NCBI GenBank assembly: GCA_027605045.1
Contig: JAQFWX010000003.1
Span: 2,418,001-2,482,000, forward strand
Source: Phallus indusiatus
Lineage: Eukaryota; Basidiomycota; Agaricomycetes; Phallales; Phallaceae
Length of the DNA stretch: 64,000 bases
Reading direction: 5' to 3'
The notes beneath the pieces are model-generated. The model did no database searches. It was given only the letters and a program-made list of their open reading frames with translations, and was not told the origin of the DNA. Positions 1 to 64,000 of the stretch are shown here, in pieces (the first letter of the stretch is position 1; each line of letters starts with the position of its first letter). A program made the position numbers and the translations under genes.

Positions 1-77
1 CTGCATTTACATAACCCACTGACGCTCGTTTTTTCTTTTCCTTTGTCTCTTTCGTTCCTCTAGGCTCCAACCTGATC

Positions 78-1270
78 ATGTTCGGAACAAGATTTCTAGA
101 GGACCGTGCCATCATATTCGAAGGACCCAATCCCCAACATCTCGTATTCACACAAATTCCTTACTTCGATCACGACAACAACAAGAAAATTGTCGTGGGC
201 GCGGTGTACAGCGTGGTGAACAAGACGCTCCCTTCGCTGCTTCCTACCTTATTATCTCCCCCGCCTCCAGCTTACAAGTTGTACGATATCCCAGGGAAAG
301 GGAAAGGCTTGATTGCAATTAGAGATATCGCTCTTGGTGAACTCGTCATGGTCGAACGGCCTGTCCTTTTGTTCCCTCGGTTGATGGGCAGCGCGAGTAC
401 CGTATTTGATTTCCGGAAATACGCAGAGCGATCGATGAATCATGAAGATTGGATCAAGTTTAATGATTTAGCGAACGTACAGAGTACCTACATCTCCAAA
501 TTCAGTGGAATTAGAAACACGAACGCGTTCGGTATTGATTTGCAAAAAGGGAAGGAGGGGTATAGTGCTGTCTTTCTCGAACAGTTACGTCTAAACCATA
601 GTTATCCTATCATTTATATATCCTATATCTAACTTTACTAACCTTTCACAGCTGCGGTCCCAATCTGAGAAGCACATGGGATCCCTACCTTTTTACCTTG
701 TCGGCTCAAGCTGCCCGCCCAATTCATGCAGGCCAAGAACTAACCATCTCATACGTCGACTTATTTTCACCTCGCTCCGAACGTCAAACCATCCTTCATA
801 AAATCTACAAATTCGAATGCGGTTGCCCATACTGTGTTGAATATTCACCAATCTCCGATTGCCGCCGCATAGCCTTGATGCCAGATATCGCATTCGCTCA
901 CTTTAATTCGATATATAATTCCTTCATCGATCCAGAACGTGAAATACCTCGTCGGACCGGTCGTCAAGAAGCCAACCAACTCCGGAACACTTTGATCGAC
1001 GTACTGGGACTCGGCATTACGAAGGAAGGCATCGAATCGGTTGCCGCTCCAATTTTCTACGTGTGTTTGATGAAGCTATCGGGAATCCTGGGAGATAAGA
1101 AAGGGTTTAAAGAGTGGGGTTTTGGGGCGATACTGTCTCCTGTAAATTTCACCGAGTATGAAAGTGAAGGAACGTATCGTGAAGTCGAGCAGTGGATTGA
1201 TTGGGTGAACAGCCTTGAGAAGAAATTTCTAGAGTGGAGTCGATATAATAATGATGTTTACGATTTTTAG
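78..1270 (+). CDS. SET-domain protein, paralog A (donor site damaged)
   Basis: Two exons, about 78-601 and 652-1270, would give roughly 380 residues. The SET core is visible in order: a GKGKGLIAIRDI segment, GELVMVERPVL, then after the intron NHSCGPN, the GQELTISY motif and a post-SET CGCPYC. A roughly 130-residue helical tail follows. There is no MYND finger, so this is a SMYD/SET5-like lysine methyltransferase of the type expanded in mushrooms; the substrate is unknown. Paralogs C (24758) and D (30961) splice after CACAG at a normal gt. Here the sequence is CATAGttatcc, so keeping frame needs a tt donor. Using the gt at 601 shifts frame and stops within about six codons. The start was chosen at the ATG after cctgatc, matching paralog B. 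It could be a recent pseudogene. Confidence 0.7.
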
Positions 1271-2070
1271 TTTGAAAGTGTATGAAATAAAAAGCACAGA
1301 TATCTTCGCCTTCACGAACATTAAAACTATGAGGAAATTTTAGTTACATAATATAAGACGGATACGTTTGCAACTTGAAGATACAACAATTCGACGGCAT
1401 TGCGCATTGAAAGTTGGTTGCTTTTCGACGCGTTTATGGATAAACAAATGGTACTTCTTGGAAAATACTTAAATGAATTGTGTATGCAGCTCTAGGCGAT
1501 TATTTCGGCTCAAACCTCGAAGTGCAGGAGATACTTGAGGAGATAAGAATCATATGTTCAATCAGCAAATGATCATCATCATATAATATACAGAGGTAGA
1601 TTACCGAACGTTTGTGAAACTAGGGCAGATTTATACGCGTCAAGTTAGGCAATTGGCCGCTATTGATCTTTGAAACCCTTTGCATGATTACGGCTATTAT
1701 CTATCACGCAACACCCAACTTAGCTTTATCTACATACTTTAGGACGAAACCAATGAGCTCGTCGAACAGTGTTGTTGATCAATATATCAATGGTACCAGT
1801 CTCCACTTGAATCTAATGGAAGCGATCCTTAAAATCTGTGTTGGTTTATATAATCTAATCGAGACTCCAGCTCGACAATATTAATTTCAAAACGTCAAAC
1901 TAGAACTCGTGCCCGCTAATCCTAAGCGGAACTAGTCGGAACCAAATGCAATAGGTAAAGGAGCTTAACATTCAATCGGCAGTCAATTAACTCATCAAAA
2001 AGAAGTGTGAAAGATATATAGGGGTTCCCATAAATATTTTGCTTTCCCGCCCACACATGATACTACTGCT
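1271..2070. other. Intergenic, P450 A upstream region
   Basis: No convincing gene. The distal part (about 1618-1960) is an inverted copy of the region upstream of the second P450. The proximal part (about 1965-2070) is in direct orientation with that of P450 B, including an ataaatatt TATA-like element about 40 nt before the ATG. Confidence 0.6.
1618..1960 (+). repeat. Inverted copy of the 33625-33945 segment
   Basis: Read on the opposite strand this stretch matches the distal upstream region of P450 B. Shared words include acgcgtcaagt, the blocks around cacgcaac and ccaatgagctcgt, and a tract around aaacgtcaaactagaactcg. Order is preserved over about 320 bp. The adjoining promoter-proximal DNA and the gene itself are direct repeats, so only this block is flipped. 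Confidence 0.7.
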
Positions 2071-4248
2071 ATGCCGTTTCACGCTCCCCTTTTGGCCTAT
2101 GTTGGAATCACAGGAGTTGTCTTCTACTTGCTGTACCGACGAACGAGTCAGAAAATACCCAGAGGTAAGTTGCTAATTAATTATCTTATTTTTGGCGATC
2201 TCTTGATCTAAAAAAAAGGTCTTAAACTCCCTCCCGGCCCACCTGGTCGCTTTCTGATTGGGAATATGTTCGATCTACCAACAACCAAAGAATGGTTAAC
2301 TTTCAATAAATGGGCCAAGGAATATGGTTAGCCCATTTCGCTCGACTGAGGGCTGAATTTTCCGAATTTTTGCTCAGGCGATCTTGTCTATCTGAATGTC
2401 TTTGGGTTCTCCTTGCTTTTGGTGAACTCATATGAACGTGCACAAGAGCTGTTTGACAAAAGAGGTCATATCTATTCGGATAGAATGCATTCAGTCGTCT
2501 TGAATGAGTTGTATGTAAGCTTCATGTTTAAGCTCCAAGTTCTGTCTGATGAAGCCAATCATTCTATCGTTTTATTAGAGTCGGAGGGGACTGGGCTATC
2601 ATTGTGATGTCCTACAGCGAGAAGTGGAGACAATTCAGAGCTTATCTTCATCAATTTTTCAACCAAAACGCTATCCAGAGTTATCGCGACGTTCAAATGA
2701 AACATACCAAGTAATAAGAAACACGGTCCTCGACGAAGCTTGAATTAACTACTGATTTCTATTCTTAGGATCTTGCTGAAACTGCTTCGCAAATCACCGG
2801 ATCGTTTCCGTTCTCATATTCGCTTCGTCACGGGTGCTATTGTGTTGGAGGTATGTATGACCATGTGCTATTCGCAATTGTCTGGTAGGTGTAATAAAAA
2901 TAGGTCGCATATGGGATTGAAGCCACCTCCGAGGCAGACCCATACCTCGTCCTATCCGAAGAAACGATCCTAGAGCTTACCAAAGCTGGTGTACCGGGAA
3001 CCTATTTAGTAGATATTGCACCCATTCGTACGTGATAGCTTTAATCTTTCATGACAGTGACCCCGTATGGAATATTCTCGATAGTAAAACATTTGCCAAT
3101 GTGGTTCCCTGGGGCAAAGTTTCGCCGCGAGCTCCACAAATTGAGGATGAATGTTCAGAGAATGAAAGATAAACCTATGGAATTTATCAAATCTGCTTTG
3201 GTACGTTATTTGTTTGAGAAGGATGCGTGATCATTTTGACGCACTGTGTCGTCATAGAGAGAGGGACAGGCTATTCCCTGTGTTGCTACTTCATTTATGG
3301 AGCAATTCGAGAGTGATCCTGATCGTCCCGCCAACTATGAAGATATTATCAAAGATGTTCTTGGTATTGTTTATGTAGCTGGGATAGACACCGTGAGTCA
3401 GCTTAACAAGCCTGAGTGCGTATAAATCACTATTCACTATTCTTAATATGTCATTAGTTAGATGCCTATATCTTGCTCTTTATACGTGCTATGTTATTAC
3501 ATCCTCACATTCAAAGACTAGCACAAGAGGAACTCGATAAAGTCATGGGCTCTGATGGTTTACCATCTTTCGATCATTTATCAAGCCTAAAATACCTTAG
3601 AGCCATATTACACGAAGTAATGAGGTGGAATACCGTCACTCCTGCTGGCGTTCCGCATTTAATTGTCGCAGACGATGTCGTTGACGGCTATTTTATTCCG
3701 AAGGGAACAATTATAATCGGTAATTCCTGGTAAGAACTGTCCAATTGCACCATTAGCTTCTCCAAGCTGAAACTTTAACTAGGACATTGCTACGAAGTAA
3801 ATCTGTGTATGGTCCGGATGCCGAAGAATTCAAGCCAGAAAGGTTTTTAAATGAGAAGACGCCTCTACCAGAATTTGGATTTGGATTTGGACGACGGTGC
3901 GTCATATTGCTTGTATCACCATTATTCAATACATACATACATATCAACCATTGATAACAAGAATTTGTCCCGGTCAATACTTCGCCGAAAACACCGCGTT
4001 CATTGTTTGTGCTTGTGTCCTGCATCTATTTCACATCCTTCCTCAACACGGGGAGAATGGACCTGAGCTTCCTGGAGAAGATGACTTTGATTCTGGAGCG
4101 ATTTTGTCAGTATATGTTCAAGTTAAGCTTATTGATCACTTCCGCTAATAAACATGATCGTAGGCGACCGAAAAGCTTTAATTGCCAGTTTATTCCAAGA
4201 TCTTCTCAGGCCGTCCACACACTTGAAGAGTTGGACCTAGGCCTTTAG
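2071..4248 (+). CDS. Cytochrome P450 monooxygenase, copy A
   Basis: Multi-exon gene of about 500 codons for a membrane-anchored haem-thiolate monooxygenase. An N-terminal hydrophobic anchor (LLAYVGITGVVFYLL) is followed by the proline hinge LPPGPPG. The I-helix reads AGIDT, the ExxR motif is EVMRW, the meander contains PERF, and the haem loop FGFGRRICPG is split by an intron just before the cysteine region. The final intron uses a gtcagt donor and restores the C-terminal RPKSFNCQF. No frameshift was seen, and all junctions agree with copy B. It resembles the fungal CYP superfamily annotated as O-methylsterigmatocystin oxidoreductase-like; the substrate cannot be inferred. It lies just downstream of SET paralog A, as copy B lies downstream of SET D. 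Confidence 0.9.
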
Positions 4249-4624
4249 CTTAAGCTTTAGATCTCAACTTAATTAGGGTGTCATTTTGCGTCGTAACTTC
4301 AGCAGAGTCACAAAGAGTTCTGTGTATATTTGACAAACGCCAAATCGTATATATTTATACTAGTCAATATAATGTCATTTGTTAAAGGACTCCTGTCTTC
4401 CAGGATTTTCCGATCCCGCTTGTTTGCCAATAACGCGTAGAAAAGATTATATAACTAAAATATTCTCATAGTTTACGTTTACGAAGGCGGAGATCGTTGT
4501 ACTCTTTGTTTCATGCTTAATAATCGACTCCTCGGTGTCCGGACCCGGGGCGTTTTACGTTAGCCCATTAAAACACTCGTTTTTTCCTCTTTCTCTTAAG
4601 TCCCATTGTTCCTTCAGCCTGATC

Positions 4625-4945
4625 ATGTTCAGGGCAACAAGCACTAACTTGATCTCCTTCAGAAACTCTCTTCCATCCGAACACAAAAAGGACTTTGACA
4701 TCGTACTCAACGGCGGACTCAATCCGCAACATATCGTTTATACAAAAATACATTACGTTGATCACAACAACAATAACAAAATTATCGTCACCGCGGTGTA
4801 TAACGTGATATACGACACACTCCCTTCAACACTTCCTACCTTGCTACCTCCTCTGCCACGTCCAGCATATGAACTACGCGACGTCCCGGGGAAAGGAAAA
4901 GGCTTGATCGCAGACTGTATCATGGGTCGTATTGCGAGAGCCTAG
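4625..4945 (+). pseudogene. Truncated SET gene, paralog B (5' fragment)
   Basis: From the ATG at 4625 the frame matches paralogs A and C through the variable N-terminus (NPQHIVYTKIHYVDHNNN) and up to GKGKGLIA. Homology then stops abruptly: about eight unrelated residues lead to a stop, and no SET core or post-SET cysteines follow downstream. It is therefore a 5' relic rather than a working methyltransferase. The sequence immediately upstream of the ATG (cctgatc) matches paralog A, so promoter and start were copied together. Confidence 0.8.
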
Positions 4946-5199
4946 CTGAATTGACACTTTCCGAAATTTCTCTACCGTTCTCCAAGTCGGTTTGAGCCTC
5001 GACCACTGTGTCAATAGCATATAATGTACTTCTACATCGTTTAAACTAGCTTTTTGGGACATACTACGAGTCACTAGTCACTGGCAATATGATTTTTACA
5101 TTGTAAAGGATGGGATGCTGATAAGTAAGGCTACAGGAAAATGACTCAGCTGGTACCGGTCTCAGTTTGAAAGTTTGAATCTTACGCACCCACCCATAC

Positions 5200-6730
5200 G
5201 TGTATAACTTAAACAACCTCCCGCAGAAGTTCATCTAATACACCAAAAAAAGCGACTACGTTATCCACAGACCATGTATGCGTGCTGCGTGAGCTAAAAG
5301 AACCTCTTGTGTAGGTTTGTGCCAGCATTTGAGCGAGTTGTGTGGGAGTTTGAAGAGACGGAAGTTGGGATTCAGAAGTGGGTGTGTAATTTTGAGACAT
5401 GTAAGAAATGATTGAGTTGGTGGGAGGAGGACTACGAAAAGATTTTGAGAAGTTGTTTGGTGTGGATGTAGGCGAGAAGAAGCGGGAATGTGTTTGGTGA
5501 TGGAAGAGATAGAGGTGTAATTAGGTGGTTCAGCGACGACGACAATTCTTGCGACTGTTCTGGTGTTGGTTAGAGGAAGAAGGTTGACGCCTTGTGCGCA
5601 GCGAGAATTGTACCGTGCAGGGTGAAGTGTCATCTTTTCGGGTTTTGTGGGTGTATTGTGTTGGTCGTTTGGTGTGCGAAAGTAGACAGTGAAGACGTGA
5701 GATGTGATAGGAATGTTAATAATACTCAATAAGAAGTTGAGGTTCGCAGGGGGAGTAGTTTGTGAATGGTTGGGCGGTTGATGGACATGCCGCTTGGAGG
5801 AATGAGTAATGATGATATACAAAGACACTGAACGTACTTTTACCCATCATTCCCAGTTTGTCCAATGAGATCATATTCAATGGGAGAATTCTCGGCTTTT
5901 CAAATGCGTTCAATGCGGTTACATCAATAGTAGCCATTTTTTTAGCGGACGATGTAGTCGAATAGCGTGTTTGGCGTGGAGAAGAAGAGTTGGTACCTCC
6001 AATTTGAGGAAGACGGGCAGTCATGTCCACGTCCATTGTCCCAAAGTCGTGTGTCTCTTCTCTACGACTTGGCGTTCTTAGCATGTTTTCGAACGAGCAA
6101 GACGAGTGATGATGCAGATGTAGGAATAGGAATGTTGTGTGGTTTGGAATGCAGGTTGCATCTTACAGGTGCCGGATGTTGCGTACGCAAACAGTTTACA
6201 CGGAGATTCGTAAGCGAAGGCTATATGCGCCGTTCCTCATGGCTAGGCGACTTTGAGGTACTGATAGGCTATAATTTCTATTTTTCACTTTTGGTTTCAC
6301 TTTTATTTCACTTTTATTTGAAATTTACATTTCTTTTATTTTTATCTTGCCAATCACTTTTAGTTCCTTTTCCTAGAACATATATTCTACAAACTGTATA
6401 TAAAATACTACCCTTTCAACGAAAATAACAACGACTTTTATGCCCCCATCATGATTTCCCTCTGAGCACACAACACTGGTTCCCTTACCTTCCCTGCCTA
6501 TCTCCTGACGGCGCACATCACGGAGACGTGGGAGCGGGAGATACTGTCGACCTAAACTTGGGATGTTTTTGAGCCTTGGTTCGCCTGAGCAAGGCATTTC
6601 GCGAAGCTGACAGGAAAACCTGTATTTTACGAGTCTGTAATGGAGATGCAGCCATTCTTTGTGCAGTGCTCAAGTTTATAAACACTGATAGACGTCGTAC
6701 AGTGAATGCATCAAGCGTCAACTACAGTCA
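5200..6730 (-). pseudogene. Decayed Clp1-like gene, copy i
   Basis: Minus-strand relic read from about 6730 down to 5200. It aligns with the copy at 13268-14415 in the leader, an N-terminal block (DVDMT... SSSP), an exon ending near DKLG..GK, and a Ser/Pro/Thr-rich middle with YFRTPNDQ and LHPARY. The C-terminal AQTYT..EVLLAHAARIHGLW precedes frame breaks. Stops interrupt the conserved frame at several points, and an AT-rich block at 6190-6500 interrupts the leader. The overall layout recalls the basidiomycete clampless-1 (Clp1) family. That link rests on remembered family features and is tentative; the relation among the copies is seen directly. Confidence 0.55.
6190..6500. other. AT-rich insertion inside copy i
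   Basis: The block is absent from the equivalent place of the copy at 13268-14415, where matching sequence is continuous around 14235. It contains repeated tttcacttttat-like words. No inverted termini were found. Confidence 0.45.
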
Positions 6731-6739
6731 CAGTCAGCT

Positions 6740-7260
6740 AGTCAGAGCCTCCGTTTGGAAATTAGCGGATGGGACGAGCGAGACGACTGAGGAAGAAAGA
6801 CAGGAGGCTTATTTAGTTTCCGAAATGGGTTTGAGAGAGATAAGAAGAATTGTGTTGGCGGAAGGAAGACTGCGAATAGGGCGAGGAAGATAAGGAATGT
6901 GTTCAGTGATAGAAGGAATAGAGGTGTGGTTGGAAGCTTCAGCGACGACGAAGAGCGTGCAGTGAACTTGGGCAACTGTTCTGGTGTTGGTAGAGGAGAA
7001 AGGTTGGTGCAGTGCGCCGCGAGAAGTGGTTCCATGGGCGGAATGGAGTGTCACTTTCACTGTCAGTGGGTGTGCGAGAGTAGACGGCGAAGATGTGGGG
7101 ATGCCGGAGGAGGGTAATTTATGGCTGGCTGAGCTGTTGATGAACGTACCGCTTAGAACATTTTGAAGATAGGTATCAGTCTCGTTGATGAGAGTATACC
7201 AACAGACTGAACGTACCTTTTACCGATCGAGTGTTTGGGCCTTGGTTCGTCTTAGGATTG
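6740..7260 (-). pseudogene. Decayed Clp1-like gene, copy ii (middle part)
   Basis: Tandem neighbour of copy i in the same orientation. It keeps the exon junction near 7200, a FAVYSRTPTDS-like segment, LHSAHGTT and AAHCTNLSPLPTPEQ, all alignable to copy iv. The frame shifts more than once, and the C-terminal GLW block is missing because the sequence runs straight into the leader of copy i. Confidence 0.5.
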
Positions 7261-7394
7261 AAGGCATTTTTTTGTTGCGTTGCAGATTGGCAACAGGAAC
7301 TATTGTGCAAAAAGCGAGTTGATAACGGGAAGACGTACGACCATCTTTAATCCTCAACGTTCAACGGTAATCCGCTCATAGTCCTATTAGTAGT

Positions 7395-7745
7395 ACCCCT
7401 GTGCCGGCTAGCGAAAAGACCCGACGCGATCAAAACAGCCCACACAACCTCAATATCAATGACCCCAAAAGCTCATCCGACACAAATAAGAGCGAGCATG
7501 TGTTAGCCCACAAGCCGTGTACATGTGCTGCACGTGCTAGGAGAGCTAGTTATGTGTGTGTGTGTGTGTGTAATTGGAGGGATGACTGGAACTCAGTGAT
7601 GGCGGGTGTTGAGTTTGGGAAAGCTAGAGAATTGTGTTGGCGGGATGACTGCAGGAGTAGGCGATGAAAAGAGTGAATGTGTTCGATGATAGAAGGTATA
7701 GACGTGTCCCCGGGGATAGAATACGAATGTGGATGCATCGGATCC
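7395..7745 (-). pseudogene. Decayed Clp1-like gene, copy iii (C-terminal part)
   Basis: Contains the C-terminal block seen in copies i and iv (reverse strand around 7500-7540, reading like ALLARAARVHGLWANT), followed by a (TG)n tract and a Ser/Pro-rich segment. No open frame spans it. Together with copies i and ii it forms a same-orientation tandem array. Confidence 0.45.
7553..7571. repeat. (TG)n microsatellite
   Basis: About nine consecutive TG dinucleotides inside the relic of copy iii, consistent with loss of coding constraint there. Confidence 0.9.
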
Positions 7746-8699
7746 AAGCTAGTTTGACGATGGTGACCGTCATAGAGACCACACCGGAAATTCCCGGGGG
7801 CGGCTCCTCAATCGTTTATCTCCTCTCCTCCCGCTACCATCCAGGTTAGATCTTATTTCTCTACAAAGTCCCCGGAACAAAAATACCGCGTCGACAACAA
7901 GATCAGCAATCAAAAATTGCTTTAAGAATCACGTTCGAAAACGGACACGTTGTTATACTATGTACGTCTAATCAGCTGCTAAGTATGTACACGTACTTAA
8001 TGTGAAAGCACTATTTAACTTTCATTATCTCATTCTCGACGTCACTTACCAAGCTCTTTGGAGACGGATTCAGCGCGGGCGAACAAAGGCCAAATGGGAT
8101 TTCCGTGGTTACACCAGGTGGAATATCTCGTTTTTATTTTGGAAAACACGGTGCGTAATTTTTAGTTACTTTCTCCAAGTATTGATGGTATTTATCACGT
8201 TCCTAATTCGCCGCTACCGGCCATTTTCTTGACCCAGCGTTCACGACCAGTCTCGCACTCTCCAATAAACGTCGATATTGTTCTACCCGTTGAGTCAATC
8301 CTGTCATGTCTTGACAGATCTTTCGACGCTCTTGGTGAAGATTATACTTTTAAGAATGCCCGTATGCAAACAATTTATCCGCCATCATTGCACTATTTTC
8401 TCTTACGAACCCCACGGATTTCTTACTCGCATCTCCCAAAATATACTTGCAAAAGTATTGAAAACTACGAAATTACACTATCGGAGTAAAACGATCGAGG
8501 CATCCTTGGCAGGATGTACAGTTTCAGATCTCCCAGCCATTGTCGAACGTGCGAATCAAATCATGCTGTGTTATCCCGTGTTTCTGAATGAGTGGATGGA
8601 AATCAACAATATTGTGAAGATATATATACATATATTCCCAGCGCTCCGAGCCAAAAAGTAGTACGACTGTATGCTCTCAACGAATAGCCCAAAGTTCCT
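7746..8699. other. No recognisable gene
   Basis: Two modest plus-strand open frames (around 8002-8232 and 8229-8489) could be joined by a gt...ccag intron near 8150-8238, giving ALWRRIQRGRTKAKWDF and later DIVLPVESILSCLDRSF. I recognise no family and cannot confirm a start. It could be the relic of a gene. Confidence 0.3.
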
Positions 8700-11600
8700 C
8701 TAACAATACGCAGTACGCTTGACGCGACTTTCCCCATAAAATACCCCTCTATATGCACACCCCAGTTCACGAATAGTATTCATGATTTGGCGAGTAGCTT
8801 TGACCACATGTATCTGAACGCTTTTCTCGTCCAATCGGCTACGGAGTGGAAGACTTGCCGCTGTGTACATATTATCTCTTAGCATGCAGTCTGATGATAA
8901 TAAACCATTGGGATGAAATACCTGATTCAGACCAGGCACCTGTGCACGCTCTTCATTGTCATGATCGTTGTCCAGCATTGCACCTGAGGGCAGAGATGGT
9001 TCCTCGGACTGACCTATGATTTGTCCAAACACGGATAAAGACGCCTGCAACCGACGATTAAAGTCTTCTCTTTGTTTGTGATGACGGAAATGGAAGGACG
9101 GGACAATCGAGTTGAGCTGTTCTCGATCTTTCATGGCAATAAACATCCCATCCAACTGTTCTCTGTCAATTTTCGATTTCCCAAGGAGGAAAAATTGTTT
9201 TGGATCCTGTCCGAACCACACAATCAGTTCCCATAGTCGGACGAGTACGGACGAGTTGTAAAAATGAGTGAACAGAGGCATCTCCACAGACTTGAGGAGA
9301 TTCATTAAGAGTGGGTATATGACCTTGCCCTCTTCGCTCGGATCGTAACAACTCCCCAAGTTTCGAAGACAGGTTGATAAGTTGGACGCGGCTTCGGGGT
9401 CATTCGAGATGATTGTGGATAAATGGTGGCGGTTCTGTGACAGGAGCAAGACTGTAAAAATGGGAGATGTACGTTTTGATAAGTCTTCGTCGAGATCTCG
9501 TGAACACCATTGATATATGAGAGAGAGCTCGTCATAATCCGTACAAGGAAATAAGGCAGCCTCTTTGGCCCTAATCCAGCCCAGGCACCGTGCTGCCAGG
9601 TATCTGGTGTAATCCGTCATAGACTCGGACCAGAATGAGTCCACGCAGAGAATCTCTTTGAAGAAAGTGAAACGGTATTCGAGTATCTCAGGTACCGTGG
9701 AGTAATCATAGTACCACGAAAAGCTGCGAAACAGATGTTCCAATGACTTCTGTCTCTCTTCTTTGTTGGTAATAAACGGTTGGTCGGAGGTAAATCGGCG
9801 GTAGACGGTGATAAGGAGACGATAGTGTGTTGCATAGGATTTGGTTTCTGAGGAAAAGTCAGGTTTGCCGAGTTTGAAGAAATCAAAGAGGTATTTAAGT
9901 TTCCACCATCCCAACTCGTAACTACCGAAGGATACTAACCCTGCGCTATCTACGAGTTCACGAGTGGGATCAAATCCATAACGGAAGAGATTCGAACCCA
10001 ACCCCTGAAACTTGAGTATATGCGCAGCCATTCTCTCATCCTGATCTGATGACATCTGTTTTAGGAGGCAACACCACATGGCTAGCGGGAGCTTGACGGA
10101 ATCACCACCGGTGACTAAACTGTCAAGGGATAGTGCTTTGGGTCCAGAGTATCTACGCTGAAAAAAAATATAGAAATCCTCCATTGGAAAGCGAAGATAG
10201 GTTTTACACTCTCCTTCCTCCAGCTCACTTTCGGCCACATGATCATTGAGTAGACGCCAGTGATAACCGTCTCTACTCAAGAGATCCAGACAAAGTCCAT
10301 AACGTAAATCCTGGACATTTGTCTCGCTGACCTCAAGAGTACGAGAGAGTGCGCCGCTAGCCTTTTCGAAGTGTTCAGCGAGAGTTGGGTGGACAGCTAC
10401 AGATCGAGCAATAATCCGATGGACGCTCCTATCAGCCGAAGCCGTGTAAAGCCATTTGACCGCCTGGGAATCGAGAAAAGTCGCATTTGAGACAGCTCGT
10501 TTTATATTCTCTTCTCTCCACTTTGTGAATTTAGGGAAATCGGAAGAAACTATTTCAACTCGACGTTCTCCAATCCTGTTACCACTCAGCTCCGACTCAG
10601 AGGAGATGCAACGACGCCGGAAGATGCCCGGGGTATAGTCGACGAGATGCCGAATCGTCCGCTGAGCTTTGAGTTTCACTTTTTCCCAAATAATCCGCAA
10701 GATCGTGCTAGCCCAACGAAGAATTTCTCGCAGAACGAAAAAAAGAATTCCAGCATAAATCGTCAACGAGGTTGTGTACGGGCATTCTGGATACCGGATG
10801 GGTAATATCACCGAGATAAAATATAGAGTAAAAGTGATTCCCGTAATCGCGACAATTGTCCAGGCGATATGAGCATCCAGTGGAAACAGTAGTATCATAA
10901 TCCCCGTGAGGAACAGACCGACAGCGAGATGAAGGAGGATAGGGAGGAGGTCGACAATCGCTGCGACCTTCCACTGTTCGAAACCGTTGAACCGTAATTG
11001 CCTCGCCCTCACTTTTTCATTTGGTGTTCCGGAAAACGAAGCCACGTAATAATACAACCATTGTTTAGCCAGAACAGCAAACAGCGCTGTAGATAGCGTA
11101 ATCGCCAGACTGGTGAACCATAGACCGTTCACCAAAGATGCGTTTGTGGATGGTGTAAACGGTGAACTAGGGGTTATTGTTGAGGAGGGTACATTGCTTA
11201 TAGGTAGCCCACTGAACTGTGCCCTGAGTATTTGGACCGTTTCGAATTGTAATGACGCGGTAACTTGTGTGTTATCTTGCTGAAGGCTTGTGGAAGCCTG
11301 CGAAATGAAAGTTGTTATAACGCCAGAAAAGAGACCAGCCTGACATGAGAGATAAGTCTTGAAAGGCATAATAACAAACAAACTTCTGCCTACAAAAACT
11401 AGGAGAACATCAACTGTCTCTTTCCATCCTTCTACTCTCTCGCGATCAAATGCCTCGGCTTCGTCAAGGTAAGTCAACCAAATCCGAGCGTTAGCCGCTG
11501 TCTCTTTCCCGAATTCATCTCGTGGATATTTTTGTTCGTAGACATATCGATTATTTGCTTGTGTGGCGAGATGTTAAAAGTGCACAGATGACAACGAGTT

Positions 11601-12176
11601 ACTTAAGAAACACTCACAACCGACGTCTGGCGATAATCCCTTTTTCAACCCGAAGAGCCTCTTGCGTGCTGGCGCGTTTCGTTGAGTGTGCGGAGGATTA
11701 GAATTGTTATTGGACGTTTCCGGACCCGGATTGGATGCAGCCTCTACAAGTTAAATGCAGCGTCAGCGTCAGCGCCAGAGATATTTTGATCTGAACCTCA
11801 AAACGAAAAACTGACCTAGAAATTCACGGAAAAGGCCTACCAATCTTTCCATATTCTCATCGGTCCCTCCACCCTCAGCCTGAAAATGTTCGCTTTCCTC
11901 CTCGTTCAAGGAAATTGGCTCGTCGTTTGTTGAAGATTCAGAACTGTCGGTAATGGACGCATCAGTTCCTTCGTCTTGATCTCGGTCGCCCGAACCATCA
12001 TCATTATTATGAGCATCCGGGTGGTGCTGTGAGAGCTTATCCGATTTGACACTCCCAGAGATTTCGCCGCCTCCAGCTTCAGATTCCAGGTTGTTTTGAG
12101 CCTTGACGCTTGGAAGGCCGCCACTACTAATAGCATGCATTTCGATTTTGTTCAAGCTCGCTGTTCCGTCGGACAT
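8700..12176 (-). CDS. DUF6535-domain membrane protein
   Basis: Exons 12176-11816, 11743-11618, 11557-11394 and 11339-8700 join in frame to about 1,096 residues. The N-terminal ~150 residues are acidic and Ser-rich. Then comes the DUF6535 signature: NARIWLTYLDEAEAFD, GWKETVDVLLVF then AGLFSGVITTF, and several membrane helices (LAITLSTALFAVLAKQWL, LLHLAVGLFLTGIMILLF, a further helix around ISVILPI). A ~700-residue soluble C-terminal region follows. The 54-nt stretch at 11340-11393 is open in frame but starts gtaggc and ends tcag. Removing it restores the family motif, so it is an intron. DUF6535 proteins are abundant in Agaricomycetes and have no known function. Confidence 0.85.
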
Positions 12177-13267
12177 GTAAGGGAGACCGTCACTTGCGAT
12201 GTGGGGTTTTAGGTTGAGAGGATGGGGGTGCTGTTAACGTTGCTACAGAGAATTATGAAACCTGTTGAATGTCGCAATTACCTCGTGTTATCAACATGTG
12301 TATATGGCAATTCAAAAATAGATCACAACTGCGTGATCTCCCAACAACCAATCCGGTAATTTGAGGGTGGGTGACAATTCTGGGAGAACAAAAGAGCCTG
12401 TATAGAAATCTGCTTCGAAAAATTCAGTTGGATGAAACTCCGATAAATTGTGGAAGGAATCATTGTGAAGTGCCATTCGGAAGGGGAATAGACTTGCTGT
12501 GCACGTTCAGTTATTTTACCACGAAGAAAAGATTTTGGATTTTGGCGCGGGTTGGTGCAGGAAGACCCAATACGTTCTGTCAGATCAATATTTGCCTTGA
12601 CCTTCGGAAGGCTCGGTGGTCAGTTGAATTCATTCGACGTCAGCGGCGTCAGCATCCACTGATAAATCGCATCGAAATGTAGATATATCGGTTTGTGCAG
12701 GTGGTTGTTTCTTTCGGTGCGCCTCCCACTAAATTCAGCTCAGGATAAAAAAAAAACATAGCAGACATTTCTATTGCAGCATCCCTTTGGTTACTGAATG
12801 TTGAACGCTGATGGCTCTGCAACAATATCATGGCAAAATGCATTGCCTTCAAGTTGAACGTTAACATCCACATGAATGACCAATATGGAATTCATATCTT
12901 GTATATGAATTGCGCGTTCGTTCGCTCCCAAGATTTTCAGCCTTACCTTGCCACCTTTAGTGCAGACTGGGCTGAGAAAGGCGTCTATCACTCACAATCA
13001 AAGTGTATCCGCTCGTTGTCCTACATACATACCACTACGCCGGCTAGCGAAGCGTTGACAGTTTGTGTTAATGGCTGGTATTCTTTTTACGGATTGATTT
13101 GTCGCACGCGTACAAAGACCTTTGATGATTAAAATAGTACTACAGGTAACAATGTCTTTCTTTCTAATCTATACATCACAAATTAACAAATAATAAAGTA
13201 ACCATACGAGTAGTACTACTTACTGCGCTGACATGCCAACTTCTGGGCCGGAAATCAAAACAGCACA
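12177..13267. other. Intergenic, nothing assigned
   Basis: Short open frames on both strands show no family motif, no plausible splice pattern and no repeat of note. The first 200 bases should contain the promoter of the DUF6535 gene. Confidence 0.5.
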
Positions 13268-14415
13268 CAGGACTGAACAACCCTCCACAAATCCTCATCC
13301 GATACACCGGAAGCAATCATGTTAGCCCACAAACCATGTACACGTGCTATGTGTGCTAAAAGAGCTTCTGTTGTGTAGGTTTGTGCTAGTGCTTGATCAG
13401 TTGTGCGAGTAATTGGAGGTTTGGAGGTAGTGGGTGTTGGTTTTGAGAGGGTTGTGTCGATAGGAGCAGGGCTACGAAGAGGCGTTGGGTTGGGTTGCTT
13501 GGTGTAAAGGCAGGTGAGAAGAAGTGGGGATGTATTATTAGGTGATGGGAAGGTGCAATTGGGAGCTTCCGTGGTGACGACGAAGGCTCGGATGAACGTT
13601 CTGGTGTTGGTGAAAGAGGAAGATTAGCGCAATGCGCTGCGAGGACTATGCCATGTGCTGGATGAAGCGCCACGTTCTTGGTTTTTTTAGATGCAGTGTC
13701 TTGATCATTGGGTGTGCGAGAGTAGACAGCGGAGATGTGAGATAGCAGTGTGAATGCAGAGGAACGAATAAAGAGCTCAAGTTCGCGAGGGTAGCAGTTT
13801 GTGGGTGGCTGGGTTGCGGATGAGCATGCCGCTTGAGGCATTCTACAAACGAGAATTAGGATCGCAGACGGTGGAATACAAAGAGGTTGGACGTACCCTT
13901 TACCCGTCGTTCTGAGTTTGTCGACGAGGTATTCGATAGGAACATTCTGCAGCTCCGGATCGGGTGCCTGTGATGCAACTACATCGACAGTGACCATAGA
14001 AGAATTTGTTTTGATTGAAGGAGTGGTTGAATGGCGTGTTTAGATGGAGAAGAAGAGTCGGTGACTACAATTGGAGGAGAACAGTCCGTCATGTCCACAT
14101 ACATGGTCCCAAAGTTGTGCCTCTCTGCGACTTCGCTTTCTTGGCATGTTATCTAACGACAGAAACATGGGATGGAGTAGATGATGTTGGAAGAGGAATT
14201 TGTAATTTAGAGCGCAGTTTGCGTGTTACGGGTGCCGGAGATGTGGGAGCAGGAGATCCTGTCGACCTATATTTTTGCCTGGGTTTGCCTAGCAAGGCAT
14301 TTTTTCAAGTTGGCAGGAAGAAACCATTTTTCAGGAGACGAGTCTGTAACGGTGAGAAGTACGGCCGTCCTTGACTCAGTGTTCGTCGTACAGTGCCAAC
14401 AGTCACAGTCGTAGT
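13268..14415 (-). pseudogene. Clp1-like gene, copy iv (best preserved, still broken)
   Basis: Read leftwards from about 14415: a leader ending in a stop (VSVV then Arg and TAG), an N-terminal block with VDMTDCSPP and VVTDSSSPSKHA, then VTVDVVASQAPDPELQNVPI and EYLVDKLRTTGK before an intron. The second exon reads RMPQAACSSATQPPTN, SRTPNDQDT, HPAHGIVLAAHCANL, a Pro/Ser-rich stretch, AQTYTTEALLAHIARVHGLW and SDEDLWRVVQSCVLF plus stop. The family layout resembles Clp1, a regulator of clamp-cell formation in mushrooms; this naming is tentative. At least one frameshift and a leader stop differ from the lesions in copy i, so each copy decayed separately. Confidence 0.55.
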
Positions 14416-15682
14416 CGGTGTGACATGACGCAAGCGTACAACTACACCGTGAGCGTCTATTCGGAAATCAGCGGATGGAACGAGTGCGTCGAAAGGAATC
14501 TTGTTTTGCTCTGTTGATGGCGCCTGCTAACTGCTAACTCTGCGTCCCCGTCGTCCAGTGCCTCTCTACAGCCGCAACCGCAATTAGCTCAACAGCAACT
14601 TGAATCACTCAACCATTCATTCACCCTCGTCTCTTTTCTACCCAGCCTCTTCCCCCTGGCGCAGCAAATCCAACTCCAAATGTTAGACCCGTTTACATAG
14701 ATGCATCTGCTACCGCCGTTGTCGCCAAAGGTGATATTCACACTCAGTCAGATGAAGATTTGGAACCTCCATTAACGCCATCACCTCCTCAACCTATCTT
14801 TTCCAGTTCACGATACCCCAAATTGAATGGGTTACACCGCGAGGCTTGCGAAAATCGACGAAGAAGAAGGGGAGTATCGTCAGCGAGAAACGCGTTGATG
14901 AGGGAGGAGAGTTCGGTGGATTATGATGATACTAGACGGGTCTTGCAAACAGTCAGAGGAATCGCCATACTGTGAGTCATGCAGGTCATGCGACTGATAG
15001 TGGGGATGTTGCTGATGCTGAAAGTGCCAAACGGCGATGGTGGAAGTGTGTCTTCGTGTGTTACGGCTGCTTGTAAAATATCTTTTACACCCCTGGTCTT
15101 GGTCCTGTTCCCGTTACGGTTGTAACGAATGATGCTAGTGCTGTTGATGGCCGGGGCAATATAGTTGTGCCTACTATTTATTACGGTGTCTTCGAGGCCT
15201 GCACTCGTGATTCGTTAATTTCGCTCCTTTCAGTCTTATTTCGCCTATCTTTAATGCAAGCTCAGGCTGGGCTTGGGTTGGGCCGAGAAAGGGACTAATC
15301 CAGACGGAAGGCACTAACAGCATTGAGCTCCGATAGGCTGCCATGGACATGAGACTTGGGACTGCCCAGTGCCGCGGCAGCGAAAGTGCTGACGATGACG
15401 ATGTTTCTCTCGAACGGATGGGTTCCGGTTTGTGTTCACATGACTTTCCGGTGTATTTGGAAATCAGTTTTTTGGCTGTACATGTACGTCATCGAAGCCG
15501 ATTCACAGCCTGCCAAGGTGAGAATGCCCTGACTCACTTTTTTTAACTTTCCCCGCTCCACTGTACAGCCTGGGCGTTCAACTCTGTTTACCTTCCCCTA
15601 AAGGGAATTCGGATGACGTTTAATTTAGTGAGCTCAGTTTAAAGAAGTTGACAAGAACCGAAAGGGCGCGCAAATCTTTTTG
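14416..15682. other. No confirmed gene
   Basis: A plus-strand open stretch around 14700-14972 (PPLTPSPPQPIFSSS, then RRRRRGVSSARNALM) looks weakly coding and low-complexity, but no family or complete exon chain is seen. The rest shows no signal. Confidence 0.35.
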
Positions 15683-16429
15683 ATGCCAAACTCGGCCGCT
15701 ACTACTACCCAGACTCTACATTCTCCCGCATACTCTTCTCGCACTTCATACACCTACGCTACAAACACCGATAATAAAAGACCACGAAGCAAAAGCAAAA
15801 GCAGAAATTCGAGCTTGTTTTCGTTTATTGATCCATGGAATCGTCGTGACCATCATATCCCATTGACTCCGCGATCACACCGCCGCTCGCCACAACCCAT
15901 CTTGCACACATTGCTACAATATCGTCGCATTCCTCCCCTAGAATACGACCTTTCCCTTAATCCATCTCATATTCTCGTGATCCACGGACAAGGATATTCA
16001 GAACTTTCTCAAGAACAGCTTGACGCACCAGCCACAAATCCACCCATCCGTTCCATGTCAATTACATGTGACGCCCTTCCATGGACTATTCAAATTAACA
16101 GTTCAAACGCACGCATTATAACAGTGGCGGATGTTCTGGGGAGTCTTTACCGGGGATTACGTTCAAAGGCTAGTCAAACCGACTGGGATCGGCTTCCTAC
16201 TGATACCAAACGCGGTGTACGTGAGGCTTGGGTTACGCGATATATGCGTCATCAGTCTCTTCGACAAAGGAGCTACGAAGAAAGCCAAGGACTTAGAAGA
16301 GTAGACTTTTTGTGTGGAAACCTTGGTTTTATGGGGTTGACACGCATATCTGAGACATCACATGATCATCGGTGGTTGCTGCATGTCGGCCGAGTAAAAC
16401 GGAGGGTCAAATTTAAGGCGAACAGTTGA
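15683..16429 (+). CDS. DUF6699-domain protein
   Basis: Single exon, 248 residues, starting at the ATG at 15683. The first ~70 residues are Ser/Arg-rich and disordered (KRPRSKSKSRNSS). The DUF6699 domain follows: PILHTLLQYRRIPPLEYDLS, then APATNPPIRSM, LPWTIQINSS, ITVADVLGSLYRGLR and, near the end, RRVDFLCGNLGFMGL with a closing WLLHV. The family is widespread in Agaricomycetes and has no assigned function. The gene converges on the SDR at 16676-18185; their stops are only about 250 bases apart. Confidence 0.85.
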   Translation: MPNSAATTTQTLHSPAYSSRTSYTYATNTDNKRPRSKSKSRNSSLFSFIDPWNRRDHHIPLTPRSHRRSPQPILHTLLQYRRIPPLEYDLSLNPSHILVIHGQGYSELSQEQLDAPATNPPIRSMSITCDALPWTIQINSSNARIITVADVLGSLYRGLRSKASQTDWDRLPTDTKRGVREAWVTRYMRHQSLRQRSYEESQGLRRVDFLCGNLGFMGLTRISETSHDHRWLLHVGRVKRRVKFKANS

Positions 16430-16675
16430 TATATTATTATTTATGCTTGTACATTATATTTTATGCAGTATAATAGCAAGAAAGCCTTTTTTATTGGCTC
16501 TGGAAATGTTTCCGCGTATCGTTTCGGAACCAAGATGTCATACTGGTATCACGAGACTCGGGAAAGGATACGGAACTACCGTGCCCATCGAGGGCACTGG
16601 TAGAGATATTGGAATGCGTGACGACAACGGAAGTTTAAGGTCTATATTTATTTATTACTTTCGCGACTTTATGCA

Positions 16676-18185
16676 TTATTGCACATTGAACGTTTGCCCA
16701 ACAAGTTTCTCGCTCAACTCCCACAGCTTTTTGGCGGATTCCTGTGAAAAAGGTTGTCTCCGTTAGAGCTTGGACAAGTAATTTCAAAACCTACTCTATC
16801 AGTCGCATGTGGATGAACTTGGTTTGGATCCGTAACGACTTGACAGTCAATGAGACATGAACCGCTCCTATCTGCGACGTTAGAAAACTGAGCTTTTCAA
16901 AAATTCCCATTTAGAACGAGGTGAAAGCATACCCCTTATAGATGGGTCAAATCCGGCAACAATATGACTTGCTGAACCTTCTCCAACGCTGCGCGCCCAA
17001 TTACCTTTGGGCCTTCCGTCAGGGTGAAACCCATGCAAAAATTTAGCATAGTCTTCACGTGTCATGTGCTTTTGTAGTCCAGTTATAGCACCACTGGGCT
17101 AAAGGGTTTTTTAGTTAGAATAATAGCAATAGTGAACGGTTTCCGACGATGCTTGCCTGCACGCTGAAAGCAGTGAGCTTGGTGTTTTTGAATCTTTGAG
17201 CAAGCTCCACAGCAAAAAGCATATTTGCCTTATTCAAACATCATTATCCAAATGAGATAGTGTCTTACTTAAATATGAATAGTACCGAATTACCGTTTTA
17301 CTTTGTCCGCTGCCGGTGATAAATTTAATACCATCCAAAATAAAAAAAATGAAAATTTGAAACTCACTATGCAGCCCAACTATCATAAACTTCTCCGTTT
17401 TGAAAGTTATAATCCTAAAACATAGTGAGTGAATTTCAATAATATGAGCAGCAGGGAATGGAAAAACGACTCGGACATCAAAGCGCATTTGGCCCCACGT
17501 ATGTCCAAGGGAGGATATAACAACCACGCGAGGGTTTCGTGATTCTAGAAGTTTAGGCATAATCAAATTCGTGAAGAGGAACCCCGAGATATGATTAACG
17601 GCGAATTGAGACTCAATTCCTTCTGTTGTTTTCTGGAAAGGCGGGGCCATCTTGTATATATAAAGCAAGTCCGATTGTGATTCAAAGTCAAGGAAATGTA
17701 AGTATGAGCTTACGATTCCAGCGTTTAAGATAAGAACATCGACGGGATCTGGGTAGTTGAGCACTTCTGCGGCAGCACTTCGGATGGCTTGTTGAGATGC
17801 AAGATCAAACGCCAGATAACGTAGGTTTGCGTTAGGAGCTTGTTCTCTAATGATCTCCGCTGTTTCTTCTATTCTAATCAAAGATCTCAGAAGCCGAAAA
17901 TAAAACGTTTTTTGAAAAACAAAAAATACGAACGAGTTCAATTCACGGCTTGCTAAAATAACGTTGGCTCCAACAAGAGCTAGCACGCGCGCGACCTCAG
18001 CACCATAACCGTTTTTTGTTACACCGGTTATGATTACTATCAAGGAAGGAAGGAGTTAGTTAGTTAGTTATGATATATGACTCGGAAGAAAACATTGATG
18101 TAGTTGATTTACCTGTTTTCCCCTTGATATCGTCTGATAAGGTTTTTGCTACACTTTCTGCTGTGAAGGATGCATCAAACTTCAT
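16676..18185 (-). CDS. Short-chain dehydrogenase/reductase
   Basis: NAD(P)-dependent Rossmann oxidoreductase assembled from about eight exons. The start ATG (18183-18185) begins MKFDASFTAESVAKTL. Cofactor loop TGVTKNGYGAE is followed by LASREL, the NAG motif in LILNAGI, catalytic Ser in VVISSLGHTWGQ, and the catalytic Tyr-Lys pair YGQSK. The Tyr codon is split by an intron (GCATA|gtgagt...cag|CGGACAA). The C-terminus reads DRSGSCLIDCQV and ESAKKLWELSEKLVGQ, typical of RDH/light-induced fungal SDRs. One intron after FSVQ has a GC donor (gcaagc...ttag). No disabling change was seen. The substrate is unknown. Confidence 0.88.
18053..18071. repeat. (GTTA)n microsatellite in an intron
   Basis: About four tandem gtta units inside the first intron of the SDR gene. 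Confidence 0.7.
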
Positions 18186-18590
18186 GATCGTTGAGTCAGT
18201 GGTGAAACGTTTTCAGATTCAGGCATTACGCAGATGACCACTCCAGACGTTTATAGCTAAAAAGCGTGAGAACGATGTCAGTCAACATCCGCGGAGATGG
18301 ACTCGGGCTCTGGGAGACGACTGAGCGCAGAAAGAGAAGGCTTACTACTTCATTAACTGTAAACCTATTCCTAGTAAATATTGTAGCGTGACCCCAATCA
18401 GTCGCTGTTCTCTTGTGTTAGGCTCATGTCCTAAAGCGGCTGAATTATGTAAAATACGGATGACGTAATAGCGTCAAGACTCAACTTAGCTTTCTTTCCT
18501 TGGACGGGCTTTCGCTGATTGACCGGCCCATGAGGCCATAAAAACATGTGAGGCTGAGTTTGCTTCTTTTCGGTGAACTACTATTTTCTC

Positions 18591-21353
18591 ATGTCTCAGC
18601 GACCTTCAAGCGATCCTAGATTTCACCAACAAGGCCGTCCTCGGGCAGGACAGGGTCACTCACAAGGACAACAACAAGCCACGCACTGGCAGCCACCACC
18701 GCAACAACGTCAGCATTTACAAGTACCGCAGTCGACAGAGGTTCAAGGAATGCCTCAATTCAGAGTCAACGTTCAACACCCAGACGAGGTTCCGGCACTT
18801 GGAAGTCAAGAGCAAGGGATGCACGAATTTCCTGCTGTTGTACAGGGAAGCGGTGAACTGATTACTGTTGAACGCAAAATCCCTCAAGCAGAACGCGACA
18901 AAGACTCCGAGATAATATCGATTTTAAACCTAGCTCTCACTCCACAAAACGCTCATTATTTTCTTGCGTCAATCGTTGAAAGCGCCAAGGATGCGCTGAA
19001 CCAAGATTATAGTGATCTCCCTAAAGCACGCGGTTTGTTAAACAAATATCCCGGAATATATCGTTTCTTAGATGCCGATTGGAAAAATCACAACTTTAGC
19101 AACACCCGTCGTTTAGGTATACATATATTTCATAGCCCGAATCATAACAACATCTGCTAACTAAAAGTCCTCAGCGGTGTTGCAGAAGATTGACGCCCAC
19201 ACAATAGCATTGGCAACACTCCAATCTCGTCACAATCCAGTCTATCCTCTGCTTCTCCTCAAAGTGTCGGCCTTGAATCAATGGAAAGCAAATGACATTC
19301 AACTCAACAACTGTATCATGTATTCTCGCGAAATTGACATCGCCAATTCAAGGATTCCCGCTCTAGCGGCCTTACACCAGTTTCTAAATGATCTACCTAC
19401 CCGTCGACCATATTCTGTGATTGTTCACGCCGATGCTTTTTCTTCTCCCAAATCACTTATTTATTGTTTTTCAAACAGAATCGCGACATGACTGGGGAAT
19501 TTCAATTAGCCAGGAATCGTTATCAAAATCAATTTGACAGCGTATTCGTCTACACATCAGATCCGGTCGAACACGATCAACGGGAATACTTGTCGTTTTT
19601 TGTTCTTAATCGGACTTTTCTCACTGATTCCATTTCGGCGGATCAAGATGCTTCCAATTTCAAAGCTGCTATCTTTTGCCATTTCTTTGTACACACACCT
19701 TTTCTTTATATCCGGAATTCTCGCTTGAATTATAAACAGTATGTTTCATTAATTCTGTTATCATTTGTCAATTATCTGAATGTCTCTTAGAGATCAATCG
19801 TGGAATTTTCCTATTTTCTTGAAGAGCGTGGAGGGCGAGGATATTACCGTCAAGTATACACCGAAAAGCGACTGGTCTGTGATGGACAAGAGAATTTTAT
19901 GTCCGCTTGTTATATCGGAGGTTGTTTCGCAGAAAAACGAAGAGGATAAGCAACGGATGCTCATGCAAGCCATCGCGGCTGTTCGTATCGGGCAACATTT
20001 CACCGATCCAGAGGTCGAGTTCCAGAAGTGGTTCTTCATGGTCGCGATTTACCTCACTGCAGAACTTAAGGCACAACGATATATTCTGGTTTCCGAAGGT
20101 GGTTCAGATCCAAAGGTAAAGTGGCAATCAATTTAGCATTTAACGTGTAGTCATGAATAGTCAACACCTTTTTTCTTCATAGGTCCACATTGTCTTGAAG
20201 ACTTTTAATTTGAAGAACAACCGCGAAGCGAATCAGTTTTTCCTAGAGATGCTCAACATCAGAGACAAGGCTGTTCGCATGTCCGAGAATTTCAGAATAG
20301 AAGACGAACTTGAAAGAACGTTACTCTCACTGGCTGAGGATGCCAAGAATCTCAAATCTCTCCATTCAAAGGACGGACGGGCTAGTAGAGGAAACAGCTC
20401 TGAGGATGGCGGACAAAACTACAATTTTAATTCATCGAACAACAATGCAATCACTGGCGCGCGCAACAGAGGTTTCGACGAAGGATACGGACACGAGGAT
20501 GGTGTATTCCAAGCGCCCGAACTTCGAAATGAATTAGACAAACTGGGATATGAGATTTTATATACCTCTTATTTCGTAATATCTATCTATCTCTCAACTT
20601 GACTATAGAACTAATCTCAGTTTACATTCGTAGAATCCTAATCTCGCTGTTGTGCAGCCCAAGAACAATCCGGATACGAAACACTACGTGAAATTCATCC
20701 CGGAATACTCGAAAGAACTGCAGATAATCACATACCTAAATAAGCTGAAACCGCCTTCAAGTTATATCATTCGGCCGATTGGATCTTCCACATTCCGGGG
20801 CGGTTCATTGATGGCCATGCTTGGAGCGGGAAGATGGATGAAGAATATCGAGAACTTGGCCATTCATTTACCGGATCTGGTTCTACAATTATTAAACGGT
20901 GTTCAATTTCTTCACAACAACCTCGTTGCGCATTTAGACTTGAAACCCGAAAATCTTCTCGCCTCCACAACGGATCCAAGCAATCCGAAGCTGACGATTA
21001 TTGACTTCAGCTGCGCTGTGCGCGTCGCGAGTCCCTCTACTCTTATAACCGGCGTGCTGGGTACGGATGGATATATGGCTCCTGAAATTGGGTCGGGTCC
21101 GTATAATCCGTTCAAAGCAGATTTGTGGAGTTTCGGGGTGGTGCTTAAGCAATTATGCGAGGCGGCTGGATCTGAGTTTCCTCAGCGGTCTCTGATACTA
21201 ATGATTGCCAGTCAATTAACGCGGCGGAATCCTGATCTTAGGCCTAATTTGTCAGAAATCCTGCAGTGGACTGTTGAGACCACTGGTGGAGGCGATGTGC
21301 ACGAACTTCCGTATGTGTTATGTGTTTTATTCATGATTTTGAGACTTTTCTAA
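18591..21353 (+). CDS. Large protein kinase-like protein with putative nuclease-like N-terminal domain
   Basis: Exons start at 18591, 19175, about 19483, 19791, 20183 and about 20634; all joins keep frame. The N-terminus is Gln-rich. A middle domain carries YSREIDIANSRIPAL, a DKRILCPLVISEVVSQ segment and KQRMLMQAIAAVRIG, which looks like a restriction-endonuclease-like (E-x-x-S/Q-K type) fold; this is an inference. A short linker leads to a kinase domain: HYVKFIPEYSKELQIITYL, the catalytic loop HLDLKPENLL in place of HRD, IIDFSCAV in place of DFG, then GYMAPE and ADLWSFGVV. The HRD Arg and DFG Gly are replaced. Fungal effector-like (Crinkler-type) proteins combine such nuclease and kinase modules. 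The 3' end could contain one more intron near HELP. Confidence 0.75.
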
Positions 21354-22026
21354 AAGGCGGCTCGCTAGCCTTTTTCCAATCAAACCTGAAGCCGTTTACG
21401 TTTTTTGACAGATTATATTTTACCAAAGCATCGTTTTGTTCTGATCACACACTCTTCCATGGCATTCTTTAATCGAATAATTCATCTAGAACGAGTTTCA
21501 TATATTTTCAGCGCTCGGGTGTTTCTGTAAAGTAGAAGATATTAGGCTCTGACGCGCGGGATGGGATGGGCGGAGAAAGACCGCTTAAGTCTATCGTGTA
21601 TGTCTAGACAGATTATATAGCTATATTCCGACGCCAAAATTCCAACATTTGTCCAATGTTTGAAACCCGCTATGTGAACTCCGAGCCTTAACTCGCTTTT
21701 TCCAGGAACAAATTTGAGTACGCTCAGACTTGAATTATGTCAATACAATCTTCAGACATAATCTTGAATAATCGTTTCCCGTCGGAATGGTTGTTTCGTT
21801 CAAGCTCTTTCAAGGGCATGTTAGTGAACGGAGTTGACGTATTAGCACAAGAAGATATCAGTCAATAGTCTGATCGCGCTAGTGTATCATTTTCATAGCC
21901 TGAGAAACTTTGACATTAAGAGAATATGATCAAATTATCTCCTTAAATTCCTTAATACTGGAATTTTAACACAAGTGAGACAAAAATTAATTATCCATCT
22001 TTGCATCCTTTATCGTCAAACAGTGT
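21354..22026. other. Intergenic, nothing assigned
   Basis: AT-rich sequence between the 3' ends of the kinase-like gene and GH131. No open frame or repeat of note. Confidence 0.6.
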
Positions 22027-23474
22027 TTATTGGCACTGAGGGAAAAGAAATAAAAGGTTAGAGTTACCAATGTTTTTAAGCGACAGCTGGACCGTACCTG
22101 GTAATAATACGGAGGTGAAACAGCAACACAGTTAAAAGGACTCGCGCAAGTAGTTGGGCCGCTATCATCCAATAATCGTTAGCTTTATTTTTGGGAAAAA
22201 TTGGGAGTGTACTTACGCCCATCCAGTTCCACCACATTGTCCCCATTGAGATTGAGCTGGAGCGGCAGGCGCAGTCGTTGTTGGAGCTGTACTAACGGGT
22301 GCTTTGGACGAGGGTGCTGAAGTAGGAGACGAAGACTGTGAGGCTGGTGCGGAAGAGGGAGCAGAGGATGATGGTGCAGTTCCACCAGATCCCGGGTTGG
22401 GACCAGCGATGGATGTTGTGATCGGTGCCTCTTCGACGAAGATACCTGACCAGTACCAATCTTCTGGGGCAGCATCTGTTCCGCCGTTGGGGAGACGAAG
22501 AACACCAATGTGCCTTTAAAAAAATATGAATCAACTTATGAGGAAAATCTATCCATAACAATTCGACGCATACCAATCTTCAGAGTTAGTCGACGGACTG
22601 CAAGAGATAGACTCCATTATTTGAGTAAGAGGACTCGATCCGTTTGAGGCCCAAAGACCGCAGGTGCCGCCGCTGAAATCAATGTCGTAGGCACTGTGCA
22701 AAGCATCAGTTACCCGGTCAAGGTACGAAAAGCAAAATGCGTTTTAGTTAACTGGACTCACAAATTGTACCAGTTTCCTGCCTCTAGAGTTACTGCCCAT
22801 TGACTCTGACTGTTGATGTCCCATCGGAGGTGAGTGTCAGTTGTACCAGCTTCGCCGTCAATCAAACCGAACTTGATCTCGGTGAAATGTGATTCAAAGC
22901 TATAGAAACGTCAGAAGATGTTTTATATAAATAAAAACGAGTGTAATCTCGTACAAAGCAATTTGATGTTCAAATCCCGGATTGGGGGCATTCGTGGTAC
23001 TTGTCATGAGCGAGAAGTGATAGTACAAGTGACCTTGACCCAAGTTGTTGGATGTTTGTGGGATGATTTCACTACGCTCCATTGTTTGACCATTCCAGAA
23101 TGAAGTTCCGTCCTAAAGCACGTTAAATGGAAAAGGAAATATCAACGAGCTTCAGAGTAATGAACTTACGATAGTAATTTTTATACCTTGGGCGTCGGTG
23201 GTGTCGGCGGGGTTTTTGTAACTTGGAGACAACGCAAGGTAATCTGCTGTTGGCTCCGAGCCATGAATGTACCACTGCCAGTCGCCAATTTCATCCGACC
23301 ATGACCCTGTGAGAGATACGTATCAACGAATCTTATAATGGTATAGCAAGTCCTACAATCATCAAAATCTGCGACGGTGGCGGATGAGTTAAAAAAGCCG
23401 CTCCACAATATCGTTCCGGCTTTGGCCGATGATATTGAAGCGAGAAGAGCAAAAAAGGGGATAGAGAACTTCAT
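22027..23474 (-). CDS. Secreted GH131 glucanase with C-terminal CBM1
   Basis: Begins with a signal peptide (MKFSIPFFALLASISSAKA) and then GTILWSGFFN. The spliced product runs through WSWSDEIGDWQWYIHGS, FWNGQTMERSEIIPQ, GHLYYHFSLM, HQIALFESHFTEIKFG, WAVTLEAGNWYNFAYDIDFS and DWHIGVLRLPNGG, which is the GH131 core. A Ser/Ala/Pro/Thr linker leads to a CBM1 cellulose-binding module: QWGQCGGTGWAGPTTC...NC and YYYQC. The last two residues and stop (TGCCAATAA) lie in a tiny final exon behind an intron that splits the module. GH131 enzymes act on beta-1,3/1,6- and beta-1,4-glucans. The protein is predicted extracellular, for plant-wall or fungal-wall glucan attack. Confidence 0.93.
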
Positions 23475-23516
23475 CGTCGATGAAGAAAAAGCTCCAAATG
23501 TATGTGTTCAACACGT

Positions 23517-23523
23517 TTTATAG
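23517..23523 (-). promoter_or_regulatory. TATA box of GH131
   Basis: TATAAAA on the minus strand, about 43 nt upstream of the start codon, suggesting a short 5' leader. Confidence 0.55.
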
Positions 23524-24757
23524 GATGCACTCCCGGAGACAGAGTTGCATAATTTCGGAAATTTGTCTGTGGAACTGTCATAGAACTGAAATCTCGGATT
23601 CATCGGATTCATTGTGATTGTCCTTTCAGTCGTGGTGTTGATTTACGCGATAATTGATGATATTTCTTCGGAATCAACGAGACTGGCGCGTATTGGCAGG
23701 AGGGTATAGGTAAATATCAAATTCTGAACACTTGAAAATCCGAAAAACGTTAGCAAGTCATTAGTACTGAAGAATCCGGCATAAAGACCTCACTTATGAT
23801 AATGCATAAAAAAGGGTTAAATTCGGTATGCGCGTGAATATCCCCATATTTCTTCGTGTAGTGGGTGGTACCTCCGAGTCCATCGTAATAGCCAGTCCGG
23901 CCGTCAATTTTGCTCTGACTTTTCGAAACACCCTCTTTCACAACATCAATGTGGCGGAAGTGCAAAAAAAAACTCCATCAAAAACACTCACCCTGTTATA
24001 ACGCCGCTCTGTACGAAAATCGCAGCTGTGAAGTAGAAGGCAGTAGAACTAGGCTGTTTTTTTCCTCACATTAACAAAACAAAAACAAGGAAAGGCTTCG
24101 GAGCGCCCACGGAACTGACGTAATAATCGGCTCCGAGTTCTCTCCTGGTTGGCGTCTGTTGGCGTCACGGTCCCTCACAACCGTGTCAAAATGAAAAAGT
24201 TCTCTTCACTTTTGTTTACCAAACTCTAAGCTCAATTGGATGGATTATACGGGAAGGTAACCAGATATTATACAAATTCTTCGTTTTGATATCATTTCTT
24301 CTAGAAAATACCACGTTCATCCCCATCCCTGCCTAAACGCAACCTAAACGTTGCACTAACGTCAACTGTCAAAAGTGGTCGACAATAGTCAACGTCCTTT
24401 CTTTGTGGTAATGTGTCTTCACTGTCATAACGGAAATTCTACCCAAGCAAAATATTGACTTGCTGGGTTCTAGCCCTTGAACTGGTTTCCCGTGATTTGG
24501 TTCACCACCTTACTGAATGGATTCAATTTCATCTTGACTCAGCGGTGGATTGCGCTGCGGTGCCGTCATTTAATCGATAACACTGCAATGAAAAATAAAA
24601 CGCCAACATCGACAGTACTGAACAGAAGGAAAGACTGACACGTCGAACGGCGAACGCGGTATTCCGTGGAAGGCACGTGATTCAAAATTTCTTTAGGCGA
24701 TTCACATTAATATGAGAGCAAGGTAGACATGCCCTTGCCTCATGTCGGCTGCCAATC
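23524..24757. other. Intergenic, nothing assigned
   Basis: No coding signal on either strand. The last few hundred bases are the presumed promoter of SET paralog C. Confidence 0.55.
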
Positions 24758-26151
24758 ATGGATCAGGAGCCAGGGCATCATATATTCGATAGGAAGGTTT
24801 CTCTTTCCTCCAATGCATTCGGCCCACATGGCCTGGAAACATATGTATACTGGTCACTGGGCTTCAAGTTGTTCTCTTTCTCCGCCCTCTTCCGCAATTC
24901 CGCTTTCAACAATCCAACATCGGCCATGCTGGGGAATGTCCTGAACGTTTTGAAAGGTAATATGCCTCCTGGACTTCGAGAAGACGCAGACATCATATAC
25001 GGCGGGTCAAGTCCCCAACATGTGGTGTTTACGGATATTCCTTACCTTGATCACAACAATAACCGAAAAATCATCGTTAGCGCGGTGTATAACATGGTAC
25101 ACAAGACGTTACCTTCGATACTTCCTACTTTATTACCACCCCTGCAATTTCCTCCGGCGTATGAAGTACGCAACGTTCCGGGGAAAGGAAAAGGCATTAT
25201 TGCCACCCGAAATATTGCGTTCGGAGAAATCGTCATCATGGAGCGTCCGATCCTGATATTCCCTCGCCTGATGCTTGATATCAATTCGGTCCTGGGCTTT
25301 CAAGCGCACGCGAAGCAATCTATGACGCGAGAAGATTGGATCAAGTTTAATGATCTAGCAAATGTGCAGGGCAATTTTCCTACATTCGATGGAATTAGAT
25401 TTACGAACACCTTTGGTATCCAACTGCAAAAAGGAAAAGAGAAGTACAGTGGGGTTTTTTTCGAGCTTTCGCGCTTGAATCACAGGTAAATTCACTTCGC
25501 ACCTACAAATATTATGAACCCATCATATCTCTTGAAAGCTGCGGCCCTAACCTTAAAGGAACCTGGAATCCTCACCTCTTCACCTTCTCCGTTCAAGCCG
25601 CCCGTCCAATATTTGCAGGCCAGGAGTTAACTCTCTCATACACAGACATATTCCTGCCCTACGCGGAGCGCCAATCTGCCCTTCAACAAGATTACAAGTT
25701 CTCGTGTAATTGCACGTATTGCAAAACCTCATCCGTTTCATCGCTGTCGGCAGCCGCTTCCGATCAACGCCGTCAAAGCTTAAGGCCTGACAACATATCT
25801 CACGACTTCGAACTTGTATATAATTACGTCACCAGGCCCGAACTAGAGTCGCCTCGTCCTTTGGGTCGACACGAGGCTCATATGATGTTTAATGATTTGA
25901 TCGGCATATTAGCGACCATCACGAAAGAAGGTCTTGAATCCATTGCGGCTCCCGTTGTTTACACATTTTTGATGGAGTTGTCGGGGCTTTTGGGCGATAA
26001 AACGAAATTCAGAAAGTGGGGATTTAAAGCAATAATGTCATCTGTAATTTACATCGAGGGGGATGAAAAGGTACGTCGGGATGTTGCGCAGTGGATTGAT
26101 TGGATGCGAAACCCTAAAAAGAAGTTTCCTGAGTGGGGTCGGTGTCAATGA
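24758..26151 (+). CDS. SET-domain protein, paralog C
   Basis: Two exons, 24758-25485 and 25539-26151, joined at CAC AG|C to give 446 residues. The N-terminal ~60 residues are unique and partly hydrophobic (YVYWSLGFKLFSFSALF), so translation might instead begin at the later ATG of MLGNVLNVLKG. The shared body follows: SSPQHVVFTDIPYLDHNNN, NVPGKGKGIIATRNIAFGE, NHSCGPN across the junction, GQELTLSY and the post-SET CNCTYC. A helical tail resembles those of A and D. All catalytic-site signatures are intact. A SET-type lysine methyltransferase role is inferred from the fold; the target is unknown. Confidence 0.85.
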
Positions 26152-26428
26152 AGTTGGATGATTATCTTCACAAAGGACATAGCATCGAAGTTTTATGTAA
26201 TGGTATTCTAGATAACCACTTTCTAAACAAACGCGTTGTAATGATTCTTTCATCAAACGTGTCTGATCTTCCGTTGACCTTAGTATCACCATCTTTCCAT
26301 CTGTGCAAAACCTAAACTCGGCATGGTGTCTGTGTGCAAGTCAATTCGATATTTGAGTGTTACTACTTATTCTAGTTAATACATATTTAGTGACGCTGGA
26401 TGTTCCGATTTCTAATATATATAATCAA

Positions 26429-27763
26429 TTAAGGCGTATTCTTAATGGATAACACAACACCAAAGCAACCTGTCACGGAGCAAAAGAACAAGATTAAAAA
26501 ACCACTTTTAAGAAAATATCATTTAACAAAACATACCACCGGTAGGAATTTTCCGAGGCGGTGCATTCAAAACTCTCCGTATTGCCCGTATAGCACCCCC
26601 ATGCGCTGTAATGGATATATCTGTTTGCAAGCAGGTTAATCTAAGAAGAAAAAGAAGAAAGAAAGATATATATTCTGACATGTAGCGGTTTCTTTGCTAA
26701 AAATTTCATCTAAAGCTTCCCGTAATCTAGCAGTCAACTCTTCTTCAGTCTCACGATGATCGGGCTGCCAAAGCTCGTCCTTTTCAGTGAATCCATCCTC
26801 AATCTCAAACTGTGGAAAAGTTTGCGAAATATAGGATCGGGGTCGTCGCATGTCACAAGAATGAACGCCATTCACTTCTCGAAGTTTCTGAGGGTAATTT
26901 TCAATAAAATTGGAGTAATGTTTATTTCGCGTGTACCTCTTTGATTAAACCCTTCTTTTTTCCCGGTAGTGGTCCAGCGTGTCCCGGTTGAAACAACAAG
27001 TCCTCGAAGGTGATGGCGGCCGTATGCACTGCACGCGTGAAAGGACTAGAGTATAAACTCTCCGGAAGTGGAATTCCTGACTCTACTTCCATTTTCCAAA
27101 TTTTATTCACTTTGTATGCCTGTTTGATTCCCAAGTCGGTGAGTAACGGGTCCGCTGAAAGTTGAAGGTAAAAGAGAGATGGCATGAATAGATCAGATTT
27201 TACTGACGGCCCCAAACTAAATTCCCATCTCCATTCAATTTAGCCCAATGTCTATTCCACTCCTGTTAAGCAGGTCAGCAAAAAAAGCGTATGTGGCGGG
27301 TATGCAGAATCTGGGAGGTAACATAATTGAACATACGGGAGATCCATATAAAACTTCAGCCAGATTATCTAAAAGATTCAACTATTTAAATCTAATTCAA
27401 GCATAAACAGGAATAATGGGACATACGAAAACCTTCCCCATGTCGTCCGATAAAGACGACCTTGTATGACGTATCTGGTGGCGCTTCGCTGTTAAGAGCC
27501 GCAACGCGTGCTTTCAAGTTTTCCCAACGCGCTGGACTTTCGTCTAAAAGGCCAAAACGAGGTGCGACCTAGGAAAGGAATGAATTACGATTCGTGCGTA
27601 GTCATAGCGGTTGGAAAAGAGATCTTTACTTACTTGAAGAACGTCAGGATCTTCGTTATCTGGTGGATCAGCGAAAAATCCTGGAATGACCTAAAATATA
27701 TCAGGAATGAACAATATTGGGAATGAAATATGACTATTAATTCACTTGATATGTTATTGGCAT
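26429..27763 (-). CDS. Histidine phosphatase (phosphoglycerate mutase-like)
   Basis: Seven or more exons. The first is only 18 nt (MPITYQ, 27763-27746), joined to VIPGFFADPPDNEDPDV. The catalytic motif FIGRHGEG is followed by a phosphatase core: NLAEVLYGS, EWNRHWAKLNGDG, DPLLTDLGIKQAY and YSSPFTRAVHTA. Then come REVNGVHSCDMRRPRSYI, FTEKDELWQPDHRET and, near the end, ISITAHGGAIRAIRRVL with the second catalytic His. The stop is TAA at 26429-26431. It belongs to the branch of fungal PGM-like phosphatases that are not glycolytic; substrate unknown. The small first exon is the least certain part. Confidence 0.85.
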
Positions 27764-28582
27764 TGTGGAGACCGTGATAATGGTGGGCGGCAGTGACGAG
27801 ATTAGGGAGCGTCCAGTTAGCGCTCAGTTGTCCGCGTTCGGCTCGAGCATCATGGACGCCCACAAGACATCACTCGAGCCCATCCCGATGCAGCGATGCT
27901 CTTCGTCGTTGCTTCGTCGACGCCGCCGACTCGCTGTGTTTTATTATCTCTGTTTTGCGTTCATCTCTGGATACAAATCTGACTCTAGCTTAAGCTCCTA
28001 CCGCTGCAAATATACTGTCCGACGAGCAGACATGTTGCTGCACCTACGTACATTGCACCTACGATAACCTGAAGTTTTTTCAAAAGTGGAATCCGGATTC
28101 CGAGGTTGTTCATTCTCGTCAGACGCAGCTGAAATAGATTTTTTCAATTCAACTAGCTGCTAATTTATCAAGCGGTTGACACAAAGTAGACGTTCGTCCC
28201 AGAGCCCTTCATTCTCACCATCGACCAAAATGTAACGTTATTGGATTGCTTGTATATCATGTGGTGTGCCGATTTCTCCATTCATCCGGAATGTAATTTG
28301 AATTGTGAGTATGTATCATTGTTTCGAGAGAAAATCTTTTTTTTACCTTCTAATGACTAACAAACATATGGTACAGATGCAGTTTAAGCCAATGGGTTTG
28401 TCTGTAGCGACATCGGAACCGTGGATCGGATAAAAGCAACACGCGAATTCCGACTTCCCGAGTGCCTTCGTATGCTATCCGGTTTTCCCAAGCTCGGGTT
28501 TTATATAAATACTACATCAGAAGTGGATGCATGCGATTAACCGCATTCTCATTTACTATCTACATTCTAAGAGCTTAGTCTG
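27764..28582. other. Divergent intergenic region
   Basis: Lies between the 5' ends of the histidine phosphatase and the SDR at 28583, so it should hold both promoters. No conserved coding signal. Confidence 0.55.
28502..28510 (+). promoter_or_regulatory. TATA box of the 28583 SDR
   Basis: TATATAAAT about 75 nt before the start codon. Confidence 0.5.
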
Positions 28583-29845
28583 ATGTCTTCTACAAGCAAG
28601 GGCGCAGCAATCGTAACAGGGGCGGCACAAGGAATAGGAAAGGCAATAGCGATTCGATTAGCGAGAGATGGCTACGATGTGGCTGTAAATGATGTGCAAG
28701 GGAAAGAAGAAGCGCTGAAGGAGGTGGTGGAGGAGGTTGTGTCGGCAGGGAGGAAGGGTATCAGCGTGGTTGCTGATATCACAAACGAGGAGAGCGTGGT
28801 TGGGTTGGTTGAAAGATGTGTTTCTGAGCTGGGAATTTTGAGAGTGGTAATGGGAGAGTGTCTTGACAATATTTCTGACGTGTTAACACTTTGGTGTAGA
28901 TGGTTGCTAATGCCGGCATTTCTCTGACATTCGGAACTTCGTGTGTAGATTGTGAGCTTTGAGTGGTTGGCAAACGGCCTTTACTTTGCCTAAAGACTTC
29001 TACTAGTGCGGTTGGAGGATTTTGAGAAAGTGCTGAAAGTCAATTTGGTCGGTGTTTTCCTCTGCTATCGAGAAGCCGCTCGACAGATGGTTAAGCAAAA
29101 TTCTTGGGGACGTATTATCGGTAAGCTAGAGGACAGGACCGATCACGTCCTCACAAAATTTTAATAATTCCTTTCTAGGTGCATCGTCAATTCTGGGGAG
29201 ATCAGGTCAGGCCTAACCGACTCATGAGCCTGTAGTGAAAAGTAAACTAACGAATCACCATTGCCCAGGAAAGAGTCTTTCTACTGGTTACGCAGCCAGT
29301 AAGTTTGGAATTCGAGGGATAACTCAGTGTCTAGGTACGACAAACTTTTTTTCCTCCCTAAAGACGAAGGTATGAATCGTATGATACATCTACAGCGGCT
29401 GAGATGTTCGCACACGGGATAACGGTGAATGCCTACGCACCTGGGTTGATAGATTCCCCCATGAGTAAGAATAAACCGTTTTGCAAATGCTCGTCAATTG
29501 TCAGAATTGTGTAGCCCGCGGAACGCTGATTAAACAGAACTTGACCGAGGAAGAAATGATTCAGAAGATGACCGAGCTTGTTTCTTCCGTATGTTACTCT
29601 GGGATTTTATTTGTGTTTTAGTCTATCAGACTCTGAATCAGGCAACAAACACGAAATTAACTGTCGGTGGACCACAAGATGTAGCGAACGTAGTGTCTTT
29701 TCTCGCTTCTGAGGAGTCAAAGTTTATGACGGGTGAGTAAAGCAAAACATTATTTCTATAAAATGCCTACTCAGTGATTTTGTCCTACACTCGCAAACAA
29801 TCAGGTCAAACGATGTCCATTGATGGGGGAGCATATTTCGGATGA
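28583..29845 (+). CDS. SDR oxidoreductase, acetoin/diacetyl reductase-like
   Basis: Classical SDR in about nine exons. Cofactor motif TGAAQGIG near the N-terminus is followed by NDVQGKEEAL, the VADITNEES acidic segment and MVANAGIS (NAG motif). Next come VNLVGVFLCYREAARQMV, catalytic Ser in GASSILGRSG, the active-site YAASKFG (Y-x3-K), and NAYAPGLIDSPM. The C-terminus reads GGPQDVANVVSFLASEES with closing GQTMSIDGGAYFG. All catalytic residues are present. The closest match in type is fungal diacetyl/acetoin reductase (NADH-dependent C4 ketone reduction), but other ketoreductase roles are possible. Start at the first ATG after the TATA box. Confidence 0.9.
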
Positions 29846-30115
29846 AAATGAATTCAGGCCCTGTGACGGAGCTTGTCGGTATATGTTTTCAAGAATCAAA
29901 CACTGTACTATCGGGAAGTGAAGAACCAGAAAAAAAAATACTATTTATGACACGTTTGCATCTCGGTCTGTGTGAACATGAACGCGTTAGGAACGCGTGA
30001 CAAGTCGTGTTTTTAAGCCCCTTTTCACTACTCCAATGGGCCATGATGCCTGTACCCCAAGATTTCTACCATCAAGAATAACACAATGTTCGCAGGTGAT
30101 ATAATTACATACTAT
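29846..30115. other. Short intergenic stretch
   Basis: No coding signal. It leads into the candidate solo LTR. Confidence 0.5.
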
Positions 30116-30400
30116 TGTAAGGGAGCGTAGTACACGAGGTGTTTAGCGCGCGTCGCGGAGTCATTTAGACTCCTTTGTCCACGTCGACGACGACGTTTGT
30201 TTGTTTCGACATTCGTTTGTCCTTACGGACACTTCCGTTTCTTTTATGTTTCTTTCATCATTTTTCTTTCATCTTTTCCTTTTTTACTTTAGCTTCCGTA
30301 TTTAATCCTCATATTATATTCGAATTAAATCATTTTTTCCCTCTGAGATAGATCATAGTATTAGGTCGGCGCATCAGCCAGCCACGACTTAGTATTTACA
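30116..30400. mobile_element. Candidate solo LTR
   Basis: A 285-bp block begins TGTAAGGGAGCG and ends AGTATTTACA, with TG...CA termini, and is flanked on both sides by ctat. Inside are a T-rich tract and a composition unlike the flanks. No internal retroelement coding region is present. The 4-bp flank match is short, so this is a candidate only. Confidence 0.4.
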
Positions 30401-30488
30401 CTATTATTGAAGGATTCTGAGGAGAACGCCAGAGATGCGCTTCAATCTCCAGCGACTCCAAAATCGTGATTCTAATTTTTCATATTCA

Positions 30489-30735
30489 GGCGTTTGAGAA
30501 CCAAGAGTATATGATTTTTATGCAGTATGAAGAGACAGAACAGCTGCAGCGGTTTCCACAAGCTCGACAAGATCATCACCGTTTCTCTCTTCTTGTGCAC
30601 TTTCCCGGGGTGTTCCCATTTCTACAAGAATGGATCGATGAATCCGATGGAGAGCGCTTTGAAAACGCAGGGTTGATATCGTTATTTCAGTCGCTTGAAT
30701 TACTGCTCAGTTGCACCGAGGAAGTTCCAACGTAA
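30489..30735 (+). pseudogene. Orphan coding-like exon
   Basis: After a cag acceptor-like site the frame runs AFENQEYMIFMQYEETEQLQ to LLLSCTEEVPT and a stop. Composition is protein-like, but no family is recognised and no upstream exon was found. The candidate LTR sits just upstream, so this may be the 3' remnant of a disrupted gene. Confidence 0.3.
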
Positions 30736-30960
30736 AATCAGCAACTAGAATAGCTGAAAGACTGAAATCAAACTGAAATAAAAGAATAAAGTATAAGCGG
30801 GCTGTGTATGATATGTCATGTGACACTCGTGACGTGTCGCGTTCATAGAACTCATCGATACTCATCTCGTAAATTTGCGAGAGCGCTTAACTTGTAAGCC
30901 ACCTAATTCATCCCTCCACTACATTCGACCCGGCCCTTGTACTTCGGTGACTTGTTCACG

Positions 30961-32240
30961 ATGACCAATAACAAAGAACGTCGTGGGCCTGAAGTACTAG
31001 TCATTCGTCCAGACGATCCCCCAAAAAACATCAATGCACATGGTCTCACAGACGAACAGCAACAAGACTGGGAACATGTATACAAGGACGGCAAAATCCA
31101 AAAGATCAACTTCATAGTCCTCCCTTACCCAGACTACAATGGTAATGCAAAAACAGTTGTCGGTGCCGTATACAGTGGAGCTTGCAAGTTACTCCCAGTA
31201 CAACTGCCCGCTCTATTACCACCTCTGAAAGGCCCTGCCGCATATGAGATCCGCGACATCGTGAGCAAAGGGAAAGGTGTAATCGCGACACGAAACATTG
31301 CTCTTGGCGAGTTGATCATAGTTGAACGGCCCGTCCTTATCTATCCTACCATCATGTCGGATATACATGCCTACCGATCGCTCCCCATGTACGCAAAGCA
31401 ATGGATGGCTCCGGAAGATTGGCAAGAGTACAACGACCTGGTGAACATGAAAGACAGCAAAATTTCACGCTTCGATGGAATCAAAGCCACCAACGGGTTC
31501 GAGATCAAGTTGATGGGAGCAAAAGAGTCTTATGGCGGGGTATTTCTTGAGCTTTCTCGTTTGAATCACAGGTATATATAAGTAATCTTAATCAGCGCTC
31601 AGCAACTCGCATGTTATTCAAATGCTAACCGGGCGTACTATATCTTAGCTGTGGTCCTAATCTCAGAACTATATGGAACGCCCATCTCCTCACTTTTTCC
31701 GTCCAAGCCGTTCGTCCCATACCCGCAGGACAAGAACTAACCATTTCTTACGAAGACATGTACGATTCACATGCAGACCGTCGATTCGAACTTCAAAGGA
31801 AATATAAATTCGACTGCACATGCGGCTACTGCACAAAAACCTCACCGACATCAGATCTTGACCGTGTTCGCGCATACCCGACTTGCGTCATCGGCTACTG
31901 TACCGAGATTTATGATGACCTCCTCAAACCTGATCTACCTCCAATTGAGGGCCGTATGAAAACCCGGATTCTTTTAAACATGCTGATTAAAAATTTGGTT
32001 TCCATAACCAAGGAAGGAATAGAGGGCGGGTCGGCCTTGTGGGTCTACGTGTATTTGATGAAGGTGTCGGGACTTTTGGGTGACAAAGTCAAACTCAAAC
32101 AGTGGGGGTTCAAAGCTATTCTATCTTCTGCCGAATACGTCGAAACTAAGGGCGAAGAGGCATGCCGTAATCTTGAGCAATGGATTGATTGGGTAAAAGA
32201 GCCTGAAAAACGGTTTCCTGCTTGGGGTCGGTTCCGGTAA
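30961..32240 (+). CDS. SET-domain protein, paralog D
   Basis: Exons 30961-31571 and 31649-32240 join at CAC AG|C to give 400 residues. ATG at 30961 is the first in frame. The N-terminus (MTNNKERRGPEVLVIRPDD) differs from the other paralogs. Then come the AYEIRDIVSKGKGVIATRNI segment, GELIIVERPVL, NHSCGPN across the splice, GQELTISYEDM and post-SET CTCGYC. The tail ends with EQWIDWVKEPEKRFPAWGR, nearly the same closing motif as in A and C. Intact copy. With P450 B 1.8 kb downstream it repeats the SET-then-P450 order seen at the start of the window. Confidence 0.88.
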
Positions 32241-33624
32241 ACGTCTAACTGTAAAGGTGATGAAAATGCGTATGATATCAGAAATAAAAAAGAATACTGT
32301 ACGAAGAGTATAACCATAGAACATAAATAATACCTTGTCATCCGTTTAATTGCCTTTGGCCTAACCAGCCTTGTCAGCGCGAGACATACTTTGGGCTCAA
32401 AACTTTGAACTGAGCTTGGGTATCTGATTAGTATCTGTGGGGAATGAATTGAGATTACTGACCGTTGAAATCGATCAACAAGCGGCGTGGTTGAGGTTGA
32501 CTTGTGGTGCCGGTGGCAGCAGGTTCTGATGAGGATGACGTAGAGCACCGGTGCTAGCTATGATGCCACCTGCGTCAAAACGAAATAACTACTAGAGGAT
32601 GAGCTCGTTCCAAGCGACTCAGCGGTTCAGCTTCTACACTAACCCTAAGACGTCGTAGCCGTGCACGTGAGCGTGTTCCGATCGACTCTCGAGTCTCCGT
32701 GTAAATTGCAAAGCTCATTTGACCAAAAAGATGAAAAATTCTCGTTTTTTTCTTTCCATAAACTGCCATGCCGGTGTCTGTTTAGATTTGAATCTGGTGC
32801 TACCTGAGTCTGGAGCTGAGCAGTGAGAGGGAGTTGCGTAATTATCAACTAGTGTCTTTGGCGGTGCACCTTGAGGCTTGGTTTTATGGACGGCCTTGGA
32901 CGATGGTTTTTCTCGGTATAAACAAAGAGAATGAATCGTTTGTTGGCAATACATCAGTGAAGGCGAGCGAACCAGGCAAGAATATTTGACTCTGCCGGTG
33001 AGAGAGATCGTTGTAACCATTGTGCGCGCGGGCCTGGTAGCTTGATGAAACAGTTCGCTCTAATAACATGATATTATGACCCTTCAGAAAACACGGAATG
33101 TGAAACTATTTTTCTTTCAAAAAAATTTGTATGATGCTTACCAAGTGAAATCACAAAAACTGAGCTATTAGGTTACAGGGCAACGGGGTGCTGCGATACA
33201 TAGAAATTTGGACGTTTTATAAAGCGCCAGGTCATGTCCATGCGCTTTATAGGTTGAATTTTCCTCAATTTTCCTGCATGGCTCCAGCTTGTCCATAGAA
33301 GAGATAGAGATGGCAACGGGATGGTGGCGAACAACAGTCGACATTCGCTTAGTATTAGTTTCAACTTTTTCTCAGGGACGGTGACAAAGTCCGGCTTGTC
33401 CCGTAGAGAAATGACGTCAACCCTCACAACTGCAGGTCTGCAATGACCAGACGTCGACCATTCCACCAACACTGGTTTCTGCAAGTCTAAGATTGCGATT
33501 ACCCGATGAATAGAAGACTCTCGTCCAATTCCTATTAATTATTAATAACCTGGTATCGGAGAAGGATCATACCCCAAACTATCACATCTAAATGCGGAAA
33601 ATACATCGTTCAACAGAGGTATCG
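32241..33624. other. No recognisable gene
   Basis: Minus-strand open frames around 32575-33069 overlap in different frames (MAVYGKKKTRIFHLFGQ in one, GAPPKTLVDNYATP in another) and might be exons of an unrecognised or decayed gene. A second minus frame at about 33173-33484 lacks an ATG. I cannot support a product. Confidence 0.35.
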
Positions 33625-33945
33625 GACTCCGGAGTTCCGACTAGTTCCGTTCAAGTTTAGCGGGCACGAGTTCTAGTTTGACGTTTCGGTAAATAAACTC
33701 AAATATTGTTCAATTGGGGTCTCGATTGGATTGTTAACCATATAAACCAACACATATTTTTGACATAGGGATGGCTTCCATCGGATTTCAGCGGAGGCTG
33801 GGACCATGAATCAAGAACATTCGACGAGCTCATTGGAAGTATGTGGTTAGGGCTAAGTTGCGTGTTGTGTGATAGGTAGCTGTAATCATCAGATATTAAT
33901 AGCAGCCAATTGCGTCACTTGACGCGTATAAAACTTTCCTAATTT
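33625..33945 (-). repeat. Inverted partner of the 1618-1960 segment
   Basis: Reverse complement of the P450 A distal upstream block; see that entry. It ends where direct homology to the proximal promoter (about 33950-34053) begins. Confidence 0.7.
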
Positions 33946-34053
33946 CACAAGGAACTCACGATTTAGCCGACAGTCGACTGATCAAAAGAAGTCTGTCAAA
34001 AGATAAGGGGTCCCATAAATACTTGCTTCCCCACACATGATGCTACCAGTGCT

Positions 34054-36218
34054 ATGCCGTTCCACGTTTCCTTTTTGGCCTATGTTGGAATCACAGGAGT
34101 TGCTTTTTACTTGTTGTACCGGCGAATAAATCAAAAAGTACCCAGAGGTGAGTTGCTAACTAATTATTTTGGCGATCTCTTGACCATCCAAAAAGGTCTT
34201 AAACTCCCTCCTGGTCCACCTGGTCGCTTCCTGATTGGGAATATGTTCGATCTACCAACAACCAAAGAATGGTTGACTTTCAATAAATGGGCCAAGGAAT
34301 ATGGTTAGCACAAAGTTTTGCTTATTTGGAGGCTTGCATTTTCTGAAATTTTGCTCAGGCGATCTGGTCTATCTGAATGTCTTTGGTATCTCCGTGCTTT
34401 TGGTGAACACATATGAACTTGCACAAGAACTCTTCGATAAGAGAGGTCATATTTATTCGGATAGGGTGCATTCCGTCGTCTTACACGAGTTGTATGCAAG
34501 CTTCAGGTTTAAGCTCCAAGTTCTGTCTGACAAAGCCAATCATTCTGTTTCTCTAGAGTCGGAATAGACTGGTCTGTCATTATGATGCCCTATGGCGAGA
34601 ATTGGAGACGAATTAGAGCATATCTTCATCAATTTCTCAACCAAAATGCTGTCCAGAGTTATCGCGACGTTCAAATGAAACACACCAAGTAATAAGAAAT
34701 ACGGTCCTCGACAGAGCTTGGATTGACGACTCATTTCTATTCTTAGGGTCTTGTTAAAACTGCTTCACCAATCACCGGATCGTTTCCGTTCTCATATTCG
34801 CTTCGTCATGGGTGCTACTGTATTGGAGGTGTGACTATGTGCTATTAGATTCGCAATTGGCTGGTCTGAGGTATAATAAAAATAGTTCGCGTATGGGATT
34901 GAAGTCACCTCCGAGGCTGACCCATACCTCGTCCTATCCGAAGAAACGATCTTAGAGCTTACCAAAGCTGGTCTGCCGGGAACCTATTTAGTAGATGTTG
35001 TGCCCATTCGTACGTGATAGCTTTTATTCAAATCTTTCATAACCCCAATGGAATATTTTCGATAGTAAAACATTTGCCAATGTGGTTCCCTGGGGCAAAG
35101 TTTCGCCGCGAGCTCCACAAATTGAGGATGAATGTTCAGAGAATGAATGATAAACCTGTGGAATTTACCAGGTCCGCTTTGGTAAGTTATTTGCTTGGGA
35201 GGGATGCGTGGTGATTTTGACGCATTGTGTCATCATAGAGAAAGGGACAGGCTATTCCCTGTGTCGCTACGTCATTTTTGGAGCAATTCGAGAGCGATCC
35301 TGATTGTCCCGCCAACTATGAAGAGATTGTCAAAGATGTTATTGGTAATGTTTATCTAGCTGGGATAGACACCGTGAGTTAGCTTAACAAGCCTGAGGAT
35401 CCATAAATACTAGTCTTAATATTTTCATAGACAGATGCATATATCTTGCTCTTTATACGTGCTATGCTATTACACCCTCATATTCAAAGACGGGCACAAG
35501 AGGAACTCGATGAAGTCGTGGGCTCTGATGGTTTACCATCTTTCGATCATTTATCAAGGCTAAAATACGTTAAAGCCATATTACACGAAGTAATGAGGTG
35601 GAATACTGTTACTCCTACTGCTCTCCCCCATTACCTTGCCGCAGAAGATGTTGTTGACGGTTATTTTATTCCCAAGGGAACAATTGTATTCGGGAATGTC
35701 TGGTAGGAGCTGTCGAACTGAAGGGCATTAGCTTCCCCGAGCTGAAACTTTGACTAGGGCATTATTGCGAAGTAAATCTGTGTATGGTCCGGATGCCGAC
35801 GAGTTCAAGCCAGAAAGATTCTTGGACGAGAAGACACCTCTACCAGAATTTGGATTTGGATTTGGACGAAGGTGTGTTATATTTCATGTATCACCATTAT
35901 TCGCTGACAATACATGCCTATCAATTACTGATAAAAAAAAAAGAGTTTGTCCCGGTCAATACTTCGCCGAAAATACCACGTTTATTGCCTGTGCTTGCAT
36001 CCTGCATCTATTTCACATCCTTCCGAAACACGGGGAGAATGGACCTGAGCTTCCTGGAGAAGATGATTTTGATTCCGGATTGGTTTTGTCAGTCAATGTT
36101 AAGCTTACTGGTCACTTTCGCTAATAAATATCATCGTAGGAGACCGAAAAGCTTTAACTGCCAGTTCATTCCAAGATCTTCTCAGGCCGTCCACACGCTT
36201 GAAGAGTTGGACCTTTAG
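34054..36218 (+). CDS. Cytochrome P450 monooxygenase, copy B
   Basis: Duplicate of the P450 at 2071-4248, with matching intron positions throughout. Anchor FLAYVGITGVAFYLLYRR, hinge LPPGPPG, I-helix AGIDTTD, EVMRW as ExxR, PERF, and haem loop FGFGRRVCPG split by an intron. The first intron (48 nt) happens to be open in frame. The last exon supplies RPKSFNCQFIPRSSQ and the stop at 36216-36218. Differences from copy A include ALPHYLAAEDVV for GVPHLIVADDVV near the substrate-recognition region after ExxR, so substrate range may differ. Both copies appear functional. Homology continues about 90 bases past the stop. Confidence 0.9.
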
Positions 36219-36762
36219 AGCTTTAGCTTAATTAGGTTGTCCTTCGCATCGTAACTCCAACAGAGTTGCAAAGAGTTCAGTGTACCTTTGACAAACGCCA
36301 AATCAATTTTTTTTTCATTTCACCTGTTTCAACACTATCGCGAATTCATTCTCAAAAAACCCGCAGTAATGCAAAGAACAATAATGCACGTTTAAAGGTT
36401 ACAGGTGGTGCACTGGTGGTTGAGAACTTGAGGTTGTTGGTTGTTCACGTCCATCTGTCAGTGCTAGTGACTGCCAGTGTTGCAACGTTGAGTTATAGTA
36501 GTCAGTGCAATTGATATCGTTTGACGCCTACAATTAACCGCGGCTTTCCTGGATAGACTTTACAAACCTATTCTCAAACTCATTTAACCACCCAGTGATG
36601 CATCATCAATCGAAATATACGAGTCAAGACATGCCAATCAACGTCTCAATATTACAATATTTCACATAAGAACAAGACTTCAAGATATTTATGTCAAAGA
36701 GCAACAGAAACCTAACATGTGTACTTTCTCTCGGTTTCGTGATGAAGCTCAAAATTCCCTTA
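36219..36762. other. Intergenic, nothing assigned
   Basis: The first ~90 bases continue the P450 duplication. The remainder has no signal. Confidence 0.6.
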
Positions 36763-37370
36763 CTATACGAATGAGCCTGATCCTTCTCCTCCAAAGTTAT
36801 CATTATCAGCTGAAGAAAGGCAGGTTTCAAAAGTTATTCAATAAGTTACAAAACTGAACTTACTCTTAAACTAGAAGGTCAAATAAGGGTGAGATGAGAT
36901 TGTTTATACAAGAGAAAACGTATACGTACAACTGCGGTGATCTTGTCCTCTGTATAGAATTCTAGGACAGTTCTTCCGATAGGCTCACCAAAAAGAAAAG
37001 GCGGGTATTGTGTTAGCCAGAACTTGTTCGTGGCATTTGGTGGAGTTCCGCGTATGAAAAAGGTACCCGGTGCATCCGCAACATCCTTTATCTTAGCTAG
37101 AACGTTCAGTCAGTACTAGTCCTAGGAAGAAAAAAAAAAGAACACTCAACTGCCTTTAAGTGGATGAAAGAGTGGATCACCTTTGAAATAAGGTATACCG
37201 TGAACCGAAATGAGGAGCTCTTTGAATTGTTCTGGGGTTTCGAAAATGAGGGTTAAATTCCCCTTGATGTCACGGATTTCTGCAAGGACCTCAGGGGGGA
37301 ACACTTTCTGAGCTTGTTCGTAGGAGTGGCTTTGAAGGTAGTGCAAGAGTGCTTCAACTCGGTCAGACAT
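36763..37370 (-). CDS. Orphan small protein, member 1 of a paralog pair
   Basis: Four exons. Start MSDRVEALLHYLQSHSYEQA is followed by KVFPPEVLAEIRD, LTLIFETPEQFKELL and IPYFKGDPLFHPL. The second exon gives DAPGTFFIRGTPP, KFWLTQYPPF and GRTVLEFYTEDKITAV. A 7-nt micro-exon (36864-36870, TTTAAGA) follows, then a last exon DNDNFGGEGSGSFV plus stop. About 145 residues, no signal peptide, no membrane segment. I recognise no family; the alternating pattern suggests a small mixed alpha/beta domain. The sister gene at 38988 shares every intron, including the micro-exon, so the gene model is strongly supported by comparison. Confidence 0.8.
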
Positions 37371-37414
37371 TTCTGAGTGTTTGTTTCTGGACAAAACGCA
37401 ACTTTGGAAGGCGG

Positions 37415-37422
37415 TATTTATA
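37415..37422 (-). promoter_or_regulatory. TATA box of orphan gene 1
   Basis: TATAAATA on the minus strand about 45 nt upstream of the start codon. The sister gene has one at a similar distance. Confidence 0.55.
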
Positions 37423-38930
37423 CACAGACAAACCGGCAATGTGAAAATGCACCTTATGGGACTCAAAGTCAGCCAGTGTGTGTGACGGTGGGATGAAATC
37501 GTCTAAAATAACCCATTATAGTTTAGAACCATTTCCAAAGCTAAAACTAAATTGATGTCGTAAAAGGTGTTCACAAAATTGAATTGAACTTCAAATTTCA
37601 CATAGCCGCAATTGACATTGGAATGCTTGTCACGTCGCAAAGACCCAGGTTCAAAATTTCCGAAATGACATTTGAAAGCTAAAGAAGATCGGTATTTTGA
37701 AATATCATCCGCAGCTACATTTATCTGAAAGGGATTTCGGAAACCCATTTTGAGCTCTGTCCCTTAAGAATCAAGATTATTGAACGTATCATCTGGAGAG
37801 TGCCTCCGATCAGGAGCAAGACTAAGGCGGGAAAGATACGGGAATCAGCGTGCGTGTGCTTTGTAAAATAGAGATAGAACTGAGGGAGAACCTAGTTGTT
37901 TATTGTAGAATTTTCTGGGCCAATGAAGTCGCTATGAGTAAAGCGGCACGCGCCATGTAACGTGACTCGAGGCGATGATGACAAATTGTTATTGGGAATT
38001 ATAGCGCGTCTCGGCACTTTCCATGTGTAACCTGTCTCGGAGCACTTCACACCGTACCTTCTTGAAATTCATCATTCATCTGTCTCGGATGTAGTAATCT
38101 CCGTGTTTGATTGAACTCACACTAGTAGCGATCTGTCAGGGTCTGGAATATTTCAAATTTCCGAGTCAGGAGTGCAGATTTCACATGTCTTTACAATTAC
38201 GATTGGTTCTTTATTTCAGCCCGTCACTTCAATTCGAATGGGAAACCAATCTCTTAAGTAATAGACTCGGAGAATTAGTATTCGACTACACCATTCACAC
38301 ATATGCAAGCTCGACCAACGGAGTGTATGGTTTGATGTGTATTTCTGGACGCTATCATGATTACCTTTCTCTAGGTACTACTAGTCCTGACTACTATCAT
38401 TAAGGTGCTACTGGTTAATGTGAATAAGACTGGACGAAAAGCCAGTGAAACAATTGTACCTCAATCGCCTTAGGACCTCGTAGAGTGCTATCAAATGAGT
38501 CTACATTATAAATATCTATTACTGCGATATCAGATACGTCGCAGTCAGATCAACCGTACCAAAATGTTATACATATGTATATTGCCAAACGCACAACAAT
38601 TGAGTGTAAACGTCAACGGTTTCCCAGTGCAAGAACTTCATTAATATCCACTAGCCTTCAATAACATTTCTAGGACCCAAAATCAAGGCTCTTTGGGCGG
38701 GACACACGTCTGTATGTCAATCGTGGCAGTGCTAAATTCGAAGCTCAATTCAATTTTCCGAAAACCGCGGACTTGAACCTAAAGCTCAGCCGAGTTTTTT
38801 ATTTTATTTTTTGACATCATTCAATAACGATCAAATAATGTTGGTTCACTCATCGCCTTTCCATATTGTACAGCTGACTTTTAAGTTCCGTATATGGAGT
38901 ACTACTTTCACATTACCCGGATTACCCGCA

Positions 38931-38936
38931 TATAAG
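38931..38936 (+). promoter_or_regulatory. TATA box of orphan gene 2
   Basis: TATAAG about 52 nt before the start codon at 38988. Confidence 0.5.
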
Positions 38937-38987
38937 TACCGGACTCAAAATAATCTAACTTTGTATCAATAACAAACACTCAAAGAG

Positions 38988-39619
38988 ATGTCCGAAAAAG
39001 CTAGAACTCTTTTACATTACCTTCACACTCATTCTTACGAACAAGCTAAGAAGGTGTTCCCCCCTGAGGTTCTCGCAGAAGTCCAAGATCAGGAGGGAAA
39101 GTTAACCCTCATTTTCGAAACCCCAGAAAAATTCAAAGAACTCATCATTTCCGTCAATGATGCACCATATTTTAAAGGCGATTCACCCTTTTACCCGCTT
39201 GAAAACAGTTGAGTGTCTTGCTATTTATCATTTGAACTTGACTCTGAAATCTTGGTTCTTCCCATAATCAAGCTCACATCCAAGCTCTCTCAAATGCAGA
39301 GGGTGTGTTTTACATTAGCGGTGAAATTCCACCAACTGGTGCTTCCAAATTCTGGTTAGCCCAGTACCCACCTCGTCGGGGTGAAACTGTCGGACGTACT
39401 GTCCTCGAATTCTACACAAGCGATAGGATCACGGCAATCGTACGTACTAGTTCCCATCGCGCGCATTTTACATATTCATTTTAACCTCTTCTTGTTGGAT
39501 TATTTCCTCAGTTCAAGAGTAAGTCGAGTCTCAAAAGTAAAAACATCAAATAATAATAAATTTTCCCCGTAGCTGATGTTGACAACTTTGGTGGAGAGGG
39601 TTCGGGTAACTTCTTGTAG
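38988..39619 (+). CDS. Orphan small protein, member 2 of a paralog pair
   Basis: Reads MSEKARTLLHYLHTHSYEQA, KVFPPEVLAEVQDQEG, LTLIFETPEKFKELI and APYFKGDSPFYPLEN. Exon 2 gives NAEGVFYISGEIPP, KFWLAQYPPRRG and GRTVLEFYTSDRITAI. The micro-exon TTCAAGA (39512-39518) follows, and the last exon TDVDNFGGEGSGNFL has its stop at 39617-39619. The coding match with member 1 is strong while the introns differ in sequence, so purifying selection is likely and both copies are probably expressed. Function unknown. The pair is divergently transcribed, about 1.6 kb apart. Confidence 0.8.
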
Positions 39620-40053
39620 TTTATAGACGGTCATAAATTGGGTCTCAGTACCATTCATGAGATCAAGAGGGCGATTCATGTATGCTATTTATCTTTGAGT
39701 GTATGGTTTTTTCTTGGGATTACGGCGAAAATTTAATGTCTTGAAGAGCGATTGATGATAAGCTTCTGAACTGGGCGCAGGAATTGTTTATGTAAATATA
39801 TGCGAAATTACGGGCCTACAACTGCTACAGGAATGATTGATGTAACTTTGGTCGCTTATCTTAGAATCTTTCCACGAGCATCCTTGCTGTTTAGTCCGTA
39901 TCTTATTAGTAACATAAGACTACGACCTATCTTTTTAAAATGCAGTTGGACATCTAAATCGCAAACAAGAATTTTTATAGACAAGTTAATAAATATGGAG
40001 GTGATATATGTACACTTATTTCGCTGGTCTTGTGAATTCTTTCCGATTACCCT
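39620..40053. other. Intergenic, nothing assigned
   Basis: Convergent 3' flanks of the orphan gene and the hydrolase. No further signal. Confidence 0.6.
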
Positions 40054-41439
40054 TTATGCCTGTTGCCTGTTGCCCGTTCGTTTAAGCAACCAATTTAGTC
40101 CTTCAATAAAATCAACCTTCTGCTTTGCTGCAGCCTTCAACGTTGGGCAGACTATATGAAACCCATGGGGAAGACCCGGATATCTGCGAGAGGTTGGATT
40201 AGAAATGAACTAGTACTCGGTTCAAAAAAAACGTCAAACGCACGTGTCAACCTTAGTTGGAACGCCTGCTTCTCTGAGCAATCTTTCATAAAGGATTGCT
40301 TCATCTCGGAGAGGATCAAGCCCACATATCTGAATATACGCAGGGGCCAAGCCTTGAAATGATTCTGCGAGTAAAGGTGATACGTCCGGGTGTGAAGCAT
40401 TGTCTTCGCCGTGGTAGGATTCTAATGCGCTTTTCCATAACGGAATACAAAAAGAGAGTAGTGATCACGTTCTTACTAGCAAAAGTGAGCATTAGGTCTT
40501 TGGTTAAAATGTGTTTATCGGGATCATTGTCCATCGAGAGAAGTTCATTTTTGAATCTGGTTTTGTTTTAAGAGTTATTGATGCGTTGTGAGGTCATGCT
40601 CGCTTCGCAAACTTACTTCTCTGGGTATGCATAAAATGATATGACGGTTGGTATCACTAACAATTGCCCGATTACTATATTTTTGAGTTGTTGATCTCTC
40701 AAAGCTCGATGAGCGAGTACGGCTGCAATGTTGCCTCCCGCAGATGCGCCACCTACAATAACACCTCTGTCTATGTCCACAGATAATTCGAACGTATTAC
40801 TAAGAGCCTATGTAGAAATTTAGACGTGCGATTCAACGTTGATGTAGAAAAATGTCAGAATTTACCCATTTAAGGATGGCTAAGCTGTCGTCAATTGCCG
40901 CCGGGAAAGGGTTTTCTGGCGCTTTACGATAGTCCCCGCATACGCATGTGATTCTGGAGTCGATGGCTGTATTGCACAGCAATTGTTCCCCTTGCTCGAT
41001 AGTGCCTAGAACCCAACCTGTTCTTATAGTTTAGACTGTTTTTAAGTGAAATATTATGACTATATTCCATACCTCCACCATACATCCAAACCATCAACGG
41101 AAAATCTTGAAATTCATCGTCCTTTTTACATGGAATATAAGCTTTTACACGAATTTCTCCATTTTTTACTGGAATATTTGTCTCGATAATCTTTAAAATA
41201 TTTGAATCTACGAATGACGGGTCGGGTTAGTATCCACCAACGAACTGGGTATACAATTGCGACTTGCCAACATGCACGGGATTCTGGTTTATGACTGAAC
41301 CGTAAGCTGCCTCTATTTCCTCGCGATAAGTTTGGATGGAGGTAATGGGTTTGGCTTGAGGAAGGCGAGCTGAAAATTCAGCCCACTCTGGATCTGGAAT
41401 CGTGTCTAAGCCTCTGAGTAATACGTCGTCTTGTCCCAT
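40054..41439 (-). CDS. Alpha/beta hydrolase (HSL / arylacetamide-deacetylase type), possibly broken
   Basis: Starts MGQDDVLLRGLDTIPDPEWAE. After QSQLYTQF-like sequence comes NILKIIETNIPVKNGEIRV, then an oxyanion-hole motif MYGGGW (HGGG variant). The nucleophile elbow is GASAGGN, the catalytic Asp lies in CGLDPLRDEA and the His in YPGLPHGFH. The C-terminus is KQKVDFIEGLNWLLKR with a stop at 40054-40056. An in-frame TAA occurs after FVGGY near 41228. The only phase-correct way to splice it out is a 30-nt intron (gtggat...cgtag), shorter than any other here. So it is either a nonsense allele or an unusual intron. A relative lies at 63465-64000. Cytosolic esterase or lipase role inferred. Confidence 0.75.
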
Positions 41440-42357
41440 AGTGCACTCAATGAATAAAGGCTTGATGGTGATGATAATGGCTACACGTACAGACTTAAAT
41501 ATATATACGTTTCGTTGAAATGCAATTCCATCTCAAGGAACTCGGAATCTTTTGGAACGTGTAATCATAAGGATGATGCCGTACCATGACGTTTCCAATA
41601 TACCAGTCAATAGGCTGCCTATGAGTTGTTAGCCTATCAAGCCATTGACTAAATGATACCGGCTCCCACCTATAATAGTTTTACGCCGAGGCTGAGGCTT
41701 TTGGGAAGCCAATCAAGTTCAGATGATTCAAATATCATTACACGATTGGTGCACCGGGCATCATTTAGAGTATGGGGATTGGGGAATCGAGTATGTAGAC
41801 GAATGAAAATCATCCGGAAATTGGTATACAAGGATGGTTAATTTTTGAGGGAAACGAATTTGAAATTTGTTAGCAACAAGCATTATATGTAGCTCATTGA
41901 CACCCTCCAGCGCTTGTACATAACTAAAGTGCCTTCATTAAGCGACGCAGCGTTTTACTCCTTTTGAGTGTTTCCAATTTATTTCCAATAAGAAAAATAA
42001 GACCCGTCGCGCCATACAGTCTACAGAGGTGAAATTATTGTACGCCTAGACTAATTTTCCATAAACGTACGGTCAACACCACAGCGAACACATCCAACCG
42101 TACGCCTGCGGTATAGATAAAAGGTGATTTTAACTCTCTGGGATCGTGCGCACTGCGTAACCACTGCGTACTAGACACAAGCTAGTAGCTACCGCCGTGC
42201 AGCGTGGGCGACGACTTGGCGACGACGGTCGTAGCAAATGCTTAGTAATGGGTGACGTGACGTGACTGTCACACTTTGTCTTGGGTATCGGAAATTTGGA
42301 ATTTGGACCACCGCAGCGGCCAGCCCCAACGCAGCCCGTGGAGTTCTAACTGACAGA
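41440..42357. other. Intergenic, nothing assigned
   Basis: Includes an AT-rich TATA-like tract (tatatata, near 41500) upstream of the hydrolase on the minus strand. It ends at the transposon target duplication gacaga (42352-42357). Confidence 0.6.
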
Positions 42358-42478
42358 TACGGCGGCCCAAACGCGCCAGGTCAAAATTTCAATGATTTTT
42401 TATTTTTGATTTTGTGATCGGTTATTTGCGATGCCCGGAAGTGCCCGGGTCTACGTTTAGCGTTGTAGACTTAGCAGT
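42358..42478 (+). repeat. Left terminal inverted repeat
   Basis: Pairs with 49003-49124 in reverse. It contains a cccggaagtgcccggg semi-palindrome near its inner third. Confidence 0.9.
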
Positions 42479-42681
42479 TTGAATAAAAAAATAAATGTTG
42501 GTTCAGTTGGATTGTCAATATTTGAGAGCAGTTGGACTTATAGGTGACGATTTTACCTTATGTGAAAAGGGAAATTTATATCTAATGTGAAAAGTCGATT
42601 CTTGGATTCACTATTTTTTAGAGCCGGAAAATCTATAGCTGGATATGTAAAAATATGAACGTCTGTTATTATAAGATCTTG

Positions 42682-42776
42682 TGGTTTAGTGGGATGCATG
42701 GAGTGGTGTTTGTCATGTGTGGTGATTTTTGTCAGACCCCTGGTTCGAATCTTGTTCATGTGTGACAAACTTTTTG
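42682..42776 (+). other. tRNA-like Pol III promoter boxes (SINE-like relic)
   Basis: TGGTTTAGTGG (42682-42692) fits a tRNA A box, and GGTTCGAATC (42742-42751) fits a B box, 60 nt apart, with a T-run ending near 42775. I could not fold a cloverleaf or acceptor stem, so it is not a functional tRNA. A tRNA-derived SINE head is one reading. Confidence 0.35.
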
Positions 42777-43064
42777 TCCGCAAATGGGCGCGCACCTCTA
42801 CTTTTTAGGCATAGAGAAATCATATTGCATGTATGTAATTCTATTCTATGAACTTCCTTTATTTAGGAACAAGATCGGCAAATTTAAAAGCAGCACAAAT
42901 TTTGGAACACTGATGTTTCTTCACCCAAAATAATATACCCGCTGCTTGAAATTATGTGGGAAATATCTAACAGTTGGAGCCATACTTTCTTCATCTTCAC
43001 GTGAAATCTCACGCTGACTGTAATAGTATAATTAATATACAGCCTTAAGAAATAAATAATTCAC

Positions 43065-46000
43065 TCACTCGTGTGTTATTGCTGCAATAATTCTTGCGCA
43101 GTCAGCGCTTGTTCTAATATCTAGACGACTTGAGTTTAAGTTGATGTGCAATAAAAACCAGCGACTCACAAGCCCATGATGTATGAACAAGTTGATTATT
43201 ATGTGTTTCATGCACAAAATGAGAGAAGGCTTCGAGCGTCTCGTTGATTTGTATATTTTCTGGCTCTTTACCAAAATCTGCATAAAAGACTTGCGAAAAA
43301 GCTGATACTGGAGCACAGAGCCATTCCATAGTCTGTCCAGTTTCAGAGGTTTTAATCCGGACCAGTCTATAATCAAAGTTAAGGCCTATACAAGTTCAGT
43401 ACTAGCCGTTGCAAGGAATTAACAACTTACTCGCAATATCAATATTTTTAGACTCGGCGGCTGTTTTAAACTCATTGTATAATGAGTGTAAAGTATCAAA
43501 ACGACCGAGTTCGAATATTATTGATGTACCCTCCGGAGATAATGCAATATGCGACGTATATGCATCCCCGGCACCATTCTCCAATAATTTTGCCTAGTAA
43601 AGTAAACATTTAGCGAAAGAAATATATGAAGAAACCCTCTTACTTTCCAAAATTTCGAACGGTTCATGTTGTACAGTTCTCCTTCGTCAATGGATATCTC
43701 AAGACTCCCAGTTACTTCTTCCCCCCTTTTAGGAATTATTTCGCCTTCAACAGGTTGACCCTCGTCATCGGTTCGCTGCCCCCACATTGTAATCTCACAT
43801 TGGTAAGACTCTATTTCAGATTGTTTGCCAGCATCTCCATCATCTGACGAGTCGCCTTCCGAAGATATGACTGTTCCCCGACGAAGTCTCTTGCTAGATA
43901 AGGAAGTGACGGTGGAAGGAGGATGATCAATGTTGGTGCTGGCTTTACTAGCACGAGTAGACGTGAACGATTCTCTCAAACGCTTGCTACTTCGTTTGGT
44001 GCTGAGATCGACAAGTTCCAGGCTTCTGCAGAGGGAATTACACTTATGCTGCATCTTAAATTCCTCAATTCCCTTCTTGCCATGATCTCCAAGACCGGAT
44101 TTCCCCTCAACGCTGCGTTTTTGATTAAATTTGATGAGAGATGAAGTAAAATAAGATAACATACGTATGCATCATTAAATCAAACAACGTCAATAAATCT
44201 GACATACGAAAACCATCGCGAAATTGAGGTGCCAAGATACCTGTGATACAAGAGTGTTCAAATGTGCGGTGAATATATGCGTCTAAAATTGCTATACCTT
44301 GTATGTCTGTTAATACTAAACGTTCCTCTGTATGCACCAATGAAAAATGCGCAAACGCATCCATAGTTCTGCCTGGGATTGAATCATTATGTCCTGCCAC
44401 CGTTGTGCCAGAGAATTTGACGACGTCTTGCACAGTTAACATTGGCGCCATCAAATATGACCATCCAGATTGTGCACCCTCCTTCACTATAGCGATCCAA
44501 CTTTCAGAGAAAGTAAAATCTTAAACTGATTTAGTGAGTCGCATATTTGTAGCTATATGATACGTACTCTCAACAGGAATTTCGCGTCGTTTCGCATACT
44601 GCAGGAACTTCTTGCCAAGATCAGTAGCAATAACGTGCCGTGAAAGTTCATTCTCAAGCTGACGCTTATTCTCTCCTATAGAAACTTCCTTTTTTTCCGA
44701 GGTCATAAAAGCATTTTGCTGCAAATATTTTGTCCCCAAGCGTAGCCTGGTATTTATTTAACAAACATGGGCAAAGACAAAAAATTATCTGACTTACGCG
44801 ATACATTTCCTTAGTGGCCCCTGAACCTTCACTTTCCACGCCAATGTGAAGTGTTAAGGTTGTTGGTGCGATAATGGCACCCATCTTGTTATCAGATCCC
44901 AAGACTATATCCAGCCGCTCAACTACTATTCTGTCCGAATGCACCGGTTGGGTGACATAAACTGTAGTGGTATATTTCGAGGAAAGATCTAATAATTAAA
45001 GGTCAGTGGAATAGTGTTACGAGAACGAAAGTCTTAAATACCATTGAACTGTGTGATATCAGACTCAGTTGATCTTCCACCACGACTTGTCCTCTGTCCC
45101 CGAACAATTTCTTTAGCTTCTTTACGTCGTTCCTGTAATTCAATGCTTTGCTCATGAGAATATGTAACTACTGCACCGCAATGCAATGTCGGGTGACTCT
45201 TTCTAAACTCAAATCGTGTAGAGAATCTATCTCTATTAACAGGCTCCATAATATTAGACCAAAGTCTCCCCAAAGATCCCGTCGTCCATCCATCGGGGTA
45301 GGATGTAAAAGTGGCACCCTTCACATTGCAAACTATTATTTTATCCCTGTGGTATATAAGTAAATTACGAAAACGACGACCTTTGTAGTAACTCACTCAT
45401 CAATATTAATGTTATGACGACTTTGTAATTCACGCTTGGCAAGCCCAGCAAGCGTCGCAACAATTTCCTTCCAAGGTTTGTCTGTAGAATAGGGGATTGG
45501 GCAGGTGACGACGATTAGCGTTTCAGCTTTGTTTACTAAATGAACTCGAATGCGATCGAGCTAAGAAGAGATAAGTACTTGATATATATAAGATAGAAGT
45601 TGAAAACTCACCGCCACAGTCATCTGGGATGGTCTTTTAGGATTGGAATGGGTCAACGTCGATGCTGACAGCCTTTCCGGTGGCTTTTGCTGTCCTGCAA
45701 GTTTCGCAGCAGACTGGGATGCACGCGGGGGATATGCGTTGTGTGCAGCTGAGATAATTTCTTGGGAACGTTGTTTCTCCTATTAAACGGTCAGTGCAAT
45801 CGATGTCAATGATTATAAACCCACCTCTGGATCGACATAGGCGTCAGGACTAATTAAATCTATGAAGCGTTGAGAGTCTGGTAGATCTTCACGTGGATTC
45901 GCGGGTTCTTTCATAACGTTCTCAACATGTTGTATTAACCCCGCTGCTGAGAAATAAAATATCATGAGTGTTCATCAAAAATCATATTATAAACTGATAT

Positions 46001-46323
46001 ACCGGAGCGAGACTGACTTGAGGCCACCGGGTCGCGACGTGCTACGCTGCTAGCTGTAGATTCCACCACTAGTCAAAATTTTCAGCGCATAAAATATTTG
46101 AAGCTTACAAGAACATACCATAACCTTTCTGAATACAATGGCCACAATGGGCAGTGTTCAGACGCGGAAACAACCTGCCACATTGTCTGCATTGGTTTCC
46201 TTGGCCCTTTCCACCAGCATCGAGGTCTTTGCATATGCCGCAAATGTCCCCGAAAAGGTGAGGAAAAGAAGTCCCGCAGGATGGGCAGACTGTGCTGGTA
46301 GGTGTTAAAGATGGAGCGGACAT
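43065..46323 (-). CDS. Alpha-kinase with zinc-ribbon-like N-terminus, transposon-borne
   Basis: Multi-exon minus-strand gene. The N-terminal ~75 residues hold four CxxC knuckles (CPSCGT, CGICKD, CRQCGR, CGHCIQ), enough for two zinc sites. A linker and a domain around WTTGSLGRLWSNI follow. The alpha-kinase domain then shows REIPVES, SGWSYLMAPML, DAFAHFSLVHTEERLVLTDIQ, ILAPQFRDGF, LFDLMMHT, SGLGDHGKKGIEEF and the zinc-binding HKCNSLCRSLEL, which closes the fold. About 110 Ser-rich residues lead to a second alpha-kinase-like segment (FDYRLVRIKTSETGQTMEWL, FADFG-like, EAFSHFVHETHNNQLVH) that stops early, lacking the DIQG and HxCNxxC parts. Start ATG at 46321-46323, stop at 43065-43067. Predicted atypical Ser/Thr kinase; target unknown. 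Confidence 0.8.
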
Positions 46324-47347
46324 TTAGAGACGATTTATTTCTGAATTTTTGCCTATTTTAACGTCGCATTTATATACAATTTTGAAAGCAGTTTGCGCAT
46401 TTGAACTTGGCAGAATTTGAGCGCAAAACTTTGGGACTCCAAGTAACAGCTGAACGCTAGGTATTAGGTAAAAAACTTCACGGGTTGAATTTTCTTTCAG
46501 GCTGACGGGAATTCTCCCTGAAGCCTATCTAGGGTAAACTATCAGCATAATAATAATACTGAACACGAGCATTTGCAGAGTGTATCAACGTTGTTGCAAT
46601 GTAGGGTCGAATTTCGTCTGTTGGTTTCTCTCAATGCAAGGTATGTCACCGGACCGGTATTATCTTCATAATGCATACATGAGCCTGCACAAAACGTATG
46701 AAACTTCCAGTAGATTGGTTTTAGTCTTGCGCGTGGACTTTTATCACCGGAAATAATATTTCCTTTATTGGAAGAAATTGTTCCCGGAACTGCTAGCACA
46801 CTGAAAACACTTTACACGAGCCTTTGCAAACGTACTACGGAAGTTCGATTAATTATTCATAACTTACGTGTCAGACTCATCTATTTCTCGCTTCATATTA
46901 TTTGACCCTGTTTCGGACCGGAATTCCCTGAGGAAATTCGTGGGATGGCATGACACTTGAAACACGAGCCAATGAAGAAATGAGCGGAACTTACAATAAT
47001 TAGGTCAAACTCCACGCGTCGACTTTATCACTATTGTTTTCTTACTTATCTCCAGGGTTCGGACCGAAATTCTCTGCTAAAAAAAATTCAGGTTCCCACC
47101 ATGATGTACGTACTATGATTTTGAACACGAGCTATGCAGGGGTTGTTAGTTGAACTCATGTACCAACGCTCTGCCTCGTGCTCAAGCGCGTTTTCCGGTA
47201 TCCCCGTGCCTGATTATTTCTCCGATTTTTATCACCCTTTTTTAAACCTTTACACTCATATTTCCCGAATTTTTAGACCGAAGTCATCACTGGCGCAGTG
47301 GTTTGCGACATTCATTCATTTGGTGACCTGCTCATTATCTTTCTCTC
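46324..47347. promoter_or_regulatory. Shared divergent promoter region inside the transposon
   Basis: Non-coding spacer between the two element genes. It holds degenerate repeats: a word like aacacgagc recurs near 46560, 46815, 46965 and 47125, and cgcgtggactttta / cgcgtcgacttta recur with a following ggac/gaccggaatt word. This suggests an old tandem array with a period of roughly 150-300 bp. Confidence 0.45.
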
Positions 47348-48905
47348 ATGCCTAATCACAATCCCGCTGGGCATAATCAACATTCTGCTGTTCGTAAGTA
47401 CATTACCGTTTAGTTGATGAATAGGTCTTACTGAGGCGAATTACAGTTGCCCATTCGGAACAGTGGGCTCCGATTATTCAACAGTATCTCGATCGAGGTG
47501 TGAAGGTCAAGGATCTATCGTCCAGAATTGAAGAAGAACACCATACTTCTATTAGGTTTTACTTTGCGATTTATGCCTTTGTGTTGAAACTAATTTTTTG
47601 AAGCAAACGTTCTATTCAAAGGATAATGCAGAAGCATCAAGTTCGAAATTCGCATCGACCCCGCCTTTCCATCCCTCAGATGGTCGAAGCAGTTGTCCGG
47701 ATCACTACTGAAGACCCATTGAATGAGTGGGGATACCGCAGAATTCAGGAAGAGCTCAAACTCTACTCAATTCACATTCCAAGGTGCGAAAATATCTTAG
47801 TTTTCATTTTTATTTTGACGCGCATATATCTATGAGTTTGTAGGTCAGTAATCGAGGCTCTTCAAAGAGCTCGGGATCCTGCAGAGGCTCAACGACGTCA
47901 GCGTGGTCGTAGAAAAATAGTACGCAAAGTCTTGTTCAGTGCAGGCCCCAATGAGGAATGGTGTATGGACGGCCATGAGAAACTTCGCGAAGCGATGGGG
48001 ATCGATGTTTGGGGGATATGTGATAAATTTTCACGCTATGAGCTGGGGCTGTGGGCTGTTCCTCATGCTCGTCTTTCCGACGTTCCTGTGGCGTTATTCC
48101 TTCGTCTTGTGAAGGAGAGAGAAGGTAATCTCTACTTATCTCTTTGATACTTAACTCAAATTTCATTTTCCTCAGGTGTTCCGTTCCAGCTGACCGGAGA
48201 TAAAGGATCGGAAAACGGCAAAGTGGGTATATTGCAGACTGTTCTCCGGTATGTCAAACTTAATCTTAATTCGTATTAAAAAGTTAAACTACAGTTTTCA
48301 GAGCATATTTCGCCCCCTCCATACCCGTTGAAACTACTCCACCAGTTCGATATGTGCGAAGCGTGCGCAACATCACACGCGAGAGAGGATGGCGCCCCTT
48401 ATGGGAGAAGGATTTAAAAAACATTTTGGATGCGTGGATTTCAGGTCAAATTCGTGTGGACTACAGAGATGGAAATCCAGTTCATAAGTGCGCTTATTAC
48501 TATCTAGCACGATTAAATTCATCATTATGTTTTTATAGGGCACTCGGCACATGGCTCTGGGCAAAAGTCGTCCAGGCTCGATTGGACCGTGCTAGAGAAC
48601 GTCAGAAAGTTCATCGTATCAGAATCCAGAGAAGAACACTCCTTCCTAGCGGAGGCACTTCTTATGATTTTTATCACTATCCAAGGAGGTTTCGCGGCAC
48701 GAATTTGCTGATCAAAACGGATTCCTCAATCGTTGACGATTTACTTCATAAGTATGGAGGTGATGAACATCTTATATTTGGTGACGAAAATTCTAATGAG
48801 CTATTTAACACTCTATTCGTTGAAGTCGGAAGCCCAAAGCTTACTCTTAGAAATACTTGGGCTATTTGGCGTCGTATGATGAACTTACTGAACGGTAGAA
48901 GCTAG
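47348..48905 (+). CDS. DDE integrase/transposase, IS3-like (rve core)
   Basis: Six exons or so, starting MPNHNPAGHNQHSAVLAHS. An N-terminal helix-turn-helix region (VKVKDLSSRIEEEHHTS then KRSIQRIMQKH) is followed by an IS3 OrfB-type HTH, EWGYRRIQEELKL, and VIEALQRARDPAEAQRR. The catalytic core has the first Asp in WCMDGHEKL, the second in LTGDKGSENGK, and the Glu in NITRERGWRPLW, 43 residues after the second Asp. All three acidic residues are present. The C-terminal ~150 residues include RRFRGTNLLIKTD and a closing WAIWRRMMNLLNG. The frame is unbroken after splicing, so the protein could be active. It would cut and join the TIR ends. The stop lies about 100 bases from the right TIR. Confidence 0.85.
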
Positions 48906-49002
48906 ACCATCAGTGTAACTAGTTTTTTTACTACTTCTCTATTTCGCAGAACTACTCTCAATGTTGGTAATACAACTGATACAACGTTTCTTTATTATTC
49001 TA

Positions 49003-49124
49003 ACTGATAAATCTACAACGCTAAACATAGACCCGGGCACTTCCGGGCATCGCAAATAACCGATCACAAAATCAAAAATAAAAAAATCGTTGAAATTTTG
49101 ACCTGGCGCGTTTGGGCCGCCGTA
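49003..49124 (-). repeat. Right terminal inverted repeat
   Basis: Reverse complement of the left TIR with about five differences. The hexamer gacaga follows directly at 49125-49130. Confidence 0.9.
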
Positions 49125-49316
49125 GACAGATATTCAATAGACACGCGATATCATCGTAATACCAAAGAAGTCTGGAAGCAGAGCTGGAATTTGCATCATG
49201 GTCATGTTTACGATTGTGAAAAGTGGCGTACAGACTGACACTGTATTTATGTGCAGCCCGAGTATATTACACTGACAAATTGCAGTCTTACGCGTCCTGC
49301 ACAAACCTTTTCCATC

Positions 49317-51122
49317 TCATTGTCCAACTGTTATTCTCTCTCTTATCAATCTCTCAGCTTCTACGACGTCTTCCCTGGGATGACCCAGTTTCTCTGACAA
49401 CCACGAAGCAGCTTCTCTAATCGCTTGGGTTATCATCTCATTACTCCCGTTGTCGTACTCTTCAAGAAACTCAAAAGCATTTCTAGCTTTCGTAGAACAA
49501 GTAATAACTTTGTTCGCACGGTCCTTTCTGACGTCTTCGTATGCTTTGAGAATGGCTGGTATGGTATCTCGTGTTGCCAAAGACGAGCCGAGGAGTTCCG
49601 ATAAGACATATGCGTCCTGGTCGGTTTCCGTAAATTGTCATGGTCTACCCTTATTTTGTTGACACCGACTTACTTCAAGTACTTGTCCACCTCCAGATCC
49701 AATAAACGGGGTCGTCGCATGGGCCTATTGAAGACATTACGTCCGCATTTACTGGACGGAAATAAATCAAACTTACAGCATCCCCAAGGAGTGTAACACG
49801 ACCCTTTGACCAAAATGGAAGAGGATTCAGATCGTACATTGCCCATCGAGACGTGGTACGAATGCACTTTAAAATGAGACATCATTACAAAGATAATAAC
49901 TTATCTGTTATACTTGCTTTCATGAAATCCCGGACTTCAGGCTCGCAGTCTTTATAGTATTGATTAACTTCCTCTGCACCCGCTTCAACTTCCCATGGAC
50001 CTTCCGCCCACTCTTTGTATCGAGATGGATCCGAAGAGTAGGCAATGAAATTCAGGAACTTTCCTTTCGCGACTGGATAGGATACAAGATGCTTCAAAAT
50101 AACAATCAGCGGGATCGATGTACAAAAGCTACCATGGTGACATACTCTCAGTTTACCGCAATACTGTTCAATCAATTTGTCAATGGGACCCATCAAATAT
50201 GAATCTCAACCATAAACCTGCCATTTTTCTTCCTGTAATAGCCGAGTGGTTTGGATTTATTCGTCCTAATTCAACAGGATCAACCAACGCTCTATAGGCG
50301 ACGGTGCCACAAAACTTGGTATCTGCAAATCTCTGCGCGGTCGTGACCGGTTTCCCTTCCTCGTTCGGGTCTCCATATAACATGCAAGCTCGCACGGCAC
50401 TCTTGATTCCATCTGAACCTATCAAAACATCACAATTCGCGGTAGTTCCATCCGCGAAATAGATCGTAACAAGGTCTTTCGGTCCGTTTTCCTCATTTCC
50501 CTCCCTTTGCGAGAAGGCGACACACCGTTTCTTGAAATGCGTGGCGGCTCGCTCTGTCTTTATGAGTTCTTCCGCTAAAAGGCTGACAAACTGCGAGCGA
50601 TGGAAACCAAGATTTGCTATATATATATATAGGATGATCTATTAAGGATCATTTCATTACACGGGTAATGAAGACTGCTTACTGGACGTTGTCCATTGAC
50701 CCATCAATTCCCCTTCTGTAAGTTGATCGGAGCGTCTGATGTCAAACTTTACGTCTACAATTTAATTGATTTAGAGGTTTTATTTTTCAAAAAATAACAT
50801 CATCTGACCGTCATATCTGCCCGGGACAGCTGTGGCGATGGTACGAACTTTGTCTTCTAAACCCCACTCTCGTAACGCGGCTATTCCTCTACCCCAAATC
50901 CCGATACCGGCTCCAATGTCTTTGAAAACTGACGCAGCTTCGTATACATCAATGTGGATATCATCATACTTTGTCAATGCTAACGCGAAAGAAAGTCCTC
51001 CAATTCCACCTCCACTTCATACGTACAGGTGTATTGTTAGTAACATTGCGGCTGATTGTACGGGGCGCAACGCACCAAATAGCAACCTTAAATTTTGGGA
51101 TTTTGACGGTGCTATGAGGCAT
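49317..51122 (-). CDS. FAD-dependent monooxygenase, salicylate-hydroxylase-like
   Basis: Multi-exon flavoprotein. After splicing the N-terminus reads MPHSTVKIPKFKVAICGGGI then GGLSFALAL, the dinucleotide-binding GxGxxG in GGGIGG form. VYEAASVFKDIGAGIGIW, TERAATHFKKRCVAFS, the DVLIGSDGIKSAVR motif (GD-like) and CGTVAYRALVDP follow. Then come SYPVAKGKFLNFIAY, RVTLLGDAAHATTPFIGSGG (second FAD motif, split by introns) and DAYVLSELLG. The C-terminal helix ends ERLIRERITVGQ. Group A flavin monooxygenase; NAD(P)H-dependent hydroxylation of an aromatic substrate is inferred from the family. No lesion was seen. It lies just outside the transposon right end, so the insertion fell about 190 bases from its stop. 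Confidence 0.88.
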
Positions 51123-51567
51123 GATATGAGTAAAGTTCTCCCACTTTTTTTTCCCTAGCAGCTCTCGTGACATTATATATCTTCTCAGGTCTTGCCTAAT
51201 CAGATTAGACTTATTCCCATGATTGACAACTGAGGCCGAGAGGGAGCGCGGCATGCACTCCTTACATTATAGTATAGACCAGTTCCTTGCATATGGGAAT
51301 GTCACAGAAGACATGTGCCCATTGCATACATCAAACGAAATCCTTTTCCTATAATTAGGAAGACGCCGAGTTTCGTTTCCTTCATACAGCGGAATATGAC
51401 ATACATATGTATAGATGTTCAAGAAGCAATAAACCCAAAGAAAAATATCTCCAAAAATACCCATTACAGAATCATTAAACTACGCTATCAATGCACCCTT
51501 CGATTCAATACTCTTCGCTGTGTGAAAGAGAAAAAAGCGTATATCAGCATAAAAATAATCTCAGACG
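51123..51567. other. Short intergenic region
   Basis: Promoter side of the monooxygenase and 3' flank of the F-box gene. No other signal. Confidence 0.5.
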
Positions 51568-53253
51568 TTAAACTCGGCGTCGATTTTGTACATACTTTCG
51601 ATACAACCGGAAATCTCCATACTGTCTGACTAACAGTTCGACGCTCTCGCCGCCACCGCCGACACTAATGGAGTTATGTTTACGCACGATATTGAAAATC
51701 CTCCAAAAAATCGTTGGATTGGCTGTTCCACCAGCCATAATCCGTGCGTGGCCTTCCAGAAAACCTATTGCTTTCAAAGAAGGTGCGGCATGTAGGGCAA
51801 TAGTTTTCGCGCGGGATAGTTGTGTCTCGGCTTTACAGGATTCGTCGGCACAATGATCCACTTCATCCGTGAGATGTAGATCTAGCCGAAGATCTCTCAG
51901 CTTGGTGAAAGCGGCAAATGCTGGTGCATAGTGGTCCTGTTTACACGTGTTTGTTAGAGCAAACGATGATAGTAAAAAAGTTGGGAGGACTTACTATAGA
52001 AGGTATTGCCTCTTCCGCCCTCGGGTGCCAATAATGAAGTTCGAGCGTCTCCAGTTCTGGAAGTGCCCGACTCAAATCTAGGAACCATGAGGTTGAAAGT
52101 ATCCCGGAGACTGCCAGACGGAGTTCTCGAAGCGCGTTTAGATTACAATATTCTAAGTGTTGCAGTATGTCAGTTGTAGTGAGTTTGGGGCGATTTAGAT
52201 ATGACACTGTGGAATTGAGAATGAGTCGTGGGAGTTTATGACCGTGTTCTTTGATAATTTCATATGGATATGGGTGCTGAGCGAGAGAAAGATATTGCAA
52301 TGTTGATGGTAAATTACGAAGAATTTGATCCGTGGGAACGATGTTGTACATGGTAAGAGAATGCAGCATGGGGGGATCGGTTTTTGTGGAGTTATTCGAG
52401 ACAGTGTCGTTTTCGGTATGGGGATATATTTCGAAAGGAGGACCTAGACATAGACGGGTTTGCAAGTTTTGCAGGTTAGGCATCTTGGGCAACAGCTGGT
52501 ATAGCGGCGATTCATGAGTTCGCGGAGCGAACCCTGTCAAAATCAGAGTTTTGAGAGCTGGAAAGAAACAATCCGACAGTACGGTTTGTGAAGCCCGTCG
52601 GCCCGGCATAGTAAGATGTAATAAAGTGTGTGCTGAAGAAGAGATGGTAGTAGAGATGAGCTGGTTCTCTAGTTCCAGAGTGCGTGGAGAAGGTAAACGA
52701 CTTTCAGAATATGTCAAGTGGAATATTCCTGCCATTTTGCTGAAATCGCACGAGACGTCCGTAAAAGGTACATCGTTCCATTCCACGATTCCCAGGGCGG
52801 GCATGAGCGTTAAGAGAGATAAGAGGCACTGTGATGCGCCGCCCTCCCCACTAACGATGAGTTTTCTCGTGTTTTTCAGCGCAGAAAATGCGGTTTGTAG
52901 TTCTTTTCTATCGAAGGCCAGGTGATTGACGGGATCATTAGTTGTAATGCGTAATGTCCTTGTGTGAAATCTCAGTCAGGGCCTAGCTTAGTAAACAGCA
53001 GCGAAATGATCGAAATTTACCTTATGTACGTGCGTAAATTATGAGGAAGAAAATCCTTTTGAAGATGTAATTTCCAATGGAATTCTCGGAAAATCCATCG
53101 TAAAGTTTCTGAGCGTAATAGTTTGCAGACTAAAGAGAGAGGCAATAATGCCGAGAAATCAGAATTGTGGTCGTAATCAGAGGAATTGCAGATAAATTGA
53201 AATATAAGATCGTAGGTATCAGAGTTGAGTTGTTCCAGAGAATTAGGTATCAT
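51568..53253 (-). CDS. F-box/leucine-rich-repeat-type protein
   Basis: Three exons from the ATG at 53251-53253. The N-terminus SLEQLNSDTYDLIFQFICNS and LLPLSLVCKLLRSETLRWIF is a divergent F-box. A long middle part of irregular leucine repeats follows: FFPALKTLILTGFAP, MPNLQNLQTRLCLG, PPMLHSLTMYNIVP, LPSTLQYLSLAQHPY, LRELRLAVSGIL and LPELETLELHYWHP. The last exon reads FTKLRDLRLDLHLT and ends YVQNRRRV. F-box proteins recruit substrates to SCF ubiquitin ligases via Skp1; here that is inferred from the fold alone. About 500 residues, no lesion seen. Confidence 0.8.
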
Positions 53254-54581
53254 AAGAGGTGTGCTCGGGTGAAGTGGAGAAAGACTTCCAAGGAGCTTTT
53301 TAGCCTTGGTTTTCGAGCTGTCATCATTTACCTAAGCTGAACGCCAATCACAACCGCACGTGATCGTGACGTGCCGCTTAATGAACGGGAGTTTACGGTA
53401 CAGTCTAGAACATGACGTCATGAAGCATCTCGTTCCGATTGGGAGAGCTAGACAGAGTTCAGCGTTTGCGCCGTATAGAAACTTTGTTGAACCCCTAAAG
53501 TTGTTTGAATATCAACAATTTCTGCGTTTATATTTCAATGGGCATTAATTGAAATATATTCCGCATCAATAGAACAACAGAGTCGGAGTCGACTACGCGT
53601 GTCGCAGACAACTGGCGGATGGTATTTCCCTTGAATATGTTACGGTTCAAGGAAACTTGGAAGGGTTGTATTATTCGCTGGCTAAGAATTTGACCATAAG
53701 AAACGCTTATTATGCTACCGTTTACCGCTCCACAGTTACCTCCGAAGTCATAGCGTTCGAGCCGACGTTGAAGTCGGAGCCCCGCCGCGGTTGACACAAG
53801 GTTGACCAAGTTCGAATGTGCTCGCTTAAGCCATCTCCTATTTATCTAGGAGATACTTCCTGTCTAAACGGTTCTTTAAAATTGAAGCTGTGGTGTCATC
53901 AGATGACTAGCTCATTTGACATTTAACACGTGCACTCATCAACTACAGCACAGTATCCAATATGTTCTTAAGCCATTGCTTACGAACGAGTCAAGAATGC
54001 AAACTTCAAGATCCATCAATCACAATAATGAAAAAGGGGAGCCTAAAACTGAGCGACAAGCGAAAGATTATTTTTGATAAACAGAAACAAAACAAAAACA
54101 AAACTAACATATTAAAGTTCGTGAAGTTCGTCAATTTGGACTCACATGAAATGTCATGCTGAGGTATCGCGTGTAAAAACGTCGTATGAGATGGTCATTA
54201 AAATACTCGGCAATGTTTCATCAACTATTCATGTGGTCATTGAGACTCCAATCTGAAGCCTACGTGACCCTTTCTTTGCCAACGCACGGATTCATGGTGA
54301 GAAAATGTTTGGAAAATCTCTCCTCTTTCCCTTGAATGTGACGAGGTGACATGTGGTTCGTGACCGCGTGACTGGGCCATCGCGTTAATCCCGCTTTCAG
54401 CACAAACGTAGAAGCTTTAGAGCCATACTTATGAATTGACGAATTCAATCGGAAAGGCGTACAAGAACAGACAAAAATATGGCGTACTGATTGGGTTCAG
54501 GTGGTAATTGAGGCTTGGGCTGAGCTTTATAAAGTGCCACTTCTAGCCAAGTATGTACCACCCTCATTTCACTCCTTCAAA
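53254..54581. other. Intergenic, nothing assigned
   Basis: About 1.3 kb without a supported gene. Holds the divergent promoters of the F-box gene and GH92. Confidence 0.55.
54528..54534 (+). promoter_or_regulatory. TATA box of GH92
   Basis: TATAAAG about 54 nt before the start codon at 54582. Confidence 0.55.
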
Positions 54582-57545
54582 ATGCTGAGGCTGACAGCAA
54601 TCTTTTCAGCTCTGGTTTCATTGAGCGTCACGTACGCAGCATCAATCGGTAGCGGGGCAGACCCATCTCAGTTCGTCAATGCGTTTATAGGCACGCGGAA
54701 TGGAGGGCATGTCTTCGCAGGTGCTACCTTGCCCTACGGCTCTGTCAAGGCCGTCGCGGACAGTCTATCTAACGACAACCAAGCTGGATATGTCAGCGAT
54801 GGCTCAGCTATAAACGGCATCTCTCAGCTGCACGACGACGGAACTGGTGGAGGTGCTTCGCTAGGCAACTTCCCGCTCTTACCTCTTACCACCCAAGACT
54901 GTGCTCTCGTGGACTGCGACTTTGACCCTGATACTCGCGGTATCCAACACGGGAATCCAACGGCAGCACCAGGCTATTGTCAGTTACTATCTCAATCTCT
55001 CTTAGCTTTCAATGTACCTGGTTACTGACCGCTTGTTTGTAGTCAACATCCCTTTGAATAACAACATAACCGCTGAAGTCACTGTCACTCGACACGCTGC
55101 TCTACACCAGTTTACATATCCCCAAGGGACAACTGAGCAGCTCTTACTACTGGACGTTACAACCGACCTCTCACGTAGCTTTCAAGGTGTCGGTCTGGCA
55201 ACAGTAACTACTACCAGCACCGGAACACGTATCACCGGAAGCGGAGAATATCTGCCTTCTTTCGGTGAAGGAAGCTACGAAGTTTTCTTTTGTTTTGACG
55301 GCCCTGCTTTTCAACAAGCTGTCTTTTCAAATGGTGGCTTTGTCCAAGACATTTCAGCGGGTTTCAACACTTCTTTGACGGTAGCTCCTTCTGGTTTCGG
55401 TCTGTCCTTCAAGCCGGAGGCAGATAACGTTCTTAGAGTCCGAATGGGAATATCATGGACAAGCACGGCTAAGGCTTGTGCTTTTGCAGAAGAAGAGATC
55501 CCCGATCTGACCGCTTTCGATTCTATCAAGACCGCAGCACGGTACGAAGATCCTACCTTATGGTATACGTAATAACTGATGCGTCCTTATTAGCAACACA
55601 TGGAACGACGTCTTAGGGACCATATCTGTTGATGCGACCGGTGTAAGCGAGGATGAACAGCAGCTCTTTTGGAGCTCTCTTTACCGCACGCACATCTCTC
55701 CCACCAACATAACCGGCGACAATCCTCTTTGGGTGTCAACTGAGCCATACTACGATAGTTTCTACTGCATATGGTATATACATTGTTCAACTTTAAATAA
55801 CATCTCGATATCTAATTATTCTCCAGGGATTCCTTCCGAGATGTCCATCCTCTCTGGGCCATTGTAGCACCTACGGCTCAAGCCGAAGTGATCCGCGCTC
55901 TCATCGACATCTATAGACATACCGGGTGGCTACCGGACTGTCGAATGTCCCTAGACAAAGGCTTTACTCAAGGAGGTTCAAATGCGGACTCCATCCTGTC
56001 TGACTCCTTCGTCAAGAACATCAAGAATGGCATCGACTGGGAGACTGGATTAGAGGCCGTCATCAAAGATGCGACGATCGAAGGAGACTTCAGTGTTCAG
56101 GGTCGTGGTGGTATCGAGGCGCGTAGAATCCACGGTTATGTACCTGTCAATGATACCTTCGATAATCCTCCAAACGAGGGACCGAACACGAGGTAAACTT
56201 GGAAGGCTACATGTGACCACGTGCTAATGGTTCATTCATTTCTCATCACAGGAGTGCATCTCGTTTACTTGAATATGTGTATAACGACTTCAGCATTGCT
56301 TTGATAGCAAGAGGTTTGGGAAGACAAGATCTATATGACCAATACACCAAAGCTTCTAACGACTGGGTCAACATCTGGAACCCGAATGTGACAAATACTG
56401 GTTTTAGCGGCTTCATACAACCCCGGAACGCGAATGGGTCTTGGTTCATTAATCCGGAATTCGACATTGGGGGCGTCTTCAATCCCACGCATTGCAGTCC
56501 TGTTTTCGGACATGATGATTGCTTCTTGGTACGGCTTGTCTCATCCTATCGTAATAGATGCTTATGTTGCTTTGATTGGTAGTTCGCTACCGGTGGTGAA
56601 TTCTATGAAGCCAGCTCTTGGGAATATAGTTTCTACGTTCCGCATGATATGGCTAGGTTAGTGGGGCTGATGGGCGGACCGGAAACATTCAGGTGACTAA
56701 ATCGTTTTCTTATCCAAGAAAACCATTATACTAATACTTGTGATAGCAATCGTTTGGATACCTTCTTTGCCGCTGGATATCACGTAAGAAAAATTATTAC
56801 CTTTTCTGAGACGATCGTCAGCTCATTCATTTCCAGGACATTGGTAAAGCAAGCACATCTTTTTCAAATTAGTGATACTGAATTGCGTTTGTTTGAACAA
56901 TAGGTGATGAGCCGGGCTTCCGTAAGTACAATTTGAATAAACCGTCATCTTTGCGCTCATTCCTGTACAGTCCCTACATTCTTATATAATTACGTCGGTC
57001 AGCCAGTTAAAACAGTCGATAGGGTCATATCAACTTTGAATCAGTTCTTCAATACATCGTAACTACCTTTCTCGATTAACGTTTACTGCTGTCTATTCTG
57101 ACTATTCATAGCACCAACGGCTTGCCGGGTAATGATGATAGTGGTGCTATGGGCGGTATGTTTATTGTCGAGTTTTTCTCTTCGGTCATATAATCACTAT
57201 TGAACAGCATACGTGGTTTGGACGCATTTGGGCTTCTATCCTGTAGCAGGACAAGACACATACCTACTGTGCCGACCATTCTTCCCTAAAATCACTTTCC
57301 AAAATCAAGCAACTGGAGCTATCGCTACCATCATTTCCAACAACTTCTCGTCGGAGAATATTTATATTCAATCTGCCAAGTTGAACGGGGCCACCTATAC
57401 TAAGAATTGGATTTCGCATGAGTTCTTCCTTAATGGAGGTACTCTTGAGCTTGAAATGGGATCTAGCATGGGTAGTTCTTGGGGCACTGGAGAAGCCAAC
57501 TTGCCTCCTAGTCTGAGCACTGGAGGGTTTAATAACATGAACTAA
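54582..57545 (+). CDS. GH92 alpha-mannosidase, secreted
   Basis: Signal peptide MLRLTAIFSALVSLSVTYA, then DPSQFVNAFIGTRNGGHVFA and LPYGSVKAVADS, the GH92 N-terminal domain. GISQLHDDGTGGGASLGNFP, HAALHQFTYP and LLLDVTTDLSRSFQG follow. The catalytic domain has LYRTHISPTN, EPYYDSFYCIWDSFRDVHPL, HTGWLPDCRMSLDKGFTQGG, ADSILSDSFVKN, GYVPV and the family hallmark GNDDSGAMGAYVVWTHLGFY before PVAGQDTYLL. Around ten introns; one at 56528-56580 restores FATGGEFYEASSWEY. GH92 enzymes are calcium-dependent exo-alpha-mannosidases (often alpha-1,2) trimming N-glycans or mannoproteins. Predicted extracellular. The short exons at about 56750-57110 are the least certain. Confidence 0.93.
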
Positions 57546-57760
57546 CATCAAAGTCCGTAGAGTTTCCCTTTGACCACTTGGTGTTGCAACCTCCACTCAT
57601 TTCCCTTATGTCTCGTAAAGTCAATTATATACCCTTTCTCTTAGCTTCTTAACCGCAACCAATGATATGTACATTCTGTGTAGATTCTGCTGAATGATGT
57701 AGAATCATCATGTAACCGATATTACGTAAACTCATCTTGTTTAAGCAACTGGTCACTGCA

Positions 57761-59298
57761 ATGTCGTCGCTGCAACGTTCAGCAATGAGCGCGAGGCTCG
57801 CTAAACTACCCCAATTACCTCCAGAAATAGCACCTACTGTGGCACCGTTTTCGCAAGATGATGATGAAGACGAAGAGACCGACGATTTAGGTGATCTTCC
57901 ACAATCAGGTGAACCTTCAAAAACGTGAGTAGATTTTCTTCAGGTACGACCTGATTTGGCGGCAGATACATTAGTCCTGCAGGTTGAAGCATCTATCCAA
58001 GAATAACAGTCAATATTCCCCAGTTTCAGCTGAGGGTTATTTCGACCAAGCTGTCGAAGTGGAAGTTTCAGCTGTCGGATTAGTTATGCGTGTTTATTAT
58101 ACCCCGTCTACGTTAGCCGGTTCTAAAGGGACCGTCATGATATGTCATCACGGCGCGGGTTTCTCTGGTCTTAGTTTTGCTTGTTTCGCTAAAGAGGTCA
58201 AAACATTGTGTGGCGGCGAATGTGGAGTCTTATCTCTAGACGCCAGAGAGCACGGTACGCTTCCATGTCCGTTTTGACACGCAAAAGACCATGCTAAGGG
58301 ACACTTGTTCTAGGAAAAACACGTACTCAAGTTCCCTCCGATGATCTAAATCTGTCTATCGAGACCCTATGTAACGATCTGGTGGAACTAATTAAAGTTA
58401 TATTCCCATCGCCATCCGATGCTCCTGGTCTTCTCGTAAGTCCGTTCATTCTTTCTTTTTTAAGGTTTCACATCTCAATTGTCAAACAATTTTGTGTTCA
58501 AGCTGGTTGGTCATAGCATGGGCGGATCTGTGATCGTGCGAGCCAGCACATCTCTTTTGGCGGCTAAGTACAAGGTGATAGGCGTGGCTGTGTTAGATGT
58601 TGTAGAAGGTATATTTATAAAATGTATATACGTCTTGACTAACTTAATTCCTTTCAGGATTCACATTAGACGCATTACCTCATATGCATAATCTTCTTGA
58701 TTCACGACCAGATGGATTTGATTCTCCCGAAGATGCCATTCAGTGGCAGTACGTTCTTTCTGATTTTAAAACTTGGGATCAAATAGGATGACAGTATCAT
58801 TTCAGTATAACCACAAATACCATTCGTAATCTTGAGTCAGCAAGGATATCTGTTCCGGCTATGATTTCACCATCCAAAACAAAGGGCTGGAAATGGAGAA
58901 CACCATTACGTTCAACTGCCCCTTATTGGGCGAGTGAGTCAACGACAAAAACATGTTGTCCTTCAGTTATTAATTACTCTAGATTGGTTCACCGGTTTAT
59001 CGAGTGCTTTTTTAACGTCCCGCGCTGCACGTTTACTCGTATTAGCCGGCACAGATCGTTTAGATAAGGAACTTATGATTGGACAAATGCAGGGCAAATT
59101 TCAAATGGTGGTTGTACCGCATGTTGGTCACATAGTCCACGAGGTATGAACTGTATTGAAAAACTTTATATCTCCTTTTCCTCTTAAACTGAATTTAATT
59201 AACAGGACGATCCTACACGTTTGGCTGAGATTTTAGTAGAATTTTGGAAGCGCAACGATCGGGTACTAAAGGGCATAAAGAAAGTTGGTGAACTGTAA
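57761..59298 (+). CDS. PPE1: Protein phosphatase methylesterase 1
   Basis: Starts [20 protein letters not shown], then an acidic linker ([14 protein letters not shown]). The alpha/beta-hydrolase core is [41 protein letters not shown], the catalytic-Ser elbow [25 protein letters not shown], and [14 protein letters not shown]. Then come [44 protein letters not shown] and the catalytic His in [19 protein letters not shown]. The C-terminal EFWKRNDRV precedes the stop at 59296-59298. PME-1 removes the C-terminal methyl ester from the PP2A catalytic subunit. All motifs of the family are present over about 390 residues. The symbol follows the yeast ortholog. Confidence 0.93.
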
Positions 59299-60227
59299 AA
59301 AATTTTCATCATAATGAATTCCGAATTCATAATGTAAACATTTACTGTATTATTAAAGTAAGTCGTAAAAACACCCTTCAGTTCCATCCTTTGATGCGTA
59401 TTTCATTATTAGAATTCAAAATTTTATACACGTAATGTAACGATATCACTGGCCACTAACTTTGGAGTCTCCGAGTTATCCGTTACCTCAATCTAGATCT
59501 GCTAGAATGGCTGTATCACGGTGCACTGCCTGACGCTTCGTCTTGAGCCATGAAAATGGGTTAGACTCATATTTCGAGATGAAAGGTACAAATCCCGAGT
59601 TTCATTTATCGGTAGACGCCTGCCCGCCTTTACTGCCACCGTGTCGCTCACAAATCTTATAAGACCGCTTTCACCTGGAACACGGTGATGTGACCCTCGA
59701 TTGATAAGAGTTAGGCTGGTTACGGTTTTTCAAAAATGGCCACGATCTTACCATACAGTGGAAAAACGGAATGGAGATAGTACTTAAACTTGTCCGTGTT
59801 CTAACAGGATGTGTAGTCTAGTGAGTGGATAAGCTTTCAAGCTGCTGTAGTCACATTTTTATAACCTGGACAAAAGTTTATAGCACGTCTGTAAAGATCT
59901 TCTGTATAAACTTCAACAGTTGTAAACCTGGAGGCATTTGGTAAGTCACCGGTTCTCACAAACAATTGGCATCATTACGCTTCTGATTTGGGTATGTACC
60001 ACCGCGGGAAATCATATGTCGACTAAAAGATAAAGCGGTTTGGCCGCCAATGCTCATTCGCGTGTCCGAGTCAGAGCCGCATTACCTTATAGCCCTATTG
60101 GCAAATATGAATACTTAATACCTCCGATAATCTCTGATCGGAATTTGTTCTTAGATTGAGATAGTACATATATAAAGCAAGCTGAAACACGGTTTGGAGA
60201 TCGCGTCTCAGCTAAACTTTCTCTCAC
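59299..60227. other. Intergenic, nothing assigned
   Basis: No coding or repeat signal apart from the promoter of the methyltransferase at 60228. Confidence 0.6.
60169..60176 (+). promoter_or_regulatory. TATA box of methyltransferase A
   Basis: TATATAAA about 52 nt before the start codon. Confidence 0.55.
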
Positions 60228-61333
60228 ATGCCTTCTATCGTACCTGCCCCTCCAGTCGACGAAACTGCCTATTCGATTAGAGAAGAAGAAAAGAATTTTT
60301 TCAAGCTAGCAACTGGGATAAATGATGACGAAGGACTACGGAAGCACATCTGTGAAATTCAAGCTCGAGCTTATTCAGTACGACCGTCTCATGACCATTG
60401 CATGATCGCTGAGTTCTCTCCAAACTAGATATTTCCATATCCATGTATCCGTGCCTTTTATTTCCTGAAGTCAGTACAGATAGCCCTTTCACACAACTAT
60501 GTCTAATTTGTGTCGCTTTATAGCTTCCAGCTCTGCCATTATCAGATCTATAAAGACATCCTGAAACTCGGCAAAGAGCGGCCTGATGCCATATACTTGG
60601 AGATTGGATGCGCTTGTGAGTCGAACATTTATAAGTTTTTCGGATTGAAGCTCCAAAAAAGCGTCATTTTTTCAGTCGGAACCGACCTTCGCAAATTGAT
60701 AGCTGATGGTTATGCTCTGGAGAATGTCGTTGCATCAGATATCGAAAAGGGTATGATAGCATCCTCGGCTATAAAGTCATTTGTAACCCGTTCAAAATAG
60801 ATTATTATGACCTCGGGCACCAGCTATTCAGAACGACTCCTGAGACCTATCCTTTTCCCTTTATTCCAGGAGATGTATTTGATCTTACATCTGAACTTCC
60901 TGAAGCCCGTTTAAACACAGGACCTTCGCCTCCATTGCGTTCCCTCACTTCGCTAGTCCCATTGCACAGTCGCGTCTCGGTGTTACATGCCTCGTCCGTT
61001 TTCCACCTATTCCCGCCTGAAAAACAGCAAAGACTGGCTCATATTTTTGCAAGTCTTTTATCACCTTCAAGTGGTTCCATAATTGTAGGCAAACAGATGT
61101 CCACGGAGTCAGGCATAAAGGAATGGGATTTTGGGAATGCAGTTGGATATGCTTGGTTGTATTCCGTCTCAGCTTGGAAAGATCTTTGGATGGGAGATAA
61201 TGGCCCTTTCAAACCTGAGGAGGTGGACGCACAGGTATCGGAAGCACCTTTGCCTGTCAATGTGGGTAATGCAGCCGTTGGTAAATCTATCCCGATTCTC
61301 ACATTTATGGAGTGGAGCTTAAAGAGAGTTTAA
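60228..61333 (+). CDS. SAM-dependent methyltransferase, paralog A
   Basis: Five exons. MPSIVPAPPVDETAYSIREE and NFFKLATGINDDEGLRKHI start the protein, then IFPYPCIRAFYFLK, YKDILKLGKERPDAIYLEIG (motif I), FGTDLRKLIADGYALENVVA and SDIEKDYYDLGHQLFRTTPE. PFIPGDVFDLTS, VSVLHASSVFHLFPPEKQQR and LSPSSGSIIVGKQM follow (the core beta-sheet), ending WKDLWMGDNGPFKPEEVDA and LTFMEWSLKRV. Rossmann-like class I methyltransferase of the type common in mushrooms near secondary-metabolism genes; substrate unknown. Motif I reads LEIGCAF rather than DVGCG-type. Converges on paralog B with 127 bases between stops. Confidence 0.85.
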
Positions 61334-61460
61334 AAAACTTGTATGTATTGAGCAGATGACATGAATATCATCCAAATTTCTACTTGAGCGCGCTAGCTCG
61401 CATTTGCAGCAATTAATACTGACATTTCCAACCGAATTAAGCAGAACGTGACTGCATTAT

Positions 61461-62649
61461 TCACAAACGTTTTACACTCCAGAGAAGCCAGTAGCCCTGT
61501 CCAGTATTCGAATCGCCCGTCTGAGTCGTCGGCGCCGTGATCCCCAATCTTTCAAGAGAAAATGGCTCGAGACACGCGCGAAACTCCACATCACTCGGCT
61601 TGAACGGTCCACCTGAGCCAGTCAATAACTCTTTCCACGTTTCAGGACTGTGTAGTCCAACGACTTTGCTTATATGTGATGGTAAAACTTGCGCTGTGAT
61701 GGCTCCGCCTTGGCCGCCTAACATCATTGAGCCCGGCTGGGGAGATAGCAGTTCATTCATGAGATGCGCTAGCTCGCGCTGCTTTTCATGATCGAACAAG
61801 TGAAAAAATGCGGACGCGTTAATGACGCTAATTTTGCCTTTGAGTTCACCTAGGTTTTTCAGCATGTGCAGATCCGGGATAGGTCCATCCACTCTCGGAC
61901 TGACAATATTCAAGTTGGGAGTGGATTCAGAATCAGCATTCGTTGCGAACTCGGTTTGGAATATGTCGCCTTCAAAGAACGCAAGTGGAAAGGTCTCTGG
62001 TGTTGTCTTGTAGAGTTTATGACCAAGGTCAAAGAACTCTAGTAGTAATGACGTCAAGAATTTTTTTTGGAACTGAGAATGCGTTTTCTAACCTTTGCGA
62101 AGATCACTGCATATAACGTTCCGCAAGGGAAAACCGTCGTATATAGCTCTCCGCGCGTCGTTTCCAACTGGATGGAAGCGATTTGTCTTAATAGTGATAA
62201 GGATAAATAGTAAAGTCCCACATACACCCGCAGCCCACATCTAACAAGATTGCGTTCTCTCGATTTTTGCCCAACTCCAGAACAGCCTGATATTCGGGGT
62301 TTTTGGGGAGTGGCGAGCTGTTATAAAGCGTAAATTGTAGCTTGAAACACGTTAAACTGAGCTAACTCAATGAATGCGAATCGTCGGATACAAGGGTACG
62401 GGAAGATCTAGTTTCAAACGAAACGCGTAAATTTGCGCGACCCGGTTTCATTATAAGAGCTCAAAGCCTTACAGCAAATGCTTCGGCTTGAACCTGAAGA
62501 ATATGCTGCTTTAAGTCTTCATCGTCCTTGATTCCAGTGCATTCCTTTAGAATTCTGGCTTCTTCTGCAGCGATACGATAGAGGGATGGATCGAGTGTAC
62601 GTAGTACCGCATAAGTGTCCAAAAGCTTTGCTTCGTTTGAGTGAGACAT
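61461..62649 (-). CDS. SAM-dependent methyltransferase, paralog B
   Basis: Reads from the ATG at 62647-62649: MSHSNEAKLLDTYAVLRTLD, then CTGIKDDEDLKQHILQVQAE, LELGKNRENAILLDVGCGC (motif I), NDARRAIYDGFPLRNVICSD and EFFDLGHKLYKTTPETFPLA. FFEGDIFQTEFA, ISVINASAFFHLFDHEKQRE and LSPQPGSMMLGGQGG follow, ending TWKELLTGSGGPFKPSDVEF and YWLLWSVKRL. Same domain order as paralog A and matching intron positions, but clearly divergent, so the inverted duplication is old. Motif I is canonical here. An exon with the C-I-R segment between 62460 and 62300 is short and its edges are uncertain. Substrate unknown. Confidence 0.82.
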
Positions 62650-62799
62650 GTGTTGACTTTTGAACGGAGGGGATGAACCTTTCGAATAAGCCTAGCTCAG
62701 AAGCCTTGAAAATTGATTCTTTTTATGTAGTCACGGTGGGTGAGTCATTTTGATTTGACCAATACCAAAAGGGATCACGGGAACAGTGAGATAATGACT

Positions 62800-62960
62800 C
62801 AGACTCCTACCCAGTCGCTCTTTTGCGTATGGCTCAAAGTGCGAGTTGTATATATATAAGATAAAAATAAATTATGGGTGTAAGTGGGTGTTCAGGGTGA
62901 TATCGAGGTCCGCCGTTTCCCAATTCGCTCATACGCAAAAGAGCGACTGGGTAGGAGTCT
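62800..62960. mobile_element. MITE with perfect 31-bp TIRs, MULE-like
   Basis: The arms 62801-62831 and 62930-62960 are exact reverse complements (AGACTCCTACCCAGTCGCTC onward). The decamer gataatgact sits on both sides (62790-62799 and 62961-62970) with one extra c on the left. A non-coding core of about 100 bp separates the arms. A 9-10 bp duplication suggests mobilisation by a Mutator-like transposase. Inserted just upstream of methyltransferase B. Confidence 0.8.
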
Positions 62961-63464
62961 GATAATGACTTACCCTTGATGCATGCATGATGCTTGATGG
63001 CTTGCCGCTTTCGATGGTTTGTCTCTGGTTATAAAAAAAAGGCTTAAATCTGGCCAATGAGAGTTGATTTGACGATGAAATTAAAATAAAAATGAAATTG
63101 TCTCAAGGTCCACAATACACGAGCGGGTGACGTGGTCTCATTGCCGTGATACACGGATGCCCTCGTGGACTTCAGATATAAATAATAGATAGGTTATTAG
63201 CAGCAGGCGCTTTGTTTATAGTATTAGCGGGAATAGCTGTCAAAAAAGTCTTCTTCATGATGTCAACCTGAAAGTCTGCTCTAACCGTCTGATAGCTAGC
63301 TCATCGGAGACGCAGAAGGGGTATTATAATAAGTGACGTCCCAATCAAGCAATAAGTTACTACGCGAGAGTTCAATTCAAATATAATTCTTTGTGCTTAT
63401 TATGCACTACGAGAATCCACAATATCATTTGTTTAACTAGTGAAAATATCTTCCATTCTGTAAC
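62961..63464. other. Intergenic, nothing assigned
   Basis: No coding signal. Confidence 0.6.
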
Positions 63465-64000
63465 TCATTGCAGCAACCATTTGAGTCCTTCATGAAGATC
63501 TCTACGTTGTTTCTTGGCTGCCTCGAAATCTTTGCAGAAAAGCCAAAAACCATGAGGACATCCAGGATAACTGCAAAGTTCGTTCAATTGAGTTCAATAT
63601 AAATTGAGCATTACTAACATGTCAAGTTTAGTTGGGACTCCAGCTTCCCTCATAAGCTTCTCATAGAGTAATCCTTCATCTCGAAGCACGTCTAGGCCAC
63701 AGACCTGCATATAAGCTTTAGGCAAATAGTTTAGTGAACCCCATAGAGCTGGCGAGATCTCTGGATTTTCTGGAGGATATTCCGCATGGTATGCTTCTAC
63801 GAGAGGAATTTTAGTATCTTAAATTCGATTCACTCCAAGACGAAAAACACTCGACCTTGGAACATCTGGAACAGGTATTTTGGTAAGATACGTTTATCTT
63901 CGTCTTTATCCAGAGATAAAAGTTCAGGTTTGTATCTAATACAAAGGGGCAAAAGTGTTGTTCAACATCGTATCCTGGGACATGCAAAGAGATTTCGCAT
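63465..64000 (-). CDS. Alpha/beta hydrolase (HSL type), 3' part only
   Basis: Last exons of a minus-strand gene whose 5' part lies beyond the window. Reads RYKPELLSLDKDEDKRILPK, LFQMFQ then EAYHAEYPPENPEISPAL, YMQVCGLDVLRDEGLLYEKL (catalytic Asp), REAGVPTKLDIYPGCPHGFW (catalytic His), and QRRDLHEGLKWLLQ with a TGA stop at 63465-63467. Paralog of the hydrolase at 40054-41439: same order of motifs, same intron before YPG. The oxyanion and nucleophile motifs would be upstream of the window edge. Likely an esterase; intactness cannot be judged. Confidence 0.8.

Follow-up and report, generated by a model that had tools for sequence, protein, structure and literature searches.

An IS3EU-like transposon of Phallus indusiatus with an alpha-kinase gene opposite its integrase: passenger or partner?

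Protein kinases as standing components of cut-and-paste transposons have been little discussed. A 64,000-nucleotide stretch of the Phallus indusiatus genome (GenBank assembly GCA_027605045.1, contig JAQFWX010000003.1, positions 2,418,001 to 2,482,000), termed here the window, contains a DNA transposon that encodes both a DDE integrase and an alpha-kinase. This raises the question of whether the kinase is a working part of the element, a gene caught by chance, or cargo that serves the mushroom.

The IS3EU/GingerRoot transposons have TA..TA ends, usually 6-bp target-site duplications, and a DDE transposase that lacks an HHCC motif (PMC10045372). IS3EU families that bear a TET gene are described from rust fungi and Tuber, with TAYGG..CCRTA ends, 6-bp duplications and terminal inverted repeats (TIRs) longer than 30 bp; in these the TET gene lies between the transposase gene and an alpha-kinase gene, and the latter two are oppositely oriented (Kojima 2025, PMC12730594). 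TET/JBP genes are described in the same source as passing passively between fungal transposons, across superfamilies. The pairing of a kinase with IS3EU was thus already known, since that source states it for rusts and Tuber. Its remark on gene order is the sole published mention found of an alpha-kinase inside a transposon; earlier ones may exist, Repbase Reports and most subscription papers lying outside the literature covered. Elsewhere, the alpha-kinase family is reported to be highly expanded in rusts (PMC4469406), PF02816 appears among the domains compared in a table (PMC5295586), and diversifying selection is listed for 46 proteins of stem rust, one of them an alpha-kinase (PMC4150398); the alpha-kinase passages of these three papers make no mention of transposons. 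The present analysis adds the genome-wide linkage of kinase and integrase (10 of 11 matches), their co-divergence, a dN/dS of 0.07 in the first kinase domain of the one usable pair, and a second, catalytically empty domain.

The element, its ends and its copies

The element is 6767 bp in length (window positions 42358–49124), begins TACGGCGG and ends CCGCCGTA (Table 1). The two TIR arms align over ∼176 bp at ∼90% identity, and the first 120 columns of the alignment hold four substitutions and one 1-nt indel. This agrees with the preliminary description of the locus, which gave TIRs of about 121 bp with about five differences; the flanking repeat that it named, gacaga, likewise lies directly outside both ends. 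The 600-bp flanks of the window copy each match only themselves in the genome, which left no empty allele to inspect.

Table 1. Features of the transposon and its two genes (window coordinates)
Feature	Position	Strand	Basis
Left target-site duplication, gacaga	42352–42357		immediately outside left end
Left TIR, ∼176 bp, starts TACGGCGGCC	42358–42533	+	arm alignment
Alpha-kinase gene, 15 exons, ∼913 aa; reading frame broken near 44694 (in the N-lobe of domain 1) and near 42945 (in the final exon)	42859–46323	−	predicted model, copy comparison
Alpha-kinase-like domain 2 (span approximate), other residues in place of catalytic Lys and DxQG	42862–43731	−	profile match, alignment
Kinase domain 1 (span approximate), retains its catalytic residues	44049–44824	−	profile match, alignment
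First kinase exon, CxxC pairs, zinc-ribbon-like	46119–46323	−	zf-Tbcl_FmdE match on window ORF
Gap between the two gene starts, presumed shared promoter region	46324–47347		no ORF of at least 100 aa
DDE integrase (transposase) gene, 7 exons, 413 aa, open	47348–48905	+	predicted model; Pfam rva_4 match
Right TIR, ends GGCCGCCGTA	48950–49124	−	arm alignment
Right target-site duplication, gacaga	49125–49130		immediately outside right end

Two other full copies, C137 and C128, were found in the genome (67.2 Mb in 206 contigs). C137 (L009:1373-8138) is 99.87% identical to the window copy; its flanks were checked and show no target-site duplication, perhaps as a result of recombination or an abnormal insertion. 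C128 is ∼99% identical to the window copy over most of its length, and its kinase gene is broken up by insertions of 596, 2730 and 306 bp. The left ∼600 bp of C128 are far more divergent from the other copies than the remainder, as might follow from an exchange of this end with another subfamily.

Four short elements of 744–748 bp have the first 29 bp exactly in common, and their similarity to the full element is confined to the ends. They are flanked by 6-bp duplications at three distinct sites (ggtata, aacgtt and cacatg). The preliminary description had asked whether copies of the TIRs contain the kinase. All three full copies do, with that of C128 broken by its insertions, whereas none of the four short elements contains either the kinase or the integrase. 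The short elements are presumably mobilized in trans, and since they have the same ends and carry neither gene, an element need not contain the kinase in cis.

The termini TACGG..CCGTA are found in the window copy, C137, C128, the short elements, and the two sister families C130 and C111; those of the more distant C112 element are TATGG..CCATA. Duplications of 6 bp flank the window copy, C128 (aaagtg) and C112 (agattg), as opposed to 7 bp in C130 and C111. At C63, the right end is decayed and has tcaggg to either side. The ends common to all three full copies and to the four short elements, together with duplications at separate sites, confirm that the element is real and beyond chance.

Two contig pairs display one insertion with identical flanks: the short element flanked by cacatg is present on two contigs, and the C63 and C120:28k loci form the other pair. 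The assembly may therefore retain parts of two nuclear haplotypes.

The preliminary description assigned the element to IS3EU by integrase type and target-duplication length. The published ends and duplication length fit that assignment, and the element is probably of the IS3EU/GingerRoot kind, a placement based on ends, duplication length and gene layout. With IS3EU/GingerRoot as described (PMC10045372) the element shares the TA..TA ends, the 6-bp duplications and a DDE transposase without HHCC; it differs in the kinase, which goes unmentioned in the passages of that source, and in the 7-bp duplications of two sister families. It resembles the TET-bearing families in ends, 6-bp duplications, TIRs longer than 30 bp, and opposed transposase and alpha-kinase genes, as these are given in PMC12730594. 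Unlike them, it has no recognized TET/JBP gene between the two genes (Table 1), and its host is a mushroom, as opposed to the rusts and Tuber of that account.

Three further coding features were noted in the window. DUF6535 (186 bits) is recognized in an open frame of 957 residues at 8700–11573 on the minus strand, and a glycosyl hydrolase family 92 N-terminal domain extends over two open frames, probably two exons, at 54435–55572 on the plus strand. A protein kinase domain of the ordinary eukaryotic type (Pkinase, 76.3 bits), which belongs to a family distinct from alpha-kinase, is at 20634–21353 on the plus strand.

The integrase and the two-domain kinase

Both gene models were predicted from splice signals and from comparison among copies and families. 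The integrase matches the Pfam rva_4 'Integrase core domain' at 34.0 bits (cut-off 26), and its open 413-aa reading has candidate catalytic residues, picked by motif, at D154 (47968–47970), D214 (48199–48201) and E257 (48381–48383), in keeping with the three acidic residues noted in the preliminary description. The start of the protein gives weak helix-turn-helix-like matches, below cut-off. This reading has no Cys before residue 152, so there is no HHCC zinc motif ahead of the catalytic core. As a genome-wide query the rva_4 profile gave zero matches even at the 14 controls, so that its silence elsewhere is uninformative.

The second gene is on the minus strand, opposite the integrase, and one of its exons in the window matches PF02816 at 39.8 bits; the divergent alpha-kinase proposed earlier is upheld. 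The protein begins with the CxxC exon, followed by a fast-evolving middle part and then domain 1. The zf-Tbcl_FmdE match of the first exon is 23.7 bits on the window ORF against a cut-off of 23.2, and longer readings fall below the cut-off. Domain 1, in the C137 reading, matches the alpha-kinase family profile PF02816 at 83.2 bits (cut-off 21.3). The Lys, the DxQ, a second Asp, and the His and Cys of the zinc site are all present in the families of this genome, and presumably have the catalytic and zinc roles that they have in MHCK-A and TRPM7. Across 18 aligned relatives the Lys, the first Asp (of DxQ), the His and the Cys are invariant, and the Gln and second Asp are conserved in at least 90%. 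Among solved structures, Dictyostelium MHCK-A (3lkm) matches the C130 relative best (E 4.6e-06).

Domain 2 also matches the alpha-kinase profile, at 24.4 bits in C130 and 23.7 bits in C111 (cut-off 21.3). In the alignment of all four families from this genome, the Lys position is occupied by His and the DxQG motif is replaced by SWAY or NWAY, and the zinc-site His and Cys are kept. Domain 2 is read, from these alignments, as a conserved alpha-pseudokinase that has lost its catalytic residues. A profile built from the four families and run on 28 kinase relatives found a separate domain 2 in two, both from Clathrus: P0025, which is cut short, and P0026; neither motif is present in either. P0034 and others among the 28 match this profile more weakly, and these matches are presumed to be to the first kinase domain. 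The C130 domain 2, used as a query against a large protein set, gave nothing at E 0.001. An AlphaFold2 model of P0026 has good confidence for the first kinase domain alone, and its second domain is too poor for use. The protein thus resembles the alpha-kinase family in domain 1, and is unlike members such as MHCK-A in being transposon-encoded, in its zinc-ribbon-like start, and in its second, catalytically empty alpha-kinase domain.

The element was called near-intact in the preliminary description, which is fair for the element overall and does not hold for its kinase gene, whose frame is interrupted at two places (Table 1). Both sites are uninterrupted in C137 and C128. C137 itself has one interruption in the kinase and one in the integrase. 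The interruptions in the window and C137 genes may be real or may be assembly errors; the kinase of the window copy is probably broken.

Linkage and co-divergence of the two genes

A genome-wide search for alpha-kinases gave 11 matches, a lower bound; the kinase at C42 was missed by it. Ten of the 11 adjoin an integrase on the opposite strand. The integrase is of the window type at seven (the window locus on C129, C137, C128, C130, C111, C63 and C120:28k) and of a second type, ∼25% identical to the first, at C112, C184 and C144. Since C63 and C120:28k have common flanks, nine of ten distinct insertions are probably linked. The remaining match, C120:657k, has no adjoining integrase match. It is 555 bp from a right end that resembles that of C112, with a weak left-end pairing (17/24, no duplication), and may be a decayed element.

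Viewed from the integrase, the association is similar. All seven window-type integrase loci have a kinase, that of C111 being split by ∼11 kb. The second type is found at nine places (C112, C42, C122, C184, C144:77k, C144:70k, C177, C1 and C173), of which C144:77k and C144:70k match separate portions of the query and may together represent a single gene that has been split. Neighbourhoods were viewed at five of the nine, C112, C184, C144:77k, C42 and C177; the first four have a kinase, and C177 has a remnant of 39 residues that is 90% identical to the kinase of C144. Terminal repeats were sought at C184 and C144 and not found. The C112-type end has 14 matches in the genome, and the two that were inspected belong to the C112 element itself. 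The place and orientation of the kinase inside the element are the same in both integrase lineages.

Relatives were found in other fungi: 24 of the integrase and 28 of the kinase, all basidiomycete by the names given, the best being from Clathrus columnatus. The Clathrus kinase Clacol_010508 and integrase Clacol_010509 (a partial model) have consecutive tags and are on contigs of the same size, 104,719; for Cyathus striatus, too, one kinase and one integrase are on contigs of equal size, 44,881. Both pairs are apparently neighbours. For the other 26 of the 28 kinases, no integrase among those listed is on a contig of equal size. The preliminary description proposed that such elements spread alpha-kinases; for this genome the proposal is well supported, and there are indications of it in two other mushrooms.

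Co-divergence was measured by comparing sequence identities in kinase domain 1, taken as far as DxQG, with those in the integrase among seven lineages: the window type (represented by the C137 kinase reading), C130, C111, C63, Clathrus, Cyathus, and C112 (represented by one open stretch). The correlation is r 0.989, and just one of 5040 relabellings of the lineages, the true one, reaches it. With rounded values, r is 0.989 when C112 is omitted (1 of 720 relabellings), 0.956 when Cyathus is omitted as well, these being the two most distant lineages (1 of 120), and 0.979 for the genome's own window-type families alone (1 of 24). The copy distributions of kinase and integrase in the genome, which the preliminary description proposed to compare, thus coincide, and their divergences are correlated. 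The matched identities over lineages indicate that the two genes have travelled together, in contrast to the TET genes, which are described as moving between superfamilies (PMC12730594).

Selection was estimated by a simple counting method from C130 versus C111, the one pair whose silent sites are unsaturated; other pairs have silent distances of at least 1.6 or infinite and were set aside. The dN/dS of the kinase is 0.19 for the whole gene, 0.07 for domain 1 and 0.18 for domain 2. That of the integrase is 0.12, in a comparison where the C111 model has a doubtful stretch. In this pair, the ratios show the kinase to be under purifying selection. The passages of PMC12730594 on TET-bearing elements are silent on kinase domains, selection and co-divergence.

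Possible roles of the kinase in the element

The alpha-kinase is considered a gene of the element because of its presence in the copies, the related two-gene families, the matched divergence and the purifying selection. Its divergence in step with the transposase gives it the look of a functional component instead of a stowaway. The locus is thus probably a transposon with two genes of its own, in which the kinase acts to the element's benefit.

Some observations count against this reading: the kinase frame of the window copy is broken, that of C128 holds three insertions, C137 is interrupted in each gene and has no duplication, and the short elements carry neither gene. An alternative is a host alpha-kinase gene caught by an ancestor of the family that does nothing for the element. 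The broken kinase frame of the window copy and the existence of short elements without the kinase could be read that way, and TET/JBP genes are described as being handed on passively between fungal transposons (PMC12730594). Such a passenger, however, would hardly be expected to accompany two integrase lineages that are ∼25% identical, and apparently two other mushroom genera as well, to match the integrase in divergence, to be under purifying selection in the one usable pair, or to occur in the identical layout published for rusts and Tuber (PMC12730594). A chance passenger is therefore considered very unlikely.

Purifying selection alone is silent on who benefits. Fungal alpha-kinases elsewhere have host roles, and selection might act through the mushroom if the kinase served its signalling and the element carried and spread it. 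Against this, the divergence of the kinase tracks that of the integrase, its position and orientation are fixed within the element in both lineages, and just one of the 11 alpha-kinase matches is without an adjoining integrase, itself possibly a decayed element; cargo that benefits the host is an unlikely explanation. The zinc-ribbon-like N-terminal exon, and the conservation of a domain 2 devoid of catalytic residues, could also suit a DNA-binding or structural accessory protein in the same element, with kinase activity not being what is selected. Yet domain 1 is the most constrained part of the protein, with catalytic residues that do not vary among the 18 relatives, which makes this the least probable of the readings.

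If the kinase works for the element, perhaps in transposase control, host signalling or timing as the preliminary description suggests, a scheme can be proposed. The integrase would bind the TIRs, excise the element and join it to the target with a 6-bp stagger, or 7 bp in the two sister families. The two genes would be transcribed away from each other out of the middle of the element, and with this head-to-head layout they may be expressed jointly from the 1 kb that separates them. The zinc ribbons might recruit the kinase to DNA or into the transposition complex, where domain 1 would phosphorylate on behalf of the element. Domain 2, catalytically empty, might regulate domain 1 or hold the substrate, by analogy with kinase–pseudokinase pairs, which exist in other families. 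Two kinds of substrate are about equally plausible: the element's own integrase, slightly ahead, and a host protein that is present at the DNA of the element and takes part in silencing or in the signalling of breaks.

Perhaps the fungal IS3EU elements are an ancient two-gene system in which the transposase has, or could have, a kinase–pseudokinase chain as its fixed partner. Under this tentative proposal most basidiomycete alpha-kinase expansions, including those of rusts, would be transposon genes and not host signalling genes. If the kinase is a fixed transposase partner, these elements would offer a ready system for the study of how transposons may use phosphorylation to control their own movement or their hosts. 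They would also provide a simple source for the alpha-kinase expansions of fungi, and the annotation of such genes would be altered accordingly.
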